Translations under genes and position numbers: made by a program
Shown here: in pieces, positions 1 to 64,000 of the stretch
Layout: each line of letters starts with the position of its first letter
Position numbering within the stretch: the stretch's first letter is position 1
The notes under the pieces: generated by a model
The model's input: only the letters and a program-made list of their open reading frames with translations
Databases searched by the model: none
Told to the model about the DNA's origin: nothing
Origin: Devosia aquimaris
Lineage (GTDB): Bacteria; Pseudomonadota; Alphaproteobacteria; Rhizobiales; Devosiaceae
Reading direction: 5' to 3'
Length of the DNA: 64,000 bases
Assembly: GCF_020169335.1 (NCBI RefSeq)
Contig: NZ_JAIEZN010000001.1
Span: 1,911,805 to 1,975,804 of the forward strand

Positions 1-930
1 TGCCAGGCGCGCGAACAGGCTCGACTGCCGCTGCGCGCCGATCATGGCGCGGATCACGATGAAGGCAATCAGCGCCACCAGAACCATGCAGAACAATATG
101 CCAAACTCGCCGGCAGCCGCCGAAAACACATAGTCGGCGTGGGCGTCGGGAATGAGCTTTTTGGCAATCGATTCACCCGGGCCGCGACCAAACCAGCCAC
201 CCTCGAGCAGCGACTGCAGCGCACGGTCGATCTGGTAGGTGTTGCCGCCCCCATCGGGGTTGAGGAAAGTGTCGATACGGCGCGACACATGCGGGAAGAA
301 CATGTAGGCGCCAAACAGCAGCGCCCCTGCGGCCCCGGCCATGCCGAAGATGATGAACCAGGAAATGCCCGACAGGAACAGCAACACCGCCCAGGTGCCG
401 GTGACCAGCGCCGTCTGACCGATATCGGGCTGCAGCAACAGGCCGCCCACGATGGCGAGCATGATGCCTGTGGCCAGGATCTTGCCCGGCACATTGCGGT
501 GAATCATCGATTCCGAAAACAGCCAGGCGCTGAGGACGGCGAAGGCCGGCTTGACGAATTCTGAGGGCTGCACCGACTGGCCGGCGAAGGACACCCAGCG
601 ACGGGCACCCTTGACCTCGGTGCCGAACCGCAGCGTGGCCCAGAGCAGCGCGACACTGATCACCAGGGTAATCAAAGTGGCAATGCGCGCCTGGCGATGG
701 TTGAGCAGCGAGGTCAGCAGCATCACCGGCAGCGCCAACGCGCAGAACATGGCGTGGCGGATCACGAAATACCATTCATTGAGCCCGATGCGCTCGGCCA
801 CTGGCGGGCTGGCGGCAAAGCTCAGCACCATGCCGCAGGTCAGCAACAGAATGAGCGCGCCGAGCAGTTCCCGGTCAATGGACCACCACCACTCCGCCAG
901 GGGCGTTTTTTCGGCACGGGAGAACATCAT
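1..930 (-). CDS. ftsW: FtsW, septal peptidoglycan polymerase (3' end outside window)
   Basis: SEDS-family membrane glycosyltransferase that polymerises lipid II at the division septum together with FtsI. Reading the minus strand from an ATG-ATG pair at 925-930 gives an open frame that runs off the window, about 310 residues. It contains several hydrophobic helices and the family motifs KGARRW, QPSE (in SVQPSEFVKP) and GPGES, followed by a polar loop (KKLIPDAHADYVF). No convincing ribosome site precedes the ATG pair; an in-frame TTG lies eight codons upstream. It follows mraY on the same strand but is separated from it by a hairpin terminator, and murD is absent between them. The family call is firm; the exact start is not. 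Confidence 0.93.
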   Translation of the reverse strand, partial: MMFSRAEKTPLAEWWWSIDRELLGALILLLTCGMVLSFAASPPVAERIGLNEWYFVIRHAMFCALALPVMLLTSLLNHRQARIATLITLVISVALLWATLRFGTEVKGARRWVSFAGQSVQPSEFVKPAFAVLSAWLFSESMIHRNVPGKILATGIMLAIVGGLLLQPDIGQTALVTGTWAVLLFLSGISWFIIFGMAGAAGALLFGAYMFFPHVSRRIDTFLNPDGGGNTYQIDRALQSLLEGGWFGRGPGESIAKKLIPDAHADYVFSAAAGEFGILFCMVLVALIAFIVIRAMIGAQRQSSLFARLA

Positions 931-957
931 GGCAAAGCCGGCTACTGGGTACAAACT

Positions 958-970
958 GCTTTAAATTGTA
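958..970 (-). promoter_or_regulatory. Possible -10 element for ftsW
   Basis: On the minus strand TACAAT occupies 970-965, between the terminator after mraY and the ftsW start, followed by an AT-rich TTTAAAG. No good -35 hexamer sits at 16-18 bp. The call rests mainly on the need for a fresh promoter behind a terminator. Confidence 0.3.
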
Positions 971-1014
971 GCAGGCCGTTGGTTACCGATTTGCCAATTG
1001 CTTTTGCGTTTTGC

Positions 1015-1048
1015 AAAAAGTGCGGGCCGCGAGCACAGCGCGCGGCCC
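1015..1048 (-). terminator. Rho-independent terminator after mraY
   Basis: An 8-bp GC stem (GGGCCGCG/CGCGGCCC, positions 1024-1031 and 1041-1048) with a 9-nt loop is followed on the minus strand by GCACTTTTTG. It lies just downstream of the mraY stop and ahead of ftsW, so it appears to end the rsmH-to-mraY transcript. Confidence 0.7.
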
Positions 1049-1074
1049 CCTGAGCGCGGCAGCTCGCCGTCGCG

Positions 1075-2160
1075 TCAGCGCAGCTTGAGGCTCGACAACC
1101 CGATCAGCGCCAGCACGAAGCTGATGATCCAGAAACGGATCACCACCTGGCTCTCGGTCCAGCCGAGATGCTCGAAATGGTGGTGGATCGGCGCCATGCG
1201 GAACACCCGCTTGCCGGTGAGCTTGAACGACGTCACTTGGACGATGACCGACACCGTCTCCAGCACGAAGAGCCCGCCAATGATCGCCAGAACAATCTCG
1301 TGCTTGGTGGCCACCGCGATGGTGCCCAAAGCGCCACCCAGGGCGAGCGAACCGGTGTCGCCCATGAAGATCTGTGCCGGCGGCGCGTTGAACCACAAAA
1401 AGCCCAGGCCCGCCCCGATCAGCGCGCCACAGACCACCGCCAGTTCGCCCGTACCGGGCACATAGTTGAGCAGCAGGTAGTCCGAGAAGTTCACGCTACC
1501 CACGAGATAAGCAATCAGCGCAAAGCAGGCTGCCGCCACCATCACCGGCACGATGGCCAGGCCATCCAGGCCGTCGGTCAGGTTCACCGAATTGCCCGCA
1601 GCCATGACCACGAAGCCGCCGAACAGGATGTAGAAATAGCCCAGGTTGAAGGCCAGATCCTTGACGAACGGGAACAGCATCGCATTGCTGTGCGGCCCGG
1701 CATTGAGCTGGGAGATCGCGTAGGCGGCGATGCCCCCGATCAGCGCTTCAAGCAGCAGCCTCTGCTTGCTGCCGAAGCCCTTGTGGCTCATGCGCTTGAC
1801 CTTGAGATAGTCATCGTAAAAGCCGATGGCGCCAAAGCCCACCGTCACGAACAGCACCACCCAGACATAGCCATTGCTCAGATTGGCCCAGATCAGCGTC
1901 GAGAACACCGCGCCCGACAGGATCATCAGCCCGCCCATGGTGGGCGTACCCTTCTTGGTCAGCAGGTGCCCGGCCGGACCGTCCTCACGGATCGGCTGGC
2001 CCTTGCCCTGCTTGAGGCGCAGCAGCGCAATCATGCCGGGCCCGAACAGGAACACGAAGAACAGCGCCGTGATCACCGCGCCCGCCGTACGGAAGGTGAT
2101 GTAGCGGAAAACGTTGAGCGCCGTCAGCGCGTCGCCCAACTGGCCGAGAAAATACAACAT
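1075..2160 (-). CDS. mraY: MraY, phospho-N-acetylmuramoyl-pentapeptide transferase
   Basis: Integral membrane enzyme that transfers phospho-MurNAc-pentapeptide from UDP to undecaprenyl phosphate, producing lipid I. The 361 residues match the usual length of about 360. Visible signatures are the paired aspartates in GFYDDYLKV (about residue 115), the [10 protein letters not shown] motif, and the C-terminal [11 protein letters not shown] histidine cluster, within roughly ten hydrophobic helices. It starts 27 bp after the murF stop, so it is in the same operon. The gene that normally follows, murD, is missing and a terminator takes its place. Confidence 0.97.
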
Positions 2161-2187
2161 GGGTAGGCGTGTCCTCGCTGGGTGGGG

Positions 2188-3579
2188 TCAGTTGTTACCG
2201 AACTGCCCGCGGATCGTCTCGATCAGTCCTGCCAGCCCCACGCCGTTTGATCCTTTGACCATAACTGCATCGCCATAGGCAAGGTCATTGCGCACGATCT
2301 CCGCCATCTCGCGCGCCGTTCCGGCATGGGCGGCCACCTGCCCCTCCCCCAGCGCCGACGCCAGTGCAGACATCTCGTGACCGACCAGATAGACCCGCTC
2401 GGCCCCAGACGCGCGCACGGCTTCGGCAAGGCTCGCATGCAGCTCGCCCGAGCGCGGCCCAAGCTCGAGCATGTCGCCCAGCACCACCATCTTGCGCCCG
2501 CCCGGCGCCACCTGCGCGGCAAACACCGACAGGGCAGCCGTCATCGAGGCGGTATTGGCATTGTAGCTTTCGTCGATCAGCAGCAGCGGCTTGTCGCTGG
2601 GCCCCAGCAGCAGCCGTTGGCCGCGCCCGGCCTGGGCGCCGAAACCAGCCAGCGCCTCGAGGGCCACCTCCCGCTCGACGCCGGCAATCTGAGCCACGGC
2701 CAGGGCTGCGGTAGCATTGGCCAGCATGTGCCGGCCAGGCACGTTGAGCGCCAGCAGGAACCGCCCCGATCCATGGGTGATAACGGCGCTGGCGGTTTCC
2801 GCATCCCCGGCGATCTCGGTGATCTGCCAGTCTGACCCCGCGCGTTCGCCATAGGTGACGATATTGGTCACCCCGGCTTCCCGCGCCGCATCGCGCAGCA
2901 GCTCGATCTGACCATGATCGGCATTGAGAACCGCTGTTCCGCCCGGCAGCAAGCCGTCAAAGATTTCAGCCTTGGCCCGCGCAATGCCCTCAAGGCTGCC
3001 GAAAGCCTCGAAATGCGCCGGCGCCACCGTGGTAATCACGGCAATCTGCGGGCGCACCAGTTGCGACAGCGGCCGGATTTCGTCCGGTCCGCTCATGCCC
3101 ATTTCGAACACGCCGAACTCGGCTGCCTGCGGCAGGCGTGCCAGCATCAGCGGCACGCCCCAGTGATTGTTGAAGCTCTTGATCGAGGCATGGGTCGGGC
3201 CCGCGGCCTCCAACACCACGCGAATGGCTTCCTTGGTCGTGGTCTTGCCCACGCTGCCGGTGACGCCCACCACGATGGCGCCGCTGCGCGCCCGCGCCGC
3301 CCGGGCCAGATCGCGCAGCCCCTCGAGGGCATCGTCCACCCCGATGCGCCCCGGCCCCTCGCCCCGGCTGACCAGCGCAGCCGCCGCGCCATTGGCCAGC
3401 GCGGTATCGACAAAGTCATGGCCGTCGAACCGGTCGCCCTTGATGGCGACGAAAAGGGCGTCCGGGCCGATTTCGCGCGAATCGATGGACACCGAGTTGA
3501 TCGGGGTCGCTCCATCGAGCGTGGTCGTGCCGCCCGTCGCCGTGAGGATTTCGGCGATTGTATAAAGTGGTGTGGTCAT
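2188..3579 (-). CDS. murF: MurF, UDP-MurNAc-tripeptide--D-Ala-D-Ala ligase
   Basis: Cytoplasmic Mur ligase that adds D-Ala-D-Ala to the UDP-MurNAc tripeptide using ATP. It is 463 residues long, typical for MurF. The N-terminal domain (TIAEILTATGG..., SIDSREIGPDALFVAIKG) is followed by the P-loop GSVGKTTTKEA near residue 110, the central NNHWGVPLMLA and GMSGPDEI segments, and the C-terminal ligase domain with LLLIDESYNANTASM. It sits between murE and mraY. An unusual 180-bp non-coding gap separates it from murE, whereas the other genes of this cluster are nearly contiguous. Confidence 0.97.
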   Translation of the reverse strand: MTTPLYTIAEILTATGGTTTLDGATPINSVSIDSREIGPDALFVAIKGDRFDGHDFVDTALANGAAAALVSRGEGPGRIGVDDALEGLRDLARAARARSGAIVVGVTGSVGKTTTKEAIRVVLEAAGPTHASIKSFNNHWGVPLMLARLPQAAEFGVFEMGMSGPDEIRPLSQLVRPQIAVITTVAPAHFEAFGSLEGIARAKAEIFDGLLPGGTAVLNADHGQIELLRDAAREAGVTNIVTYGERAGSDWQITEIAGDAETASAVITHGSGRFLLALNVPGRHMLANATAALAVAQIAGVEREVALEALAGFGAQAGRGQRLLLGPSDKPLLLIDESYNANTASMTAALSVFAAQVAPGGRKMVVLGDMLELGPRSGELHASLAEAVRASGAERVYLVGHEMSALASALGEGQVAAHAGTAREMAEIVRNDLAYGDAVMVKGSNGVGLAGLIETIRGQFGNN

Positions 3580-3759
3580 GACGGGATGCAGCCGCTGGCG
3601 CCGCCCGTCCCCATCGGGGAAAGGCCAGCCCTCTTGGGTCGGGGAGAAAGTGAAAAGGGTAAATCCAGGCGCCCTGAAGGCCCGGCCGGCCGGCGCGGAG
3701 CGCCGACCTCGTCCCTCTCGGGACGGGTGAAAGACCGGACCTGGCGTACGCTCAAAATT
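3580..3759. other. Non-coding spacer inside the mur operon with small palindromes
   Basis: This stretch has no credible reading frame. It contains a perfect 6-bp inverted repeat CGTCCC-TCTC-GGGACG (3710-3725) and GC-rich partial dyads such as CCGGCCGGCCGG. It may be an inserted repeat or a processing or attenuation site between murE and murF. Its function is unknown. Confidence 0.4.
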
Positions 3760-5208
3760 CTATCCCTTGATCGCCTCCAGCACGACCTCGTGGTCGCTGA
3801 AGTGGTGTTTGGTGGTGCCGATGATCTGGTAGCTCTCGTGGCCCTTGCCGGCAACCAGCAGCACGTCACCTTTCTGCAGCGATTTTATGGCCGTGCGGAT
3901 GGCTTCGCCGCGATCCCCGATATCCTTGGCGCCCGTCGCTTCCGCCAGGATGGCCGCGCGAATGCCGGCCGCATCCTCGGTGCGCGGGTTGTCATCGGTC
4001 ACGATGATGTCGTCGGCCATGCGCTTGGCCACCGCGCCCATCATCGGGCGCTTGGCCTTGTCGCGGTCGCCACCGGCGCCAAACACCAGCCGCAGCTTGT
4101 TCTTGGCATAGGGGCGCAGCGAGGTCAGCGCCGATTCCAGCGCCGCCGGCTTGTGCGAGTAGTCCACGAAAATGGCCGCGCCATTGTGCTCGGCCACCAG
4201 TTCAAGCCGACCCTTGGCGCCCTTGAGCTCGCTCAGGGCCGGGAAGGCATCGGACTTGTCCACGCCCGAGGACATGGCCAGCGCCGCCGCAATGATCGCA
4301 TTGGACACCTGGAACTCGCCCGTCAGCGGCAAATGAAAGCTCATCTTCTCGCCAACATGGCGCACTTCAACGCGCTGGCCATAGCCTTCCGGCTTGATCG
4401 ACAGCACTTCGATATAGGCGCCTTCGCGACCCACGGTCAGCAGCGTTGCGCCTGCGCTCAGCGCGGCAAACATGAAGGGCTCATGCTCGGGGTCATCGAC
4501 ATTGACCACGGCAGGGCCGCTATCGACCAGCAGGTCCGTGAACAGCCGCAGCTTGGCATTGCGGTATTCGTCCATGTCAGCGTGATAGTCGAGATGGTCA
4601 TGGCTGAGATTGGTGAAGGCGACAGCTTCGAAATGGATGCCGTCGAGACGGCGCTGGTCGAGGCCATGGCTGGAGGCTTCCAGCGCCACATGGTCTATCC
4701 CCTGCGCCTTGAGCGCCCGCATCGACTGGTGCAGCGTGCGCGAATCCGGCGTGGTGAGGCTTCCCTCGATCAGGCGGTTGGCCGTCTCCACGCCCAACGT
4801 ACCGATGCTGGCGCCGGGAATGCCGGCATGGGTCCAGATCTGGCGCACGAAGGAGGCGACCGAGGTCTTGCCGCTCGTGCCCGTCACCGCCACCGTGATT
4901 TCCGGTTGCGGTTCATACACACGCGAGGCAGCGCGGGCGTAGGCTGCGCGCACATCCTTGACGATGACCACGGGCACACCGGGGTCGCCCACCGGCTGGG
5001 TATCGCTGATGATGGCCAGCGCACCGCGACGCACGGCATCGGCCACGAACTGGTTGCCATGGGCATTGGCGCCCGGCAGGGCAAAGAAGATGTCACCGGG
5101 CTCGATGCGCCGGCTGTCCGAGTTCAGCCCGAAGACCGCGCCCAGGCCCTTCTTGGGGCGGGCGCCGGAACCTTCGAGCAGTTGGGTTACGCTGAGGGAC
5201 ACGGGCAA
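3760..5208 (-). CDS. murE: MurE, UDP-MurNAc-tripeptide synthetase (meso-DAP adding)
   Basis: Mur ligase that adds the third stem-peptide residue to UDP-MurNAc-L-Ala-D-Glu. It is 482 residues long. It shows the N-terminal SDSRRIEPGDIFFALPG block, the ATP loop TGTSGKTSVASF near residue 110, LEASSHGLDQ, and the substrate motif DNPR (in VTDDNPRTED), which is the known signature of meso-diaminopimelate specificity. It begins 11 bp downstream of ftsI in the same orientation, so the two are in one operon. Meso-DAP is what a Gram-negative wall requires. Confidence 0.97.
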   Translation of the reverse strand: MPVSLSVTQLLEGSGARPKKGLGAVFGLNSDSRRIEPGDIFFALPGANAHGNQFVADAVRRGALAIISDTQPVGDPGVPVVIVKDVRAAYARAASRVYEPQPEITVAVTGTSGKTSVASFVRQIWTHAGIPGASIGTLGVETANRLIEGSLTTPDSRTLHQSMRALKAQGIDHVALEASSHGLDQRRLDGIHFEAVAFTNLSHDHLDYHADMDEYRNAKLRLFTDLLVDSGPAVVNVDDPEHEPFMFAALSAGATLLTVGREGAYIEVLSIKPEGYGQRVEVRHVGEKMSFHLPLTGEFQVSNAIIAAALAMSSGVDKSDAFPALSELKGAKGRLELVAEHNGAAIFVDYSHKPAALESALTSLRPYAKNKLRLVFGAGGDRDKAKRPMMGAVAKRMADDIIVTDDNPRTEDAAGIRAAILAEATGAKDIGDRGEAIRTAIKSLQKGDVLLVAGKGHESYQIIGTTKHHFSDHEVVLEAIKG

Positions 5209-5219
5209 ATCCTTCTGGA

Positions 5220-6962
5220 TTAGTTGAAGTGCGAGCCAACCGGACCGCCCTGCAGGGCAGCCGGGACAAGGCTTTCGTCAAGAAGTGGCGAAAAGTCTGG
5301 CGCAATGCCCAGCATGGGCGCGACGCGCTGCACAATACGGCCCGTCACTGTTCCGGCATTCCAGCCTGCAGTGGTACCGGACTGAGGGTTCTCTGCCTTG
5401 GGTTCATCAACCATGATGACCATAGCATAGCGGGGATTTTCGAGCGGAAAAGCCGATCCGAAAAAGTTCGTGACCTTGTTGGACGAATAGCGGCCATCCA
5501 CCACCTTTTCGGCCGTTCCCGTCTTGCCGCCGACGCGGAAGCCCAGCGCCAGCTTGTTCATCTGCGAGCCCGAACCACCCTGGCCGATGGCGTTGAGCCG
5601 CATCAGATAGCGGATGGCTTCGCTCGTGCTGGGCTGGATGACGCGGCGGTACAGCGGCTCGGCTTCCGCCACGCTGCGCTTGTAGAGCGTGGGCGGGACG
5701 TAGTTGCCGCCATTCACAAAGGCCGCATAGGCCGCCAGCATGTGCAGTGGCGACACCGACAGGCCGTGCCCGAAGGACGCCGTGGCCGCCCCCACCTCGG
5801 AAAATTCCTTCGGCACGGTCGGCAGGCGCATTTCGGGAAGCTCGAACGGCACGCGCGCGTCAAAGCCCATGCGGGTCAGGAAGGCGCGGAAATTGTCCTT
5901 GCCCAGAGCCTGCATGACGTGGATCGTGCCCACGTTGGAGGAGTATTTGTAGACTTCGGGCAGCGACAGGATGCGGTGCTTGCCGTGGAAATCCTCAATC
6001 GTGAACCGCCCGAACCGCACACCGAACCGCGCGTCGAACTTGTCCGTCAGCGACACCGCGCCGCTGTCCAGCGCGCCGGCCATGGTCACCGTCTTGAAGA
6101 TCGAGCCCGGCTCGAAAATACCGGCCGTGATGCGGTTGAAACTGTCCTTGACCAGCGCCGTCGCCGGCTCATTGGGGTTGAAGTCGGGGACGGAGGCCAG
6201 CGCGATGATCTCGCCGGTATGGATGTCCATCATCACCCCGGCCGCCGCGATGGCCTGGTAGCGGGTCATCGCGTCCACCAGCTGTTCGTGCATCACATGC
6301 TGCACGCGCATGTCCACGCTCAGCTCCACCGGCGCCAGTGCATTGCCGCGCGCCAGGCCCAGGTCCTGCAGCAGCGCGATGTCCTCGCCGTCCATGTGCT
6401 TTTCAATGCCGGCAATGCCGCGGTTGTCGATATTGGTCGAGCCCAGGATATGGCTGGCCTCGGTCATGCCCGGATAGAAGCGCTTGGATTCGGTGATGAA
6501 GTCGATGCCGGGAATGCCCAGCCGCATGACCTTTTCTTCCACGCTCGGCGACAGCTCGCGCTGCACCCAGACGAAGCCCTGGTCGCCCGTCAACCGGTCG
6601 CGCAGCCAGCTTTCGCTGAGATTGGGCAGCACGGTGCGCAGCTTGCGCACGGCCTCTTCCACGTCAATGATGCGGCGCGGCTCGGCATAGAGCGAGGGCA
6701 CGCGGATATCGACGGCCATTTCCAGCCCGTTGCGATCCAGGATCGGCGGGCGGGTCGCGGTGATCACATCGCGCGCCTGGCCTTCGATGGTGGAATCGGT
6801 CTCGGTCATGCCCAATTGCACCAGCCGCGCGCCGACCAGGCCGAAGCCGAGCATGATGGCCAGCACCATCCAGCGGATGCGCGCCTGGGTGAGATTGCCG
6901 CGAACCTTGCGGGCGCCGTCCAGCGCAATGGTGGCGCCGACCTGGTCTGCTGTCATGGCCAT
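5220..6962 (-). CDS. ftsI: FtsI (PBP3), division-specific peptidoglycan transpeptidase
   Basis: Monofunctional class B penicillin-binding protein that cross-links septal peptidoglycan with FtsW. It is 580 residues long. A cytoplasmic N-terminus precedes one membrane helix (about residues 30-52), then the pedestal domain, then the transpeptidase domain with all three active-site motifs: SIFK (287-290), SSN (341-343) and KTGT (480-483). Its ATG overlaps the ftsL stop by one base (TAATG), indicating translational coupling. Spacing and motifs are normal for the family. Confidence 0.97.
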   Translation of the reverse strand: MAMTADQVGATIALDGARKVRGNLTQARIRWMVLAIMLGFGLVGARLVQLGMTETDSTIEGQARDVITATRPPILDRNGLEMAVDIRVPSLYAEPRRIIDVEEAVRKLRTVLPNLSESWLRDRLTGDQGFVWVQRELSPSVEEKVMRLGIPGIDFITESKRFYPGMTEASHILGSTNIDNRGIAGIEKHMDGEDIALLQDLGLARGNALAPVELSVDMRVQHVMHEQLVDAMTRYQAIAAAGVMMDIHTGEIIALASVPDFNPNEPATALVKDSFNRITAGIFEPGSIFKTVTMAGALDSGAVSLTDKFDARFGVRFGRFTIEDFHGKHRILSLPEVYKYSSNVGTIHVMQALGKDNFRAFLTRMGFDARVPFELPEMRLPTVPKEFSEVGAATASFGHGLSVSPLHMLAAYAAFVNGGNYVPPTLYKRSVAEAEPLYRRVIQPSTSEAIRYLMRLNAIGQGGSGSQMNKLALGFRVGGKTGTAEKVVDGRYSSNKVTNFFGSAFPLENPRYAMVIMVDEPKAENPQSGTTAGWNAGTVTGRIVQRVAPMLGIAPDFSPLLDESLVPAALQGGPVGSHFN

Positions 6963-7345
6963 TATTCGATCCCCTCCAAACTCAGGATGGCATCGATGGG
7001 GTCGACACCCGCCTCGAGAGATTCAAACAGCGAGTTCATCGCGGCACTATTGGGCTTGGCAGGGCGCATGGGCAGGTCGGCAAAGCTGCCGAACTGCTCC
7101 TGGCGCACGGGCTCGATGGCCAGCGCTGCCTGGTGCCGCCGCACGATGGGCTCAATATGGCCTGGCTGGTTCAGCACGGCCTCGTCGGCCTTGAGCAGGG
7201 AGATCTGGCCCTCCTGCTCGTCGATCATGGCGATCAGCGCCGTGCGCTGGCTGGCTGTGTTCTCGATGGAAAACTTGAGCGCATAGACGCCCGCCAGCAT
7301 CACCACGGCAGAAAAGATCAGGACGATGTTGAGGTTGCGGATCAT
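6962..7345 (-). CDS. ftsL: FtsL-like cell division protein
   Basis: Small bitopic division protein that bridges FtsB/FtsQ to FtsWI. The 127 residues begin MIRNLNIVLIFSAVV, a single membrane helix at the very N-terminus. A heptad-like stretch rich in E, Q, L and A (about residues 28-75, including ASQRTALIAMIDEQEGQ) is consistent with the FtsL coiled coil, then comes a proline-containing tail. Sequence conservation in this family is poor, so the call rests on topology and on position between rsmH (4-bp ATGA overlap) and ftsI (1-bp overlap). Confidence 0.85.
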   Translation of the reverse strand: MIRNLNIVLIFSAVVMLAGVYALKFSIENTASQRTALIAMIDEQEGQISLLKADEAVLNQPGHIEPIVRRHQAALAIEPVRQEQFGSFADLPMRPAKPNSAAMNSLFESLEAGVDPIDAILSLEGIE

Positions 7346-8343
7346 GATGCGTCCCTGATCCTGGGCACGCTGAGCCCTTCGGCGCTGACCGGACGAGCCG
7401 GCGCGGCCGAACGATGCGCCGCGCGCAGAATGGCCGAGCGGGCGCGTGGATTGCGCGCCACTTCGTTGTCCCCGGCCTTGCGGGCCTTGGCGACGTCCAC
7501 CCAGCGACGGGCCTCGCCCACCACCTGCGGCAGGTGACGCGACTGCGCCGGACCACCCTTGTCGGGATCAAAGAAACGTTTGACGATCCGGTCTTCCAGC
7601 GAATGGAACGCCACCACGGCCAGCGTACCGCCCTCGCCCAACAGGCGCTCGGCGGCAAACAGCGCCTCGACCAGCTCGTCGAATTCGGCATTGACGGCAA
7701 TGCGCAGCGCCTGGAACGAGCGGGTTGCCGGATGCGCATCACCCGGCTTGCGGCCAATGGCCTTTTCGATGATGCGGGCCAGCTCCAGCGTGGTGGCGAT
7801 CGGCGCCGTTTCGCGCGCGGCCACGATGAACTGGGCAATGCGGCGCGACTTGCGTTCCTCGCCAAACGCATAGAGCAGATTGGCCAGTTGCTCGGCGTCC
7901 AGTCCGTTGACCAGATCGGCGGCGCTCTCGCCCTGCCCGCTCATGCGCATGTCGAGCGGCCCCTCGCGCATGAAGGAAAAGCCGCGCTCGGCCTGGTCGA
8001 GTTGCATGGACGAGACGCCGATGTCGAGCACCACGCCATCAATCGGCCCGTGCGGCGCCGCCAGCGTATCGAGCTGCGAGAATGTTCCGGGCACGAAAAT
8101 GAAGCGGCCGTCGAACTCGGCCATCAATGCATCGGCAAAGGGCTTGACGCTCGGGTCGCGGTCAATGGCCACCACCACCGCACCAGCCTCCAGCAGCGCC
8201 CGCGAATAGCCGCCAGCGCCGAACGTGCCGTCGACAATCCGCTTGCCGGCCAGTGGCGACAGCGCCGCGATCACCTCATCGATCAGGACGGGGACATGCG
8301 GGCCGGCATCGGGGCTGGTTTCGGGCATGGAACGCTTGCCCAT
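7342..8343 (-). CDS. rsmH: RsmH (MraW), 16S rRNA C1402 N4-methyltransferase
   Basis: SAM-dependent enzyme that methylates N4 of C1402 in 16S rRNA. It is 333 residues long. Visible motifs are HVPVLIDEVI near the N-terminus, the SAM loop DGTFGAGGYSRALLEAGA, VLDIGVSSMQLDQAERGFSF, and RSFQALRIAVNAE. The ATG at 8343 follows GGAG at 11 bp; a second ATG five codons in is possible. It heads the division/wall cluster. The transcriptional repressor gene mraZ, which usually precedes it, is absent; rnpB lies about 180 bp upstream instead. Confidence 0.97.
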   Translation of the reverse strand: MGKRSMPETSPDAGPHVPVLIDEVIAALSPLAGKRIVDGTFGAGGYSRALLEAGAVVVAIDRDPSVKPFADALMAEFDGRFIFVPGTFSQLDTLAAPHGPIDGVVLDIGVSSMQLDQAERGFSFMREGPLDMRMSGQGESAADLVNGLDAEQLANLLYAFGEERKSRRIAQFIVAARETAPIATTLELARIIEKAIGRKPGDAHPATRSFQALRIAVNAEFDELVEALFAAERLLGEGGTLAVVAFHSLEDRIVKRFFDPDKGGPAQSRHLPQVVGEARRWVDVAKARKAGDNEVARNPRARSAILRAAHRSAAPARPVSAEGLSVPRIRDAS

Positions 8344-8521
8344 TACATTGACTACTCCACTGCCGGCATAGGTTGCCGGTTAAACGCATCCTCGCAATCT
8401 GCATCATGACGTTTAAGATTCTGTTTCCCATGGCGGTTTCGGCCACGCAATTTGCGCCGCCGAAGCCGCGCCCAGCGCAGGCAGGATTGCGCCCGGGTGG
8501 ACCATTTTTGGACCGGAAAGG

Positions 8522-8917
<396 letters not shown>

Positions 8918-8923
8918 GGCGTG

Positions 8924-8952
8924 GTGTAGAGAGGTATATGGGCCGCCGTCAA
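8924..8952 (-). promoter_or_regulatory. Promoter of rnpB overlapping the preceding stop codon
   Basis: On the minus strand TTGACG (8952-8947) and CTACAC (8929-8924) are separated by 17 bp, placing initiation a few bases before the P1 helix of rnpB. The -35 hexamer contains the TGA stop codon of the upstream TerB/DnaJ gene. Confidence 0.6.
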
Positions 8953-9662
8953 GCGCCGGTCAGCAGCGGCTGCGCCACCGGCTTGGTCAGCGCCTGATAG
9001 GCCAGGTTGATCGATTTCATGCGCGCCGTGGCCACATCGATCAGTTCTTCGGGCACGCCCCGGGCAATCAGCCGGTCCGGATGGTGCTCGGCCACCAGCA
9101 GGCGATAGACCCGCTTGACCTCATGGTCGGAGGCGTCGGGCGACAGGCCCAGCACTGCGTAGGGGTCCACGCCCACCTCCAGCCGCACGTAATGGCTGGC
9201 CATCTGCTCGAAGCGCGCATCGTCAAAGCCGAAGATGTCGCTCACCGACTTGAGGTAGTCGAGCTCAGCCTCGTGCACCATGCCATCGGCCGTGGCGATG
9301 AAGAACAGGCTGTCCAGCACATGCTCGAGCGTTTCCGGATTGGACACGAAGAAGCGGGCCACCTTGCGCGCATAGGCGTCGTAGCCCGCCACATCCTGCT
9401 TGGCCAGGTTGAACACCCGTTCGACCTGGTCCTCATGGCCAGCCGCGATCTCCACCGTGGCGCGGAAAGCCCGTTCTTCCGAGGCCGTCACCACGCCGTC
9501 GGCGACCGCCATCTTGGCAGCAAGGGCAATCAGGGCCAGCGTGAACGCTGCGTCGCGACCACCAGGCAGCCAATTGTCGGGGTCCAGCGCATTGACCAGC
9601 GAACCGGCAAGGCCTGTACGATGGCTGAACGAGCCGACAAAGTCGGACAGTTTCTGCCACAT
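8949..9662 (-). CDS. DjlA-like co-chaperone (TerB domain plus J domain)
   Basis: Predicted DnaJ-type co-chaperone. From the chosen start (MWQKLSDFVGSF) it is 237 residues. The first two thirds form an alpha-helical TerB-like domain (IALAAKMAVADGVVTASEE..., FFIATADGMVHEAELDYL, with repeated acidic ADG motifs). The C-terminal 65 residues are a J domain (DPYAVLGLSPDASDHEVKR) with the Hsp70-stimulating HPD in AEHHPDRLI. There is no clear membrane helix, unlike enterobacterial DjlA. An upstream ATG at 9689 would add nine residues. It is encoded just ahead of rnpB on the same strand, which may share read-through. Confidence 0.85.
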   Translation of the reverse strand: MWQKLSDFVGSFSHRTGLAGSLVNALDPDNWLPGGRDAAFTLALIALAAKMAVADGVVTASEERAFRATVEIAAGHEDQVERVFNLAKQDVAGYDAYARKVARFFVSNPETLEHVLDSLFFIATADGMVHEAELDYLKSVSDIFGFDDARFEQMASHYVRLEVGVDPYAVLGLSPDASDHEVKRVYRLLVAEHHPDRLIARGVPEELIDVATARMKSINLAYQALTKPVAQPLLTGA

Positions 9663-9812
9663 GTCTGTTTTCTCTTCAGGCTTGCGCATGCGTGGGTCGC
9701 CGCAGCGCCTCTCAGGTCATCGCCCGGACTCAAATGACCCGCGCAATCAGTGTCCATAGAATAGACCCTGTTGCCGCCCCGGTCCAGCGCCAGGCCTCAG
9801 ACCAGCCTTGCG

Positions 9813-10649
9813 TTACTGGAAGTCCCAGAAGCCGAATGGCGCCGCCGGCCCGATCAACCTGTCGCCACTGCGATTGGGGCCTTCGTCGAGGAAGAAGCCA
9901 TCGGCGTCATATTCAGCCGGAACCGGCTTGGCCGGCTGGGCCCGCCCCTGCCGCTTGGCGAGGAATTCGGAGAGCGGACCGGTTTCCCAGTCGCGCAGAT
10001 CTTCCGCCGTCAGTTCTGCGGGCCGCACTACGGTCGGCTGCACCACGGTCTGCGCCGGGGTGGCTACGGCCACGGGCCGGGGCCGCATCGAGAGCGGCAT
10101 GGGCATGGGGGCAATGTGCTGCGGCTCGATGGCCCCGACCACAACCGGGTCCTGCACCACCGGTGTCGTCGCCGGTGCGGGCGTCGTGGCAGTCGTCTGG
10201 GCAGGCATGGTCGAGGGCGCAGGCTGGGTGGTGACCACCGGCTTGGGGGCTACGGCGCTGTCGCTGATATAGCTGGGCAGCGCGCGGCCGGACTTGAGAT
10301 AGCTGTTCACCACATCATCGCCAGCAGGTGCAGTGGTCGCGGCCGCAGGAGCCACAGCCACCTCGGCCGCCGCAGTCGGCTCGGTCACCGGCGTGGCAAC
10401 GGGTTTTGCGACCGCCGGTTGTGTCACTGCAGCCACCTGGGGAGCAGCGGGACGCTGGCTCAGCGGCACCGGCTTCGGCGCAACCTTGGCCGCCGGGACA
10501 GCGGCGGGCACATCGACCATCGCCACCTGCGCGGGCCGCGCTGCGCCACCCATCAACTGGCTGGTCACCAAATCTGCCGTCGGAATGGCCACCACGATCA
10601 GGGCTCCGGCCCAGGCCAGGCCATTGGTGACTCGGCGATCGATCTGCAT
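9813..10649 (-). CDS. Membrane-anchored Ala/Pro/Thr-rich protein of unknown function
   Basis: I do not recognise the family. From the ATG at 10649 it is 278 residues: a short basic N-terminus (MQIDRRVTNG), one hydrophobic segment (LAWAGALIVVAIPTADLV), then about 200 residues of low-complexity A, P, V and T-rich sequence. The C-terminus is better ordered and ends in aromatic PAAPFGFWDFQ. The layout suggests an inner-membrane anchor with a periplasmic spacer. The frame stays open 60 codons further upstream, but that extension is Arg/Gly-rich and looks non-coding. It stands alone between metF and the J-domain gene. Confidence 0.6.
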   Translation of the reverse strand: MQIDRRVTNGLAWAGALIVVAIPTADLVTSQLMGGAARPAQVAMVDVPAAVPAAKVAPKPVPLSQRPAAPQVAAVTQPAVAKPVATPVTEPTAAAEVAVAPAAATTAPAGDDVVNSYLKSGRALPSYISDSAVAPKPVVTTQPAPSTMPAQTTATTPAPATTPVVQDPVVVGAIEPQHIAPMPMPLSMRPRPVAVATPAQTVVQPTVVRPAELTAEDLRDWETGPLSEFLAKRQGRAQPAKPVPAEYDADGFFLDEGPNRSGDRLIGPAAPFGFWDFQ

Positions 10650-10927
10650 GGTCGTTGGTCCCGTCTCTTTCGGCCGCTGGCGGCCCGCAAGACCGCCACT
10701 CAAGCCCGCATTTCGTGGCCACAATGTGAAAGCTGGCCATGATGCCAGTCTTGCGCGCATGTGGCTGAACCCAGGCTGAACGACGCCACCGGACGCGGCG
10801 CCCTCGCATGGGCCGCGGCCTGATGGCACCAGATCATGGTGAACGCAAGGTTAATCGGCCCTCGCGGTGATCACATCGTGATGCACCACGGGTCCGTCGC
10901 CTGCGGTCTCTTGGTATGGGAGAGCCT

Positions 10928-11827
10928 TCAGACCCCGGGCCGCAGCCCGAGAATGCGGGCCAGCGCCAGCGCCAGGGGCGACCGGTTGAGCGTGAAGAAA
11001 TGGAACTCCGTCACGCCCTCATCGAGCAGCTCGGTGACCTGTTCTGCCGCAACCGCCGAGGCCACCAGCGCGTGCGTTTCCGGCTCGTCGTCGAGCCCTT
11101 CGAAACGCTCGGCGAGCCAGCCTGGAATGGAGGCGCCGCTGCGCGCGGCAAAGCTCGAGATCTGCTTGAAGCTGTGGATCGGCTGGATCCCCGGCACGAT
11201 CGGCGCCGTAATCCCGGCGGCCCGAGCACGGTCGAGATAGCGCAGGTAGTCGCCATTGGAGAAGAACATCTGCGTGATGGCACGGCTGGCGCCGGCATCG
11301 ATCTTGCGCTTGAGATTGTCCATCTCGGTGGCCCAGTCCGGGCTCTGCGGATGCTTTTCGGGATAGGCAGCGACCGAGATGTCGAAGTCGCCAATGCGAC
11401 GAATGCCCGCCACCAGGTCGGCGGCATTCTGGTAGCCATCCGGATGCGGGGTGAAGGGCTTGCCCACGCCCTCCGGCGGGTCACCGCGCAAGGCGACGAT
11501 GCGGCTGATCCCGGCAGCCCGGTAGCCGCGCACCACGCCATCGACCTCGTCCCGGCTGGCGCCCACGCAGGTCAGATGTGCTGCGGCATCCACGCCCGTG
11601 TCCGCCTTGATCGAGCTAACCATGCGCAGCGTGCGCTCGCGCGTGGTGCCACCGGCGCCATAGGTCACCGAGACAAAGCGGGGCTTGAGCGGCGCCAGCT
11701 TGTGCACCGTGTCCCAGAATTTCTCCTCCATGACGTCGGTCTTGGGCGGAAAGAACTCGAACGAGATCTGCAGCTCGGGTCGCTGGTCTGCGGTCTGCCG
11801 GCTGGCACGCACATTGTCATCAATCAT
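10928..11827 (-). CDS. metF: MetF, 5,10-methylenetetrahydrofolate reductase
   Basis: FAD-dependent reductase that makes 5-methyltetrahydrofolate, the methyl donor for methionine synthesis. It is 299 residues long, typical of bacterial MetF. It shows the ISFEFFPPKT opening, VSVTYGAGGTTRERT, HLTCVG, the IVALRGDPP motif and ITQMFFSNGDYL. It starts 12 bp after the stop of the ArsR-methyltransferase gene, so the two are almost certainly co-transcribed from the palindrome-bearing promoter upstream of that gene. The pairing suggests methionine/SAM-cycle control. Confidence 0.96.
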   Translation of the reverse strand: MIDDNVRASRQTADQRPELQISFEFFPPKTDVMEEKFWDTVHKLAPLKPRFVSVTYGAGGTTRERTLRMVSSIKADTGVDAAAHLTCVGASRDEVDGVVRGYRAAGISRIVALRGDPPEGVGKPFTPHPDGYQNAADLVAGIRRIGDFDISVAAYPEKHPQSPDWATEMDNLKRKIDAGASRAITQMFFSNGDYLRYLDRARAAGITAPIVPGIQPIHSFKQISSFAARSGASIPGWLAERFEGLDDEPETHALVASAVAAEQVTELLDEGVTEFHFFTLNRSPLALALARILGLRPGV

Positions 11828-11839
11828 GTCGTTATCCGT

Positions 11840-12790
11840 TCAAGTCTTATCGCTCAGGCGCCACAGGCAGACTGTCAGCCCGCGTTGCCCTGTCTGGCTG
11901 GGAAAGGGCTGCATGGTGTCCACCACCAGCCCGGCCGCCGCCGCCCAACTGCTCATCTGGTCTGCCGACAGCCCCAGTCGGCGGTGGGCATGCTCGCTGC
12001 GCAGGAATTCGAGATCATGCGGCGCAAAATCGACGATGATCATCTCCCCGCCCGGCTTGAGCAGGCGCCGCGCCTGCGCCAGCATGCGGCCCGGGTCGTC
12101 GAAATAATGCAGCACCTGGTGGATCACCACCACGTCCGCCGGCCCCACGGCCACATCGAGGTCGCCGATGTCACCCATGCGCACCTGGGCATGGGTGATG
12201 CCGGCGCCAGACAGGCGCGAGCGCGCCACGGCCAGCATTTCGCGGCTGGAATCGAGCCCAATGCCGCGCTTGTAGGAATCGGCCAGCACTTCCAGCATCC
12301 GGCCCGTGCCGGTGCCCAGGTCCACCAGCGTCTCGACGCGGCGCCCGCCCAATGCGGCCACGACTGCCGCTTCCACGGCTTCTTCGGGCACCTGCAGTGT
12401 CTTGAGCAGGTCCCAGCTGCTGGCGACCTTGGCGAAATACTCCGTCGCCTGGGCGGTGTGGCTGGCCCGCACCGCAGCCTGCCGCTCGATGTCGCGCCGA
12501 CGTTCCACATCTTCGGGGTTCAGCCGGCCGATCAGCCATTGCGCCAGCTCGGCGCCGTCGCCATCCATGGTCAGGCTATAATAGGCCCAGGCGCCCTCGG
12601 CATTGCGCTGCACCAGCCCGGCGTCGGCCAAAAGCTTGAGATGCCGCGACACGCGCGGCTGGCTCTGCTTGAGGATTTCAGTGAGGTCCTTGACGGAATG
12701 CGCGCCATCGGCCAGCAAGGCCAACAGGCGCACGCGGGTCCCCTCACCCGCCGCCTTGAGCACACCCACCAGATCCGCCAGCTCAGCCAA
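11840..12790 (-). CDS. ArsR-type regulator fused to a SAM-dependent methyltransferase
   Basis: This is a two-domain protein of 316 residues. Residues 1-95 form an ArsR winged helix (LKAAGEGTRVRLLALLADG, recognition helix around SQPRVSRHLKLLADAGLV). Residues about 135-300 form a class I methyltransferase with the SAM loop VDLGTGTGRMLEVLA and VVIHQVLHYFDDPGRML. No arsenic-type cysteine pair is visible in the HTH domain. The start is TTG (12788-12790), with GAGG five bases upstream. Adjacency to metF and a 22-bp palindrome in front suggest an autoregulated SAM- or SAH-responsive repressor of methionine genes, comparable in role to SahR. The ligand is inferred, not shown. Confidence 0.88.
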   Translation of the reverse strand: MAELADLVGVLKAAGEGTRVRLLALLADGAHSVKDLTEILKQSQPRVSRHLKLLADAGLVQRNAEGAWAYYSLTMDGDGAELAQWLIGRLNPEDVERRRDIERQAAVRASHTAQATEYFAKVASSWDLLKTLQVPEEAVEAAVVAALGGRRVETLVDLGTGTGRMLEVLADSYKRGIGLDSSREMLAVARSRLSGAGITHAQVRMGDIGDLDVAVGPADVVVIHQVLHYFDDPGRMLAQARRLLKPGGEMIIVDFAPHDLEFLRSEHAHRRLGLSADQMSSWAAAAGLVVDTMQPFPSQTGQRGLTVCLWRLSDKT

Positions 12791-12805
12791 TGCAACCTCG
12801 AACTA

Positions 12806-12827
12806 GATATAAAGATGTCTTTATATC
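12806..12827. promoter_or_regulatory. Palindromic operator in front of the ArsR-methyltransferase/metF operon
   Basis: GATATAAAGA-TG-TCTTTATATC is a perfect 10-bp inverted repeat with a 2-bp centre, 16 bp upstream of the TTG start. It stands out as AT-rich in a GC-rich region. Position and symmetry fit a dimeric ArsR-type repressor, most simply the gene it precedes. Confidence 0.75.
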
Positions 12828-12935
12828 CGGATTGCGGCGCGGGTCTAGGGGGAAGTTGCAGCCGGACCCCACAAAGCGCACAACCCGCCCCGGCAGGGCC
12901 GGAGCGGGCTGTTGATAGAAAGACTTCACGCCATT

Positions 12936-14066
12936 TTAGGCCGATGCGGCCTCGCGCGCTTCGGTCACCGCACGCTTGCGGAATTCATGGGCACGCCAGA
13001 GGTCGAAGATCCCCTGTGCCTCGTCGCCGTCGATGGCCTCGAACCGGCTGGCCACCATGCGCTTGTCGGCGTCGGTCGGCAGGTCGCGCCAGGGCAGCGT
13101 GGCGAACATGGCCTCGAACAGGTCCGGCGTCATCCCGGCGGCGCGCAGCGCCACGGTGACGGCGACGTAATCCTGGCTCGCCAGCCACTTGACCACCACC
13201 TCGGGCTTGACGCGCAACAGCACGGTCAGCGCGGCAGCACAATGGTGGCCATAGCCGAAACGGGCAAACCGGGCCAGGGCGCGGGCATCGAGCTGCTTGC
13301 GGTCGCTCAATCCCTTGACCTGGTTATAGGCCACCTTCCATTCGTCGGCCGAGAAGCCGGCGCGATTGCGCATGCGGTTATAAACGACGGCATTGACCTT
13401 GCCGGCAGCGACCGGGTCAAAGCCACGATCCATCTCGCCCAGCGTCTCAAGCACCTTGCTGGCGACGTTGTCGATTTCCTTGCGCAGGGATGCCCAGTCG
13501 ATCCCCGGGCGGCTGCGCAGGTCAGCCGCAATCTCGCGGTCATTGGCGGCGCGCGCCACCAGCTTTTCCAGGATCGCCGTATCAATATGCGCATTGGCGT
13601 TGCGCACCAGCCGCACCACTGAAGCGCTTTCGCCGTGCTCGACAATGGCTTCACCAACGCGATCGCCCAGTTGCGCCCGACCGGCGATCGCCTCGCGATG
13701 GGCTTCGGTCTGCTTGGTAATGATGTCGATCAGGTCATCGTCCGACAGCACATTGGAGAATTCCAGCAGCGGCCGCGCCACCTCGATGTCGTCATTGGCC
13801 AGCTTGAGCACCACCGTGCCCGGTGCGCGGTCGAGAGGCGCCAGCAGGCGGGCGACATGGGCCCGCGCTTCCACCTCGACGAATTCGGCGAGCTGGCACA
13901 GCACCTCGTCATATTGGGCCACCTGCTCGTCGTCGCAGCGGTCCGAAACATAGCTGAACAGCTCCGCCATGTTGCGGAACAGATGCTCGCGCTCGCTCAG
14001 GCTTTCATCACCATTGAGCACACGGAAGCTGGAGAAGGCACGCTGTCCCTGGTCAAGCTCGCTCAT
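12936..14066 (-). CDS. DUF2336 domain-containing protein
   Basis: Alpha-helical protein of an alphaproteobacterial family (DUF2336) with no established biochemical role. From the chosen ATG (14064-14066; AGGAG seven bases upstream) it is 376 residues: MSELDQGQRAFSSFRVLNGDE. It consists of repeated helical pairs resembling HEAT repeats, for example VARPLLEFSNVLSDDDLIDI and EAIVEHGESASVVRLVRN, where acidic DDDL and GES turns recur. There is no signal peptide or membrane segment. An ATG two codons earlier is possible, and the frame is open further upstream without good coding character. It is a single-gene unit between the metF operon and katG. Confidence 0.85.
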   Translation of the reverse strand: MSELDQGQRAFSSFRVLNGDESLSEREHLFRNMAELFSYVSDRCDDEQVAQYDEVLCQLAEFVEVEARAHVARLLAPLDRAPGTVVLKLANDDIEVARPLLEFSNVLSDDDLIDIITKQTEAHREAIAGRAQLGDRVGEAIVEHGESASVVRLVRNANAHIDTAILEKLVARAANDREIAADLRSRPGIDWASLRKEIDNVASKVLETLGEMDRGFDPVAAGKVNAVVYNRMRNRAGFSADEWKVAYNQVKGLSDRKQLDARALARFARFGYGHHCAAALTVLLRVKPEVVVKWLASQDYVAVTVALRAAGMTPDLFEAMFATLPWRDLPTDADKRMVASRFEAIDGDEAQGIFDLWRAHEFRKRAVTEAREAASA

Positions 14067-14193
14067 CGTCATACTCCTGGCGCCTCGATACCGTGAGACA
14101 CGACCATGACGCCCCAGAGGCTTGCGGGTTCTGAAAGGCGATCCCGGCATTTGCATCAAATTGTTTGCGTCCAGCGACACCCCAAGAAGCACA

Positions 14194-14225
14194 ACGGCCC
14201 CGGCAGACATCTCCACCGGGGCCGT
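14194..14225 (-). terminator. Hairpin terminator downstream of katG
   Basis: ACGGCCCCGG (14194-14203) pairs perfectly with CCGGGGCCGT (14216-14225) around a 12-nt loop, 24 bp past the katG stop. The T-tract is weak (TGTGCTTCTT on the minus strand), so termination efficiency is uncertain. Confidence 0.6.
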
Positions 14226-14248
14226 CGCGTTTCTCTAGGAGGGCAGGA

Positions 14249-16492
<2,244 letters not shown>

Positions 16493-16558
16493 TTATAGGG
16501 GGGTGACATTGATTAGGCCAATCGATAATTCTTCCTGCGTCGATAGGATTACATTATC

Positions 16559-17458
16559 ATGACAATTACCCTCCGCCAGATGCGCTATGCCGACGCGGTG
16601 GCCCGCACTGGCCATTTCGGCCGCGCCGCTGAGGCCTGCGCCGTATCCCAGCCTGCACTGTCGCAGCAGATCATGGCGCTTGAGGCCCTGTGCGGCACGC
16701 CGCTGTTCGATCGCCTCAAGTCCGGCGTGCAGCTTACCCCCTTCGGGCGCGACTTCATCGCGCTGGCCCAGACAACGCTGCGCAGCGCCGAGGCACTGGA
16801 CGCCTTCGCCCTCGGCCGGGCGGGCCGGCCCAATCGGCACTTGCGCTTCGGCCTGATCCCGACCGTCGCCCCCTATCTCCTGCCGGCCATTTTTCCCGCG
16901 CTGCGCCGCGAACTGACCGACATCGACTTCGCCGTCAGCGAAAGCCGCACCGATTCGCTGCTGGCCGGCCTTGCCGATGGCAGTCTCGACGTCGCGCTCA
17001 TCGCCACGCCCGTGCCCGAGCGCGGTCCGCGTCTGGTCAGCGTGCCGCTGTTCCTTGATCGTTTCGTTCTGGCCACCAGCCGGGACGAGGCGGCCAATGC
17101 ACCGGTGCAGCTCACTGCGCTGGCCCCAGATCGCATCCTGCTGCTTGATGAAGGCCACTGTTTCCGCGATCAGGCCATCGCCGCCTGCCGCATTCAGGGT
17201 GGCGCAACGCCGCGCACCTTTGCCGCCACCTCGCTCTCCACCATCGTCGAATTCGTCGCCAATGGTCAGGGCGTCACCTTGCTGCCCCAGATTGCCGTCG
17301 CCAAGGAGGCCAGCGATTCCCGCATCGCCGTGCACGCCATCGCCAGCTCCGGCGCCGAGCGCATGCTGTCGCTGGTTTGGCGGGAAGGCACGCCCTTTGC
17401 CGCCCTGTTCGAGCGCATGGCCCAGACCATCCGCGCCACCCAGCCCGCAACGGCCTGA
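16559..17458 (+). CDS. oxyR: OxyR, peroxide-sensing LysR-type regulator
   Basis: LysR-family activator of peroxide defence. It is 299 residues long. The N-terminal HTH (FGRAAEACAVSQPALSQQIMALE) is followed by a substrate-like domain carrying the redox pair in EGHCFRDQAIAAC, the same spacing as Cys199 and Cys208 of Escherichia coli OxyR. The gene is divergent from katG with a 108-bp shared region containing spaced CGAT-type dyads (around 16518-16552), a reasonable place for OxyR binding. The cysteines make the OxyR call strong. Confidence 0.95.
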   Translation: MTITLRQMRYADAVARTGHFGRAAEACAVSQPALSQQIMALEALCGTPLFDRLKSGVQLTPFGRDFIALAQTTLRSAEALDAFALGRAGRPNRHLRFGLIPTVAPYLLPAIFPALRRELTDIDFAVSESRTDSLLAGLADGSLDVALIATPVPERGPRLVSVPLFLDRFVLATSRDEAANAPVQLTALAPDRILLLDEGHCFRDQAIAACRIQGGATPRTFAATSLSTIVEFVANGQGVTLLPQIAVAKEASDSRIAVHAIASSGAERMLSLVWREGTPFAALFERMAQTIRATQPATA

Positions 17459-17602
17459 CCACATGGCCGCGCTGGCCGGGGCACCCCCGGGTGCCTATCG
17501 GCCGGAATGGTACCTCCTTGCGGCGTACGCTCCCGATGCCCCACCTAGGGTAGCGCCGGTTCACAGGCCCGGCCAAAGCCACCTTGCATACAGGAGTTGA
17601 TG

Positions 17603-18109
17603 ATGAAGAAACTGTTTGGCGGCGCCGCGCTGGCGCTGGCCCTGCTCGCCGCCGGCCCGCTGGCGGGCCTTGCCCAGGCGCAGGAAGCGGTGGTCGCCGC
17701 TGCCGACAAGGAGGCGCTGTTCACCAGCCCCCATCCCCAGCTCAATGCCAACAAGCAGGTGGTCTATCACATCATGAAGGACCTGCTGGAGGCCAATCAC
17801 TGGGACACCGCTGACCAGTTCCTCACCGAGCGCTATCTGCAGCACAATCCCAACGTGCCCTCGGGCCGCGACACCGTGGTGAAATTCTTCACCGAGGCGC
17901 TCAAGGTCGAGCCGACCCCCATTCCGGACAAGCTGCAGACCCCTGTGGTCTTCGTCACTGCCGAGGGCGATCTTGTGACCGTCGCGACCGTGCGCACCGA
18001 GCCCGATCCCAAGGACCCCACCAAGACCTATACGACCACCTGGTATGACACCTGGCGCATCCTCGATGGCAAGGCCGACGAGCACTGGGACGCCGCCGTC
18101 AAGCAGTAG
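17603..18109 (+). CDS. Secreted SnoaL/NTF2-like protein
   Basis: Predicted periplasmic protein of 168 residues with a clear signal peptide (KKLFGGAALALALLAAG..., cleavage near AQA-QE). The mature part has the SnoaL-like cyclase/NTF2 fold pattern: helical MKDLLEANHWDTADQFL, YLQHNPNVPSGRDTVVKFF, then beta strands VVFVTAEGDLVTVATV and WYDTWRILDGKADEHWD. The ligand or reaction is unknown. The ATG at 17603 has AGGAG six bases upstream; the ATG at 17600 is too close. It is convergent with rarD, and a GC-rich hairpin (18120-18144) lies between them. Confidence 0.8.
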   Translation: MKKLFGGAALALALLAAGPLAGLAQAQEAVVAAADKEALFTSPHPQLNANKQVVYHIMKDLLEANHWDTADQFLTERYLQHNPNVPSGRDTVVKFFTEALKVEPTPIPDKLQTPVVFVTAEGDLVTVATVRTEPDPKDPTKTYTTTWYDTWRILDGKADEHWDAAVKQ

Positions 18110-18147
18110 GCCCCATATCGGCAGGGCGGCCTGGCCGCCTTGCCCCG

Positions 18148-19104
18148 CTAGGCCAGCGCGCGCGCCTGTCCGCGGCGACGGAAGCTGTCGTAGCTATAGA
18201 CGGCCAGCGACAGCCAGATCAGCGCAAAGCTTACCAGCCGCAGCCCGTTCAGATGCTCCCCGAACAGGAAGATCGCCAGGAGGAACTGGATCGAGGGCGC
18301 GATATACTGGAACATGCCGATCGTCGTCAGCCGTAGCCGCCGCACCGCAAAGGCAAACAGCAGCAGCGGAATAGCCGTCGCCGGGCCGGTAAAGACCAGC
18401 AATGTCATGTAGTAGGGATCGGCATGGATGCCCGGCCCGACCGTCATCAGGTTGAAGATGACATAGGCGGCCGCCGCAGGCGCCAGCATCACCGTTTCCG
18501 AGAACAGCCCACTGGCTGGCCCCAGCTGCGCCGTCTTGCGGAAATAGCCGTAAAAACCGAATGACAGCGCCAGCCCCAGCGCAATCACCGGCACCCGGCC
18601 CAGACCAATCGCCTGGATGCCGATGGCCACCACCGCGATCAGGATGGAAACCGTCTGCAGCCGGTTTTGGCGCTCGCCCAGCAGCACCATGCCCATGGCC
18701 ACGTTGACCAGCGGATTGATGAAATAGCCAAAGCTGGCTTCCAGCACCTGACCGGTCTCGACTGCCCAGACATAGAGCAGCCAGTTGCCCGCCAGCAGCA
18801 CTGCCGAGAGCAGCGTCATCAGCGCGCGGCGGCGGTCGGCAAACAGCGCCCGCACATCACCGAACCCACCGCTCAGCGCCAATATGCCGCCCAGCAGCAG
18901 CAGCGACCACAAGGTGCGCTCGGCCACGATCATCACCGAACCCACCGCTTCCACCTGGCGGAACAGCAGCGGCAAAAAGCCCCAAAGGATATAGGCCGCC
19001 AGTGCCGCCACGACACCATTGCGACCGTCATTGGACGATGGCGCGCTCGGGGGCGCGACATCGCCGGGGGCGATGGCCTCGGGAGCCGATTCTGGAAGGG
19101 ACAT
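18148..19104 (-). CDS. rarD: RarD-type EamA-family permease
   Basis: Ten-helix drug/metabolite transporter-superfamily protein of 318 residues from the chosen ATG (MSLPES, GGAG eight bases upstream). RarD-type features include the early AAYILWGFLPLLFRQ, ERTLWSLLLL, GNWLLYVWAVETGQVLEASFGYFINPL, and the C-terminal GMFQYIAPSIQFLLAIFLFGE. RarD proteins are named from a chloramphenicol-sensitive phenotype; their natural substrate is unclear. The frame extends 23 codons upstream to 19173, but that part lacks a ribosome site. Confidence 0.9.
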   Translation of the reverse strand: MSLPESAPEAIAPGDVAPPSAPSSNDGRNGVVAALAAYILWGFLPLLFRQVEAVGSVMIVAERTLWSLLLLGGILALSGGFGDVRALFADRRRALMTLLSAVLLAGNWLLYVWAVETGQVLEASFGYFINPLVNVAMGMVLLGERQNRLQTVSILIAVVAIGIQAIGLGRVPVIALGLALSFGFYGYFRKTAQLGPASGLFSETVMLAPAAAAYVIFNLMTVGPGIHADPYYMTLLVFTGPATAIPLLLFAFAVRRLRLTTIGMFQYIAPSIQFLLAIFLFGEHLNGLRLVSFALIWLSLAVYSYDSFRRRGQARALA

Positions 19105-19306
19105 CACACGTCTCCGCGCCCATGTCGGGCAGCTGCTCCTGCCCTGATACCAGAGGGTTCCGAAACCCACCAATCAGAGTTTTTGATCGGCTCGTGCGCA
19201 TTCGCGAATGGCTGGCCACAACCTTTCCATGATCGGGGCGTCCTATTGTCCTGCGCCGACCCCGGCGCTGCCACTGACCGATTATTTGACGAGCAGGAGC
19301 TGACAC

Positions 19307-19756
19307 ATGAAGAAGACCATCACCTGGATCTTGATTGCCGACGGCGCACAGGCCCGCGTCCTCGAGAACACCGGACCCGGCAAGGGGCTGGCGCAGGTGA
19401 AGGGCCTCGACTGGTCCATCGAGCCCCTGCAGGCGCAGGACATCGTCACCGACCGCCCCGGCCGCAGCTTCTCCTCCGCCGGCCCCGGCCGCAGCGCCAT
19501 GGAACCCAAGACCGATCCCGTGGAGCATCGCGAAACCGAATTCGTGAAATCGGTCGCCGCCACTCTCGACGCCAAGCTGCAGGAAGGCGCCTTTGATCGC
19601 CTTGTCGTGGTCGCCGCGCCCATTGCCCTGGGCGACCTGCGCAAGGCTATGACCCCCAACGTGCAGAAGGCGGTGATGGCCGAGATCAACAAGGATCTGA
19701 CCAATCTGCCCACCGCCCAGCTGCCGCAGCACCTCGAAGGCGTGCTGGCCGCCTGA
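19307..19756 (+). CDS. Host-attachment family protein (eRF1-like fold)
   Basis: It is 149 residues and matches the family annotated as required for attachment to host cells in rhizobia, whose fold resembles an archaeal/eukaryotic release-factor domain. Visible features are the opening TWILIADGAQARVLEN, the central GRSFSSAGPGRSAMEP with HRETEFVKSVAATLDA, and VVVAAPIALGDLRKAM. There is no signal peptide, so it is cytoplasmic. AGGAG precedes the ATG. It is monocistronic and followed by a strong terminator. The cellular role of the family is not settled. Confidence 0.85.
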   Translation: MKKTITWILIADGAQARVLENTGPGKGLAQVKGLDWSIEPLQAQDIVTDRPGRSFSSAGPGRSAMEPKTDPVEHRETEFVKSVAATLDAKLQEGAFDRLVVVAAPIALGDLRKAMTPNVQKAVMAEINKDLTNLPTAQLPQHLEGVLAA

Positions 19757-19784
19757 TTGCACTGATATTTCAGTGTATTGAATA

Positions 19785-19826
19785 GAAAAACCGATTCAAC
19801 GCGACAAGGCGTTGAATCGGTTTTTC
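19785..19826. terminator. Strong bidirectional terminator
   Basis: A 17-bp perfect inverted repeat (AAAAACCGATTCAACGC at 19786-19802 and its complement at 19809-19825) with a 6-nt loop is flanked by A- and T-tracts. It can serve both the upstream plus-strand gene and the minus-strand hydrolase operon that ends at 19901. Confidence 0.9.
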
Positions 19827-19900
19827 AGCCATTTGAATCAGCGTCTGAACCGCTTGAATCAGCCACTCAGCCGATCCGCACGCCCATCCAGCCCGGCCTG

Positions 19901-20752
19901 CTAGTCCTCTGAATCGTCATCGCTTTCCGCGTCGCCGCCGCCCGAGATGGCGTCGAGAAACTCCACCAGCATGGAGTTGACCAGTTCGGGGCGCTCGATG
20001 CTGGGAATATGCGCCACATTCTCGAGAACCGCCGCAAAGGCATTGGGCATTTCTTCCGACAGATGCTCATGCCGATCGATCAGCGCGGTGAAATCCTGGT
20101 CGCCCACCAGCAGCAGGCTGGGGGCATTGATCTCGCCGACCCGGCTCCAGGCCTCCGGCCGCCGCTGCTCCTGCGTCAGGGCCGGCTTGGCCAGCGCCAG
20201 CGCATTCATGTCCATGAAAAGCTCGCGCGCCGCGCCCGCCACGCGTCCCGACTGCGCCCGCGGCCCGTCGAGCCACTCATGCGCCTGCACCCGGTTGAGC
20301 ATGTCCATGTCGCCACGCTCGAAGGCGTGCTCCTCGGCCGCCTCGATCATCGCCTCGGCCTCGGTAGCGCTCCAGGGCGCGCCGGTCACCGAAGTGCCGA
20401 TCAGCACCAGCCCGATCACTCGGCCGGGGTGGCGCAGCGCAAAATCGATCGCCAGCCCGCCACCCATCGAACAGCCCACCAGCACCGCCGCATGGATGTC
20501 GAAGGCATCCAGCAGCGCGTCGAGGTCATCGAGATGGTTGAAGGCTTCGTCCGGGCTCGTCGTCTCGCCATAGCCGCGCCGGTCATAGGCAATGGCGTGC
20601 CAGCCAGCCTCGGCCACCGCCGCCATCTGGTCGAGCCACATCCGCTTGTCGCAGACCCCGGCGTGCAGAAAGATCACCGGCAGGCCCTCGCCGGCTTCCA
20701 GGCCGGTCAGCTCAGCGCCGCCGGTCTCGAAGGCAAAGGATTCAATCACCAC
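19901..20752 (-). CDS. Alpha/beta hydrolase
   Basis: Alpha/beta-fold hydrolase of 283 residues with the oxyanion HAGVC loop (VIFLHAGVCDKRMW), the nucleophile elbow GCSMGG (about residue 94), the acid near LLLVGDQDF, and the final His in ENVAHIPSIERPE. The substrate cannot be predicted; similar proteins include esterases and enol-lactonases. The C-terminus is acidic (GGGDAESDDDSED). The start overlaps the end of the next upstream gene by 7 bp, so the two are probably co-translated. Confidence 0.88.
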   Translation of the reverse strand: MVIESFAFETGGAELTGLEAGEGLPVIFLHAGVCDKRMWLDQMAAVAEAGWHAIAYDRRGYGETTSPDEAFNHLDDLDALLDAFDIHAAVLVGCSMGGGLAIDFALRHPGRVIGLVLIGTSVTGAPWSATEAEAMIEAAEEHAFERGDMDMLNRVQAHEWLDGPRAQSGRVAGAARELFMDMNALALAKPALTQEQRRPEAWSRVGEINAPSLLLVGDQDFTALIDRHEHLSEEMPNAFAAVLENVAHIPSIERPELVNSMLVEFLDAISGGGDAESDDDSED

Positions 20753-21066
20753 GCGCAGATTTCCGTTTCCGCGGCGTCGCTCTTCCAGCAGGCGCCATCC
20801 TCTTCCGATCGCAGATAGCTGCCCGGCAGTGCCACCGAGCGACCACCTTCCTCAAACGTGGCGCTCACCGATGCAATGCCGGGACTATCCACCCACAGCT
20901 CGAAGGTCGGCTTGCCGGCGGCGGAAATCTCAAAGCTCCCGGCTTCATCCAGCGATGTGAAGACGCACGGATATTCGCCATCATCGGTGGTGCGGCACAG
21001 CGCATCCTTGGCCATCGCCGGCGTCGCCAGCAGGCCCACAACCAGCAGCCCCATCACAATCCGCAT
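20746..21066 (-). CDS. Small secreted protein of unknown function, four mature cysteines
   Basis: It is 106 residues with a signal peptide (MRIVMGLLVVGLLATPAMA). The mature chain is acidic and has four cysteines (LCRTTDDGEYPC and ACWKSDAAETEIC), probably two disulfides. Its layout matches the gene immediately upstream (21225-21554): signal peptide, N-terminal Cys pair, beta-rich middle and a C-terminal G/ACW...C motif. I do not recognise the family. It overlaps the hydrolase gene by 7 bp. Confidence 0.72.
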   Translation of the reverse strand: MRIVMGLLVVGLLATPAMAKDALCRTTDDGEYPCVFTSLDEAGSFEISAAGKPTFELWVDSPGIASVSATFEEGGRSVALPGSYLRSEEDGACWKSDAAETEICAW

Positions 21067-21224
21067 CGCTCAAACTCCCCAGGCGCGTTCAGTGCGCGCA
21101 TTTCATCAGTCCCAGCGGCCGCATCCAGCATCCATGCCAATGCGGCGCCGCCATGGTCGCCGGTACAATCCGGCGCGGTCAGCCCCACAGCGCCTGCGAT
21201 GGCCGGTACAAGGCCCACGAGGGC

Positions 21225-21554
21225 CTACTGGGCCACCTGGGCGCAGAAGCTGAAATCATCGCGCCCGCCCATCCAGCAGCCAGGCTTGTCCGGCACGGGC
21301 ACCATTTGCCCAAGTTCATCCGGTCGCGATCCGGGCGCCGCATCGGGCGCCACCAGATAGCCCACACCTACGCCATCCTCGATCAGGGCAAAGGCAAACA
21401 CCTGCCCATCCGGCAACGCAAAGGTCAGCCCACTGCCATCCAGCGCCACATCGCAATCAAACGCCGCCCCGTCCCGCACCACGCACTGTCCCGGTGCAGC
21501 AGTTGCTGCCACGGCCATCGCGCCCCAGATCAGCGCGCCAACAACAAATCTCAT
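21225..21554 (-). CDS. Small secreted protein, probable paralogue of the neighbouring gene
   Basis: From the ATG at 21554 (MRFVVGALIWGAMAV) it is 109 residues. The signal peptide ends near ATAA-PGQ. The mature cysteines fall in QCVVRDGAAFDC and GCWMGGRDDFSFC, the same arrangement as the downstream 106-residue protein, though overall identity looks low. The reading frame also begins seven codons upstream, without better signals. Function unknown. Confidence 0.7.
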   Translation of the reverse strand: MRFVVGALIWGAMAVAATAAPGQCVVRDGAAFDCDVALDGSGLTFALPDGQVFAFALIEDGVGVGYLVAPDAAPGSRPDELGQMVPVPDKPGCWMGGRDDFSFCAQVAQ

Positions 21555-21572
21555 ACTGTCCCCACAGCACAA

Positions 21573-21599
21573 CAATAAGGGCGGGCAACTGGCCCGCCC
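21573..21599 (-). terminator. Terminator after ettA
   Basis: GGGCGGGC and GCCCGCCC (21579-21586 and 21592-21599) form a perfect stem with a 5-nt loop. On the minus strand TTATTGTT follows. It lies just past the ettA stop. Confidence 0.65.
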
Positions 21600-21606
21600 A
21601 AGAACC

Positions 21607-23262
21607 TTAGCGCGTCAGCGGCTTGTATGTCGCGCGTTTTGGATTGACCGCATCGGCGCCCAGGCGGCGGATCTTGTCGGCTTCGTAATCGGCGAAATTG
21701 CCTTCGAACCATTCCACATGGCTGTTGCCTTCGAAGGCCAGCATATGGGTCGCCAGACGATCGAGGAACATGCGATCGTGGCTGATGATCACGGCGCAGC
21801 CGGCGAATTCCTCCAGCGCCTCTTCGAGCGCGGCGAGGGTTTCGGTGTCGAGGTCATTGGTCGGTTCGTCGAGGAGCAGCACATTGCTGCCGCTCTTGAG
21901 CATCTTGGCCAGGTGCACGCGGTTGCGCTGCCCGCCCGAGAGATTGCCCACCTTCTGCTGCTGGTCGCCGCCCTTGAAGTTGAACGAGGACGTATAGGCG
22001 CGCGAGTTCACTTCGCGCTTGCCGAGCAGCAGGATTTCGTCGCCTTCCGAGATTTCTTCCCACACCGTCTTGTTGGGGTCGAGGCTGTCGCGGCTCTGGT
22101 CCACATAGCCCAGCTTGACGCTTTCAGCGACCGTCACCGTGCCGCTGTCGGGCGTCTCCTGCCCGGTCAGCATGCGGAACAGCGTGGTCTTGCCCGCGCC
22201 ATTGGGGCCGATGATGCCCACGATGCCGCCCGGGGGCAGCTTGAAGGTCAAATTGTCGATCAGCAGGCGGTCGCCATAGCTCTTGCTCAGGCCGTCGACA
22301 TTGATCACGTTCTGCCCGAGCCGCTCGCCCGGCGGGATGATGATCTGCGCCGTCGAGGACTGCGTGCGCGCCTCGTTGATCTTGACCAGCTCGTCATAGG
22401 CCTTCAGGCGCGCCTTGGACTTGGACTGGCGGGCCTGCGGGCTCTGGCCCATCCATTCGCGTTCGCGTTCCAGCACCTTGGCGCGCGCGGCGTCTTCGCT
22501 CTTTTCCTGGGCAAAGCGCTTGGCCTTGGCTGCCAGATACGCCGAGTAATTGCCCTCATAGGGCACGCCACGACCACGGTCGAGCTCGAGAATCCAGCCC
22601 GTCACATTGTCGAGGAAATAGCGGTCGTGGGTGATGATCAGCACGGCGCCGGGGAATTCGCGCAGGTGCCGTTCCAGCCAGGATGTCGTCTCGGCGTCCA
22701 GATGGTTGGTCGGCTCGTCCAGCAGCAGCAGGTCGGGCTTGCTGAGCAGCAGCGCACACAGCGCCACGCGGCGGCGTTCACCACCAGAGAGCTTGGTCAC
22801 ATCGGCATCGCCCGGCGGGCAGCCCAGCGCTTCCATGGCCACCTCAACCTGGCTTTCCAGGTCCCACAGGTTTTCCGCGTCGATCTGGTCCTGCAGCTTG
22901 GATGCCTCGTCGGCGGTCTCGTCCGAATAGTCCATCATCAACTCGTTGTAGCGGTCGACGATGGCCTTCTTTTCCTTGACGCCGGTCATCACATTGCCCA
23001 GCACGTTGAGCGCCGGATCAAGCTCGGGTTCCTGGCTCAGATAGCCCACCTTGGCGCCCTGGGCGGCCCAGGCTTCACCCTGGAATTCGGTGTCCACGCC
23101 CGCCATGATCTTGAGCAGGGTCGATTTACCCGAACCGTTGGGGCCCAGCACGCCGATCTTGGCATCGGGGTAGAAGCTGAGATGGATATTATCCAGCACC
23201 TTCTTGCCGCCGGCATAGGCCTTGGACATTCCGGACATGTGATAGATGAATTGGCGGGCCAT
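21607..23262 (-). CDS. ettA: EttA, energy-dependent translational throttle ABC-F ATPase
   Basis: Soluble ABC-F protein that binds the ribosomal E site and gates elongation according to energy state. From the chosen ATG (MARQFIYHMSGMSKAY) it is 551 residues, the normal length. Two ATPase domains are visible: GPNGSGKST with LSGGERRR, and GPNGAGKTT with LSGGQRNR. The charged linker between them includes ERLGQNVINV. The frame extends upstream to 23589 without stops, but that part is not family sequence. It is divergent from the M16 peptidase pair. Confidence 0.96.
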   Translation of the reverse strand: MARQFIYHMSGMSKAYAGGKKVLDNIHLSFYPDAKIGVLGPNGSGKSTLLKIMAGVDTEFQGEAWAAQGAKVGYLSQEPELDPALNVLGNVMTGVKEKKAIVDRYNELMMDYSDETADEASKLQDQIDAENLWDLESQVEVAMEALGCPPGDADVTKLSGGERRRVALCALLLSKPDLLLLDEPTNHLDAETTSWLERHLREFPGAVLIITHDRYFLDNVTGWILELDRGRGVPYEGNYSAYLAAKAKRFAQEKSEDAARAKVLEREREWMGQSPQARQSKSKARLKAYDELVKINEARTQSSTAQIIIPPGERLGQNVINVDGLSKSYGDRLLIDNLTFKLPPGGIVGIIGPNGAGKTTLFRMLTGQETPDSGTVTVAESVKLGYVDQSRDSLDPNKTVWEEISEGDEILLLGKREVNSRAYTSSFNFKGGDQQQKVGNLSGGQRNRVHLAKMLKSGSNVLLLDEPTNDLDTETLAALEEALEEFAGCAVIISHDRMFLDRLATHMLAFEGNSHVEWFEGNFADYEADKIRRLGADAVNPKRATYKPLTR

Positions 23263-23468
23263 GGGGCGCTGTCCTCGGCAGTGGGAGATTTGGGCCCGTA
23301 TGTAGGGGAAGCGGTGACGCAGAGCAACATGCTGCCGCACTCTGGCCGCATCCACCGTCCCAATGGTGGCACCAGGCGTCCCAACCTTCGCGTAGTGACG
23401 CACTGGTGCATTCCCCGCTGCAGCCTTCTGGTCTATGCACGGGCCAACTTTCGTTCGGGATATTGCCA

Positions 23469-24854
23469 ATGAACAAGAATTTCGCCCGGATCGTCGGCCT
23501 TGCCCTCGCGTTGAGCCTGCCCACGCTGGCCTATGCCGAGACCGCATCGGTCGCCCCGGCCACCGAAACGGCCACCGCCGAATCCGCAATCAGCCACTTC
23601 TTCCTCGACAATGGTATGGAAGTGGTGGTGATCCCCGATCATCGGGCACCCATCGTCACCCATATGGTGTGGTACAAGGTCGGTGGCGCCGATGAAGCGC
23701 CGGGCAAGTCCGGCATCGCGCACTTCTTCGAGCACCTGATGTTCAAGGGCACCGAGCGCCATCCCGATGGCGAGCTGGACCGCGTCGTGGCCAGCCTGGG
23801 CGGCAGTCTGAATGCCACGACCACCAGCGACTTCACCGCCTATTACGAAACTGTGCCGCCCGATGCGCTGGCGACCATGATGGATTTCGAGGCCGACCGC
23901 ATGCGTGGCCTGGTGCTGACCGACGAGCTCGTTGCCTCTGAGCGTCAGGTCGTGCTCGAAGAGCGCAACCTGCGCATCGACGGCAATCCCCAGGCCGTCC
24001 TGGGCGAAGAGACAGCGGCCACCCTGTTTCAGAACCACCCCTACCGCATTCCGGTGCTTGGCTGGCGCCATGAGATGGAGCAGCTCAACCGCACCGACGC
24101 GCTGGCCTTCTACCAGCAATATTATGCGCCCAATAACGCCGTGCTGGTCGTCGCCGGCGATGTCGATGCCGACACCGTCCGCACCCTGGCCGAGGCCAGC
24201 TACGGCAAGCTAGAGCGCGGCCCCGACCTGCCGCCGCGCGTCCGCCCGGCCGAGCCGCAACAGAACACCATGCGCACCATCACCCTGCGCGATCCACGCG
24301 TCAGCGTGCCCAGCTTCAGCCGCAGCTGGGTGGTGCCCTCCTATCTCAGCGCCGCCCCCGGTGAGGCCGAGGCACTCGACCTGCTGGCCGAAATCCTGGG
24401 CGGTGGTAATCGCAGCCGGCTCTACCAGGATGTCGTGGTCAAGACCGGTGTCGCCGCCGACGCCGGCGCGGCCTATACCGGCGCCACCATGGATCCCAAC
24501 GCCTTCTCGCTCTACGGCGCGCCGCAGGGCGACCATGACCTGAGCGAAGTGGAAGCGGCCGTGGATGCCGAGCTTGCCCGCCTGATCCGCGATGGCGTCA
24601 CCGTGCGCGAACTCGACAGCGCCAAGGCCCGCTTTGTGCGCAGCATGGTCTTTGCCCAGGATGCCCAGTCGACAATGGCCAATATCTACGGCGCCAAGCT
24701 GGTCAATGGTGGCACCATCGAGGACATCACGCAGTGGCCGGACCGCATTCGCGCCGTCACGCCGGAGCAGGTGCAGGCCGTCGCCGCCAAATATCTCGAT
24801 CCGTCCATCGCCGTAACCAGCTATCTGCTGCCCCCCGCCAACGGAGCGCAATAA
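23469..24854 (+). CDS. Periplasmic M16 zinc peptidase, catalytic subunit
   Basis: Pitrilysin-family metallopeptidase of 461 residues with a signal peptide (ending LAYA-ETAS). The inverted zinc motif HFFEH is intact (in GIAHFFEHLMFKGTERHP), and the downstream glutamate lies in VLEERNLRIDGNPQ. A second, inactive M16 repeat occupies the C-terminal half. It is followed after 3 bp by a gene for a non-catalytic partner, the two-gene pattern of heterodimeric bacterial M16B peptidases. The start was placed at the ATG preceding the signal peptide, not at the earlier in-frame ATG at 23406. Confidence 0.92.
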   Translation: MNKNFARIVGLALALSLPTLAYAETASVAPATETATAESAISHFFLDNGMEVVVIPDHRAPIVTHMVWYKVGGADEAPGKSGIAHFFEHLMFKGTERHPDGELDRVVASLGGSLNATTTSDFTAYYETVPPDALATMMDFEADRMRGLVLTDELVASERQVVLEERNLRIDGNPQAVLGEETAATLFQNHPYRIPVLGWRHEMEQLNRTDALAFYQQYYAPNNAVLVVAGDVDADTVRTLAEASYGKLERGPDLPPRVRPAEPQQNTMRTITLRDPRVSVPSFSRSWVVPSYLSAAPGEAEALDLLAEILGGGNRSRLYQDVVVKTGVAADAGAAYTGATMDPNAFSLYGAPQGDHDLSEVEAAVDAELARLIRDGVTVRELDSAKARFVRSMVFAQDAQSTMANIYGAKLVNGGTIEDITQWPDRIRAVTPEQVQAVAAKYLDPSIAVTSYLLPPANGAQ

Positions 24855-24857
24855 GCC

Positions 24858-26186
24858 ATGACTATCCCGACCTTGTTCCGCCGTCCGCTGGCCGCATTGG
24901 CCACCTTGGGCGCCAGCCTGATGCTCATGCTGCCGGCCCAGGCCGAAGTGGTCTTTCAGGACATCACCTCCCCTGCCGGCATCAAGGCCTGGCTGGTGGA
25001 AGACTATGCCGTGCCCATCGTCACCATTCGCTTTGCCTTCGAGGGCGGCACCGCCCAGGACCCGATGGGCAAGGAGGGCCTGACGGCGCTCATGACCATG
25101 CTGTTCGATGAAGGCGCGGGCGCGCTGGACAGCGACGCCTTCCAGATCGCGCTCGACGATGCCGGCGCCGAAATGGGCTTTGGCGCCAGCGCCGATGCGA
25201 CCTATGGCTCGATGCGCATGCTGGCCGACCAGCGCGACCAGGCCGTGCCGCTGCTCAAGCAGGCCATCGACAATCCGCGCTTTGACAGCAACCCCATCGA
25301 CCGCATGCGCAATCAGCTCATCACCAGCATCACCGCTGCCGCGCAGGACCCGGGCACCGAGGCCCAGTTGCAGTGGGGCAAGGCGCTCTACGGCGATCAC
25401 CCGTACGCCCGACGCAGCCAGGGCACGATCGAAAGCCTCAACACCATCACCGCCGATGATCTGCGCGCCCGGCATCAGGCGATCTTCGCCAGGGCCAGGC
25501 TGACGGTCGGCATTGTCGGCGCCATCAGTGCCGATGATGCAAAGGCCATGCTGGACACGCTCTTTGCCGATCTCCCCGCCGAGCCCAGCCTCACCCCGGT
25601 TCCAGATGTTGTTCCCAACCTGGGGCAGGATTTGCGCGTGGACTACCCGCTGCCGCAGGCGTCGATCTTCATGGCCTATCCCAGCGTCCCACTGGGCGAT
25701 CCGGATTACTTTGCGACCATGCTGATGACGCAGATCCTGGGTGGCAAGTCCTTCCAGTCGCGCCTGACCAGCGAGGTGCGCGTGAAGCGCGGGCTGACCT
25801 ACAGCATCAGCGCCTCTATGGTCGGCTTCGACCACAGCAATTCTCTGCTGATCTCCACGGCCACCAGCGCCGACCGGGCGCCGGAAACCCTCAAGGTGAT
25901 CCAGGACGTCGTGGCCGAACTGGCCGCCAATGGCCCAACGCCAGAGGAACTGGCCGACGCCAAGCGCTACCAGATCGGCTCCTATCCCATCAGCGAGTTG
26001 AGCTCGTCATCGGCCATCGCCAACACGTTAGTGGGGCTGCAGATGAAGGATTTGGGCATCGACTACATCACCCGGCGCAGCGACCTGATCGAGGCGGTGA
26101 CCATTGATGACGTGAAGGCCGTGGCGCAGAAGCTGCTCACCGTCAAACCCACCATCATGCAGATGGGCCCGGCGCAGGGCCAATAG
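24858..26186 (+). CDS. M16 peptidase family, non-catalytic partner subunit
   Basis: It is 442 residues with a signal peptide (ending PAQA-EVVF). It has the M16 fold, but the HxxEH position is replaced by GLTALMTMLFDEGAG, so it should not bind zinc. The conserved substrate-closing region RVKRGLTYSISASMVGF (Arg/Tyr motif) is present, as expected for the partner that completes the active chamber. It is translationally linked to the preceding catalytic gene (3-bp gap). The pair probably degrades peptides in the periplasm. Confidence 0.92.
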   Translation: MTIPTLFRRPLAALATLGASLMLMLPAQAEVVFQDITSPAGIKAWLVEDYAVPIVTIRFAFEGGTAQDPMGKEGLTALMTMLFDEGAGALDSDAFQIALDDAGAEMGFGASADATYGSMRMLADQRDQAVPLLKQAIDNPRFDSNPIDRMRNQLITSITAAAQDPGTEAQLQWGKALYGDHPYARRSQGTIESLNTITADDLRARHQAIFARARLTVGIVGAISADDAKAMLDTLFADLPAEPSLTPVPDVVPNLGQDLRVDYPLPQASIFMAYPSVPLGDPDYFATMLMTQILGGKSFQSRLTSEVRVKRGLTYSISASMVGFDHSNSLLISTATSADRAPETLKVIQDVVAELAANGPTPEELADAKRYQIGSYPISELSSSSAIANTLVGLQMKDLGIDYITRRSDLIEAVTIDDVKAVAQKLLTVKPTIMQMGPAQGQ

Positions 26187-26296
26187 GCCCTGTCGCCCAG
26201 CGCAGCGCAGGCACAAGCGCCCACAGACACCCGGCCAGCTTGCCGAGCATTTGGCCGGGTGCTAGCACATTGCCTGTGTCGCACTGGGGGGTAGGC

Positions 26297-27229
26297 ATGG
26301 GCATTCCGTCACGCGATTGGGTCGAAGATATCGGTCCCGACGAGGCACGGCGTTTTGCCCGGCAAGCCGAGCTGATCCGCGCGGCCCATCAAGTGACCAA
26401 CCAGCGCCATGGCCAGGGCCGCTTCCTCCACCGCAAGCCCATTCTCGGCGCCACGGCGCGCCTCGAGGTACTGCCCGACCTGCCGCCGGAAGCCAGCCAT
26501 GGCGTCTTTGCCACGCCGGGATCGTACGAGGCGCTGGTGCGACTTTCCAACGGCAGCTTTGACATCCAGGCCAATACCAAGCCCGATATCCATGGCTTTG
26601 CCCTGCGCATCCTGGGCGTCGCTGGCCCGGGCGCCCTGGCACCGGCCACCGATCACCAGGATTTCCTGCTGATCAATCACGACCGTTTCAACGCCATCGA
26701 CAGCGACAGCTTTGTGGAATTCGCTACCCTTGCCGCAGACAACCAGGCCAAGGCCCTGTTGACCCTGCTGCGTCGCCACGGCCTGGGCGGTCTGCTCGCG
26801 CGCCTCAAGGATTTGCAGCAGACCATGGGCAAGCCCTTTGCCGGCTATGGTGCCGAGACCTTCAACACGGTCGTGCCCCATGCCATCGGCCCCTATGCGG
26901 CCCGGATCCTGTTCACGCCCGAAACGCCATCGCGCATGCAGGGCAAGGACCCAGGCGCCGATATCACCCGGTTGCTCGCCGCCGGCCCGATCCACTATGC
27001 CGTCCAACTGCAGTTCTACACCGACCCCAAGACCACACCCATTGAAGATCACCGCGTGGTCTGGTCTGCCCCGCTGCTCACCGTGGCCCGGCTGACCCTG
27101 CTGGCCCCGGCCGATGTCGAGACCCTGCAGTTCGACCCCTGGGGTGGCCTCGCCGACCATCGCCCGCTGGGCGAAATCATGCGCGCACGCAAAGCCGCGT
27201 ATCGCGCCAGCCAGCTCGCCCGATCGTAG
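26297..27229 (+). CDS. Catalase-like haem protein family
   Basis: It is 310 residues from the chosen ATG (MGIPSRDWVEDIG; GGGGGGT lies just upstream). It belongs to the small catalase-related family seen beside peroxide or lipid metabolism genes. Resemblances include GRFLHRKPILGATARLEVL, YEALVRLSNGSFDIQAN, DIHGFALRILGV and DFLLINHDRF, which correspond to the catalase beta-barrel and distal-side region. It is shorter than a true catalase, so peroxidase rather than catalase activity is more likely. An ATG at 26240 would add 19 residues. It stands as a single gene. Confidence 0.78.
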   Translation: MGIPSRDWVEDIGPDEARRFARQAELIRAAHQVTNQRHGQGRFLHRKPILGATARLEVLPDLPPEASHGVFATPGSYEALVRLSNGSFDIQANTKPDIHGFALRILGVAGPGALAPATDHQDFLLINHDRFNAIDSDSFVEFATLAADNQAKALLTLLRRHGLGGLLARLKDLQQTMGKPFAGYGAETFNTVVPHAIGPYAARILFTPETPSRMQGKDPGADITRLLAAGPIHYAVQLQFYTDPKTTPIEDHRVVWSAPLLTVARLTLLAPADVETLQFDPWGGLADHRPLGEIMRARKAAYRASQLARS

Positions 27230-27363
27230 TGCGCAGGCGCCCCAAGATGGCCCACGCCGGGTTCTCGCTGATTTGTTTGGCGGCCAGGGTACAATCACCG
27301 TAAACGCCTGGTCTCCGACAGCCAGACGCGCGCCGATGTCGCCTGTCCGCGCGGCTGATCGGT

Positions 27364-27693
27364 TCATTTCCCAAGGTTGATCAACACCAGGGCCAGGTTG
27401 ATCACCGGCACCAGATAGGCCCAGAACCGCGTCGGCACGAAGAACAGCGACCCGCTGGCGCTCACATCAAAGGCGATGCCAGTGCGCTGGTCGATCAGCG
27501 TGCGGCGCGTCAGCCTTGTGATCAGCCTGTCGATGCCCCAGATCAGCCCACTGATCACCAGGCTTCCGACGACAACAATCGCCACCATGGTCACCGGCGC
27601 ATCCGTCATCGTCTTGGTCGTATTATAGATCGTCGCCCCGATGGTGCCCCAGACCAGCGCCACCATAAAACCCCAACCGCTCCAGATCAGCAT
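27364..27693 (-). CDS. Small membrane protein of unknown function
   Basis: It is 109 residues with three predicted hydrophobic segments (MLIWSGWGFMVALVWGTIG, VTMVAIVVVGSLVISGLIWG, FWAYLVPVINLALVLINLG) and a basic central loop (RLITRLTRRTLIDQRTG). I know no specific function. It is isolated, with small non-coding gaps on both sides. Codon composition is like its neighbours, so it is probably real. Confidence 0.65.
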   Translation of the reverse strand: MLIWSGWGFMVALVWGTIGATIYNTTKTMTDAPVTMVAIVVVGSLVISGLIWGIDRLITRLTRRTLIDQRTGIAFDVSASGSLFFVPTRFWAYLVPVINLALVLINLGK

Positions 27694-27876
27694 CGCCTTG
27701 TCCCTTCACGGCGGCCGTCATGGCCGTCCATGCAGGAAACCTAGGCTGGATCAGGCGGGGCCGCTGTTCCGCCGGGCACAGGTCGAAACCCTGCGACAAC
27801 CCTACCCTATGGCGACCGTGTAGAACGATGATCGAGCATAGGAGAGACTTCGCAAGAACCCATTGGGAACAGCGAT

Positions 27877-28566
27877 TTAGGCGCCCGTGGCAATCTCATC
27901 CAGCAGCCATTTGCCCACCGGCCAGGTGGCCGTGAAATGGCGCAGGCAGACATCGGCGAAGTCTGCCTCCAGCGCCGCGCTCGCCGGCAACATGGTGCCG
28001 GCCGTGAGCCCCTCATAGAGCAGGAACTCGGCGCGATCCTCGGGCGCCTCGAAGCCGCGCGGCATGCGCTGCCGCGTCTTCTCGCCAATCTGGTAGTCGC
28101 CATTGGCCCGCACTTGCGCCACCGCCGCCACCAGCGCCTTGCCCGAGCGGGGCAGCACCACGGCATGGCGGAACGATTCCAGCGTCTCGGGCATGAAGCC
28201 ATGCATGCCCGTGCCCAGTTGCACACTGTCCGGCCGCAGTCGGAACCAGAAGCCCGGCGCGTCCCAGCTGCGCTTTTCCCCGTGCCAGAACCACAGGTCG
28301 AGATGGTCCTTGTAGGGCCGCTTGTCCTTGGAGAAGCGCACGTCGCGATTGATGCGCGACAGCGAGCCGTTGATTTTCGGCGCAAACTGCAAGCTGGGCG
28401 AAATCGCCTTGAGCCGCGGTCCCACGGCCTCGACGAAGGCCCGCCCCGCCGCCACATAGCCGCGCTCATAGAGGTCTCGATTCGCCTCGAACCAGGCCTT
28501 CTCATTGTGCGCGGCAATGCCGCTGAGAAAATCCAGCGTGTCCTGGGTAAACATCACCCCGCTCAT
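27877..28566 (-). CDS. DUF2461 family protein
   Basis: It is 229 residues of the DUF2461 (TIGR02453) family of unknown function. Conserved blocks are FLSGIAAHNEKAWFEANRD, FAPKINGSLSRINRDVRFS, KDKRPYKDHLDLWFW and GFWFRLRPDSVQLGTGMHG. It is cytoplasmic, with no signal or membrane segment. Its ATG overlaps the stop of the molybdopterin oxidoreductase gene by 4 bp (ATGA), so the two are translationally coupled. Confidence 0.88.
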   Translation of the reverse strand: MSGVMFTQDTLDFLSGIAAHNEKAWFEANRDLYERGYVAAGRAFVEAVGPRLKAISPSLQFAPKINGSLSRINRDVRFSKDKRPYKDHLDLWFWHGEKRSWDAPGFWFRLRPDSVQLGTGMHGFMPETLESFRHAVVLPRSGKALVAAVAQVRANGDYQIGEKTRQRMPRGFEAPEDRAEFLLYEGLTAGTMLPASAALEADFADVCLRHFTATWPVGKWLLDEIATGA

Positions 28567-30734
28567 GCCGCCTCCACCCGCACCGCCACCGATTTGAACG
28601 CCGGCGTCTTGCTGCGCGGGTCCACCGCCGTGCCCACCAGCACATTGGCCTCCGGATAATAGGCCATGGCGCTGCCGCGCGGCAGGTCGAACGCCGTGGC
28701 CACCGCCGCCATCCGCCCCACGTCCGACGCCAGCGTCACCGCCTGCCCCTCGCTGATGCCCATGCCTGCCATGTCCTGGGCATTGAGAAACACGGCGTGC
28801 CGCCCCGCCCCGCCGCGATAGCTGTCGCTGTCCTCATAGATGATGGTGTTGAACTGGCCCTCGCTGCGCACCGTCGCCAGCGTCAGCGTGGTCGGCGCCA
28901 TCTCCGGCAGTGGCGTGATCACCAGATGCGCCTTGCCGTCCACCGTGCCGAATTCGGGCGTGTGCATCACGCGATGCTTGATGTGGAATTCCTTCTTGGC
29001 CACGTCGATATCGGCCAGCTCTTCGAGCCCCGGCACGATGGCGGCAATGGCGTCCCGCACCTTGGCATGGGCGCTGAACGCCTTGAACGCGATTGGCGAA
29101 TTGGGCATCAGCCGCTGCCCCAGCTCGCCCAGGATCCAGCTTTCAGGCCGCACATTGTCCAGCCGCACAATGCCGCCATCGCTCAGCCGCACATAGTTGA
29201 ACATCGATTCCTGCGTGGTGGGCTCCCACTCCTCGTCGCGGGCCGTCACCGGCAGGATCAGCACCTCGCCATCGCCCAGCCCATGCACATGGCCCATGTT
29301 GAGCGTGGTGGTCAAAAACAGCTTGAAACCAATGGCGCCCATCGCCCGGTTGGCAAAGCCGGTGTCCGGCGTGGCGCCCCAGAGATTGCCGCCCATGATC
29401 ACGGCGCTGTCGATCTCGCCGGCGTCCGCCGCCTTGAGGCAGGCCATGGTGTCCATGCCCTTGGCCTCGGGGAACGTCACGCCGAACGCCGCTTCCATCT
29501 TGGTCAACACATCCTTGGCCAGCACAGGCTTGACCCCGATGGTGCCGATCCCCTGCACATTGGAATGCCCGCGCAGCGGCAAGAGCCCGGCAAAGCGCTT
29601 GCCCACCATGCCGCGCAGCACCGCCAGATTGGCAATCGCCTCCACATTGGCCACGCCATGCAGATGATGCGTCATGCCCATGCCCCAGGCAAACACGGCA
29701 TTTTTCGCCCGCCCATATTGCCGCGCCAGGTGCGTGATCGCCTCCCGGCTCACGCCACAGGCCGCGACAATCACCTCCCAGCCCAGCGCATCGAGGTCCG
29801 CCCGGAATGCTTCAAACCCGGTGACATGCCTGGCGATGAACGCCCTGTCTTCCAGCCCCAGTTCCAGCACCGCCTTGGCGATGCCCTTGAGCAGGGCAAT
29901 GTCGCTGCCGATGCGCGGCTGGCAATAGTCCGAGGCGATCTCGCTGCCACCCTTGAGCATCGAACTCGGCGACTTCGGCACCGCGAACTTGACCAGCCCC
30001 GGCTCCTTGGCCGGATTGATCACGATCACCTGCCCGCCCCGCTCGCGGCAGTTCTTGAGCATGTGGATGAAACGCGGATGGTTCGATGAGGGATTGGCGC
30101 CGATCACAAAGATCAGGTCGGCCCCGGTCAGATCCTCCAGCTCGACGCTCGAAGTCGCTTTGCCGATGGTCGTGGCCAGCCCTTCGCTCGTCGCCTGGTG
30201 GCAATAGTATGAGCAGTTGTTGACGTTGTTGGTGCCATAGGCCCGCGCCAGCAGCTGGAACAGGAACCCCGCCTCATTGGACGAACGCCCCGACGAATAA
30301 AAAAAGCTTCGCTGCGGATCGGTCGCGCCCAGCCGCTGGCTGGCATGGCTCAGGGCAAAGTCCCAGTCCACCGGCTTGTAGCGGTCGCTGCCCCTGGCCT
30401 TGAACAGCGGCGTATTGAGCCGCCCGAGCTGCTCCATTTCGCGCCCGGTCAGCGCCTGGAAATCCTCCAGCTCATGCTCGAACAGCGCTTCGGGAATGCC
30501 CCGCTGCGTATCGCTCGATTGCGCCTGCACGCTCTTGTTGCAGACCGAGGGGAATTCATCGAGCTCATTGGTCATGCCGCCGCGCTGCCCGCCCATGCCA
30601 TAGGCACAGGCCTTGCAGGCATTCTTGGATGTCAGCGCCTTGGCGGCCTTGCCCACGCCCATGCGGCCAATGGTGGCCAGGGTATAAAGAACCTTCTTGG
30701 GCCCGCCGCCCACGATCTGGCTGGTATCCGCCAA
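28563..30734 (-). CDS. FdhF/YdeP-family molybdopterin oxidoreductase
   Basis: Predicted molybdopterin-guanine-dinucleotide enzyme related to formate dehydrogenase alpha subunits. Reading from a TTG at 30732-30734 (GAGGAG seven bases upstream) gives 723 residues. The N-terminus has the short Cys cluster CKACAYGMGGQ with a later Cys in FPSVCNKS. Typical blocks follow: NNCSYYCHQATSEGLA, VIGANPSSNHPRFIHMLK and VFAWGMGMTHHLHGVANV. No selenocysteine site is evident. The frame stays open upstream to 31478, but that part is antisense to the isochorismatase gene and should not be counted. The in vivo substrate of YdeP-type proteins is uncertain. Confidence 0.92.
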   Translation of the reverse strand: MADTSQIVGGGPKKVLYTLATIGRMGVGKAAKALTSKNACKACAYGMGGQRGGMTNELDEFPSVCNKSVQAQSSDTQRGIPEALFEHELEDFQALTGREMEQLGRLNTPLFKARGSDRYKPVDWDFALSHASQRLGATDPQRSFFYSSGRSSNEAGFLFQLLARAYGTNNVNNCSYYCHQATSEGLATTIGKATSSVELEDLTGADLIFVIGANPSSNHPRFIHMLKNCRERGGQVIVINPAKEPGLVKFAVPKSPSSMLKGGSEIASDYCQPRIGSDIALLKGIAKAVLELGLEDRAFIARHVTGFEAFRADLDALGWEVIVAACGVSREAITHLARQYGRAKNAVFAWGMGMTHHLHGVANVEAIANLAVLRGMVGKRFAGLLPLRGHSNVQGIGTIGVKPVLAKDVLTKMEAAFGVTFPEAKGMDTMACLKAADAGEIDSAVIMGGNLWGATPDTGFANRAMGAIGFKLFLTTTLNMGHVHGLGDGEVLILPVTARDEEWEPTTQESMFNYVRLSDGGIVRLDNVRPESWILGELGQRLMPNSPIAFKAFSAHAKVRDAIAAIVPGLEELADIDVAKKEFHIKHRVMHTPEFGTVDGKAHLVITPLPEMAPTTLTLATVRSEGQFNTIIYEDSDSYRGGAGRHAVFLNAQDMAGMGISEGQAVTLASDVGRMAAVATAFDLPRGSAMAYYPEANVLVGTAVDPRSKTPAFKSVAVRVEAA

Positions 30735-30911
30735 GACTGCACTCCTCGCAACTGGGCCCATTCTTGCGACCGCCATGCGCACAAGCAAGCCAAATCGCCG
30801 CCCGGAGCCATCAATGTCCTGATTTGTCCGCCATTGGTCCGCTCCCGGCCTTGTTGGCGTTTGAAAGCCGCGAAATACTCGTGCTATCAACTCCACAGGC
30901 TGGAACACAAA

Positions 30912-31469
30912 ATGTCCGACACCGCCCTTCTCGTCATCGATGCCCAGGAATCCTTCCGCCAGCGGCCAAACTGGTTTGAGGTCGATCCCACCACCTATTT
31001 TGCCCGTCAGCAGGCGCTGATCGATGGCGCCCGGGCCAAGGGCCACCGCATTGTCCGCGTCCTGCATGTCGAACCCGAGGGCATCTTCTCGATCGCCTCC
31101 GGCTTTGTCCGCCCGCTGGCCGAGCTGGTCTATGAGCCCGATGTCACAATCTACAAGAGCCGCCATTCCGCCCTCGTGGGCACCGATCTGCCCGTCTGGC
31201 TCACCCAGAACGGCATTGCCCGCCTCATCATCTCGGGCATTCGCACCGAGCAGTGCTGCGAAACCACCACCCGCAATGCCTCCGACATGGGCTGGAGCGT
31301 CGATTTCGTCACCGAGGCGACCCACACCACGCTGCTGACCGACGCCACCGGCCACACCTGGACCGTTGACGAACTCAAGGCGCGAACCGCCGCCGTGCTG
31401 GACGGGCGCTTTGCCCGCGTCACCACAGTCGAAGGCGCTCTCGCCGGCCCTGAGCGGGCCGCCGCATGA
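30912..31469 (+). CDS. Isochorismatase-family cysteine hydrolase
   Basis: It is 185 residues with the cysteine-hydrolase triad pattern: Asp in ALLVIDAQ, Lys in IYKSRHSAL, and Cys in ISGIRTEQCCETTTR (second Cys of the pair). Members hydrolyse isochorismate, nicotinamide, carbamoyl or related amides; which applies here is unknown. The last codons overlap the start of a GlxA-type regulator by 4 bp (ATGA). That pairing is common and suggests the regulator controls this enzyme. It is divergent from the molybdopterin oxidoreductase. Confidence 0.9.
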   Translation: MSDTALLVIDAQESFRQRPNWFEVDPTTYFARQQALIDGARAKGHRIVRVLHVEPEGIFSIASGFVRPLAELVYEPDVTIYKSRHSALVGTDLPVWLTQNGIARLIISGIRTEQCCETTTRNASDMGWSVDFVTEATHTTLLTDATGHTWTVDELKARTAAVLDGRFARVTTVEGALAGPERAAA

Positions 31470-32464
31470 CCGCGCCAAAGCGCATCCCCACCTTTGTCGT
31501 GGTGCCGGCCCACACGCTTCTGCTCGATGTGGCCGGCCCCATGGAGGTGCTGCGCAAGGCCAATCAGTTCCAGTCGGCGGTGGCGTTCGACGTCACCTAT
31601 GTCAGCCCGCTGCCTGAGGTCACCAGCTCCATTGGCCTCACCCTGAGCGGCCTCGCGCCGCTGCCCGATCATCTGCCCCCAGGGGCCCTGGTCATAGTCA
31701 GCGGCGATACCGACGCGGTCATGCCGACCGGCAATCTCGGCGCCATCGAACCCGCCAGGGCCGGCAGCGACGCCATCGTCACCTGGCTCAGCCAGCTCGC
31801 GGGCGCCGATGTGCAACTGGTCTGCATCTGCAGCGGCGCCATGCTGGCCGCCCGCGCCGGCCTGCTCGACGGCCGCGCCTGCACCACCCATTTTGCCGAT
31901 TGTGCCCGCCTCGCCCAGCTGGCGCCCAGGGCCCAGGTCATGGATGACCGGCTGTTTGTGGAAGACGGCAATTGCCTCACCAGCGCTGGCATCACCGCCG
32001 GCATCGATCTGATGCTGCATCTGGTGGGCCGCTACACCACACCACAGATTGCCGCGCAGATCGCCCGGCACCTCGTGGTCTATATGCGTCGCGACGGCCA
32101 TGCGGCCCAGGTCTCGCCCTGGTTCGAGGGCCGCAACCATCTCCATCCCGCCATTCACCGGGTGCAGGACGCTATCGCCGCCGAACCCGCCGCAGACTGG
32201 ACCCTGGAGAAAATGGCCGACATCGGCGCGGCCAGTCCGCGGCATCTGTCGCGCCTGTTTCATCAGGCCACGGGCATGACGCCGATCGATTTCGTCAATC
32301 GCCTGCGCGTCGCCCTGGCGCGCGAATTGCTGGCCCAGACGCGGCTCGATATGGAGCGCATTGCCGAGCGCAGCGGCTTCGGCTCCAGCCGACAATTGCG
32401 CCGCGCCTGGAGCCGCCTCTATCCCGAACCACCCAGCGCCATGCGCGCTGGTTCGCTTCAGTAA
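31466..32464 (+). CDS. GlxA-family AraC regulator with DJ-1/PfpI-like domain
   Basis: Transcription regulator of 332 residues. Residues about 8-190 form a class I glutamine-amidotransferase/DJ-1-like domain (TFVVVPAHTLLLDVAGPMEVL, CICSGAMLAARAGLLDGR, THFADC). The C-terminal 100 residues are an AraC double HTH (WTLEKMADIGAASPRHLSRLFHQ and MERIAERSGFGSSRQLRRAW). It is coupled to the isochorismatase gene by an ATGA overlap and ends 7 bp inside the convergent ppk2 gene. The effector is unknown. Confidence 0.93.
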   Translation: MTAPKRIPTFVVVPAHTLLLDVAGPMEVLRKANQFQSAVAFDVTYVSPLPEVTSSIGLTLSGLAPLPDHLPPGALVIVSGDTDAVMPTGNLGAIEPARAGSDAIVTWLSQLAGADVQLVCICSGAMLAARAGLLDGRACTTHFADCARLAQLAPRAQVMDDRLFVEDGNCLTSAGITAGIDLMLHLVGRYTTPQIAAQIARHLVVYMRRDGHAAQVSPWFEGRNHLHPAIHRVQDAIAAEPAADWTLEKMADIGAASPRHLSRLFHQATGMTPIDFVNRLRVALARELLAQTRLDMERIAERSGFGSSRQLRRAWSRLYPEPPSAMRAGSLQ

Positions 32465-33375
32465 ACCGCCTTCACATACATTTCCGGCGGCACCGGCCCG
32501 CGCGCATAGTCCGGGTGACGGATGCGCTCGGGCAGCACCACTTCGCGCTTGGGCACGTCCTCATAGGGAATGGCACTGAGCAGATGCGCGATGGTGTTCA
32601 GCCGCGCCCGCTTCTTGTCATCGGCATCCACGATCCACCACGGCGATTCCGCGGTGTGGGTGCGCTGCAGCATGTCTTCCTTGGCCTTGGTATAGTCTTC
32701 CCAGTGCCGGCGGGATTCCATGTCCATCGGCGACAGCTTCCACTGCTTGAGCGGATCATCGATGCGCATGCGGAAGCGGAATTCCTGCTCTTCATTGCTG
32801 ATCGAGAACCAGAATTTGATCAGGATAATGCCCGAGCCGACCAGCATGCGCTCGAAATCGGGCACGGTGCGGAAAAACTCTTCGAGCTCGTCGGGCGTGC
32901 AGAAACCCATCACCCGCTCGACGCCGGCGCGATTGTACCAGGAGCGGTCAAACAGCACCATTTCGCCGGCAGCCGGCAGGTGCGGCACATAGCGCTGGAA
33001 ATACCACTGCGTCTTTTCGCGGTCATTGGGCGCCGGCAGCGCCACCACGCGGCACACCCGCGGATTGAGCCGCTGGGTGATGCGCTTGATCGCCCCGCCC
33101 TTGCCGGCGGAATCGCGCCCTTCAAAGATCACTGCGACCTTGAGCCCCTTGTGCGCGATCCAGTCCTGCAACCGCACCAGCTCATGCTGCAGGCGGAACA
33201 ATTCGCGGAAGTAGACGCGCCGATCCAACGAGGATTTGCGCCGGTGGCTCGGCAGGTCGCCGGCCAGCGCTTCCATCTGGTCGTCTTCGAACTGCAGCTC
33301 CAGCTCTTCGTCAAAACTGTCTCTGATCTCGTCGCGGATGCGATCAAGATCACTCTGGCTCACGCGTTCGCTCAT
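32458..33375 (-). CDS. ppk2: Polyphosphate kinase 2
   Basis: It is 305 residues of the PPK2 family, which transfers phosphate between polyphosphate and nucleotides. Walker A (FEGRDSAGKGGAI), the KRITQRLNPRVCRVVALP segment, Walker B plus lid (VLFDRSWYNRAGVERVMGF) and the C-terminal SPWWIVDADDKKRAR are all visible. Single-domain size and an acidic N-terminus fit class I-like enzymes. It is transcribed convergently with the GlxA gene (7-bp overlap at the ends). Upstream of its start lie two repeat-family B palindromes. Confidence 0.95.
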   Translation of the reverse strand: MSERVSQSDLDRIRDEIRDSFDEELELQFEDDQMEALAGDLPSHRRKSSLDRRVYFRELFRLQHELVRLQDWIAHKGLKVAVIFEGRDSAGKGGAIKRITQRLNPRVCRVVALPAPNDREKTQWYFQRYVPHLPAAGEMVLFDRSWYNRAGVERVMGFCTPDELEEFFRTVPDFERMLVGSGIILIKFWFSISNEEQEFRFRMRIDDPLKQWKLSPMDMESRRHWEDYTKAKEDMLQRTHTAESPWWIVDADDKKRARLNTIAHLLSAIPYEDVPKREVVLPERIRHPDYARGPVPPEMYVKAVY

Positions 33376-33436
33376 GGCACCATCCTCCGGCAGCGCCGCA
33401 CCTGTTCACACCACCATTACGGTTTTGTGACACTTC

Positions 33437-33618
33437 GAGACGACCGCGCAGCGGTAAGATCGCTCCTGTGGAGCGATCTTAGGCGAGAAGGCCACGAAGG
33501 CTACGCCTGAGTGGCATGGCTGGCCGCTACGCGGCAAAATCGCTCCAGTGGAGCGATTTTAAGCACGGAGGCCACGAGACCTATGGTCAAGCGGCAGAAC
33601 CGACCGCTACGCGGCAAA
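33437..33618. repeat. Tandem repeat-family B palindromes (two full copies and one edge)
   Basis: Copy 1 has AAGATCGCTCC-TGT-GGAGCGATCTT (33456-33480). Copy 2 has AAAATCGCTCC-AGT-GGAGCGATTTT (33536-33560). Each is followed by a GGCCACGA-type arm, and copy 2 then has GACCTATGGTC. GCTACGCGGC separates units at 33526-33535 and recurs at 33606-33615, where a third copy begins and runs into the end of the NTF2-like gene. The A-stem-T layout makes each a potential bidirectional terminator. Confidence 0.85.
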
Positions 33619-34008
33619 ATCCTCATAACAATCATAGTTCCGCTGTTCGATGATGCGGCCCTCAACCAGCCGAAACACCATGCACAGATGCGCCACCATC
33701 GCCTCGCCCGCTTGCAGGCGTCCAATGGGCATGGCCAATGTCCCCTCCCATCGCGCCAACACGACGACGCGGTCCCCGGCCTCGATCACCTCGCCGATCG
33801 CATAGCGTTGAGCGCGCAACACGGTTCCCGTTGCCGCCCGACGCATCCCCGCCACCATCGCCGCCATGTCATCGACGCCGCCCTTGGGGCGGATGGCATT
33901 GGGCAGCTCGTGAAACCGGACATCGGGGTGGATCAAACCGAACGCTGCCTCTGCGTCGAAACGCTCCGCCGCCTCGATATATCTCCGCACAACCGCCGCG
34001 TTGCCCAC
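33607..34008 (-). CDS. NTF2/SnoaL-like protein
   Basis: It is 133 residues with an NTF2-like fold: VVRRYIEAAERFDAEAAFGLIHPDVRFHELP, a middle helix MAAMVAGMRR, then strands GDRVVVLARWEGTL and CMVFRLVEGRIIEQRNYDCYE. This resembles limonene-epoxide-hydrolase/ketosteroid-isomerase-like proteins, but the activity is not predictable. It is divergent from a TetR gene with two palindromes between them, so it is probably that repressor's target. Its last residues (EDFAA and the TAG stop) are encoded by the edge of a family B repeat. Confidence 0.85.
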   Translation of the reverse strand: MGNAAVVRRYIEAAERFDAEAAFGLIHPDVRFHELPNAIRPKGGVDDMAAMVAGMRRAATGTVLRAQRYAIGEVIEAGDRVVVLARWEGTLAMPIGRLQAGEAMVAHLCMVFRLVEGRIIEQRNYDCYEDFAA

Positions 34009-34020
34009 AACCTGCCTCCT

Positions 34021-34072
34021 CTAGAACAGCATTCTAGATTGCGTTCTAGAACATCATTCTAGTTTGGTCTAG
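34021..34072. promoter_or_regulatory. Duplicated palindromic TetR operator
   Basis: Two 17-bp dyads of the same form, CTAGAACAGCATTCTAG (34021-34037) and CTAGAACATCATTCTAG (34046-34062), lie 25 bp apart centre to centre, with a further TCTAG half-site at 34068. They fill the 73-bp gap between the divergent NTF2-like and TetR genes. Confidence 0.85.
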
Positions 34073-34081
34073 TGTTTCTGC

Positions 34082-34651
34082 ATGATGGACCGCCGAAGAC
34101 AGATCCTGGACGCCGCTCTCGCCGCCTTTCTCGAGAAAGGCTACAGCGCCACGACGATCGCCGACATTCGCCAGCGCAGCGGCGCCAGCACGGGCAGCAT
34201 CTATCACTTCTTTTCCGGCAAGGGCGCCATCGCCGAGGCCCTGCTGCGCGAAGCCGTATCGGGCTGGTCCCTGCTCTCTGCCGCGGCGCTCGATCCGGAC
34301 ACACCCGACGAAGAAACCGTGAAGGCCTCGGTGCGCGGGCTCGTGCTCTGGGCCCTCACAAACCCAAGCCAGTTTCGCTTCATGGACGAACTGCGCAGGC
34401 TCTCCACTGCAGACGCCGACTTTGCCGCCGTGCGCACCTTGCTCGATCGGGGACAGGAAGACGGCGCAGCCCATTATGCCCGCATGACCGCGCGCGGTTC
34501 CGTTCGCAATCTGCCGTTCGCCATTGCCCACGCCCTGATGCTGGGCCCCGCCTACGCCTATTTGCGGACGGCGCCGAACTCGTCAGCGGACGAGGCCAGG
34601 CGGATTGCCGACCTCTTCGCCGATTCCGCCTGGCAGTCGGTGAAGGCCTAG
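34082..34651 (+). CDS. TetR-family repressor
   Basis: It is 189 residues with an N-terminal TetR HTH (RRQILDAALAAFLEKGYSATTIADIRQRSGASTGSIYHFFSGKGAIAE) and a helical ligand domain with no recognised specificity. It probably represses itself and the divergent NTF2-like gene through the paired CTAGAA..TTCTAG palindromes. An ATG one codon downstream (34085) is an alternative start. Its stop overlaps that of the convergent sugar dehydrogenase by 4 bp. Confidence 0.92.
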   Translation: MMDRRRQILDAALAAFLEKGYSATTIADIRQRSGASTGSIYHFFSGKGAIAEALLREAVSGWSLLSAAALDPDTPDEETVKASVRGLVLWALTNPSQFRFMDELRRLSTADADFAAVRTLLDRGQEDGAAHYARMTARGSVRNLPFAIAHALMLGPAYAYLRTAPNSSADEARRIADLFADSAWQSVKA

Positions 34652-35775
34652 CGCCCCTCCGGCGCCACCCGGATCAAGCGCCCGTTGTCCTCATCGGTCA
34701 GCAGATAGATCGCCCCATCCGCCGCCACGCGCACGTCGCGGATACGGCCCAACTGTCCTTCGAACAACCGCTCCTCATCGACGACTTTGTCGCCCTCCAT
34801 GTCGAGCCGCACCAGCATCTGCCCGCTCAGCCCGCCGGTCAGCAGGTCGCCGTCCCAGTCCGGCAGCATCGCGCCCGAATAGAATGCCAGGCCCGAGGGC
34901 GAGACGGAGGGCACCCAATAATGCAGCGGCTGCTCCAGGCCCGCCTGCTCCTGGCCCACCCCCACCTTGGCGCCGGAATAGGCGACGCCATGGGTAATGA
35001 TCGGCCAGCCATAATTGGCCCCGGCCTGCGGCATGTTGAGCTCGTCGCCGCCCTTGGGACCGTGCTCGACGGTGAACAATTGCCCGTCGCTGCGCAGGGC
35101 CGCGCCCTGGGGATTGCGATGCCCCTTGCTCCACAGCTCGGGCGCCCAGCCGTCCGGCTTGGGGTTGTCATCGGGCACGCCGCCCTCGGGCGTGATGCGC
35201 ACCACGGCGCCTGCCAGGTCCGCCATGTCCTGCGCCCGGTCCTGCGCACCGCGCTCACCCAGCGTCACGAACAGATTGCCATCCTGCCCCACCACGATGC
35301 GCGAACCAAAATGCTGGCTGGTGCCGGTAAACTTGTTCATCCGGAAGATCACCTTCTGATCCTCCAGCCGCCCGCTGTCGCCCTCCAGCACCAGCCGGGC
35401 CGCCATCACTGCCGTGCCGGCGCCGCCCTCGCCGGGCTCGGAGAAGCTGAGATAGAGCTTGCCGCTGTCGGCAAAGTCGGGCGCCAGGGCAATGTCGAGC
35501 AAGCCGCCCTGCCCCTGGTTGAAGACGTCGGGCGTGCCTTCGATCGGTGCACCCACCACGCCGTCGGCGACCATTCGCAACTGTCCACTGCGCTCGGTCA
35601 CCAGCATGCGGCCATCGGGCAGCAGGGCCAGTCCCCAAGGATGCGCCAACCCCTCGGCCACCACGCTGGCGGTCAACGCGCCGGCGCTGCTGTCGATCGT
35701 TTGCGCCGTGGCAGGCAGGCTGGTGAGCAGGAGGCCGGTAAGCGCGGCCAAGGCAGGCAGGGCGGTCGTTTTCAT
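34648..35775 (-). CDS. Periplasmic PQQ-dependent sugar (aldose) dehydrogenase family
   Basis: It is 375 residues with a signal peptide (MKTTALPALAALTGLLLTSL..., ending ATA-QT). It is a six-bladed propeller of the soluble glucose/aldose dehydrogenase (YliI/Asd-like) family. Typical motifs are GLAHPWGLALLPDG, QGGLLDIALAPDF, GHRNPQGAAL and EHGPKGGDELN, the last two near the expected PQQ and calcium site. It oxidises aldoses in the periplasm if PQQ is available. The start chosen is the ATG of the signal peptide; an open extension to 35844 lacks support. Confidence 0.92.
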   Translation of the reverse strand: MKTTALPALAALTGLLLTSLPATAQTIDSSAGALTASVVAEGLAHPWGLALLPDGRMLVTERSGQLRMVADGVVGAPIEGTPDVFNQGQGGLLDIALAPDFADSGKLYLSFSEPGEGGAGTAVMAARLVLEGDSGRLEDQKVIFRMNKFTGTSQHFGSRIVVGQDGNLFVTLGERGAQDRAQDMADLAGAVVRITPEGGVPDDNPKPDGWAPELWSKGHRNPQGAALRSDGQLFTVEHGPKGGDELNMPQAGANYGWPIITHGVAYSGAKVGVGQEQAGLEQPLHYWVPSVSPSGLAFYSGAMLPDWDGDLLTGGLSGQMLVRLDMEGDKVVDEERLFEGQLGRIRDVRVAADGAIYLLTDEDNGRLIRVAPEGR

Positions 35776-35978
35776 GGTTGGGCCTTTCCGAAATGGGGTC
35801 CGAACTTGAAGTCGCGTGTGGACATGACCATCTAGTTTTCGCACACCGGCTTGACCAGAACGCGGCAGGCGGGCAACGTGCGGCCACTCTCCCTTACAAA
35901 TTTATCGTGAAGCGCACGCCGAACGGATTTGGCTGGGATTTGTATTGTTGACTGCCGTGCCGATTGGAGGCGACGACC

Positions 35979-36452
35979 ATGGATAAGATCCCGATGACGG
36001 TAACCGGGCAAAAGGCCCTTGCCGCCGAATATGAGCACCGCACCGCGAGCGAGCGTCGACGCATTGTCGAAGCCATCTCGGAAGCGCGCGCCCATGGCGA
36101 TCTTTCTGAAAACGCTGAATATTCTGCCGCCAAGGAGCAGCAGAGCCTCAACGAGGGCCGCATCAAGGAGCTTGAGACCATTCTCGCGCTCGCCGATGTC
36201 ATCGACGTCAGCAAGCTGTCCGGCGATGTGGTCAAGTTCGGCGCCACGGTCACCTATATCGATGAGGACACCGAAGAGGAAAAGACCTACCAGGTCGTCG
36301 GCGACCCGGAAGCCGACGCTTCGGCAGGCCGTATTTCGATTTCCTCGCCCATCGCCCGCGCCATGATTGGCAAGTCGGAAGGCGATTCGTTTGAAGTGGC
36401 GGCCCCCGGTGGCGCGCGCAGCTACGAAATCCTCAAGATCCGCTACATCTAA
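35979..36452 (+). CDS. greA: GreA, transcript cleavage factor
   Basis: RNA polymerase secondary-channel factor that rescues backtracked complexes. It is 157 residues, exactly the usual size. The N-terminal coiled coil contains the tip acidic pair in [21 protein letters not shown], and the C-terminal FKBP-like domain contains [18 protein letters not shown] and YEILKIRYI. The ATG was chosen because GGAGG lies eight bases upstream. It is a single gene ahead of trxB. Confidence 0.97.
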
Positions 36453-36606
36453 GCCTGTCAAATCATTGGGTTTTGCCCATTGGTGTGACTTTTCTGTCCG
36501 TTCCGCACAACACTTTGGCAATGTGGAATGGTTTGCCTTGAAAGAGTGCACCTTCGCCCCTTAACTAGAGGGCGAGGGAGACTCCCACTTTCTGGAGAGC
36601 GTTGCG

Positions 36607-37557
36607 ATGCACGCCAAAGTCGTCATCATCGGTTCCGGCCCGGCCGGATACACCGCGGCGATCTATGCCGCGCGTGCGATGCTTGAGCCCCTGATGATCC
36701 AGGGTCTGCAGCCGGGCGGCCAATTGACCATCACCACCGATGTCGAAAATTATCCCGGTTTCGCCGACGTCATCCAGGGCCCCTGGCTGATGGACCAGAT
36801 GAAGGCCCAGGCCGAGCATGTCGGCACGCGCATCGTCAATGACATCATCACCCATGTCGATTTTGACGTCCGCCCGTTCAAGCTCACCGGCCATGACGGC
36901 GAAGTCTATACAGCCGACAGCGTCATCATCGCCACCGGCGCCCAGGCCAAGTGGCTGGGCCTGCCCAGCGAGCAGAAGTTCCAGGGCTTCGGCGTTTCCG
37001 CCTGCGCCACCTGCGATGGCTTCTTCTATCGCAACAAGGAAGTCATCGTCGTCGGCGGCGGCAATACCGCTGTCGAGGAAGCGCTGTTCCTCACCAATTT
37101 CGCCTCCAAGGTCATCGTCGTGCACCGTCGCGACGAATTCCGCGCCGAGCGCATCCTGCAGGATCGCCTGTTCAAGAACCCCAAGATCGAAGTGCGCTGG
37201 AACACCGAGATCGCCGAAGTTGGCGGCTCGGCCATGCCGCCCTCGGTCAATTCGGTCACCCTGCGCGATCTGGCGGCCAACCGCACCTATGAGCAGCCCA
37301 TCGACGGCGTGTTCATCGCCATCGGTCATGCCCCGGCCACCGCTATCTTCGCCGGCAAGCTCGACATGAAGCCCGGCGGCTATCTGCAGGTGAAGGCCGG
37401 CACCACTGAAACCAATATTCCCGGTGTCTTTGCCGCCGGCGATGTGACCGACGATGTCTATCGCCAGGCCATCACTGCGGCGGGCATGGGCTGCATGGCC
37501 GCGCTGGAGGCAGAACGCTTCCTGGCTGAACACGAACTCGCCGAAGCGGCGGAGTAG
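36607..37557 (+). CDS. trxB: TrxB, thioredoxin reductase
   Basis: NADPH-dependent flavoenzyme that reduces thioredoxin. It is 316 residues long. It shows the FAD loop GSGPAGYTAAIYAAR, the redox-active ACATCDG (CATC pair, about residue 137), the NADPH loop GGGNTAVEEALFL, and the C-terminal FAAGDVTDDVYRQAITAAGMG. It is followed after 33 bp by a LysR regulator, the same order as trxB-lsrB in rhizobia, so redox homeostasis is the likely shared theme. Confidence 0.98.
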   Translation: MHAKVVIIGSGPAGYTAAIYAARAMLEPLMIQGLQPGGQLTITTDVENYPGFADVIQGPWLMDQMKAQAEHVGTRIVNDIITHVDFDVRPFKLTGHDGEVYTADSVIIATGAQAKWLGLPSEQKFQGFGVSACATCDGFFYRNKEVIVVGGGNTAVEEALFLTNFASKVIVVHRRDEFRAERILQDRLFKNPKIEVRWNTEIAEVGGSAMPPSVNSVTLRDLAANRTYEQPIDGVFIAIGHAPATAIFAGKLDMKPGGYLQVKAGTTETNIPGVFAAGDVTDDVYRQAITAAGMGCMAALEAERFLAEHELAEAAE

Positions 37558-37590
37558 CCGAACCAAGACCCAACAAGAAGGCGACCAAAT

Positions 37591-38484
37591 ATGCTCGACT
37601 GGGACAAGCTCCGGATTTTCCACACCGCCGCCGAGTCGGGCAGTTTTACCCACGCCGCCGAAAAGCTGGGCATGAGCCAGTCGGCCGTCAGCCGCCAGAT
37701 TTCCGCCCTCGAGGATGATCTGGGGCTCAAGCTCTTCATCCGCCACGCCCGCGGCCTGGTGCTCACCGAAGTGGGTGAGCAGCTGTTCCGCACCGCGCAC
37801 CGCATGCATTGGGAACTCCAGCAGGTGGAGACCCAGATGTCGGAAAGTCAGGATGTCCCCACCGGGCCCCTGATCGTCACCACCACCGTGGGTATCGGCT
37901 CCACCTGGCTCAGCTCGCGGCTTGATGAATTCCTCAAGCTCTATCCGCTCATCCAGCTCGAGATCCGCCTCAACGACGCCGAGCTCGATCTGGCCATGCG
38001 CGAGGCCGACGTGGCCATCCGCCTGCACCGGCCCAACCAGTCCGAGATGATCCAGCGCAAGCTGTTCACCGTGCACAACCACTTCTATGCGTCGGTCGAC
38101 TACATCGAGGAATTCGGCATGCCCAAGACGGCCGACGAGCTGGACGATCACCGCATCGTCACCTTCGGCGAGCCCGTGCCGTCCTATCTGGGTGACATCA
38201 ACTATCTCGAGCGCATGGGCCGCAGCGATTCCAGCCCGCGCCGCACCACGCTCAAGGTCAATGCCATCTATGGCATGATGCAGGCCTGCCGCGCCGGCAT
38301 CGGCATCGCCATGCTGCCCGACTATGTCACCGAAAAGGAAGATCGCCTGGTCCAGGTCCTGCCCGAGACCGAGCTGCCGGCCTATGAGGCTTTCTTCGTG
38401 TACCCGCCTGCGCTCAAGAACTCCAAGCGCGTCGGCGTGTTCCGCGACTTCCTGGTCGGCAAGGCTCGCGAGTGGAGCTTCTAG
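37591..38484 (+). CDS. lsrB: LsrB/VtlR-type LysR regulator
   Basis: LysR-family regulator of 297 residues with the HTH SFTHAAEKLGMSQSAVSRQISALE and a periplasmic-binding-like effector domain. The opening MLDWDKLRIFHTAAESGSF and its place directly behind trxB match LsrB of Sinorhizobium and VtlR of Brucella/Agrobacterium, known regulators of redox and envelope traits and, for VtlR, of small RNAs. Only one cysteine is present in the whole protein (in MQACRAGIG), so a multi-cysteine disulfide switch is not possible within one subunit. The gene name is assigned from synteny and the N-terminal match. Confidence 0.85.
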   Translation: MLDWDKLRIFHTAAESGSFTHAAEKLGMSQSAVSRQISALEDDLGLKLFIRHARGLVLTEVGEQLFRTAHRMHWELQQVETQMSESQDVPTGPLIVTTTVGIGSTWLSSRLDEFLKLYPLIQLEIRLNDAELDLAMREADVAIRLHRPNQSEMIQRKLFTVHNHFYASVDYIEEFGMPKTADELDDHRIVTFGEPVPSYLGDINYLERMGRSDSSPRRTTLKVNAIYGMMQACRAGIGIAMLPDYVTEKEDRLVQVLPETELPAYEAFFVYPPALKNSKRVGVFRDFLVGKAREWSF

Positions 38485-38494
38485 GCACGCCGCC

Positions 38495-39202
38495 GTGACG
38501 CGCATCACCACGATCGCCCTCGATGCCGACGATACGCTCTGGCAGAACGAGCAGTTCTTCCGCATCACTCAGGATCGGTTCAAGGCCCTCCTGGCCGATC
38601 ACGCCGATGCCGAGAACCTCGACGAACGCCTCATCGCCGCGGTCAGTCGCAATCTCAGGCACTATGGTTTCGGCGCCAAGGGCTTCACCCTCTCCATGGT
38701 CGAGACGGCGCTCGAGGTCACCAATCATGCCGTGCCCGGCACCGTGATTGCCGAAATCCTTGCCTCGGGCCGCGAACTGCTGAACTTTCCCGTCGAAACC
38801 CTGCCCTATGTCGATCAGGCACTCGCAGAGCTCGAGGCCAGCCACCGCCTGATCCTGGTCACCAAGGGCGATCTGTTCGATCAGGAGCGCAAGCTCGCCG
38901 CCTCGGGCCTGGCCGACTTTTTCTCGGCGGTCGAGATCATTTCCGACAAGACGCCGGCTGCCTATGCCCGCATTTTCGAGCGCCACACCGATGGCGCCGC
39001 CCACACCGTCATGGTGGGCAATTCCATGCGATCCGACGTGCTGCCCGCCATTGCCGCCGGCAGCTATGGCGTCTTTGTGCCGCACGATCTCACCTGGGCC
39101 TATGAGCAGGCCGAAGAACCGCTCAACGAGCCGCGCTATGCCCGAATTGCCCATCTGGGCGAACTGGCGGCCGCCATCGCCGGCTTTGAGGCTGCGGCCT
39201 GA
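38495..39202 (+). CDS. HAD-superfamily hydrolase
   Basis: It is 235 residues, read from a GTG at 38495, 10 bp after the lsrB stop. HAD motif I is ALDADDTLW, motif II is in LILVTKGDL, the motif III lysine is near SDKTPAAY, and motif IV is MVGNSMRSD. A helical cap of about 100 residues follows motif I (C1 type). Likely a small-molecule phosphatase or dehalogenase-like enzyme; the substrate is unknown. An upstream in-frame extension overlapping lsrB is not credible. Co-transcription with trxB-lsrB is likely. Confidence 0.87.
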   Translation: MTRITTIALDADDTLWQNEQFFRITQDRFKALLADHADAENLDERLIAAVSRNLRHYGFGAKGFTLSMVETALEVTNHAVPGTVIAEILASGRELLNFPVETLPYVDQALAELEASHRLILVTKGDLFDQERKLAASGLADFFSAVEIISDKTPAAYARIFERHTDGAAHTVMVGNSMRSDVLPAIAAGSYGVFVPHDLTWAYEQAEEPLNEPRYARIAHLGELAAAIAGFEAAA

Positions 39203-39411
39203 GCGGCAATACGCGCCACACGCGTTCAACATCACATCAGGGTCTTGACCTCGCCGCGCTTCGGGAGCATCCGTGCACCGTCTTTGACAAGCCACGGACC
39301 GCAAAAGTGAACCCCGACTCTCGAAGTCGATCGACGAACAGGACGGCACGAAACACGGCGTGACGCAGCAGGTCGCGCCGGCGTAGCCGCCCGCGCACAA
39401 GGATACCTGCC

Positions 39412-40404
39412 ATGCTGAACATCTACACCGTCTCCGGCGACCACCTGGCCCGCCTCCCCCTCGCCCCCGCTTCCGTGCCCGACGATGCCGCCCAGGCCAT
39501 CTGGTTCGACCTGGTCAATCCCACCCGCGACGAAGAACATCTGGTCGAGCAATGCCTGGGTATCCAGGTGCCCACCCGCGACGAGATGAAGGACATCGAG
39601 CCCTCCGCCCGCCTCTATGCCGAGGCGGACGCCGAGTTCATGACGGCCACTGTCCTGAGCAAGATGCACGAGCACGACCCCATCAAGGTGCCCGTCACCT
39701 TTGTGCTGCGCGGCACGGCGCTGGTCACCATCCGCTATGCCGAGCCCCTGCCCTTTGTCACCTTCGAGGCCCTGGCCACCCGCCCCGGCGGTCGCCCACT
39801 GACCACCGGCGAACATGTCATGGCGGGCCTGCTGGATTCCTTCATCGATCGCATCGCCCAGGTGCTCGAGACCGCCGGCGAGGATCTCGACGCCATTTCG
39901 CGCGAGGTCTTCCGCAACAAGGTCAAGGGCGCCACCCGCAAGTCGCGCAACCTGGAAGGATTGATCGAAAAGATCGGCAACAAGGGCGACATGCTCACCC
40001 TGGTGCGCGAAAGCCTGATCACCATCCTGCGCCTCACCACCTTCCACCAAACCCGCCTGCCCGGCACGCCGCGCAGCGCCCGCGAGGTGCGGCAGGATTT
40101 CAAGGTGCTGCAGCGCGACGCCCAGGCCCTGGCCGATCACGCCGGCTTTCTCTCCAACAAGGTCAATTTCCTGCTCGATGCCACCCTGGGCCTGATCAAT
40201 CTGGAGCAGAACCAGATCATCAAGATCTTCTCGGTGGCGGCCGTGGTCTTCCTGCCGCCCACGCTGGTCGCCTCCATCTACGGCATGAATTTCCAGGTCA
40301 TGCCCGAGCTCAACTGGCAGTTCGGCTATCCTGCTGCCCTGTTTGCCATGGTGGCGTCGGCCGTCCTGCCCTACCTTTTCTTCAAGCGGCGCGGCTGGTT
40401 GTGA
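39412..40404 (+). CDS. corA: CorA-family divalent cation transporter
   Basis: Magnesium (or cobalt/nickel) channel of the inner membrane. It is 330 residues: a large cytoplasmic alpha/beta funnel with a long stalk helix, then two C-terminal membrane helices. The ion-selectivity motif YGMN is in ASIYGMNFQVMPEL, and the C-terminus has the usual basic end (FFKRRGWL). A 209-bp non-coding leader precedes it, in which I recognised no known magnesium riboswitch. It is immediately upstream of the small-RNA cluster. Confidence 0.94.
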   Translation: MLNIYTVSGDHLARLPLAPASVPDDAAQAIWFDLVNPTRDEEHLVEQCLGIQVPTRDEMKDIEPSARLYAEADAEFMTATVLSKMHEHDPIKVPVTFVLRGTALVTIRYAEPLPFVTFEALATRPGGRPLTTGEHVMAGLLDSFIDRIAQVLETAGEDLDAISREVFRNKVKGATRKSRNLEGLIEKIGNKGDMLTLVRESLITILRLTTFHQTRLPGTPRSAREVRQDFKVLQRDAQALADHAGFLSNKVNFLLDATLGLINLEQNQIIKIFSVAAVVFLPPTLVASIYGMNFQVMPELNWQFGYPAALFAMVASAVLPYLFFKRRGWL

Positions 40405-40517
40405 GCGCCCGGCCTGCCGCCGTAAGCGCCGGAAAAACCATGCCAAATCCGGCCCGGACGACTGAAATGTTCTAAAATCTATGCAGCCTCTGCATAGCTA
40501 TTATACGCGATGCCTTA

Positions 40518-40546
40518 TTGTTGAGCAAAGCGACACCCCATATATG
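40518..40546 (+). promoter_or_regulatory. Promoter of small RNA unit 1
   Basis: TTGTTG (40518-40523) and TATATG (40541-40546) are separated by 17 bp, placing initiation near 40552, just ahead of the first anti-SD hairpin. The same hexamer style (TTGCTG-17-TATATG) precedes unit 3. Confidence 0.55.
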
Positions 40547-40551
40547 CCTCC

Positions 40552-40666
40552 CAGCACAGCGGGCGCCTCCCTCCTCCCTTGCGCCCTCTGCGTTCCCTCC
40601 TTGTGGGAACTCGTTCCCGCAAATATGTGGCTCCGCTCTCCCCTCGAGCGGGGCCACATGTGTTTT
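40552..40666 (+). ncRNA. Anti-Shine-Dalgarno small RNA, unit 1
   Basis: About 115 nt, no credible protein. Hairpin 1, GGGCGC/GCGCCC (40561-40566, 40581-40586), carries CCTCCTCCC at 40570-40578 in its loop. Hairpin 2, GTTCCC/GGGAAC (40592-40610), has a TCCTTGT loop. A 13-bp stem ATGTGGCTCCGCT/AGCGGGGCCACAT (40625-40637, 40647-40659) with a CTCCCCTCG loop ends in TGTTTT and looks like the terminator. The loop motif is complementary to ribosome binding sites, as in the cuckoo/CcsR/alpha-r14 RNAs of alphaproteobacteria. Ends are estimated from promoter and terminator. Confidence 0.75.
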
Positions 40667-40710
40667 GGCCATCCTGCACTCAGCGCATGGCTGACATACG
40701 ACACAGATGA

Positions 40711-40738
40711 TTGCCTACTGAGTGAGTCGAGTTCATAA
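40711..40738 (+). promoter_or_regulatory. Promoter of small RNA unit 2
   Basis: TTGCCT (40711-40716) and TCATAA (40733-40738) with a 16-bp spacer lie just before the GGTGTTGC arm that opens unit 2. The match to consensus is moderate. Confidence 0.4.
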
Positions 40739-40742
40739 GGAG

Positions 40743-40934
40743 GGTGTTGCTGAGGCGCGTTCCATTTCCTCCTCCCTTGGAACAAGTATCGCAACACCGA
40801 GCCACGATCGTATCCTCCTCCCTCGATCACGGTTCACCGGCAGAGCGCATCTCCTCCTCCCTTGCTCTCTGCCTCACTTTCGATTTGGCTTCGGCCCTAT
40901 CATTGGCCCTGTCCTCGGACAGGGCCTTTTTTTT
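40743..40934 (+). ncRNA. Anti-Shine-Dalgarno small RNA with three CCTCCTCCC loops, unit 2
   Basis: About 190 nt. An outer stem GGTGTTGC/GCAACACC (40743-40750, 40791-40798) encloses hairpin TTCC/GGAA with CCTCCTCCC at 40768-40776. Hairpin GATCG/CGATC (40806-40828) has the motif at 40814-40822. Hairpin GGCAGAGC/GCTCTCTGCC (40839-40873) has it at 40853-40861. A GGC-TTCG-GCC mini-hairpin follows, then a textbook terminator GGCCCTGTC-CTCG-GACAGGGCC with eight Ts (40905-40934). Architecture is shared with unit 3, so the two are paralogous. Each loop could pair with an mRNA Shine-Dalgarno site. Confidence 0.85.
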
Positions 40935-41015
40935 CGTCCGCTTTCGCCCCGGCGCGCTGCATGGCTGACAACTTGTCGCTGTGCAAAATGCATGGCAGGC
41001 ATGTTGACCTATGTC

Positions 41016-41044
41016 TTGCTGACCAAACGGTCAAAATCTATATG
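41016..41044 (+). promoter_or_regulatory. Promoter of small RNA unit 3
   Basis: TTGCTG (41016-41021) and TATATG (41039-41044) are 17 bp apart, giving a predicted start at about 41051, exactly where the outer TGTCGC arm of unit 3 begins. Confidence 0.6.
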
Positions 41045-41050
41045 TGTACC

Positions 41051-41247
41051 TGTCGCTGGCGACGCCGCTCCGTATCCTCCTCCCTCGGACCCGCGTTTAG
41101 GCGACACGAACTTGAGCCGTATCCTCCTCCCTCGGCTTGGGTTCACCGGTCTGATGCATCTCCTCCTCCCTTGCATCGGGCCAAAACTTCAGATTTGGCT
41201 TCGGCCCTATCATCAGGCTCCAACTTCGGTTGGAGCCTCTTTTTTTT
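41051..41247 (+). ncRNA. Anti-Shine-Dalgarno small RNA with three CCTCCTCCC loops, unit 3
   Basis: About 197 nt and a paralogue of unit 2. The outer stem TGTCGC/GCGACA (41051-41056, 41101-41106) encloses TCCG/CGGA with CCTCCTCCC at 41076-41084. AGCCG/CGGCT presents it at 41123-41131, and GATGCA/TGCATC presents it at 41162-41170. The terminator is GGCTCCAAC-TTCG-GTTGGAGCC followed by TC and eight Ts (41216-41247). Stem sequences differ from unit 2 while pairing is kept (covariation), and the loop motifs and the segment around GATTTGGCTTCGGCC are identical. That pattern is strong evidence for a conserved RNA structure. Confidence 0.87.
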
Positions 41248-41349
41248 GCCCCGGCACATCCCGGCCGCGTCCCGGGCGCCCGATTCTGCATGGCAGCGTT
41301 TCCCAATTGACGAATTGTCGCACCCGCCTCCGGGCGCGATAACTGGCCT

Positions 41350-41450
41350 GTAAGTTCTGCGGCGGTCGTGGTGCCGCACCTCCAAAGTCACTGGCTCCGG
41401 CCAATGACTCCTGGCCCTGCCCATCCCCTCGGGCAGGGCCTTTCCTTTTT
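41350..41450 (+). ncRNA. Diverged small RNA, unit 4
   Basis: About 100 nt between a weak promoter match (TTGTCG 41315-41320, GATAAC 41338-41343, 17-bp spacer) and a strong terminator GGCCCTGCCC-ATCCCCTC-GGGCAGGGCC followed by TTTCCTTTTT (41413-41450). Internal hairpins are GCGGC/GCCGC and AGTCActGGC/GGCCaaTGACT. It lacks an exact CCTCCTCCC but has ACCTCC and GACTCCTGG unpaired or in loops. It may be a diverged member of the same cluster. It lies 144 bp ahead of the next gene. Confidence 0.6.
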
Positions 41451-41593
41451 CCCCGGACATGTCACTTCTGCCCACCGACCGGCAATTATTGCCGCGCGGC
41501 AGCCGCACTCGCCCGTCACCCCATTGATTTATCGGCGTAATTTTCAGGCACGGCCCTTGCATAGGATTTGTTAACCGATTGCAGGAGCCCACA

Positions 41594-42706
41594 ATGGTTG
41601 CCGTCAACGCCACCTATCCCAGCACCAGCTATCTCAATCTCGCCACCACCGTGGCGGCCAACCTGGCTGCCAGTAACAAGGACTCGGGCGCCGGCACCAC
41701 GTCGACCACCACCACCGAAGCGCCCGCCACCTCGATCACGCTGTCCAGTGCCGCCCAGGCCGAATTGGCCAAGAAGGATTTCGCCACCGTCCTGGCCGAC
41801 GCCCATGCCAAGCTGCTCGCCCTGCTCAAGGACGCCAAGCGCACCAGCCCCCTGCAGGATGGCAAGCTGGCGCTCGACATCTCGAGCCTGGATCCGCGCG
41901 AGCTCTATGCCATGTCCAGCGACAAGAGCTTCGCTCCCGAAGAGCGCGAGGCCGCCGGGCTCGAGATGCAGCGCCGCTTTGAAAGCGCCATGTCCGGCCC
42001 CGCTGCCGTCGCCAAGGTCACCGGCGACTACACTGGCCTCTACAAGGCCGCCGCCACCTATCTCGATAGCCTGGGCGACGAGGAGAAGAACGGCACCGAC
42101 TGGATTGCCGGCCGTGACGCCATTACGGAAGGCCTCAAGCAGCTGCAGTCCGATCCCAAGACCCTGCCCGATGCCGGCGACAACGATCCGGTGGCGCTCT
42201 ATCTCGCGCTCACCGAGGCCGGCCAGACCCAGCAGCAGGACATCAAGGATGTCGCCACCGGCGCCCGCGCCTCGCTCGACGCGCTCTATGCCAAGGCGAT
42301 CAAGGACGGCAAGGTGCCCACCTTCAACAAGCAGACCACGGTCGGCACCTATGTCGACCTGTCCAGCTTCCCCAGCCGTACCCTCTCCGCCATCGCGCTC
42401 AACACCGAGAACAAGTTCGCGCCCGAAGAAGTCAATGCCGCCAGGGGCGCCCTGCGCACCAAGAGCGGCGCCGCGCTGCTGGCGGGCTTCCAGAACGCCG
42501 CCAAGTCCAGCGACCCCACCGCCTTCAGCCAGAACATCATTTCGATCTATTCCTCGATGAGCGACGAGGAGCGCCAGGCCGCCGGCTGGAGCAGCGATTT
42601 CTATGCCGCCGCTCTCGCCAGCTACCAGACCACCAACAAGCTCACCGAAATGTTCGCCCAGGCCGGCGGCAGCAGCACCAGCTTCCTGAGCTGGATGGGC
42701 AAGTAG
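41594..42706 (+). CDS. Unrecognised protein with an internal duplication
   Basis: It is 370 residues; the ATG has AGGAG six bases upstream. I do not recognise the family. A Ser/Thr-rich N-terminus (about 60 residues, STTTTEAPATS) precedes a helical body. Two segments resemble each other: around SSLDPRELYAMSSDKSFAPEE (about residue 100) and around SSFPSRTLSAIALNTENKFAPEE (about residue 260), suggesting a duplicated domain. A third related element near the end reads YSSMSDEERQAAG. There is no signal peptide or membrane helix. It follows the small-RNA cluster and precedes a family B palindrome that can act as its terminator. Composition matches genomic neighbours. Confidence 0.75.
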   Translation: MVAVNATYPSTSYLNLATTVAANLAASNKDSGAGTTSTTTTEAPATSITLSSAAQAELAKKDFATVLADAHAKLLALLKDAKRTSPLQDGKLALDISSLDPRELYAMSSDKSFAPEEREAAGLEMQRRFESAMSGPAAVAKVTGDYTGLYKAAATYLDSLGDEEKNGTDWIAGRDAITEGLKQLQSDPKTLPDAGDNDPVALYLALTEAGQTQQQDIKDVATGARASLDALYAKAIKDGKVPTFNKQTTVGTYVDLSSFPSRTLSAIALNTENKFAPEEVNAARGALRTKSGAALLAGFQNAAKSSDPTAFSQNIISIYSSMSDEERQAAGWSSDFYAAALASYQTTNKLTEMFAQAGGSSTSFLSWMGK

Positions 42707-42709
42707 GCC

Positions 42710-42775
42710 GCAGGCAAAATCACGCCCATGTCGTGATTTTAGGTTTGGAGGCCATGAGCGCTACGCTCGAATGGC
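42710..42775. repeat. Repeat-family B copy (terminator-like)
   Basis: AAAATCACG-CCCATGT-CGTGATTTT (42716-42740) followed by GGAGGCCATGAGCGCTACGCTCGAATGGC matches the layout of the copies at 33437-33618, with compensated base changes in the stem. It lies between convergent genes. Confidence 0.75.
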
Positions 42776-42798
42776 CCGGGCGTGTAACAAGCACGGTC

Positions 42799-43314
42799 CT
42801 ACTGCAACCTTATGCGGTTCAACACCACGACGGGGGGCACCTGCACCAGATCCAGGGCGTCTATCCGTGCCGCGCGCCGCTCGGGCCATGAGCGCGAGAT
42901 GGCGGCCATTCCACGCGCTACGTCGCCTTCCATCTGTAGCGTCACATGGGGCGTCCACAATCCCGGTTGGTAGTGCGCCCGTACCTTGTCGATTGGCAGG
43001 TGCGCCATCAGGTGCGAATGCATCGCTTCGAGCGCGTCTCCGCCCTCCACTGCTAGCCAGGCAATAGTGGTCCCCTCGAAGCTCCGCACGCCACCCAGCC
43101 GGACCGTTAGGGCCCGCACCGACCTCATGGCCGCCAGCGCCGCCTCCACCGTCTCGCGCGGCGGCTCATCATCGAGCACCGCGAGCGACACATGCGGCAC
43201 ATAGTCAAGTGTCACCATGTGGTTGCAGATGCCTTCGGCCGCCAATTGCTGCCAGATCGATCGAACGGCGGCATCAGTCGCCGCATCAAGCGTCAGGCAG
43301 AAGGAATAGGCCAC
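42799..43314 (-). CDS. 2H phosphoesterase (2'-5' RNA ligase family)
   Basis: It is 171 residues, read from a GTG directly abutting the stop of the aminotransferase gene. The two HxS/T motifs that define the 2H family are present: PHVSLAV (about residue 40) and PHVTLQM (about residue 122). Such proteins cleave or ligate 2'-5' linkages or cyclic phosphates in RNA or nucleotides; the actual substrate is unknown. Zero spacing suggests translation coupled to the upstream aminotransferase. Confidence 0.87.
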   Translation of the reverse strand: MAYSFCLTLDAATDAAVRSIWQQLAAEGICNHMVTLDYVPHVSLAVLDDEPPRETVEAALAAMRSVRALTVRLGGVRSFEGTTIAWLAVEGGDALEAMHSHLMAHLPIDKVRAHYQPGLWTPHVTLQMEGDVARGMAAISRSWPERRAARIDALDLVQVPPVVVLNRIRLQ

Positions 43315-44571
<1,257 letters not shown>

Positions 44572-44604
44572 TCAAGCCGCATGCGCCGCGCGGCGCGCTT
44601 TCGT

Positions 44605-44774
44605 CTGATCGGTGCAAGATCAGATTGATGCGGTGCCATCGCCCCTCCCCCTTGAGGGGAGGGTTGGGGTGGGGGTGGCTCTAGCGGCCACCGGTGTCCT
44701 TCTCCCTCGTTCACTCCCATAAAATGGAGAAAGGCAAAGGAGCCGCAAATCCACTTTGGCGTGAAATGAGCTAG
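44605..44774 (-). repeat. Repeat-family A, near full-length copy
   Basis: About 165 bp. Read on the minus strand it begins CTAGCTCATTTCACG, continues AGTGGATTTGCGGCTCC, then a GAACGAGGGAG block, CCACCCCCACCCC, CCCTCCCCTCAAGGGGGAGGGG, and ends ACCGCATCAATCTGATC. It aligns over its length with the copy at 51467-51653, which is in the opposite orientation. Its CTAG terminus supplies the TAG stop of the DUF4864 gene. Confidence 0.85.
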
Positions 44775-45190
44775 ATGCCGATGCCCGGCGCCTTGCGCAG
44801 CGCCACACCCAGCACGCGCCAGCCCTCGCCGGGTTCCTCGCCCAATTGGTAGAGCGCGTCGTAAAGGCTCTGGTCGGGGCCGACGAATTTGACCACCTGC
44901 GCCACAACCGTGTCGCTCACCCGCTCGAAACTGCCAAAGCTGTGCGAGCGCGACCGGATAATCGGCCCATAGCCGCTGGCTTCAACGGCCACCAGAAAGG
45001 CCTCGGGCTGTTCGGCAAACTGGGTGCGGAAACCCTCGCTGGCAAATGCCAGTGCCGCCGCGGCGTCCTGCTCGTGCAGGGCCGCGATCTGCCCGCTCAC
45101 CACCGCCTGCCAGGGCGCCGCATCGTCCTGTGCCTGTGCTGGTATCACCAGCGCCATCATCACCATCAATAGTGCTGCCAAAGTGCGCAT
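44771..45190 (-). CDS. Secreted DUF4864 family protein
   Basis: It is 139 residues with a signal peptide (MRTLAALLMVMMALVIPAQA-QD). The mature domain (QIAALHEQDAAAALAFASEGFRTQF, SHSFGSFERVSDTVVAQVVKFVGPDQ, YDALYQLGEEPGEGWRVLGVALRK) matches DUF4864, a small family of unknown function with an NTF2-like look. AGGAGGAG lies just ahead of the ATG, which is why the open extension to 45331 was not used. The final codon and stop fall at the edge of a family A repeat. Confidence 0.83.
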   Translation of the reverse strand: MRTLAALLMVMMALVIPAQAQDDAAPWQAVVSGQIAALHEQDAAAALAFASEGFRTQFAEQPEAFLVAVEASGYGPIIRSRSHSFGSFERVSDTVVAQVVKFVGPDQSLYDALYQLGEEPGEGWRVLGVALRKAPGIGI

Positions 45191-45337
45191 GTCTGTCTCC
45201 TCCTGATGCGCCGGGCGCATCGCGCTGCCACAGTTCCGCCACCAAATGGTACGCAGGCAGCCGGATTGGGTACAAACTCGAACCGCATTCACATGGCTTG
45301 ATGCTGTCACTGACCTCCAGATGAACGACATCTACCC

Positions 45338-45637
45338 ATGCACAAAACTACGTCGCCCCGGCAGAAAAGTTTCAAGCGCTTCGCCATTGGTTCTACGGTT
45401 GTGGTGGCCGTTGCCTCCGGTGGCGCGCTGCTTGCCGGGGTCGGCACCGCTTCTGCGGCCACGCTGATTGCTCAACCCGACGCCCAGATCGCCATCTTCA
45501 TGGTGCCCCTGACGCTTCTGGTCCTGGCGACCATGATCGAAGTGGCCCGCTTCGCCCTGCGCGGTCCCCTCCCTGACAGTGCACCGGCGCGCATCCGCAA
45601 GCCTCGCCATTGGTCCCCCGGCCGCCGCGAAGGCTGA
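45338..45637 (+). CDS. Small two-helix membrane protein
   Basis: It is 99 residues with a basic start (MHKTTSPRQKSFKRF), a hydrophobic segment (AIGSTVVVAVASGGALLAGVGT), a second helix (QIAIFMVPLTLLVLATMIEVARF) and a basic tail (RIRKPRHWSPGRREG). The first segment could also be a signal peptide ending ASA-AT. No family is recognised. A rho-independent terminator 46 bp downstream supports a real transcript. The ribosome site is weak. Confidence 0.6.
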   Translation: MHKTTSPRQKSFKRFAIGSTVVVAVASGGALLAGVGTASAATLIAQPDAQIAIFMVPLTLLVLATMIEVARFALRGPLPDSAPARIRKPRHWSPGRREG

Positions 45638-45682
45638 CGCCTCCCCTTTCTCATCGACCTCCCTCCAGTCGTATGACCCTTC

Positions 45683-45706
45683 GCCGGCCCTCTGGGCCGG
45701 CTTTTT
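45683..45706 (+). terminator. Rho-independent terminator
   Basis: GCCGGCCC-TCT-GGGCCGGC (45683-45701) followed by TTTTTCTTT. It ends the transcript of the 99-residue membrane protein gene. Confidence 0.88.
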
Positions 45707-45798
45707 CTTTGCCGCAGCGGAACACGCCAACCCCGCTCAACGCCAGCCCCAGCCAGAATATCCAGATCGTTTCGCCTTCAGATGGGCACGGCTCGATC

Positions 45799-45871
45799 GC
45801 CCCCTCCCCCTTGCGGGGACGCCGGCAAAGGCGCCGCAAAACCACTTGAGGCTGAAACCTTCCGGCCCGTC
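45799..45871 (-). repeat. Repeat-family A, internally deleted copy
   Basis: Keeps both ends of the element in the same orientation as the copy at 44605: CGCCCCCTCCCCCTTG at one side and GCCGCAAAACCACTTGAGGCTGAAA at the other, with most of the middle missing. It lies in the 448-bp non-coding stretch 45638-46085, which otherwise holds a terminator, an inverted repeat and the ytf promoter. Confidence 0.6.
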
Positions 45872-45962
45872 CAGCAGGCCCGCAGCACCGCCGAGATGCT
45901 CAACCCCTGGCTGAACCGGCGAGCAAAATCATTGCAAAACAAGGACTTGATGGGCACACTCC

Positions 45963-46026
45963 ATCTGACCTTTCTTGGTCAGATCCTGCGCGCGATTTTG
46001 ACTTTACATATAATAGTACTTTATAT
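45963..46026 (+). promoter_or_regulatory. Promoter and dyads of the sugar ABC operon
   Basis: TTGACT (45998-46003) and TTATAT (46021-46026) with a 17-bp spacer form a good sigma-70 promoter. An imperfect AT-rich dyad ATATAA-TAGTAC-TTTATAT overlaps the spacer and -10 (46008-46026), a likely operator for the GntR regulator encoded at the operon end. A perfect inverted repeat ATCTGACC/GGTCAGAT (45963-45984) lies just upstream. Confidence 0.72.
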
Positions 46027-46085
46027 AGCGTCCGATCATCGCTGCAGGTGAACACACCGTAGCGACCATTTTTTGGGAGGACATC

Positions 46086-47060
46086 GTGACCATCATCACC
46101 AAGCTTGCCATCGCGGCGAGCCTCGCTACCGCTTTGACGTCCGTCAGCATCGCCCAGGACAACCTCAAGGGTCTCGTCGTCGGCTTCAGCCAGATCGGCT
46201 CGGAATCCGGCTGGCGCGCTGCCGAAACCTCGGTCACCAAGGCCCAGGCCGAAGAACGCGGCATCGACCTCAAGTTTGCCGACGCCCAGCAGAAGCAGGA
46301 AAACCAGATCAAGGCCATCCGCGGCTTCATCGCCCAGGGCGTTGATGCCATCATGGTTGCCCCCGTCGTCGCCACCGGCTGGGAAGATGTGCTGACCGAA
46401 GCCAAGGAAGCCGAGATCCCCGTGATCCTGCTCGACCGTGGCGTGGATGCCCCCGAAGACCTCTACCTCACCTCGGTTGCCTCCGATCAGGTCAAGGAAG
46501 GCCGCGTTGCCGGTCAGTGGCTGGTCGACACCGTCGGCGATGCCGATTGCAAGGTCGTCGAGCTCCAGGGCACCGTCGGCTCCACCCCGGCCATCAACCG
46601 CAAGCAGGGCTTTGAAGAAGCCATTGCCGGCCACGACAACATCACCATCGCCCGCAGCCAGACCGGTGACTTCACCCGCTCCAAGGGCAAGGAAGTCATG
46701 GAAGGCTTCATCAAGGCCGAAAACGGTGGCAAGGACATCTGCGCCGTCTATGCCCACAACGATGACATGGCCGTTGGCGCCATCCAGGCCATCAAGGACG
46801 CTGGCCTCAAGCCGGGCACCGACATCAAGGTGGTCTCCATCGACGCCGTGCCGGACATCTTCGCCGCCATGGTCAATGGCGAAGCCAATGCCACGGTCGA
46901 ACTGACCCCCAACATGGCCGGCCCGGCCTTCGACGCCCTCTCGGCCTATCTCGCCGACGGCACCGAGCCCGCCAAGTTCATCATCACCGAGTCCAAGCTC
47001 TATACCCCTGCTGACAATCCGCAGGGCGAGTACGACACCCGCAAGGGTCTGGGCTACTAA
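46086..47060 (+). CDS. ytfQ: Sugar ABC transporter substrate-binding protein (YtfQ-like)
   Basis: Periplasmic-binding protein of 324 residues, read from a GTG with GGGAGGA upstream. The signal peptide ends near SVSIA-QD. The chain begins LKGLVVGFSQIGSESGWRAAE and contains QQKQENQIKAIRGFIAQGVDAI, VILLDRGVD, VELQGTVGSTPAINRKQGF and VYAHNDDMAVGAIQAI, which match YtfQ, the galactofuranose-binding protein of Escherichia coli. It heads the operon ytfQ-ytfR-ytfT-yjfF-gntR. Furanose-form hexose or arabinose is the likely ligand; specificity is inferred from the family. Confidence 0.93.
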   Translation: MTIITKLAIAASLATALTSVSIAQDNLKGLVVGFSQIGSESGWRAAETSVTKAQAEERGIDLKFADAQQKQENQIKAIRGFIAQGVDAIMVAPVVATGWEDVLTEAKEAEIPVILLDRGVDAPEDLYLTSVASDQVKEGRVAGQWLVDTVGDADCKVVELQGTVGSTPAINRKQGFEEAIAGHDNITIARSQTGDFTRSKGKEVMEGFIKAENGGKDICAVYAHNDDMAVGAIQAIKDAGLKPGTDIKVVSIDAVPDIFAAMVNGEANATVELTPNMAGPAFDALSAYLADGTEPAKFIITESKLYTPADNPQGEYDTRKGLGY

Positions 47061-47087
47061 TCTCGGACCATAACGACCACCGAACGG

Positions 47088-47160
47088 CACCTCCCCCTTG
47101 ACGGGGGAGGCTGGGAGGGGGTGAGGTTGGCCTCGGCATCGGGGCCGACCAGCCCCCTTT
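47088..47160. repeat. Partial family A-like GC repeat between ytfQ and ytfR
   Basis: CCTCCCCCTTGACGGGGGAGGCTGGGAGGGGGTGAGG resembles the CTCCCCCTTGAGGGGAGGG core of family A and forms a strong hairpin (CCTCCCCC/GGGGGAGG). A hairpin here could lower expression of the downstream transporter genes relative to the binding protein. Confidence 0.5.
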
Positions 47161-47227
47161 CTTGATCCCGTCGCAGAAGCGGGCAAGTGTCGCGGCGGGA
47201 CCGGTGTTCGACAGGGGGGAATACGAT

Positions 47228-48745
47228 ATGGCCGATGGCCAATACGTGCTTGAGGCGCGCGGCGTCATCAAGATTTTCGGCAGCCAGACGGCGCTGGATT
47301 CGGTCGATTTCGGCCTGCGACGCGGTGAAGTGCATGCCCTTCTGGGCGAGAACGGCGCCGGCAAGTCGACGCTCATCAAGATTCTCACCGGCGCCTACCA
47401 GCCCGATGGCGGCCAGGTTCTGGTCGATGGCCAGCCGGTCACCCTCGACAATCCCCTCCACGCCCAGACCCATGGCATCGGCACCGTCTATCAGGAGGTC
47501 AACCTCCTGCCCAATCGCTCGGTCGCCGAAAATCTCTATCTCGGCCACCAGCCCACCCGTTTTGGCCTGGTCGACCACCGCAAGATGGAGCGCGACGCCC
47601 GCGTCCTCCTCACCCGCTATGGCCTTGATCTCGATCCCGGCAGCGAACTGGGCAGCCATTCGGTCGCCGTGCAGCAGATCGTCGCCATCGCCCGCGCCGT
47701 GCAGCTGTCCGGCAAGGTGCTGATCCTAGACGAACCCACCGCCAGCCTCGACCGCAACGAGGTCGAGCGCCTGTTCGAGGTCATTGGCGATCTCAAGCGC
47801 GCCGGGCTTGCCATCATCTTCATCACCCATTTCCTCGATCAGGTCTTTGCCATTGCCGACCGCGTCACCGTGCTGCGCAATGGCAAGCTGGTCGAAACCC
47901 AGGTCCTCGACGCCCTCAGCCGCACCGATGTGGTGCGCCTCATGCTGGGCAAGGACATTGCCTTCTCCGGCGCTACCGATCTCGAGCCGGAAAATCCCAC
48001 CACCGATGTGCTGCTGCAGTTCTCCGGCTATGGCCGCAAGAATGGCGTCGCGCCCTTCGATCTGACCATCCACAAGGGCGAGGTCATCGGCGTCGCTGGC
48101 TTGCTCGGCTCCGGCCGCACCGAAATGGCCCGCATCATGTTCGGCGCCGATCCCGCCGACCAAGGGAGCCTGCGCGTCAACGACAAGCCCGCCAGCGTCC
48201 GCAACACCACCGACGCCATCTCCCTGGGCTTCGGCTTCTGCCCCGAGGACCGCAAGGCCGAGGGCATATTGGGCGACCTCTCCGTCCGGGAAAACATCAT
48301 CATTGCCCTGCAAGGCAAGCTGGGCTGGTTCAAGGCCCTCAACCGCGACGAGCAGCTCGAAATTGCCGGCCGCTTCGGGGAATCCATGGATATCCGCGCC
48401 GCCTCGCTCGACATGCCGGTAAAGCTCCTCTCCGGCGGCAACCAGCAGAAGGTCATCCTCTCGCGCTGGTTGGCCACCGATCCGGCCTTCCTCATCCTCG
48501 ACGAACCCACCCGCGGCATCGATGTCGGCGCCCATGCCGAAATCGTCCGCACCATCAATCGCCTGCGCGACGATGGCATGGCCATGGTCGTCATTTCCTC
48601 CGAGCTGGACGAAGTGGTGGCCTATAGCTCCCGCATCGTGGTCATGCGCGATCGCGAAATGGTCGCCGAATTGCGCGGCAAGAATATCAATCCCGGCGTG
48701 ATCGTTCAGGCCATCGCCAACAACCCCGACGAGGCCACCCCATGA
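47228..48745 (+). CDS. ytfR: Sugar ABC transporter, double ATP-binding subunit (YtfR-like)
   Basis: It is 505 residues with two fused ABC domains, the pattern of carbohydrate uptake transporter 2 ATPases. The first domain has Walker A GENGAGKST, a Q-loop in GTVYQEVNLLPNRS and Walker B LILDEPTASLD. The second is degenerate at Walker A (GLLGSGRTEM) but keeps LLSGGNQQKVILSRW and LILDEPTRGIDVG. The ATG at 47228 gives the normal N-terminus (MADGQYVLEARGVIKIFG). It overlaps the next gene by 4 bp. Confidence 0.95.
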   Translation: MADGQYVLEARGVIKIFGSQTALDSVDFGLRRGEVHALLGENGAGKSTLIKILTGAYQPDGGQVLVDGQPVTLDNPLHAQTHGIGTVYQEVNLLPNRSVAENLYLGHQPTRFGLVDHRKMERDARVLLTRYGLDLDPGSELGSHSVAVQQIVAIARAVQLSGKVLILDEPTASLDRNEVERLFEVIGDLKRAGLAIIFITHFLDQVFAIADRVTVLRNGKLVETQVLDALSRTDVVRLMLGKDIAFSGATDLEPENPTTDVLLQFSGYGRKNGVAPFDLTIHKGEVIGVAGLLGSGRTEMARIMFGADPADQGSLRVNDKPASVRNTTDAISLGFGFCPEDRKAEGILGDLSVRENIIIALQGKLGWFKALNRDEQLEIAGRFGESMDIRAASLDMPVKLLSGGNQQKVILSRWLATDPAFLILDEPTRGIDVGAHAEIVRTINRLRDDGMAMVVISSELDEVVAYSSRIVVMRDREMVAELRGKNINPGVIVQAIANNPDEATP

Positions 48746-49746
48746 GACGCCTGCGCCTGGAACGCCTGGCCAATCCGCAACTGCTCGCCCTTGTGGGCGT
48801 GCTGGCCATCAACTGGCTGCTCTTCCCCAGCTTCTTTAACGTCACCTGGCAGGATGGGCGCTTCTTCGGCAGCTTCATCGACGTGCTCAATCGCGGCGCC
48901 CCGGTGGCCATCCTCGCCATCGGCATGACCGGGGTCATCGCCACCAAGGGCGTGGATCTCTCGGTGGGCGCCATCATGGCCGTCTGCGGCGCCGTCGCCG
49001 CCACCATGGTGGTTGCGGGCTATCCCGCCCCCATCGCTGTGATCGCCGCTCTTGCCGTCGGCCTCGCCTGTGGTCTCTGGAATGGCTTTCTCGTCGCCGT
49101 GCTCGACATCCAGCCCATCGTCGCCACGCTGGTGCTCATGGTCGCCGGTCGCGGCATTGCCCAGCTCATCACCGAAGGCTCCATTGTCACCTTCAACGAT
49201 CCTAGCCTGATCTTTGTCGGCACCGGCTCGTTCCTGGGCTTCCCCATGGCTGCCGTCATCGCCGTGGTGCTCATGGTGCTGGTCACCCTTCTGGTGCGGC
49301 GCACCGCCATTGGCCTGTTCATCCAGGCCATCGGCGTCAACCGCGCCGCCGCCTCGCTCGCCGGCATTCACAGCCGCATGCTGCTCATGCTGGTCTATGC
49401 CCTCTCCGGCCTCTGTGCCGCCATCGCCGGCGTCGTCGTGGCCGCGGACATTCGCGGCGCCGATGCCAACAATGCCGGCCTCTGGCTCGAGCTGGACGCG
49501 ATCCTGGCCGTCGTCATCGGCGGCACGTCCCTTCTCGGCGGGCGCTTCTCCATCCCCATGGCCGTGCTGGGCGCGCTCATCATCCAGGCCATGAACACCG
49601 GCATCCTGGTCTCCGGCTTCCCGCCCGAGTTCAACCTGGTGGTCAAGGCCGGCATGATCATCCTGATCCTGCTGCTCCAGTCTCCCTATGCGGCCCTGCC
49701 GTTCAAGCGCCGCCCGGCGGCCTCCAACAAGTCGGCATCGTCATGA
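48742..49746 (+). CDS. ytfT: Sugar ABC transporter permease (YtfT-like)
   Basis: Inner-membrane permease of 334 residues with about ten helices. Typical of RbsC/YtfT permeases are IGMTGVIATKGVDLSVGAIMAV, GLACGLWNGFLVAVLDIQPIVATL and ADANNAGLWLELDAILAVVIGGTSLLGGR. It is translationally coupled to ytfR (ATGA) and to yjfF (ATGA). Two different permeases in one operon match the YtfT/YjfF heterodimer of Escherichia coli. Confidence 0.94.
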   Translation: MRRLRLERLANPQLLALVGVLAINWLLFPSFFNVTWQDGRFFGSFIDVLNRGAPVAILAIGMTGVIATKGVDLSVGAIMAVCGAVAATMVVAGYPAPIAVIAALAVGLACGLWNGFLVAVLDIQPIVATLVLMVAGRGIAQLITEGSIVTFNDPSLIFVGTGSFLGFPMAAVIAVVLMVLVTLLVRRTAIGLFIQAIGVNRAAASLAGIHSRMLLMLVYALSGLCAAIAGVVVAADIRGADANNAGLWLELDAILAVVIGGTSLLGGRFSIPMAVLGALIIQAMNTGILVSGFPPEFNLVVKAGMIILILLLQSPYAALPFKRRPAASNKSASS

Positions 49747-50720
49747 AACGCAGTCTGCGCCCCCTGGCGGCCACCGCCGTCATCTTCATCATCGCCTATG
49801 CCCTGGCGGTCCTGCAGTTCCCCAACATGCTGTCCACCCGCGTTCTGGGTAATTTCCTCACTGACAATGCCTTCCTCGGCATTGCCGCTGTCGGCATGAC
49901 CTTTGTCATCATTTCGGGCGGCATTGATCTGTCGGTCGGCGCCGTGATCGGCTTCACCGGCGTGCTGATCGCCGTGCTCACCACCTGGCTGGGCATCCAT
50001 CCGCTGGTGGCCTTTGCCATCGCCCTGGGCGTGGCTGCGCTGTTTGGTGCCGCCATGGGCTTCACCATCCATTATCTGCAGGTGCCGTCCTTCATCGTCA
50101 CCCTGGCCGGCATGTTCCTGGCCCGCGGCGGCGCCTCCATCATCACCCAGGATTCGGTGCCCATCAAACACGAGTTCTACGCCACCCTGGGCGATCTGAT
50201 GATCCGCCTGCCCGGCGGCGGTCGGCTCAGCTTCATCGGCATGCTGATGATCGTGGTGTTCCTCGGCGGCGCCCTTCTGGCCCACCGCACCAAATTCGGT
50301 TCCTATGTCTATGCGCTGGGCGGAAATTCGGTTTCGGCCTCGCTCATGGGCGTTCCGGTCGCCCGCACCACGGTGCAGATCTATATGCTCTCCAGCACAC
50401 TGGCAGCCTTGGCAGGCATAGTGTTTTCGCTCTACACCTCCGCTGGCTACCCGCTGGCTGCGGTGGGTGTCGAGCTCGATGCCATCAGCGCGGTGGTCAT
50501 TGGCGGCACGCTGCTGACGGGGGGCTACGGCTTTGTGCTGGGCACCTTTGTCGGCGTCATGCTGCTGGGCCTGGTGCAGACCTACATCATCTTCGACGGC
50601 ACGCTGTCGAGCTGGTGGACCAAGATCGTGATCGGTGTATTGCTTTTCTTGTTCATCGTGCTGCAGCGCGTCATATTTGCCGCCTCCGCCCCCGGAGAGA
50701 AGTCGCCCGAGAAAGTCTAG
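49743..50720 (+). CDS. yjfF: Sugar ABC transporter permease (YjfF-like)
   Basis: Second permease, 325 residues and about nine helices. Characteristic blocks are GMTFVIISGGIDLSVGAVIGFTGV, MGFTIHYLQVPSFIVTLAGMFLARG, NSVSASLMGVPVARTTVQIYML and VELDAISAVVIGGTLLTGGYG. It differs from YtfT in the long extracytoplasmic loop IITQDSVPIKHEFYATLG. It partners YtfT and is followed after one base by the GntR regulator gene. Confidence 0.94.
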   Translation: MKRSLRPLAATAVIFIIAYALAVLQFPNMLSTRVLGNFLTDNAFLGIAAVGMTFVIISGGIDLSVGAVIGFTGVLIAVLTTWLGIHPLVAFAIALGVAALFGAAMGFTIHYLQVPSFIVTLAGMFLARGGASIITQDSVPIKHEFYATLGDLMIRLPGGGRLSFIGMLMIVVFLGGALLAHRTKFGSYVYALGGNSVSASLMGVPVARTTVQIYMLSSTLAALAGIVFSLYTSAGYPLAAVGVELDAISAVVIGGTLLTGGYGFVLGTFVGVMLLGLVQTYIIFDGTLSSWWTKIVIGVLLFLFIVLQRVIFAASAPGEKSPEKV

Positions 50721-50721
50721 C

Positions 50722-51468
50722 ATGATCGAAGCTGGCAGCCTTATTCGCTCATTGTCCGGGCGGCCTGCTGCACGAAACTTCCACACATTCGTCATCAACG
50801 AGATCGGCCATGGCATTGTCACTGGCCGGTTTCCGGTCGGCTCGATCCTGGCCAGCGATGCCGTGATGATGGAAACCTATGGCGTCTCCCGCACCGTGCT
50901 GCGCGAGGCGCTCAAGACGCTCGAGGCCAAGGGCATGGTCGAAGCCCGGCCCAAGGTGGGCACCCGCGTCTCGCCCACCAGCCGCTGGAGCTTTTTTGAT
51001 CCCCAGGTGCTGTCCTGGCACTTCTACGCCAAGCCCGATGCCCGCTTCTATGAGAGCCTGTTCGACACCCGCCGAGCGCTCGAAACCCGCGCCGTGCGCC
51101 TCGCCAGCGAGCGCCGCACCGCCGAGAACGTCCGCCTGATGAAATACTGGCTGCACCAGATGGAGCTGTCAGAGGGCAATCTGGAAGCCCATGGCCTGTC
51201 CGCGCTCGAAATCCACCGCGCCATTGCCGAAAGCTCGGGCAGCGCCCTGCTCCGCTCGGTCACCGGCATTGTCGAGCTCACCCTGGCGCTGGCGCTCAAG
51301 TCGCTCACCGACGACACCGTCACCAGGGCCTATCTCCGCGCCGGCTTTGACACCACCACCACCCTTGTGCGCGCGATCGAGGCCGGTGGCGGCGACGACG
51401 CGGAAGTGGCCATCGCCGGCCTCATCGACCTCGACAACACCCGCGCCGCCACGCTCCTGCCGAGCTAG
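50722..51468 (+). CDS. FadR-type GntR regulator of the sugar ABC operon
   Basis: It is 248 residues. The winged helix is SILASDAVMMETYGVSRTVLREALKTLEAKGMVEARPKVGTRV, and the all-helical FCD effector domain (RRALETRAVRLASERRTAENVRLM, EIHRAIAESSGSALLRSVTGIVE) carries the metal/ligand histidine pattern. It is the last gene of the ytf operon (1 bp after yjfF), so it probably responds to the imported sugar or its catabolite and acts at the AT-rich dyad near 46008-46026. Its TAG stop is at the edge of a family A repeat. Confidence 0.92.
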   Translation: MIEAGSLIRSLSGRPAARNFHTFVINEIGHGIVTGRFPVGSILASDAVMMETYGVSRTVLREALKTLEAKGMVEARPKVGTRVSPTSRWSFFDPQVLSWHFYAKPDARFYESLFDTRRALETRAVRLASERRTAENVRLMKYWLHQMELSEGNLEAHGLSALEIHRAIAESSGSALLRSVTGIVELTLALALKSLTDDTVTRAYLRAGFDTTTTLVRAIEAGGGDDAEVAIAGLIDLDNTRAATLLPS

Positions 51469-51653
51469 ATCGTTTCACTCCGAACTGAATTTCCGGCCAA
51501 TGAATCTCCAGTTCTTTCGCCTCCCTCCCCCTTGAGGGGAGGGAACGAGGGAGGGGGTCCGTCAGTGGCTTTCAAAACCACCCCCACCCCGACCCTCCCC
51601 TCAAGGGGGAGGGGGCGATAGAACCGCATCAATCTGGTCCTACGACGCCCTAG
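51467..51653 (+). repeat. Repeat-family A, full-length copy between convergent genes
   Basis: It begins CTAGATCGTTTCACTCC, has the core CTCCCTCCCCCTTGAGGGGAGGG, then GAACGAGGGAGGGGG, CCACCCCCACCCC and CCCTCCCCTCAAGGGGGAGGGGGCG, and ends ACCGCATCAATCTGGTC...CCTAG. It fills the whole gap between the GntR and SulP genes, and each end's CTAG contains a TAG stop codon. The long inverted G/C blocks can form one large hairpin. Confidence 0.87.
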
Positions 51654-53134
51654 TGTCCCAGCATGCGCTCCATGGCGCCTGGCTGATCGTGCACCGACAG
51701 ATCGTCCATGATCGTGGCGCTCGCGTCATTCATGCCCACCAGCTCCACCACGACGCCCTCGCGCCGGAACTTGAGCACGGCCATGTCAACCGCATTAACA
51801 CCCGTCAGGTCCCAGATATGGGCCTTGCTGACGTCGATGCGCACGCGCTCGAGCTTTTCCTTGAAGTCCATGGCCTTGAGGAAATCCTCCGCCGAGGCAA
51901 AGAACAGCTGTCCCTCCACCACATAGTCCCGTTCGCGTCCGTCTGCGGTCAGCACGGACGTCACGCGGAAGATCTGCGCCACTTTCCAGGCAAAGAAGAT
52001 GCCCGACAGCAGCACGCCCACCCCCACGCCCAGCGCCAGATTATGCGTGCCCACCACCGTGATCACGGTCGCCAGCATCACCAGGCTCGAGCGTCGCGGA
52101 TGCTTGCGCAGATCGTTGAGCGAGCTCCAGCTGAATGTGCCGACCGACACCATGATCATGATGGCCACCAGCGCCGGCATCGGGATCAGCCCGACAATGT
52201 CGCCCAGCACCACCAGCAGGAACAACAGGAACGCCCCGGCGGTGAAGGTCGAAAGACGCCCTCGCCCGCCCGAGCGCACATTGATCACCGACTGCCCGAT
52301 CATGGCGCAGCCCGCCATGCCACCGAAGAAACCGGTGATGAAATTGGCAATGCCCTGGCCGATCGATTCCCGGTTCTTGTCGCTGTCGGTATCGGTCATC
52401 TGGTCGACGATCGAGGCCGTCAGCAGGCTTTCCAGCAGGCCCACCGCCGCCACGCCGATCGAATAGGGCAGGATGATCCACAGCGTTTCCAGGGTGAACG
52501 GCACATTGGGGATCAATAGGCTCGGCAGCGTCGTCGGCAGTTCGCCCAGATCGCCCACTGCCCGCACATCCACCTGCAGCACGATGGTGATGATGCTCAG
52601 CACAATGATGCACACCAGCGGGGAGGGGATCACCCGCGTCACCCGCGGGAAGAGGTAGATGATGGCCAATCCGCCCGCTATCATCACATAGGTCTGCCAC
52701 GACACGCCGATCAGCTCGGGCAATTGCGCCATGAAGATCAGGATGGCCAGCGCATTGACGAAGCCCGTCATCACCGAGCGCGACACAAAGCGCATGATGT
52801 AGCCCACGCGCGCATAGCCCGCGGCGACCTGGATCACGCCAGCCAGGATGGTCGCCGCCAGCAGATAGTCCAGCCCGTGCTCGCGCACCAGCGACCCCAT
52901 CAGCACCGCCGTGGCCGCCGTCGCCGCCGAGATCATCGCCGGCCGGCCGCCCGTCACCGAAATGATCATGGCGATCAGGAACGAGGCATAGAGCCCCACC
53001 TTGGGGTCAACCCCGGCAATGATGGAAAAGCCAATGGCTTCCGGGATCAGCGCCAGGGCGACGACGATGCCGGCCAATACATCGCCGCGCACATTGCTCA
53101 GCCAGTCGCGGCGAAAAGTTTCGATAAAGGTCAT
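51650..53134 (-). CDS. SulP-family anion transporter with STAS domain
   Basis: Inner-membrane SLC26/SulP transporter of 494 residues, with about 10-12 helices ([72 protein letters not shown]) and a C-terminal STAS domain ([47 protein letters not shown]). Family members carry sulfate or bicarbonate (BicA-like); the ion cannot be decided here. The ATG at 53134 gives the standard N-terminus ([22 protein letters not shown]). The frame extends to 53329 through a hairpin-rich leader judged non-coding. Confidence 0.93.
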
Positions 53135-53330
53135 GGGGAATATCCAGGCGTAAAGGCGCTGCAATGCCGCTTCGGCACGCGGTCGACCATGTTTGCGTTT
53201 ACTGGAGTGTCCGGCGGATTGGCGGCCGGAAGAGCCACCCGGATTTGCACCGGGTCCGATTTGACTGGACGCTTTCTGCACGTCCCTGCCGCCTGATGCA
53301 AGACCCTGTCGCGCAACTCTGGTCCGCACT
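53135..53330 (-). promoter_or_regulatory. Hairpin-rich leader of the SulP gene
   Basis: On the minus strand the segment before the SulP start can form, in order, GGACG/CGTCC with a 9-nt loop (53285-53267), ACCCGG-TGCAAAT-CCGGGT (53255-53237), a GGC/GCC-rich arm, and TGCCG-AAG-CGGCA (53177-53165). This could be a structured regulatory leader. I do not recognise a known riboswitch class. Confidence 0.4.
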
Positions 53331-53459
53331 TGGCTGCGGGAACCCGTCGGCCCACCCTCAGGCGCCGCGCAAGTCTAGTTCCGCCGCGCACCCAATCCCA
53401 CGGATGCGGCGCAAACCGCCGCAAATCGGGCGATTGCAGGACATTTGTACGGCCGCATA

Positions 53460-53673
53460 ATTTATTTTTTCTGTCAATAAATCACATAAGCCCTACATGA
53501 CAACAAAATAGGACCAGCTTTGACATCGACGCCAATCTCTTACGAAACACTCAGCAAGCAAGATTGCGCATTTTTTCTTTATTACTACATCAATCTCGCA
53601 AGTAGTCACGAATTTGACAGATCATTATTGGACCGATAGCCTCCAACACATCCGAAACACGGAGAATATCCTC
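53460..53673 (+). promoter_or_regulatory. AT-rich divergent intergenic region ahead of proX
   Basis: This 210-bp stretch is conspicuously AT-rich compared with its surroundings (for example TAATTTATTTTTTCTGTCAATAAATCAC). TTGACA hexamers occur at 53520 and 53614, but neither has a clear -10 at 17 bp. It probably holds the promoter for the glycine betaine operon; the element itself is not resolved. Confidence 0.45.
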
Positions 53674-54705
53674 ATGATCTTGAAAACCGGTGGCCTTGCC
53701 GCCGCGATGGCTGTTGCCTTCATGGCAACCACAGCTACGCCGACCCTTGCCCAGGACACCGCCGATGCGGCGAGCTGCGGCACCGATCGCACCATAGAAA
53801 TTGCCGAGATGACCTGGCCCTCCGCGGCCGCCTTGGCCCAGATTCACGCCAAGATCCTCGACGCCGGCTTCGGCTGCTCGGTCGCACTGGTCACTGGCGA
53901 TACCGTCCCCACCACCAGTTCCATGGTGACGCGCGGCTCTCCGGCTGTTGCTCCCGAACTGTGGACCAGCACCGTGCAGGAGCAGTGGGACGATGCGGCT
54001 GCCGAAGGCACCGTTGTTGACCTTGGCGATGCCATCAGCGACGGCACCATCGAAGGCTGGTTCATCCCCCGCTACACCCAGGAAGCCAACCCCGAGATCG
54101 TCTCGGCGGAAACCGCCATTGCCCATCCCGAAGTCTTCCCCGATCCCGAAGACTCCAGCAAAGGCCGCCTCTATTCCTGCCCGCCGGGCTGGGGTTGTGA
54201 ACTGGCCACCAGCGCCCTGTTCAAGGCCTATGACATGAGCGATGCCTGGAACCTGTTCTCCCCCGGTTCGGGCGGCGCTCTGGATGCCTCCATTGCCCGC
54301 GCCTTCACCCGTGAAGAGCCCATCCTGTTCTACTACTGGGGCCCCACGGCCATCCTGGGCAAGTATGACGCCGTTGCGCTGGACATGGGCGAAAGCAAGC
54401 CCGAGGTCTATGCCTGCAACACCAACCCCGATTGCACGGACGAGCCTGGCGTAACCGCCTATCCGTCCTCGCCCGCCATCGTTGGCGCCGCCGCCTGGGT
54501 GAAGGAAGAGGCCCCGACCGTGGCCGATTACTTCTCCAAGGTCGGCCTCACCAATGCCGAGATCAGTGAACTGCTGGTCTATGGCGACGAAAACCAGGCC
54601 GATGCGGAAGCCACCGCCATCAACTTCCTCAAGACCAAGGAAGATGTGTGGACGACTTGGGTCTCGCCCGAAGTGGCCGACAAGGTGCGCGCCAGCCTGA
54701 GCTGA
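53674..54705 (+). CDS. proX: Glycine betaine/proline ABC transporter substrate-binding protein
   Basis: Periplasmic OpuAC-family protein of 343 residues with a signal peptide (ending TLA-QDT). Features are the early IEIAEMTWPSAAALAQIHAKILDAGFGC, aromatic residues that would build the quaternary-amine cage (WTSTVQEQW, FYYWGPTAILGKY), and paired cysteines (YSCPPGWGC, CNTNPDC). GGAG lies nine bases before the ATG. It is followed by a hairpin and then permease and ATPase genes. Ligand (glycine betaine, proline betaine or similar) is inferred from family and operon. Confidence 0.92.
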   Translation: MILKTGGLAAAMAVAFMATTATPTLAQDTADAASCGTDRTIEIAEMTWPSAAALAQIHAKILDAGFGCSVALVTGDTVPTTSSMVTRGSPAVAPELWTSTVQEQWDDAAAEGTVVDLGDAISDGTIEGWFIPRYTQEANPEIVSAETAIAHPEVFPDPEDSSKGRLYSCPPGWGCELATSALFKAYDMSDAWNLFSPGSGGALDASIARAFTREEPILFYYWGPTAILGKYDAVALDMGESKPEVYACNTNPDCTDEPGVTAYPSSPAIVGAAAWVKEEAPTVADYFSKVGLTNAEISELLVYGDENQADAEATAINFLKTKEDVWTTWVSPEVADKVRASLS

Positions 54706-54731
54706 GCGCCCTGACACAACGACAAGCCGAT

Positions 54732-54758
54732 ACGGCCGGGTGCACACCCGGCCGTTTT
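54732..54758 (+). terminator. Hairpin between proX and the permease gene (partial terminator)
   Basis: ACGGCCGGG/CCCGGCCGT (54732-54740, 54747-54755) followed by TTTT. It lies 25 bp after the proX stop and probably trims transcription so that binding protein exceeds membrane components. Confidence 0.7.
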
Positions 54759-54840
54759 CCGCGTGATGCCCGAGCGCCGCGAACCTTGTTTGGCGCCCTC
54801 CGGCATCCCGCGTCAGCCCTCCACACGTGAGAGAGAAACC

Positions 54841-55710
54841 GTGTTCCCAGAAATCATTGATACCCGTCCGCTGCGCCGCGCCGTCGACGACAGCCTCAAC
54901 TGGGTGGTGCGCAACTGGGGTGGCGCCTTCGAGGCCGCCGCCCACCCGCTGCTGATGCTGCTCAAATCCATCGAGAACCTGCTCATCGCCACCCCCTGGT
55001 GGCTCATCATCGCCATCCTGGTCGGCATCGCCTGGCTCTCCACCCGCAACTGGAAGCTGCCTGCCGTGGTCTTTGTCGCCCTGCTCTTCCTGGGCGTGAT
55101 GGACCTCTGGAACGACGCCATGACCACCATGGCGCTGATGATCGCGGCCACCCTGACCGCCATCGTCATTTCCATCCCCGTCGGGGTCTGGATGAGCCGC
55201 TCGCTCAATGTGCGCAAGGCCATCACCCCCATTCTCGATCTGATGCAGACCCTGCCCAGCTTCGTCTATCTCATCCCCACCGTGATGATCTTCGGCCCCG
55301 GCAAGATCCCCGCGCTCATCGCCACCATCGTCTATGCCTCCCCGCCGCTGGTGCGTCTCACCGATCTGGGCCTGCGCTCGGTCGATCCGGCCGTCATGGA
55401 AGCCAGCCGCGCCTTCGGCACCAATCCGCGCCAGCGCCTGCTCGGCGTGCAGATCCCGCTGGCCCTGCCCACCATCCTGGCTGGTGTGAACCAGACCACC
55501 ATGATGGCCCTCTCTATGGTGGTGATTGCCTCCATGATCGGCGCCGGCGGCCTGGGCTACCAGGTGCTCCAGGGCATTGGCCGCCTCGAGGTCAGCCGCG
55601 GTCTCTTTGCCGGCCTGGGTATCGTTGCCCTCGCCATCATCTTTGACCGCGTCACCCAGTCTTTCGGCAAACAGCTACAGGCCCGCATCGGCCTGGCGGA
55701 GGCTCGCTAA
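54841..55710 (+). CDS. proW: Glycine betaine/proline ABC transporter permease
   Basis: It is 289 residues from a GTG start preceded by GAGAGAG. Five to six helices are visible, with the permease domain MMIAATLTAIVISIPVGVWMSR and LMQTLPSFVYLIPTVMIFGPG, and the EAA-type loop VMEASRAFGTNPRQRLLGVQIPLALPTI, which docks the ATPase. An N-terminal segment (FEAAAHPLLMLLKSIENLL) resembles ProW/OpuAB. It abuts the ATPase gene directly (the next ATG follows the stop with no spacer). Confidence 0.94.
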   Translation: MFPEIIDTRPLRRAVDDSLNWVVRNWGGAFEAAAHPLLMLLKSIENLLIATPWWLIIAILVGIAWLSTRNWKLPAVVFVALLFLGVMDLWNDAMTTMALMIAATLTAIVISIPVGVWMSRSLNVRKAITPILDLMQTLPSFVYLIPTVMIFGPGKIPALIATIVYASPPLVRLTDLGLRSVDPAVMEASRAFGTNPRQRLLGVQIPLALPTILAGVNQTTMMALSMVVIASMIGAGGLGYQVLQGIGRLEVSRGLFAGLGIVALAIIFDRVTQSFGKQLQARIGLAEAR

Positions 55711-56829
<1,119 letters not shown>

Positions 56830-56893
56830 TTTCCTGGAGGGCAGGCCCGCCGGCCTGCCCCGCGTGGCGTGTCGCTTGACAATGCCCCTTAAG

Positions 56894-56912
56894 TGTAACA
56901 TCAAACGTTACA
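56894..56912. promoter_or_regulatory. Palindrome overlapping the methyltransferase start
   Basis: TGTAAC-ATCAAAC-GTTACA is a perfect 6-bp inverted repeat with a 7-bp spacer. Its last base is the A of the predicted ATG. A TTGACA hexamer lies 11 bp upstream (56877-56882). The site fits a dimeric repressor that would block transcription or translation start. Confidence 0.65.
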
Positions 56913-57595
56913 TGAAACATCCAGCGCCGCCATCCGCCCCCGCCTTTGCGGGTGCCCATGCCAAGAGCTATGCCGAAGGCGCCCCCCGCAAGGTCCCCGG
57001 CCTTGCCGGTCTGCACCGTATGACGGCCATGCTGCTGGCCGAACGCGTGCCAGCCCAGGGGCATATTCTGGTTCTCGGCGCCGGTGGCGGGCTGGAACTC
57101 AAGGCATTGGCTGAAGAACACGCCAATTGGCGCTTCGATGGCGTCGACCCCTCGGCAGACATGCTGGCCGCTGCCGGGCAGATTGCCGCGCCGCACATCG
57201 ATCGCATCGCGCTCCACCAGGGCTATATCGACGCGGCCCCCGAAGGCCCCTTCGATGGCGCCGTCTGCCTGCTCACCCTGCATTTCGTGCCGCGCGAGCA
57301 ACGCCTCGCCACGCTGCAGCAGCTGCGGCGCCGCCTTGCCCCCGGCGCGCCCTTCGTCGTCGCCCATATCAGCTTTTCACAGACCGAGCCGGAGCGCTCC
57401 CTCTGGATCGCCCGTCACGTTGCCTTCGGCGCAGAGCCGGGAACCAATCTGGATGCAGCCCGCGAGGCCATCGCCACCAGACTGCACATCCTCTCGCCCG
57501 AGGACGAGGTCGCCCTGCTTGAAGAGGCTGGCTTCTCTGGCATCAGCCTGTTCTATGCCGGTCTCAGCTTCCGCGGCTGGGTGGCCTACGCCTGA
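56912..57595 (+). CDS. SAM-dependent class I methyltransferase
   Basis: It is 227 residues with a Rossmann-type SAM domain: ILVLGAGGGLELKALAEEH (motif I), FDGVDPSADMLAAAG (motif II), FDGAVCLLTLHFVPREQRL (motif IV) and RRLAPGAPFVVAHISF (motif V). The substrate is unknown. There is no Shine-Dalgarno before the ATG; the start is embedded in a TGTAAC..GTTACA palindrome, and a near TTGACA suggests a leaderless or very short-leader mRNA. The regulator is not adjacent unless it is the nearby MerR. Confidence 0.83.
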   Translation: MKHPAPPSAPAFAGAHAKSYAEGAPRKVPGLAGLHRMTAMLLAERVPAQGHILVLGAGGGLELKALAEEHANWRFDGVDPSADMLAAAGQIAAPHIDRIALHQGYIDAAPEGPFDGAVCLLTLHFVPREQRLATLQQLRRRLAPGAPFVVAHISFSQTEPERSLWIARHVAFGAEPGTNLDAAREAIATRLHILSPEDEVALLEEAGFSGISLFYAGLSFRGWVAYA

Positions 57596-57596
57596 T

Positions 57597-57650
57597 CACA
57601 AGACCTATGGTCGAGTGGCACGTGGACTGGGACGGCTGCGCGGTCGCCGT
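57597..57650. repeat. Repeat-family B, partial copy
   Basis: CACAAGACCTATGGTCGAGTGGCA followed by GGCTGCGCGG matches the downstream arm of the copy at 33520-33600 (CACGAGACCTATGGTC). It lies between the convergent methyltransferase and MerR genes; the long AAAATC stem is missing. Confidence 0.6.
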
Positions 57651-58066
57651 TAGTGCTCCGCCAGGCACTGGCTATGGTCGGCCAGCGCCTCAATGATGCG
57701 GCAGTCGCACACCCGGCCATGCCCGCATTCCTCGATCATCCGCGTCAGCTCCCGCTTCAGCGCGGTGAGGCTGGCAATCCGCCGTTCGATCTCGGCCAGA
57801 TGGTTGTTGGCGATGCTGTCCACCTGGTGGCAGGACGATTGCGGCTGCGCCGCCATGGCCAGCAATTCGCGGATATCCTCGATCTCGAATCCGAGGTCGC
57901 GCGCATGCCGGATGAAGTTGAGTCGCTCCACTTCCGTGCTGCCATAGAGCCGCCGATTGCCCTCGCTGCGCGGCGCCTCGGGCAACAGACCGATCTGCTC
58001 GTAATAGCGGATTGTCGGCACTTTCACCGCTGTCTGCCGCGCCAGTTCGCCAATCGGAAAAGCCAT
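57650..58066 (-). CDS. MerR-family heavy-metal regulator (CadR/PbrR/ZntR-like)
   Basis: It is 138 residues. The MerR HTH is FPIGELARQTAVKVPTIRYYEQIGLLPEAPRSEGNRRLY, followed by a dimerisation helix. Metal-ligand cysteines are in QSSCHQVD (about residue 79) and near the C-terminus in CGHGRVCDC, with a terminal SQC. This Cys layout fits Cd/Pb/Zn sensors rather than CueR. It is divergent from the P-type ATPase gene with a 19-bp-spacer promoter between them. The start chosen gives the canonical N-terminus; the open frame to 58108 is ignored. Confidence 0.92.
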   Translation of the reverse strand: MAFPIGELARQTAVKVPTIRYYEQIGLLPEAPRSEGNRRLYGSTEVERLNFIRHARDLGFEIEDIRELLAMAAQPQSSCHQVDSIANNHLAEIERRIASLTALKRELTRMIEECGHGRVCDCRIIEALADHSQCLAEH

Positions 58067-58077
58067 GCCGATACCTC

Positions 58078-58108
58078 TTGCTCCTCTAGTCACTAGAGAA
58101 GTTAGCAT
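58078..58108 (+). promoter_or_regulatory. MerR-type promoter of the metal ATPase
   Basis: TTGCTC (58078-58083) and TAGCAT (58103-58108) are separated by 19 bp, the over-long spacer typical of MerR-activated promoters. The spacer contains the dyad CTCTAG-TCA-CTAGAG (58084-58098). Confidence 0.85.
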
Positions 58109-58137
58109 GCAGGCATGGAAACGAAAAGGACAGTCCC

Positions 58138-60357
58138 ATGAGCCAGCAAACCCAGACCCGTTATCGCGTCGGCGGCATGGATTGCGCGGCCTGCGCCGGC
58201 AAGATCGAGACGGCCGTCCGCCGTATCCCCGGTGTCACCGATGCCAGCGCCAGCGCCACTGCCGGCACCCTGCGCGTCGACCACACCGACGTTGCCTTCA
58301 CCACAGTCGAGGCCGCCCTGCGCCCCCTCGGCTATACGCTGGCCCCCGCCGATACCGCCCGTTCGACCGCACATCATGCCCCCGATCATGATCATGCCGG
58401 CCACGATCACACCGGTCACGACCACGCCGCGCACGACCACGGCGATCACGACCACGAGCATGGCCAGCCCGACAATCACTTCGATCTGGGCACCGGCCCC
58501 TGGTGGCAGACGCCCAAGGCCCGCCTGGCGCTGGCCTGCGGTCTTGCCCTGCTCGCCGCCTATGGCGTTGGGCTTGTCGCCCCCGTCGTTGGGCACTGGG
58601 CCTTCCTGGTCGCGCTATGGGTCGGCCTCGTGCCCATCGGTCGCCGCGCGATGGCCGGCGCCATGGCCGGCACGCCCTTCTCCATTGAAACCCTGATGAC
58701 CATTGCCGCCGTCGGCGCCGTCATCATCGGCGCCACCGAGGAAGCCGCCACCGTCGTCCTTCTGTTTCTGGTGGGCGAGCTGCTCGAAGGTGTCGCCGCC
58801 AGCCGCGCCCGCGCCTCCATTCAGGGTCTCTCCGCCCTCGTCCCCAAGACCGCCCTGCTCGTCACCGGCGACACCACCAGGCAGGTTCCGGCTACCGATC
58901 TGGCGCTTGACGCCATCGTCATGGTCCGCCCCGGCGACCGCATCCCCGCCGATGGCACCATCGAGACCGGCCAGGGCGCCATCGACGAATCCCCGGTCAC
59001 CGGCGAAAGCGTGCCCGTCCATCGCCGCGTCGGCGACGCCGTCTATGCCGGCACCATCAATGCCAGCGCCGTCCTGACCATCCGCGTCACTGCCACCGCC
59101 AGCGACAACACCATTGCGCGCATCGTCCGCCTGGTCGAGGAAGCCCAGGAGAGCAAGGCCCCCACCGCGCGTTTCATCGACCGCTTCTCGGCCTGGTACA
59201 CGCCCGGCGTACTGGTGGTCGGCGCCCTTGTCGCCATTCTGCCGCCGCTGCTCCTGGGCCAGTCCTGGAGCGAGTGGATCTACAAGGGTCTCGCCATCCT
59301 CCTTATCGGCTGCCCCTGCGCTTTGGTCATCTCCACCCCGGCCGCCATTGCCGCCGCGCTCTCCGCCGGCGCCCGCCGCGGCCTGCTGCTCAAGGGCGGC
59401 GCCGTGCTCGAACGCCTGCGCGACATCACCACCGTAGCCCTCGACAAGACCGGCACGCTGACCCAGGGCAAGCCCGCCGTCACCAACATCCTTGCCACCA
59501 CCGGCTCCGAGGCCGATGTCCTGCGTCTCGCCGCAGCACTTGAAGCCGGCTCCAGCCATCCCTTGGCGCTCGCCATCCTCGCCCGCGCCCAGGCCGACGG
59601 CATCACCATCCCGCCCGCCACCCAGTCCGAGGCTCTGCCTGGGGAAGGTGTATCCGGAGAGGTCGACGGCAAGGCCATCCTGCTCCTCTCGCCGGCCGCT
59701 GCGGCCGCGCGGACTGGTCTTGCGCCCGAATTTGCGGCGCAGCTGGAGGCCTTCGCCGCCGCCGGCAAATCGGTCTCGGTCCTCTTGCGCGATGGCCAGC
59801 CGCTGGGCGCCCTCGCCCTGCGCGACGAACCCCGTGCTGATGCCTTGGCTGGTCTGGATGCCCTGCGCACCCTCGGCATTCACACCGTCATGCTCACCGG
59901 CGACAATGCCCGCACCGCCGAGGCCATCGGCACCGATCTCTCCCTTGAGGTCCGCGCCGGGCTGCTCCCTGCCGACAAGCAGGCCATCGTCCGCGAACTG
60001 CAGGCGCAGGGCCAGGTCGTCGCCAAGGTCGGCGACGGCATCAATGACGCCCCGGCCCTGGCTGCTGCCGATATCGGCATCGCCATGGGCGGCGGCACCG
60101 ATGTTGCGCTGGAAACCGCCGATGCGGCGATCCTCCATGGCCGCGTCGCCGACATCGCCGGCATGATCGGCCTGTCGCACGCCACCATGCGCAATATCTG
60201 GCAGAACATTGCCGTGGCCCTCGGGCTCAAGGCGGTGTTCCTCGTCACCACCATCCTGGGCATCACCGGGCTCTGGCCCGCGATCCTGGCCGACACCGGC
60301 GCCACTGTGCTGGTCACGCTGAACGCCATGCGTCTGCTCGCCTGGCGCCCGCGCTAG
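58138..60357 (+). CDS. zntA: Heavy-metal (Zn/Cd/Pb) exporting P-type ATPase
   Basis: It is 739 residues. An N-terminal HMA domain has the metal site GMDCAACAGK (residues about 13-22). A histidine-rich linker with repeated HDH motifs (about residues 80-112) follows, then the P1B core: TGES in SPVTGESVPV, the membrane CPC in IGCPCALVIST, the phosphorylation site DKTGTLTQGK, the SSHPLALAI HP locus and GDGINDAPAL. The CPC class with a MerR-type CadR/ZntR regulator fits export of zinc, cadmium or lead from the cytoplasm. The TAG stop lies in a family A repeat edge. Confidence 0.94.
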   Translation: MSQQTQTRYRVGGMDCAACAGKIETAVRRIPGVTDASASATAGTLRVDHTDVAFTTVEAALRPLGYTLAPADTARSTAHHAPDHDHAGHDHTGHDHAAHDHGDHDHEHGQPDNHFDLGTGPWWQTPKARLALACGLALLAAYGVGLVAPVVGHWAFLVALWVGLVPIGRRAMAGAMAGTPFSIETLMTIAAVGAVIIGATEEAATVVLLFLVGELLEGVAASRARASIQGLSALVPKTALLVTGDTTRQVPATDLALDAIVMVRPGDRIPADGTIETGQGAIDESPVTGESVPVHRRVGDAVYAGTINASAVLTIRVTATASDNTIARIVRLVEEAQESKAPTARFIDRFSAWYTPGVLVVGALVAILPPLLLGQSWSEWIYKGLAILLIGCPCALVISTPAAIAAALSAGARRGLLLKGGAVLERLRDITTVALDKTGTLTQGKPAVTNILATTGSEADVLRLAAALEAGSSHPLALAILARAQADGITIPPATQSEALPGEGVSGEVDGKAILLLSPAAAAARTGLAPEFAAQLEAFAAAGKSVSVLLRDGQPLGALALRDEPRADALAGLDALRTLGIHTVMLTGDNARTAEAIGTDLSLEVRAGLLPADKQAIVRELQAQGQVVAKVGDGINDAPALAAADIGIAMGGGTDVALETADAAILHGRVADIAGMIGLSHATMRNIWQNIAVALGLKAVFLVTTILGITGLWPAILADTGATVLVTLNAMRLLAWRPR

Positions 60358-60497
60358 ATCGTTTCACTCTTCAGTGGATTTGCGGCTCCTGTGCCTCCCT
60401 CCCCCTTGAGGGGAGGGACCGAGGGAGGGGGTCCGTCAGTGACCCGCAAATGGAAACACCACTCTTGCGGTACGGAGACGTGACCAACAAGACTCTA
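60354..60497 (+). repeat. Repeat-family A, truncated or diverged copy
   Basis: It begins CTAGATCGTTTCACTCTTC, then AGTGGATTTGCGGCTCC and the core CTCCCTCCCCCTTGAGGGGAGGG with GACCGAGGGAGGGGGTCCGTCAGTG, then diverges and ends ACTCTAG. It occupies the whole gap between the convergent ATPase and acetyltransferase genes. The TAG stops of both genes lie in the terminal CTAGs. Confidence 0.85.
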
Positions 60498-60890
60498 GAG
60501 CCGCATCAGCCCAGCGGCGGTGGGCCCAAATCCGGCCCGCCGATAGAGCCCCTCCAGCCGGGGCTCGAAATCGACATGCAGCCAGGCCGCGCCGCGCGCC
60601 CGCGCCGTCTCGGCTGCCTGCGCCAGCAGCGCCAGGGCAATCCCCTGCCGCTGGTAGTCCGGGTCGACACAGGTATCGAGAATAAAGGCATGGATGCCGC
60701 CATCCCAGGCGACATTGACAAAGCCCACCAGCCGCCCACCGTCATAGGCGCCAAGATGCGCCAGGCTCCGCCGGAGGATCGGCTGGAACGACGCCGGACC
60801 ATCATCGCCCCACGCGCCCTGCCATAGCCGGCGCATCCCGGCATCATCGGGAAAGGGGTCGACGGCGATATTGATGACGGGCTGGCTCAC
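60495..60890 (-). CDS. GNAT-family acetyltransferase
   Basis: It is 131 residues with the GNAT core: strand GRLVGFVNVAWDGG, FILDTCVDPDYQRQGIALALLAQAAETARARG (the acetyl-CoA loop QRQGIA), and the C-terminal EGLYRRAGFGPTAAG. The acceptor substrate is unknown. Its stop codon lies in the CTAG at the edge of the adjoining repeat. It stands alone and is divergent from the Spy-like gene. Confidence 0.9.
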   Translation of the reverse strand: MSQPVINIAVDPFPDDAGMRRLWQGAWGDDGPASFQPILRRSLAHLGAYDGGRLVGFVNVAWDGGIHAFILDTCVDPDYQRQGIALALLAQAAETARARGAAWLHVDFEPRLEGLYRRAGFGPTAAGLMRL

Positions 60891-61000
60891 CTTACCAACC
60901 TGACAAACTCTTCATGCGCTCGCAAGGTCGTGAAGAGTTTGGCTCCGCTAGTGTCCTGTTCATGCCGGACGTTCCGGTTCCCATGCAAAGGATATGACCC

Positions 61001-61666
61001 ATGAAGACGTTGAAGACGACCGCCATTGCGGCGCTGATGACAGCAGCTGTCGGCCTCTCCGCCATCGTCCCCGCCACCGCGCAGGATACCACCCCCGCAC
61101 CGCAGCAGCAGGCCGATGCCAGCGGCCCGCGCGGCAATGGTCCGGGCAAGATGGGCGATATGCGCCAGCACAATCAGGGCCCCCGTCAGGCTGGCGGTGC
61201 CGGCTTCCTCAATTTCCAGCGAGGCGCCGAAGGCGTCGAGATCGCCCTGGTGCGCCTCAGCCACGCCATCGAGATGACGGCCGAGCAGCAGGCCCTGTTC
61301 GACACCTTCAAGACCGATGCGCTGGCCGCTGCCGACACCTTCTCCAAGGCCGTCGAAGGCCTTCGCCCCGCCAAGCCGGCCGATGGCACGACGGCAGAGC
61401 GCCCGTCCATCACCGAGCGCCTCGACGCCCGCATCGCCATCGAGACCGCCCAACTGGACGCGCTCAAGTCGGTGCAGCCCTCGGCCAAGGCTTTCTTTGA
61501 CAGCCTCACCGATGAGCAGAAGGCCCAGCTGATGCCGGCCCGTCCGGATCGGGGCAACATGCAGGGCAAGATGGGCCAGGGCAACCATCATGGTGGCCAG
61601 GGCATGCGCCAGGGCCAGGGCCCGATGGGCGCCCCTGCGGATGCGCCTGCACCCACCAACGGTTAA
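61001..61666 (+). CDS. Spy/CpxP-like periplasmic protein (LTxxQ motif)
   Basis: It is 221 residues with a signal peptide (MKTLKTTAIAALMTAAVGLS..., ending ATA-QDT). The helical centre contains two LTxxQ-like motifs, MTAEQQALFDTF and LTDEQKAQLMPA, the hallmark of Spy/CpxP chaperone-like proteins. The flanks are Gly/Gln/Met/His-rich (HNQGPRQAGG near the start, GQGNHHGGQGMRQGQG at the end), which may be disordered or metal-binding. Given the metal exporter upstream, a role in envelope or metal stress is plausible but unproven. A strong terminator follows. Confidence 0.87.
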   Translation: MKTLKTTAIAALMTAAVGLSAIVPATAQDTTPAPQQQADASGPRGNGPGKMGDMRQHNQGPRQAGGAGFLNFQRGAEGVEIALVRLSHAIEMTAEQQALFDTFKTDALAAADTFSKAVEGLRPAKPADGTTAERPSITERLDARIAIETAQLDALKSVQPSAKAFFDSLTDEQKAQLMPARPDRGNMQGKMGQGNHHGGQGMRQGQGPMGAPADAPAPTNG

Positions 61667-61750
61667 CCTGATCGGTCGCGTCGCTACTCTTCGGCTGCGG
61701 CGCGACCGACCTCAGCGGTATCGGTGTCTTTGTAACGTGAGCGATACCGC

Positions 61751-61786
61751 GCAAACCCCGGCTCTCAACAGCCGGGGTTTGCTTTT
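61751..61786 (+). terminator. Strong rho-independent terminator
   Basis: GCAAACCCCGGCT/AGCCGGGGTTTGC (61751-61763, 61770-61782) with a 6-nt loop is followed by TTTT. It is downstream of the Spy-like gene and upstream of the next gene. Confidence 0.9.
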
Positions 61787-61843
61787 GTCCTGCCTTGCTC
61801 TACCAATCGGCGACCTTTTCAGGACCCGCCCAGGACCCAACTC

Positions 61844-63076
61844 ATGACTGCCCTGCCTCTCGATCCGGCCCGCATCCGCGCGCACTTTCCTGCCTTTGCC
61901 GAGCCGACGCTGCAGGGCCAGGCCTTTTTTGAGAATGCCGGCGGCGCCTATACCGCCCGCCCGGTCATCGACAAGCTCGACCACTATTATCGCGCCACCA
62001 AGGTGCAGCCCTATGGCGTCTATCCCGCCTCAAAGGCCGCCGGCGATGCCATGGCCCTCAGCTTTGACCGCATGGCCCAGGCGCTCAATGTCACGTCCGA
62101 CTGGATCCATTTCGGTCCCTCGGCCTCCGCCAACACCTATGTGCTGGCCCAGGCCTTCGGCGGCTGGCTCAAGCCGGGCGATGCCATCATCGTCACCAAT
62201 CAGGATCACGAGGCCAATTCCGGCAATTGGCGCCGTCTTGCCCGCCTCGGCATCGAGGTGCGCGAATGGGGCGTTGATCCGCAGACCGGGCGCCTTGCCC
62301 TGGCCGATCTGGATAAGCTGCTCGACGCCAAGGTGCGCCTCGTGGCCGCGCCGCACTGCTCCAACATTGCTGGCGAGATTAACGACGTCGCCGCCATTTC
62401 CGCCCGGGCCCATGCCGTTGGCGCTGTCACCGCCATCGATGGCGTCAGCTATGCCCCCCATGGCCTGCCCGACCTCGCTGCCCTGGGCGCCGACATCTAT
62501 TTCTTCTCCGCCTACAAGGTCTACGGTCCCCACCAGGGCGTGCTGGCCATTCGCCCCGAGCTGGCGCTGGCCCTGCCCAACCAGGGCCACTACTTCAATG
62601 ACTCCAAGCCGCGCTACCGCCTGACTCCGGCGGGCCCCGACCACGCCCAGATCGCCGCATCCTCGGGCATTGTCGACTATCTCGAGATCATCGCCGACCT
62701 CGCCCCCGCCTCCATCACCGGCCCCGATGCTTTCCGCCGCGCCAATGCCGCCATGCGCGCGCAGGAGACGGCGCTGGCCATGCCGCTGCTTGACTACCTG
62801 CGCGGCCGCAACAGTGTCCGCCTCATCGGCCCCGATGATCCGGCCGTCCGGGCCCCCACCATTGCGCTGGCCCTCTCCGAGCCCGGTGCCGTCGTCGCCG
62901 CGCGCCTGGCCCATCACGGCGTCATGGCTGCCGGTGGCCACTTCTATGCCCAGCGCCTGCTCGAAGCCGTTGGCATCGACCCCAACCACGGCGTCCTCCG
63001 CCTCTCCTTCGTGCACTACACCACACCCGAGGAAATCACCCAGCTCATCGCCGCGCTGGATGCAGAGCTGAAATAG
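61844..63076 (+). CDS. Class V aminotransferase-fold PLP enzyme
   Basis: It is 410 residues of the cysteine desulfurase/class V fold. Motifs are QAFFENAGGAYTARPVID, IHFGPSASANTYVLAQAF, VTNQDHEANSGNWRRLA, LVAAPHCSNIAGEINDV, the PLP aspartate in AVTAIDGVSYAPHG, and the Schiff-base lysine in FSAYKVYGPHQGV. It lacks an obvious conserved catalytic cysteine loop of SufS/IscS type near the C-terminus, so a desulfurase role is not assured. A lyase or other PLP activity is equally possible. It is the first of two plus-strand genes at the window end. Confidence 0.85.
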   Translation: MTALPLDPARIRAHFPAFAEPTLQGQAFFENAGGAYTARPVIDKLDHYYRATKVQPYGVYPASKAAGDAMALSFDRMAQALNVTSDWIHFGPSASANTYVLAQAFGGWLKPGDAIIVTNQDHEANSGNWRRLARLGIEVREWGVDPQTGRLALADLDKLLDAKVRLVAAPHCSNIAGEINDVAAISARAHAVGAVTAIDGVSYAPHGLPDLAALGADIYFFSAYKVYGPHQGVLAIRPELALALPNQGHYFNDSKPRYRLTPAGPDHAQIAASSGIVDYLEIIADLAPASITGPDAFRRANAAMRAQETALAMPLLDYLRGRNSVRLIGPDDPAVRAPTIALALSEPGAVVAARLAHHGVMAAGGHFYAQRLLEAVGIDPNHGVLRLSFVHYTTPEEITQLIAALDAELK

Positions 63077-63184
63077 CCCGGCCGCTCCGGCCCGCGCCAA
63101 CCGTCTGCAAACTCCCCTCGTCCCGCCTCACACAGGGGCGGGACACGACAAGCAATTTCGCCTGCAACCCCCGAGTCCCTTCCC

Positions 63185-64000
63185 ATGTCCCGCCCCCTCG
63201 CCACCCTGATGCTTCTGGCCTGCACCATGCTGTGGGGACTGGCCTTTATCGCGCAGAAGTCGGCCATGGACTCCATGGGCCCGCTCACCTTCTCCGGCCT
63301 GCGCTATCTCCTGGGGGGCCTGGCCGTCCTGCCGCTCGCCCTGCTCGAGCGTCGCCGCCGCCCCGCGCCACTCACCCCGCAGCATTGGCTCATGATCGGC
63401 GCGGTGAGCCTGGTCTTCTTCCTCGGCTCCTGGATGCAGCAGGTCGGCCTGATCACAACCAGCGTCACCAATGCCGGCTTCCTCACCGGGCTCTACGTCT
63501 TCTTCGTGCCCTTCCTGGGCTTCCTGCTCTTCCGCACCCGCCCCCATCCCATCATCTATGCCTGCGTGCCGCTGGCCCTTTTGGGCATCTATTTCCTCAA
63601 TGGCGGCGGGCTGGCGAGCTTCAATTCCGGTGATCTGATCGTTGTCGGCAGCGCCGTGTTCTGGGCGCTGCATGTGATCCTGCTCGGGCGCACCGCCCAG
63701 GCCACAGGCCTGCCCATCTTTGTGTCGTCGCTGAGTTTTCTGATTGCCGGCGCCGCCGCGACCAGCCTGGCCTTCGTGTTCGAGCAGCCCGACTTCTCGG
63801 CCGTCCAGTCCGGCTGGATGGAGCTGGCCTATACGGGCCTGCTCTCCACTGCCGTGGCCTTCACCTTCCAGGCCATCGGCCAGCAATATGTGCCGCCCGC
63901 CAATGCCGCCATCATCCTCTCGGCCGAGAGCCTGTTCGCCGCCATCGGTGGCGCCATCATCCTGGGCGAACGGCTGCCGCTGGTCGGCTACGCCGGCGCC
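63185..64000 (+). CDS. DMT/EamA-family transporter (3' end outside window)
   Basis: About 272 residues are visible, with nine or so hydrophobic helices in two EamA repeats (LMLLACTMLWGLAFIAQKSAM, FSGLRYLLGGLAVLPLALLE, FLGSWMQQVGLITTSVTNAGFL and AVFWALHVILLGRTAQ, LLSTAVAFTFQAIGQQYVPPANAAIILSAESLFAAIGG). The usual RhaT/EamA signature near the end (LGERLPLVGYAGA) is reached just before the window stops, so only a few residues are missing. The substrate is unknown. Confidence 0.9.
   Translation, partial: MSRPLATLMLLACTMLWGLAFIAQKSAMDSMGPLTFSGLRYLLGGLAVLPLALLERRRRPAPLTPQHWLMIGAVSLVFFLGSWMQQVGLITTSVTNAGFLTGLYVFFVPFLGFLLFRTRPHPIIYACVPLALLGIYFLNGGGLASFNSGDLIVVGSAVFWALHVILLGRTAQATGLPIFVSSLSFLIAGAAATSLAFVFEQPDFSAVQSGWMELAYTGLLSTAVAFTFQAIGQQYVPPANAAIILSAESLFAAIGGAIILGERLPLVGYAGA

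Follow-up and report, generated by a model that had tools for sequence, protein, structure and literature searches.

In A. tumefaciens and S. meliloti, the genes abcR1 and abcR2 adjoin lsrB (PMC7486931, PMC8844928), and vtlR has been described behind trxB (PMC7486931). LsrB/VtlR activates AbcR1 through a box with the consensus GCAT-N3-TG-N3-T (PMC7486931, PMC8844928), which in the S. meliloti promoter PabcR1 is placed at -61 to -49 (PMC8844928). According to PMC10746234, LsrB also activates the S. meliloti sRNA NfeR1, whose promoter PnfeR1 has an LsrB box reading TGCA-N6-GCAT and whose anti-Shine-Dalgarno (aSD) loops silence the mRNAs of ntrB and of ABC-transporter components at the ribosome-binding site; the same source describes ar14 RNAs as having variable stems and, in each of three hairpins, the ultraconserved CCUCCUCCC. 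SmelA075, with three motif hairpins, and SmelA099, with four, are on record (PMC3927594), cuckoo RNAs have been described as having two to four hairpins in which the loop is conserved and the helix sequence is not (PMC4504443), and the CcsR RNAs of Rhodobacter are, in the account of PMC10253847, cut from a single transcript shared with the DUF1127 gene ccaF1. In the open-licence literature we found no work on this kind of RNA in Devosia.

The stretch of Devosia DNA analysed here (64 kb, hereafter the window) carries an array of four predicted sRNA units about 2 kb downstream of lsrB. At least units 2 and 3 are aSD sRNAs of the cuckoo/ar14 kind. This type of RNA is already known; what looks new is the place of the array beside lsrB and the LsrB-type boxes before the units. 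The features of the locus are the following.

36607..37557 (+), trxB, thioredoxin reductase (TIGR01292, 411.3 bits; cut-off 343.45)
37591..38484 (+), lsrB/vtlR orthologue, LysR-type, proposed activator (PDB 9hh1_A, 363 bits, residues 2-297)
39412..40404 (+), corA-like transporter gene (Pfam CorA, 160.6 bits)
40492..40504 (+), GCATAGCTATTAT, box of LsrB type belonging to unit 1, differing from GCAT-N3-TG-N3-T by one step, 48 nt upstream of the -10
40517..40545 (+), unit 1 promoter (predicted, read by eye), ATTGTT-N17-ATATAT
40552..40664 (+), unit 1 sRNA, predicted ends (folds; covariation, 32 sequences)
40570..40578, 40592..40600 and 40627..40657 (+), motif loop, unpaired GTTCCCTCC and terminator hairpin of unit 1 (folds)
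40685..40697 (+), GCATGGCTGACAT, box of LsrB type belonging to unit 2, identical to the consensus, 48 nt upstream of the -10
40710..40738 (+), unit 2 promoter (predicted, read by eye), ATTGCC-N17-TCATAA
40745..40934 (+), unit 2 sRNA, predicted ends (fold z -7.06; covariation, 34 sequences)
40768..40776, 40814..40822 and 40853..40861 (+), motif loops of unit 2 (fold)
40876..40904 (+), ACTTTCGATTTGGCTTCGGCCCTATCATT, 3' element of unit 2, conserved (alignment A2)
40905..40934 (+), terminator of unit 2, loop motif-free (terminator scan)
40990..41002 (+), GCATGGCAGGCAT, box of LsrB type belonging to unit 3, differing from the consensus by one step, 48 nt upstream of the -10
41015..41043 (+), unit 3 promoter (predicted, read by eye), CTTGCT-N17-CTATAT
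41050..41246 (+), unit 3 sRNA, predicted ends (fold z -6.94; covariation, 37 sequences)
41076..41084, 41123..41131 and 41162..41170 (+), motif loops of unit 3 (fold)
41186..41214 (+), conserved 3' element of unit 3 (alignment A1)
41215..41246 (+), terminator of unit 3, TTCG loop, motif-free (terminator scan; alignment A1)
41288..41300 (+), GCATGGCAGCGTT, box of LsrB type belonging to unit 4, differing from the consensus by one step, 49 nt upstream of the -10
41314..41342 (+), unit 4 promoter (predicted, read by eye), ATTGTC-N17-CGATAA
41349..41450 (+), unit 4 sRNA, predicted ends, with unpaired CACCTCC and no exact motif (fold z -4.03; conservation in 28 of 32 loci)
41413..41440 (+), terminator hairpin of unit 4

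The LysR gene at 37591-38484 is an LsrB/VtlR orthologue, judging by its match to structure 9HH1, the LsrB of A. tumefaciens (PMC11975290); among the NCBIfam matches listed for its product there is no LysR model above cut-off. It stands directly behind trxB, and the corA product scores 192 bits with the NCBIfam corA model, just below the cut-off of 200.75. A 375-aa ORF downstream of the array (41579-42706, +) has no Pfam or NCBIfam match, and a homologue of it lies downstream of the array in 19 of 30 loci, its own locus included. Rfam further recognises in the window a sul1 RNA (53205-53260, -, 73 bits) and a class A RNase P RNA (8524-8915, -, 312.9 bits).

Exact copies of CCTCCTCCC occur seven times in the window, all on the plus strand (40570, 40768, 40814, 40853, 41076, 41123 and 41162), as the first-pass annotation had reported, and none was found outside the array on either strand of the 64 kb. 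Across 100 shuffles of the window the mean count was 0.93 and the maximum 3, none reaching seven, and the whole genome contains 26 matches, seven within the array and 19 elsewhere. All seven copies lie in hairpin loops in the folds of units 1, 2 and 3, again in agreement with what had been claimed. Compared with shuffles, unit 2 (-72.7 kcal/mol, z -7.06) and unit 3 (-81.8 kcal/mol, z -6.94) are strongly folded with every motif in a loop, and their common layout, including the GATTTGGCTTCGGCCCTATCAT stretch ahead of the terminator, is as previously described. Unit 1 consists of a single motif hairpin and then two hairpins, and unit 4, which has no exact motif, folds with -50.4 (z -4.03). The view that there are four units, each bounded by a promoter and a terminator, held in part: a terminator scan flagged every unit except unit 1, and an E. 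coli-type promoter scan of the array returned no match, although -35 and -10 boxes with a 17-nt spacer can be read by eye before all four units. A loose pattern derived from these promoters matches the genome at six places, of which half are at the array and half inside or beside ORFs; its reversed control matches nowhere.

An Rfam search of the window at the gathering threshold gave no match at the array. The first-pass annotation had pointed to Rfam models of this kind of RNA, and the comparison bears out the kinship without reaching family membership: the nearest family of units 2 and 3 is ar14 (RF02344; 34.9 and 39.7 bits, below the gathering cut-off of 58.8), with CcsR1 (RF02791; 21.5 and 27.9 bits, below the cut-off of 65.3) in second place. 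The ar14 cut-off is passed at three of 20 family loci scanned, which come from two other genera of the family (L091, 62.2; L083, 61.0; L071, 59.0). Units 2 and 3 display the three hairpins of ar14, with CCUCCUCCC unpaired in each and variable stems, which units 1 and 4 do not, and they also agree with the description of the cuckoo family, having two to four conserved-loop hairpins with unconserved helix sequence; the array differs from that family (Reinkensmeier and Giegerich 2015) in that unit 1 has one motif hairpin and unit 4 no exact one. Three motif hairpins per molecule had been put forward as a distinct trait, which they are not, since ar14 has been published with three, and SmelA075 and SmelA099 with three and four (PMC10746234, PMC3927594). 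The likeness to ar14/NfeR1 extends to the CCUCCUCCC loops, the variable stems, their number per molecule, a sigma-70-type promoter and an upstream LsrB box (PMC10746234). In contrast, the third motif of the ar14-positive locus L114 lies inside the terminator loop, whereas the three motif hairpins of Devosia units 2 and 3 are followed by the conserved element and a motif-free terminator; the link of the Devosia array to lsrB is a further difference. Motif-bearing terminators are also present in L071 and L083 of the own family, and the 3' element around GATTTGGCTTCGGCCCTATCAT is intact in most rows of alignments A1 (unit 3) and A2 (unit 2) and replaced in a few.

With CcsR1-4 of Rhodobacter sphaeroides the array shares the tandem arrangement of CCUCCUCCC sRNAs, but the Devosia units have separate predicted promoters and terminators and no DUF1127 gene was found in the gap among ORFs of 60 aa or more. 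None of the ten ORFs (63-206 aa) overlapping the gap has a Pfam match above cut-off, and DUF1127 is absent from them, as had been stated before, as well as from corA and the 375-aa ORF. Two loci from another family (L118, 1271-1435; L121, 1272-1436) present an ar14-positive cuckoo locus behind a small DUF1127 gene (PF06568, 56.5 and 44.6 bits, respectively), unlike the Devosia array. Five genomes of a genus of another family (g382; G689, G730, G749, G765 and G795) contain a longer multi-hairpin form, with six triple patterns overlapping in series and hence about eight CCTCCTCCC motifs in some 280 nt.

The triple-motif pattern at the spacing of the array was found in 107 of 136 genomes of the Devosiaceae, representing 9 of 16 genera, and 57 of the 75 genomes of the window's genus have exactly two such places; a reversed control pattern was non-zero in just one of the 136 (G057). 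The pattern was also present in 60 of 297 genomes of an order sample, 12 of these from the own family, and, in a class-wide sample into which few members of the order were drawn, in one of 385, the own genome only. A related pattern retrieved 56 stretches from a named collection, mostly Devosia records and eight from Rhodobacteraceae. For alignments A1 and A2, 36 and 33 relatives, approximately one per locus, were picked by hand from 152 distinct units, a pool that excluded eight Rhodobacteraceae and nine other-family loci. In unit 3 (37 sequences) 87.6% of cells pair in the structure of the window and 31 of 56 pairs have changed on both sides, the corresponding values being 93.2% and 26 of 51 for unit 2 (34 sequences) and 83.2% and 19 of 32 for unit 1 (32 sequences). 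The covariation scores of units 3, 2 and 1 (0.295, 0.268 and 0.322) exceed all 500 shuffles (0.146, 0.150 and 0.221) and all slid partners (at most 0.089, 0.085 and 0.165), the slide control giving an advantage to the tested structures because they were derived from the window sequence. Units 1, 2 and 3 are thus structured RNAs that covary across Devosiaceae; the compensatory pairing claimed by the first-pass annotation is upheld, and rather than the decay without covariation that it had named as a refutation, the relatives show stems covarying around unchanged loops. The constancy of the seed GTTCCC[CT]CC in the unit-1 alignment (A3) is partly selection, since its sequences were retrieved with that seed. 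RNAalifold recovers the motif hairpins of units 2 and 3 unaided. The outer stem of unit 3 is exceptional in that just 34.9% of its cells pair (A1); in A2 (unit 2) the figure is 88.2% for helix 1, a helix combining the outer and inner stem of its hairpin. Unit 4 has a blastn match (E <= 1e-3) in 28 of 32 other loci, often to its 3' half only.

The earlier annotation, right about the RNAs in part, missed their setting, namely the linkage to lsrB and the boxes shared by the promoters. The regulator gene was found in 126 of 136 family genomes, and the linkage count covered 112 of the 114 with a motif place, two genomes lacking an lsrB match (G057 and G094) being omitted. In 109 of these Devosiaceae lsrB and the array share a contig, and in every one (109/109) the array lies downstream on the same strand at 203 to 4259 nt (median 1332); in the other three of the 112 the two are on different contigs. 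For 14 family genomes with lsrB no array place is listed, the two-motif pattern having been run on only some. Among the 56 named stretches lsrB is upstream on the same strand in 35, the other 21 being the eight Rhodobacteraceae and 13 in which the first motif is 16-2759 nt from the start of the stretch.

The box typical of the LsrB/VtlR regulon is present exactly before unit 2 and one step off before units 1, 3 and 4, at the nearly fixed spacing listed above, and with the T in front of it the unit 3 box takes the PnfeR1 form, TGCA-N6-GCAT. Among relatives, an exact box stands before 28 of 30 copies of unit 2, 17 of 33 of unit 3 and 17 of 30 of unit 1, being missing before about half of the copies of the latter two, as against 53 of 4285 control windows. 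Unit 4, identified by a strict terminator pattern at 13 of 33 loci, has the one-step-off box at all 13 and the exact one at a single locus (1/13). A second palindromic element, GACA-N3-TGTCGCTG, lies upstream of the unit 3 box (40960-40985) and at the same place before unit 3 in most of 17 relative loci displayed; it could be a further operator or what is left of a 5' end that was duplicated.

The loop motifs are complementary to GGGAGGAGG. At two of the 19 motif sites outside the array the complete 9-nt complement is placed 6 and 5 nt ahead of an ATG. These two, both preceding genes for binding-protein-dependent transport permeases, are the only clear ribosome-site complements among the 19; three further sites precede GTG codons of open frames. 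We favour, with a probability of roughly 0.6, the reading that the array comprises four separately transcribed aSD units controlled by LsrB and silencing mRNAs with GGGAGG-type leaders, those of ABC transporters included. LsrB would bind each box, some 60 to 48 nt upstream of the predicted start, and from there help the sigma-70 polymerase, and every unit transcript would stop at its own terminator. The variable stems would keep the CCUCCUCCC loops open (one in unit 1, three in each of units 2 and 3) so that they could base-pair to ribosome-binding sites of the GGGAGG type and prevent translation; the putative targets include ABC-transporter mRNAs, and the multiple loops and units would supply dose and redundancy. 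The first-pass annotation had proposed that the array may titrate many mRNAs, whereas the action published for NfeR1 is silencing at the ribosome-binding site (PMC10746234). Since NfeR1 is described as silencing its targets with the same loops (PMC10746234), the most likely action of the array may be to keep such mRNAs from being translated while LsrB is active. The motifs, folds, covariation, conservation, lsrB linkage and box spacing are direct findings; that the array is transcribed, bound by LsrB and repressive towards its targets is what we infer.

A gap without any RNA genes, made up of repeats, terminators or short ORFs that escaped recognition, is very improbable. Intergenic DNA frequently contains inverted repeats and terminators, but the strong covariation with unchanged loops, the occurrence of the triple pattern in nine of 16 genera and the ten gap ORFs devoid of Pfam matches all speak against it. 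An ordinary cuckoo cluster served by housekeeping or general stress promoters, next to lsrB merely through an inherited neighbourhood of no regulatory meaning, is a more serious competitor, even if we consider it unlikely. Its favour lies in the Rhodobacter CcsR RNAs, which are reported to be made from an RpoHI/RpoHII promoter (PMC10253847), and in other families of the order: the comparison used 44 of the 48 other-family positives of the order sample (G541, G683, G696 and G717 omitted), all 44 with the triple pattern have LsrB, and by eye 11 have the two on one contig, at least 186 kb apart, and 33 on different contigs. Against such a cluster speaks the published LsrB box, defined in other organisms, which occurs at fixed spacing before the units far above its frequency in control windows.

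The Devosia locus thus has a known kind of RNA in a new arrangement, a conserved lsrB-tied array where several related families have AbcR. Like AbcR1/AbcR2 (ar15, RF02345), it consists of tandem aSD sRNAs directly behind trxB-lsrB, and its boxes are of the type through which LsrB/VtlR activates AbcR1 (PMC7486931, PMC8844928). Under stricter filters that lose weak matches, a search of 49 genomes with ar15 gave nothing in the 32 Devosiaceae and matches in 12 of the 17 other genomes, above cut-off in five. In ten of the 12 a match lies 104-783 nt beyond lsrB on the strand of that gene. Among 14 control genomes one had a match, below cut-off. The own genome has only sub-threshold ar15 matches, the best (20.4 bits; cut-off 40 bits) away from the array, and ar15 is not listed at the array in the Rfam comparison. 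We tentatively suggest, at somewhat less than even odds, that in the trxB-lsrB slot of Devosiaceae AbcR was replaced non-orthologously by an unrelated cuckoo/ar14-type array while the regulator stayed the same. Unit 1 might instead be a far-diverged AbcR, the slot having been extended by ar14-like units and not exchanged, an idea we regard as doubtful. Its parts follow the order of AbcR (aSD hairpin, unpaired GUUCCC stretch, hairpin, terminator), a unit-1 model matches AbcR loci at the AbcR position in six of six cases (14.3-23.1 bits) and decoys in one of 18 (weakly, E 7), and unit 1 of locus L084 scores 39.3 bits with suhB, which belongs with ar15 to clan CL00108. The same model, however, matches other-family cuckoo loci equally well (9/9, 12.9-26.7 bits), an AbcR model, itself weak (8 sequences, 10 pairs), finds unit 1 neither in the window nor in any of 25 Devosiaceae loci, and the best Rfam score of unit 1 of the window is with ar14 (25.5 bits). 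Elsewhere in the window, 45628-45711 (+) is weakly matched by two models, that of unit 1 (16.6 bits, E 0.0036) and that of AbcR (22.6 bits, E 0.035); the stretch ends in a strong GC-rich terminator-like hairpin, and the match may be to the terminator only.

If control of the array by LsrB holds true, a single redox-responsive regulator would, depending on the family, drive different aSD modules from one chromosomal slot. The equivalence of AbcR and cuckoo RNAs in tuning nutrient uptake, and their mutual replacement, would then become testable, and the Devosia RNAs of the cuckoo/ar14 kind would gain a regulator, a box and unit borders.
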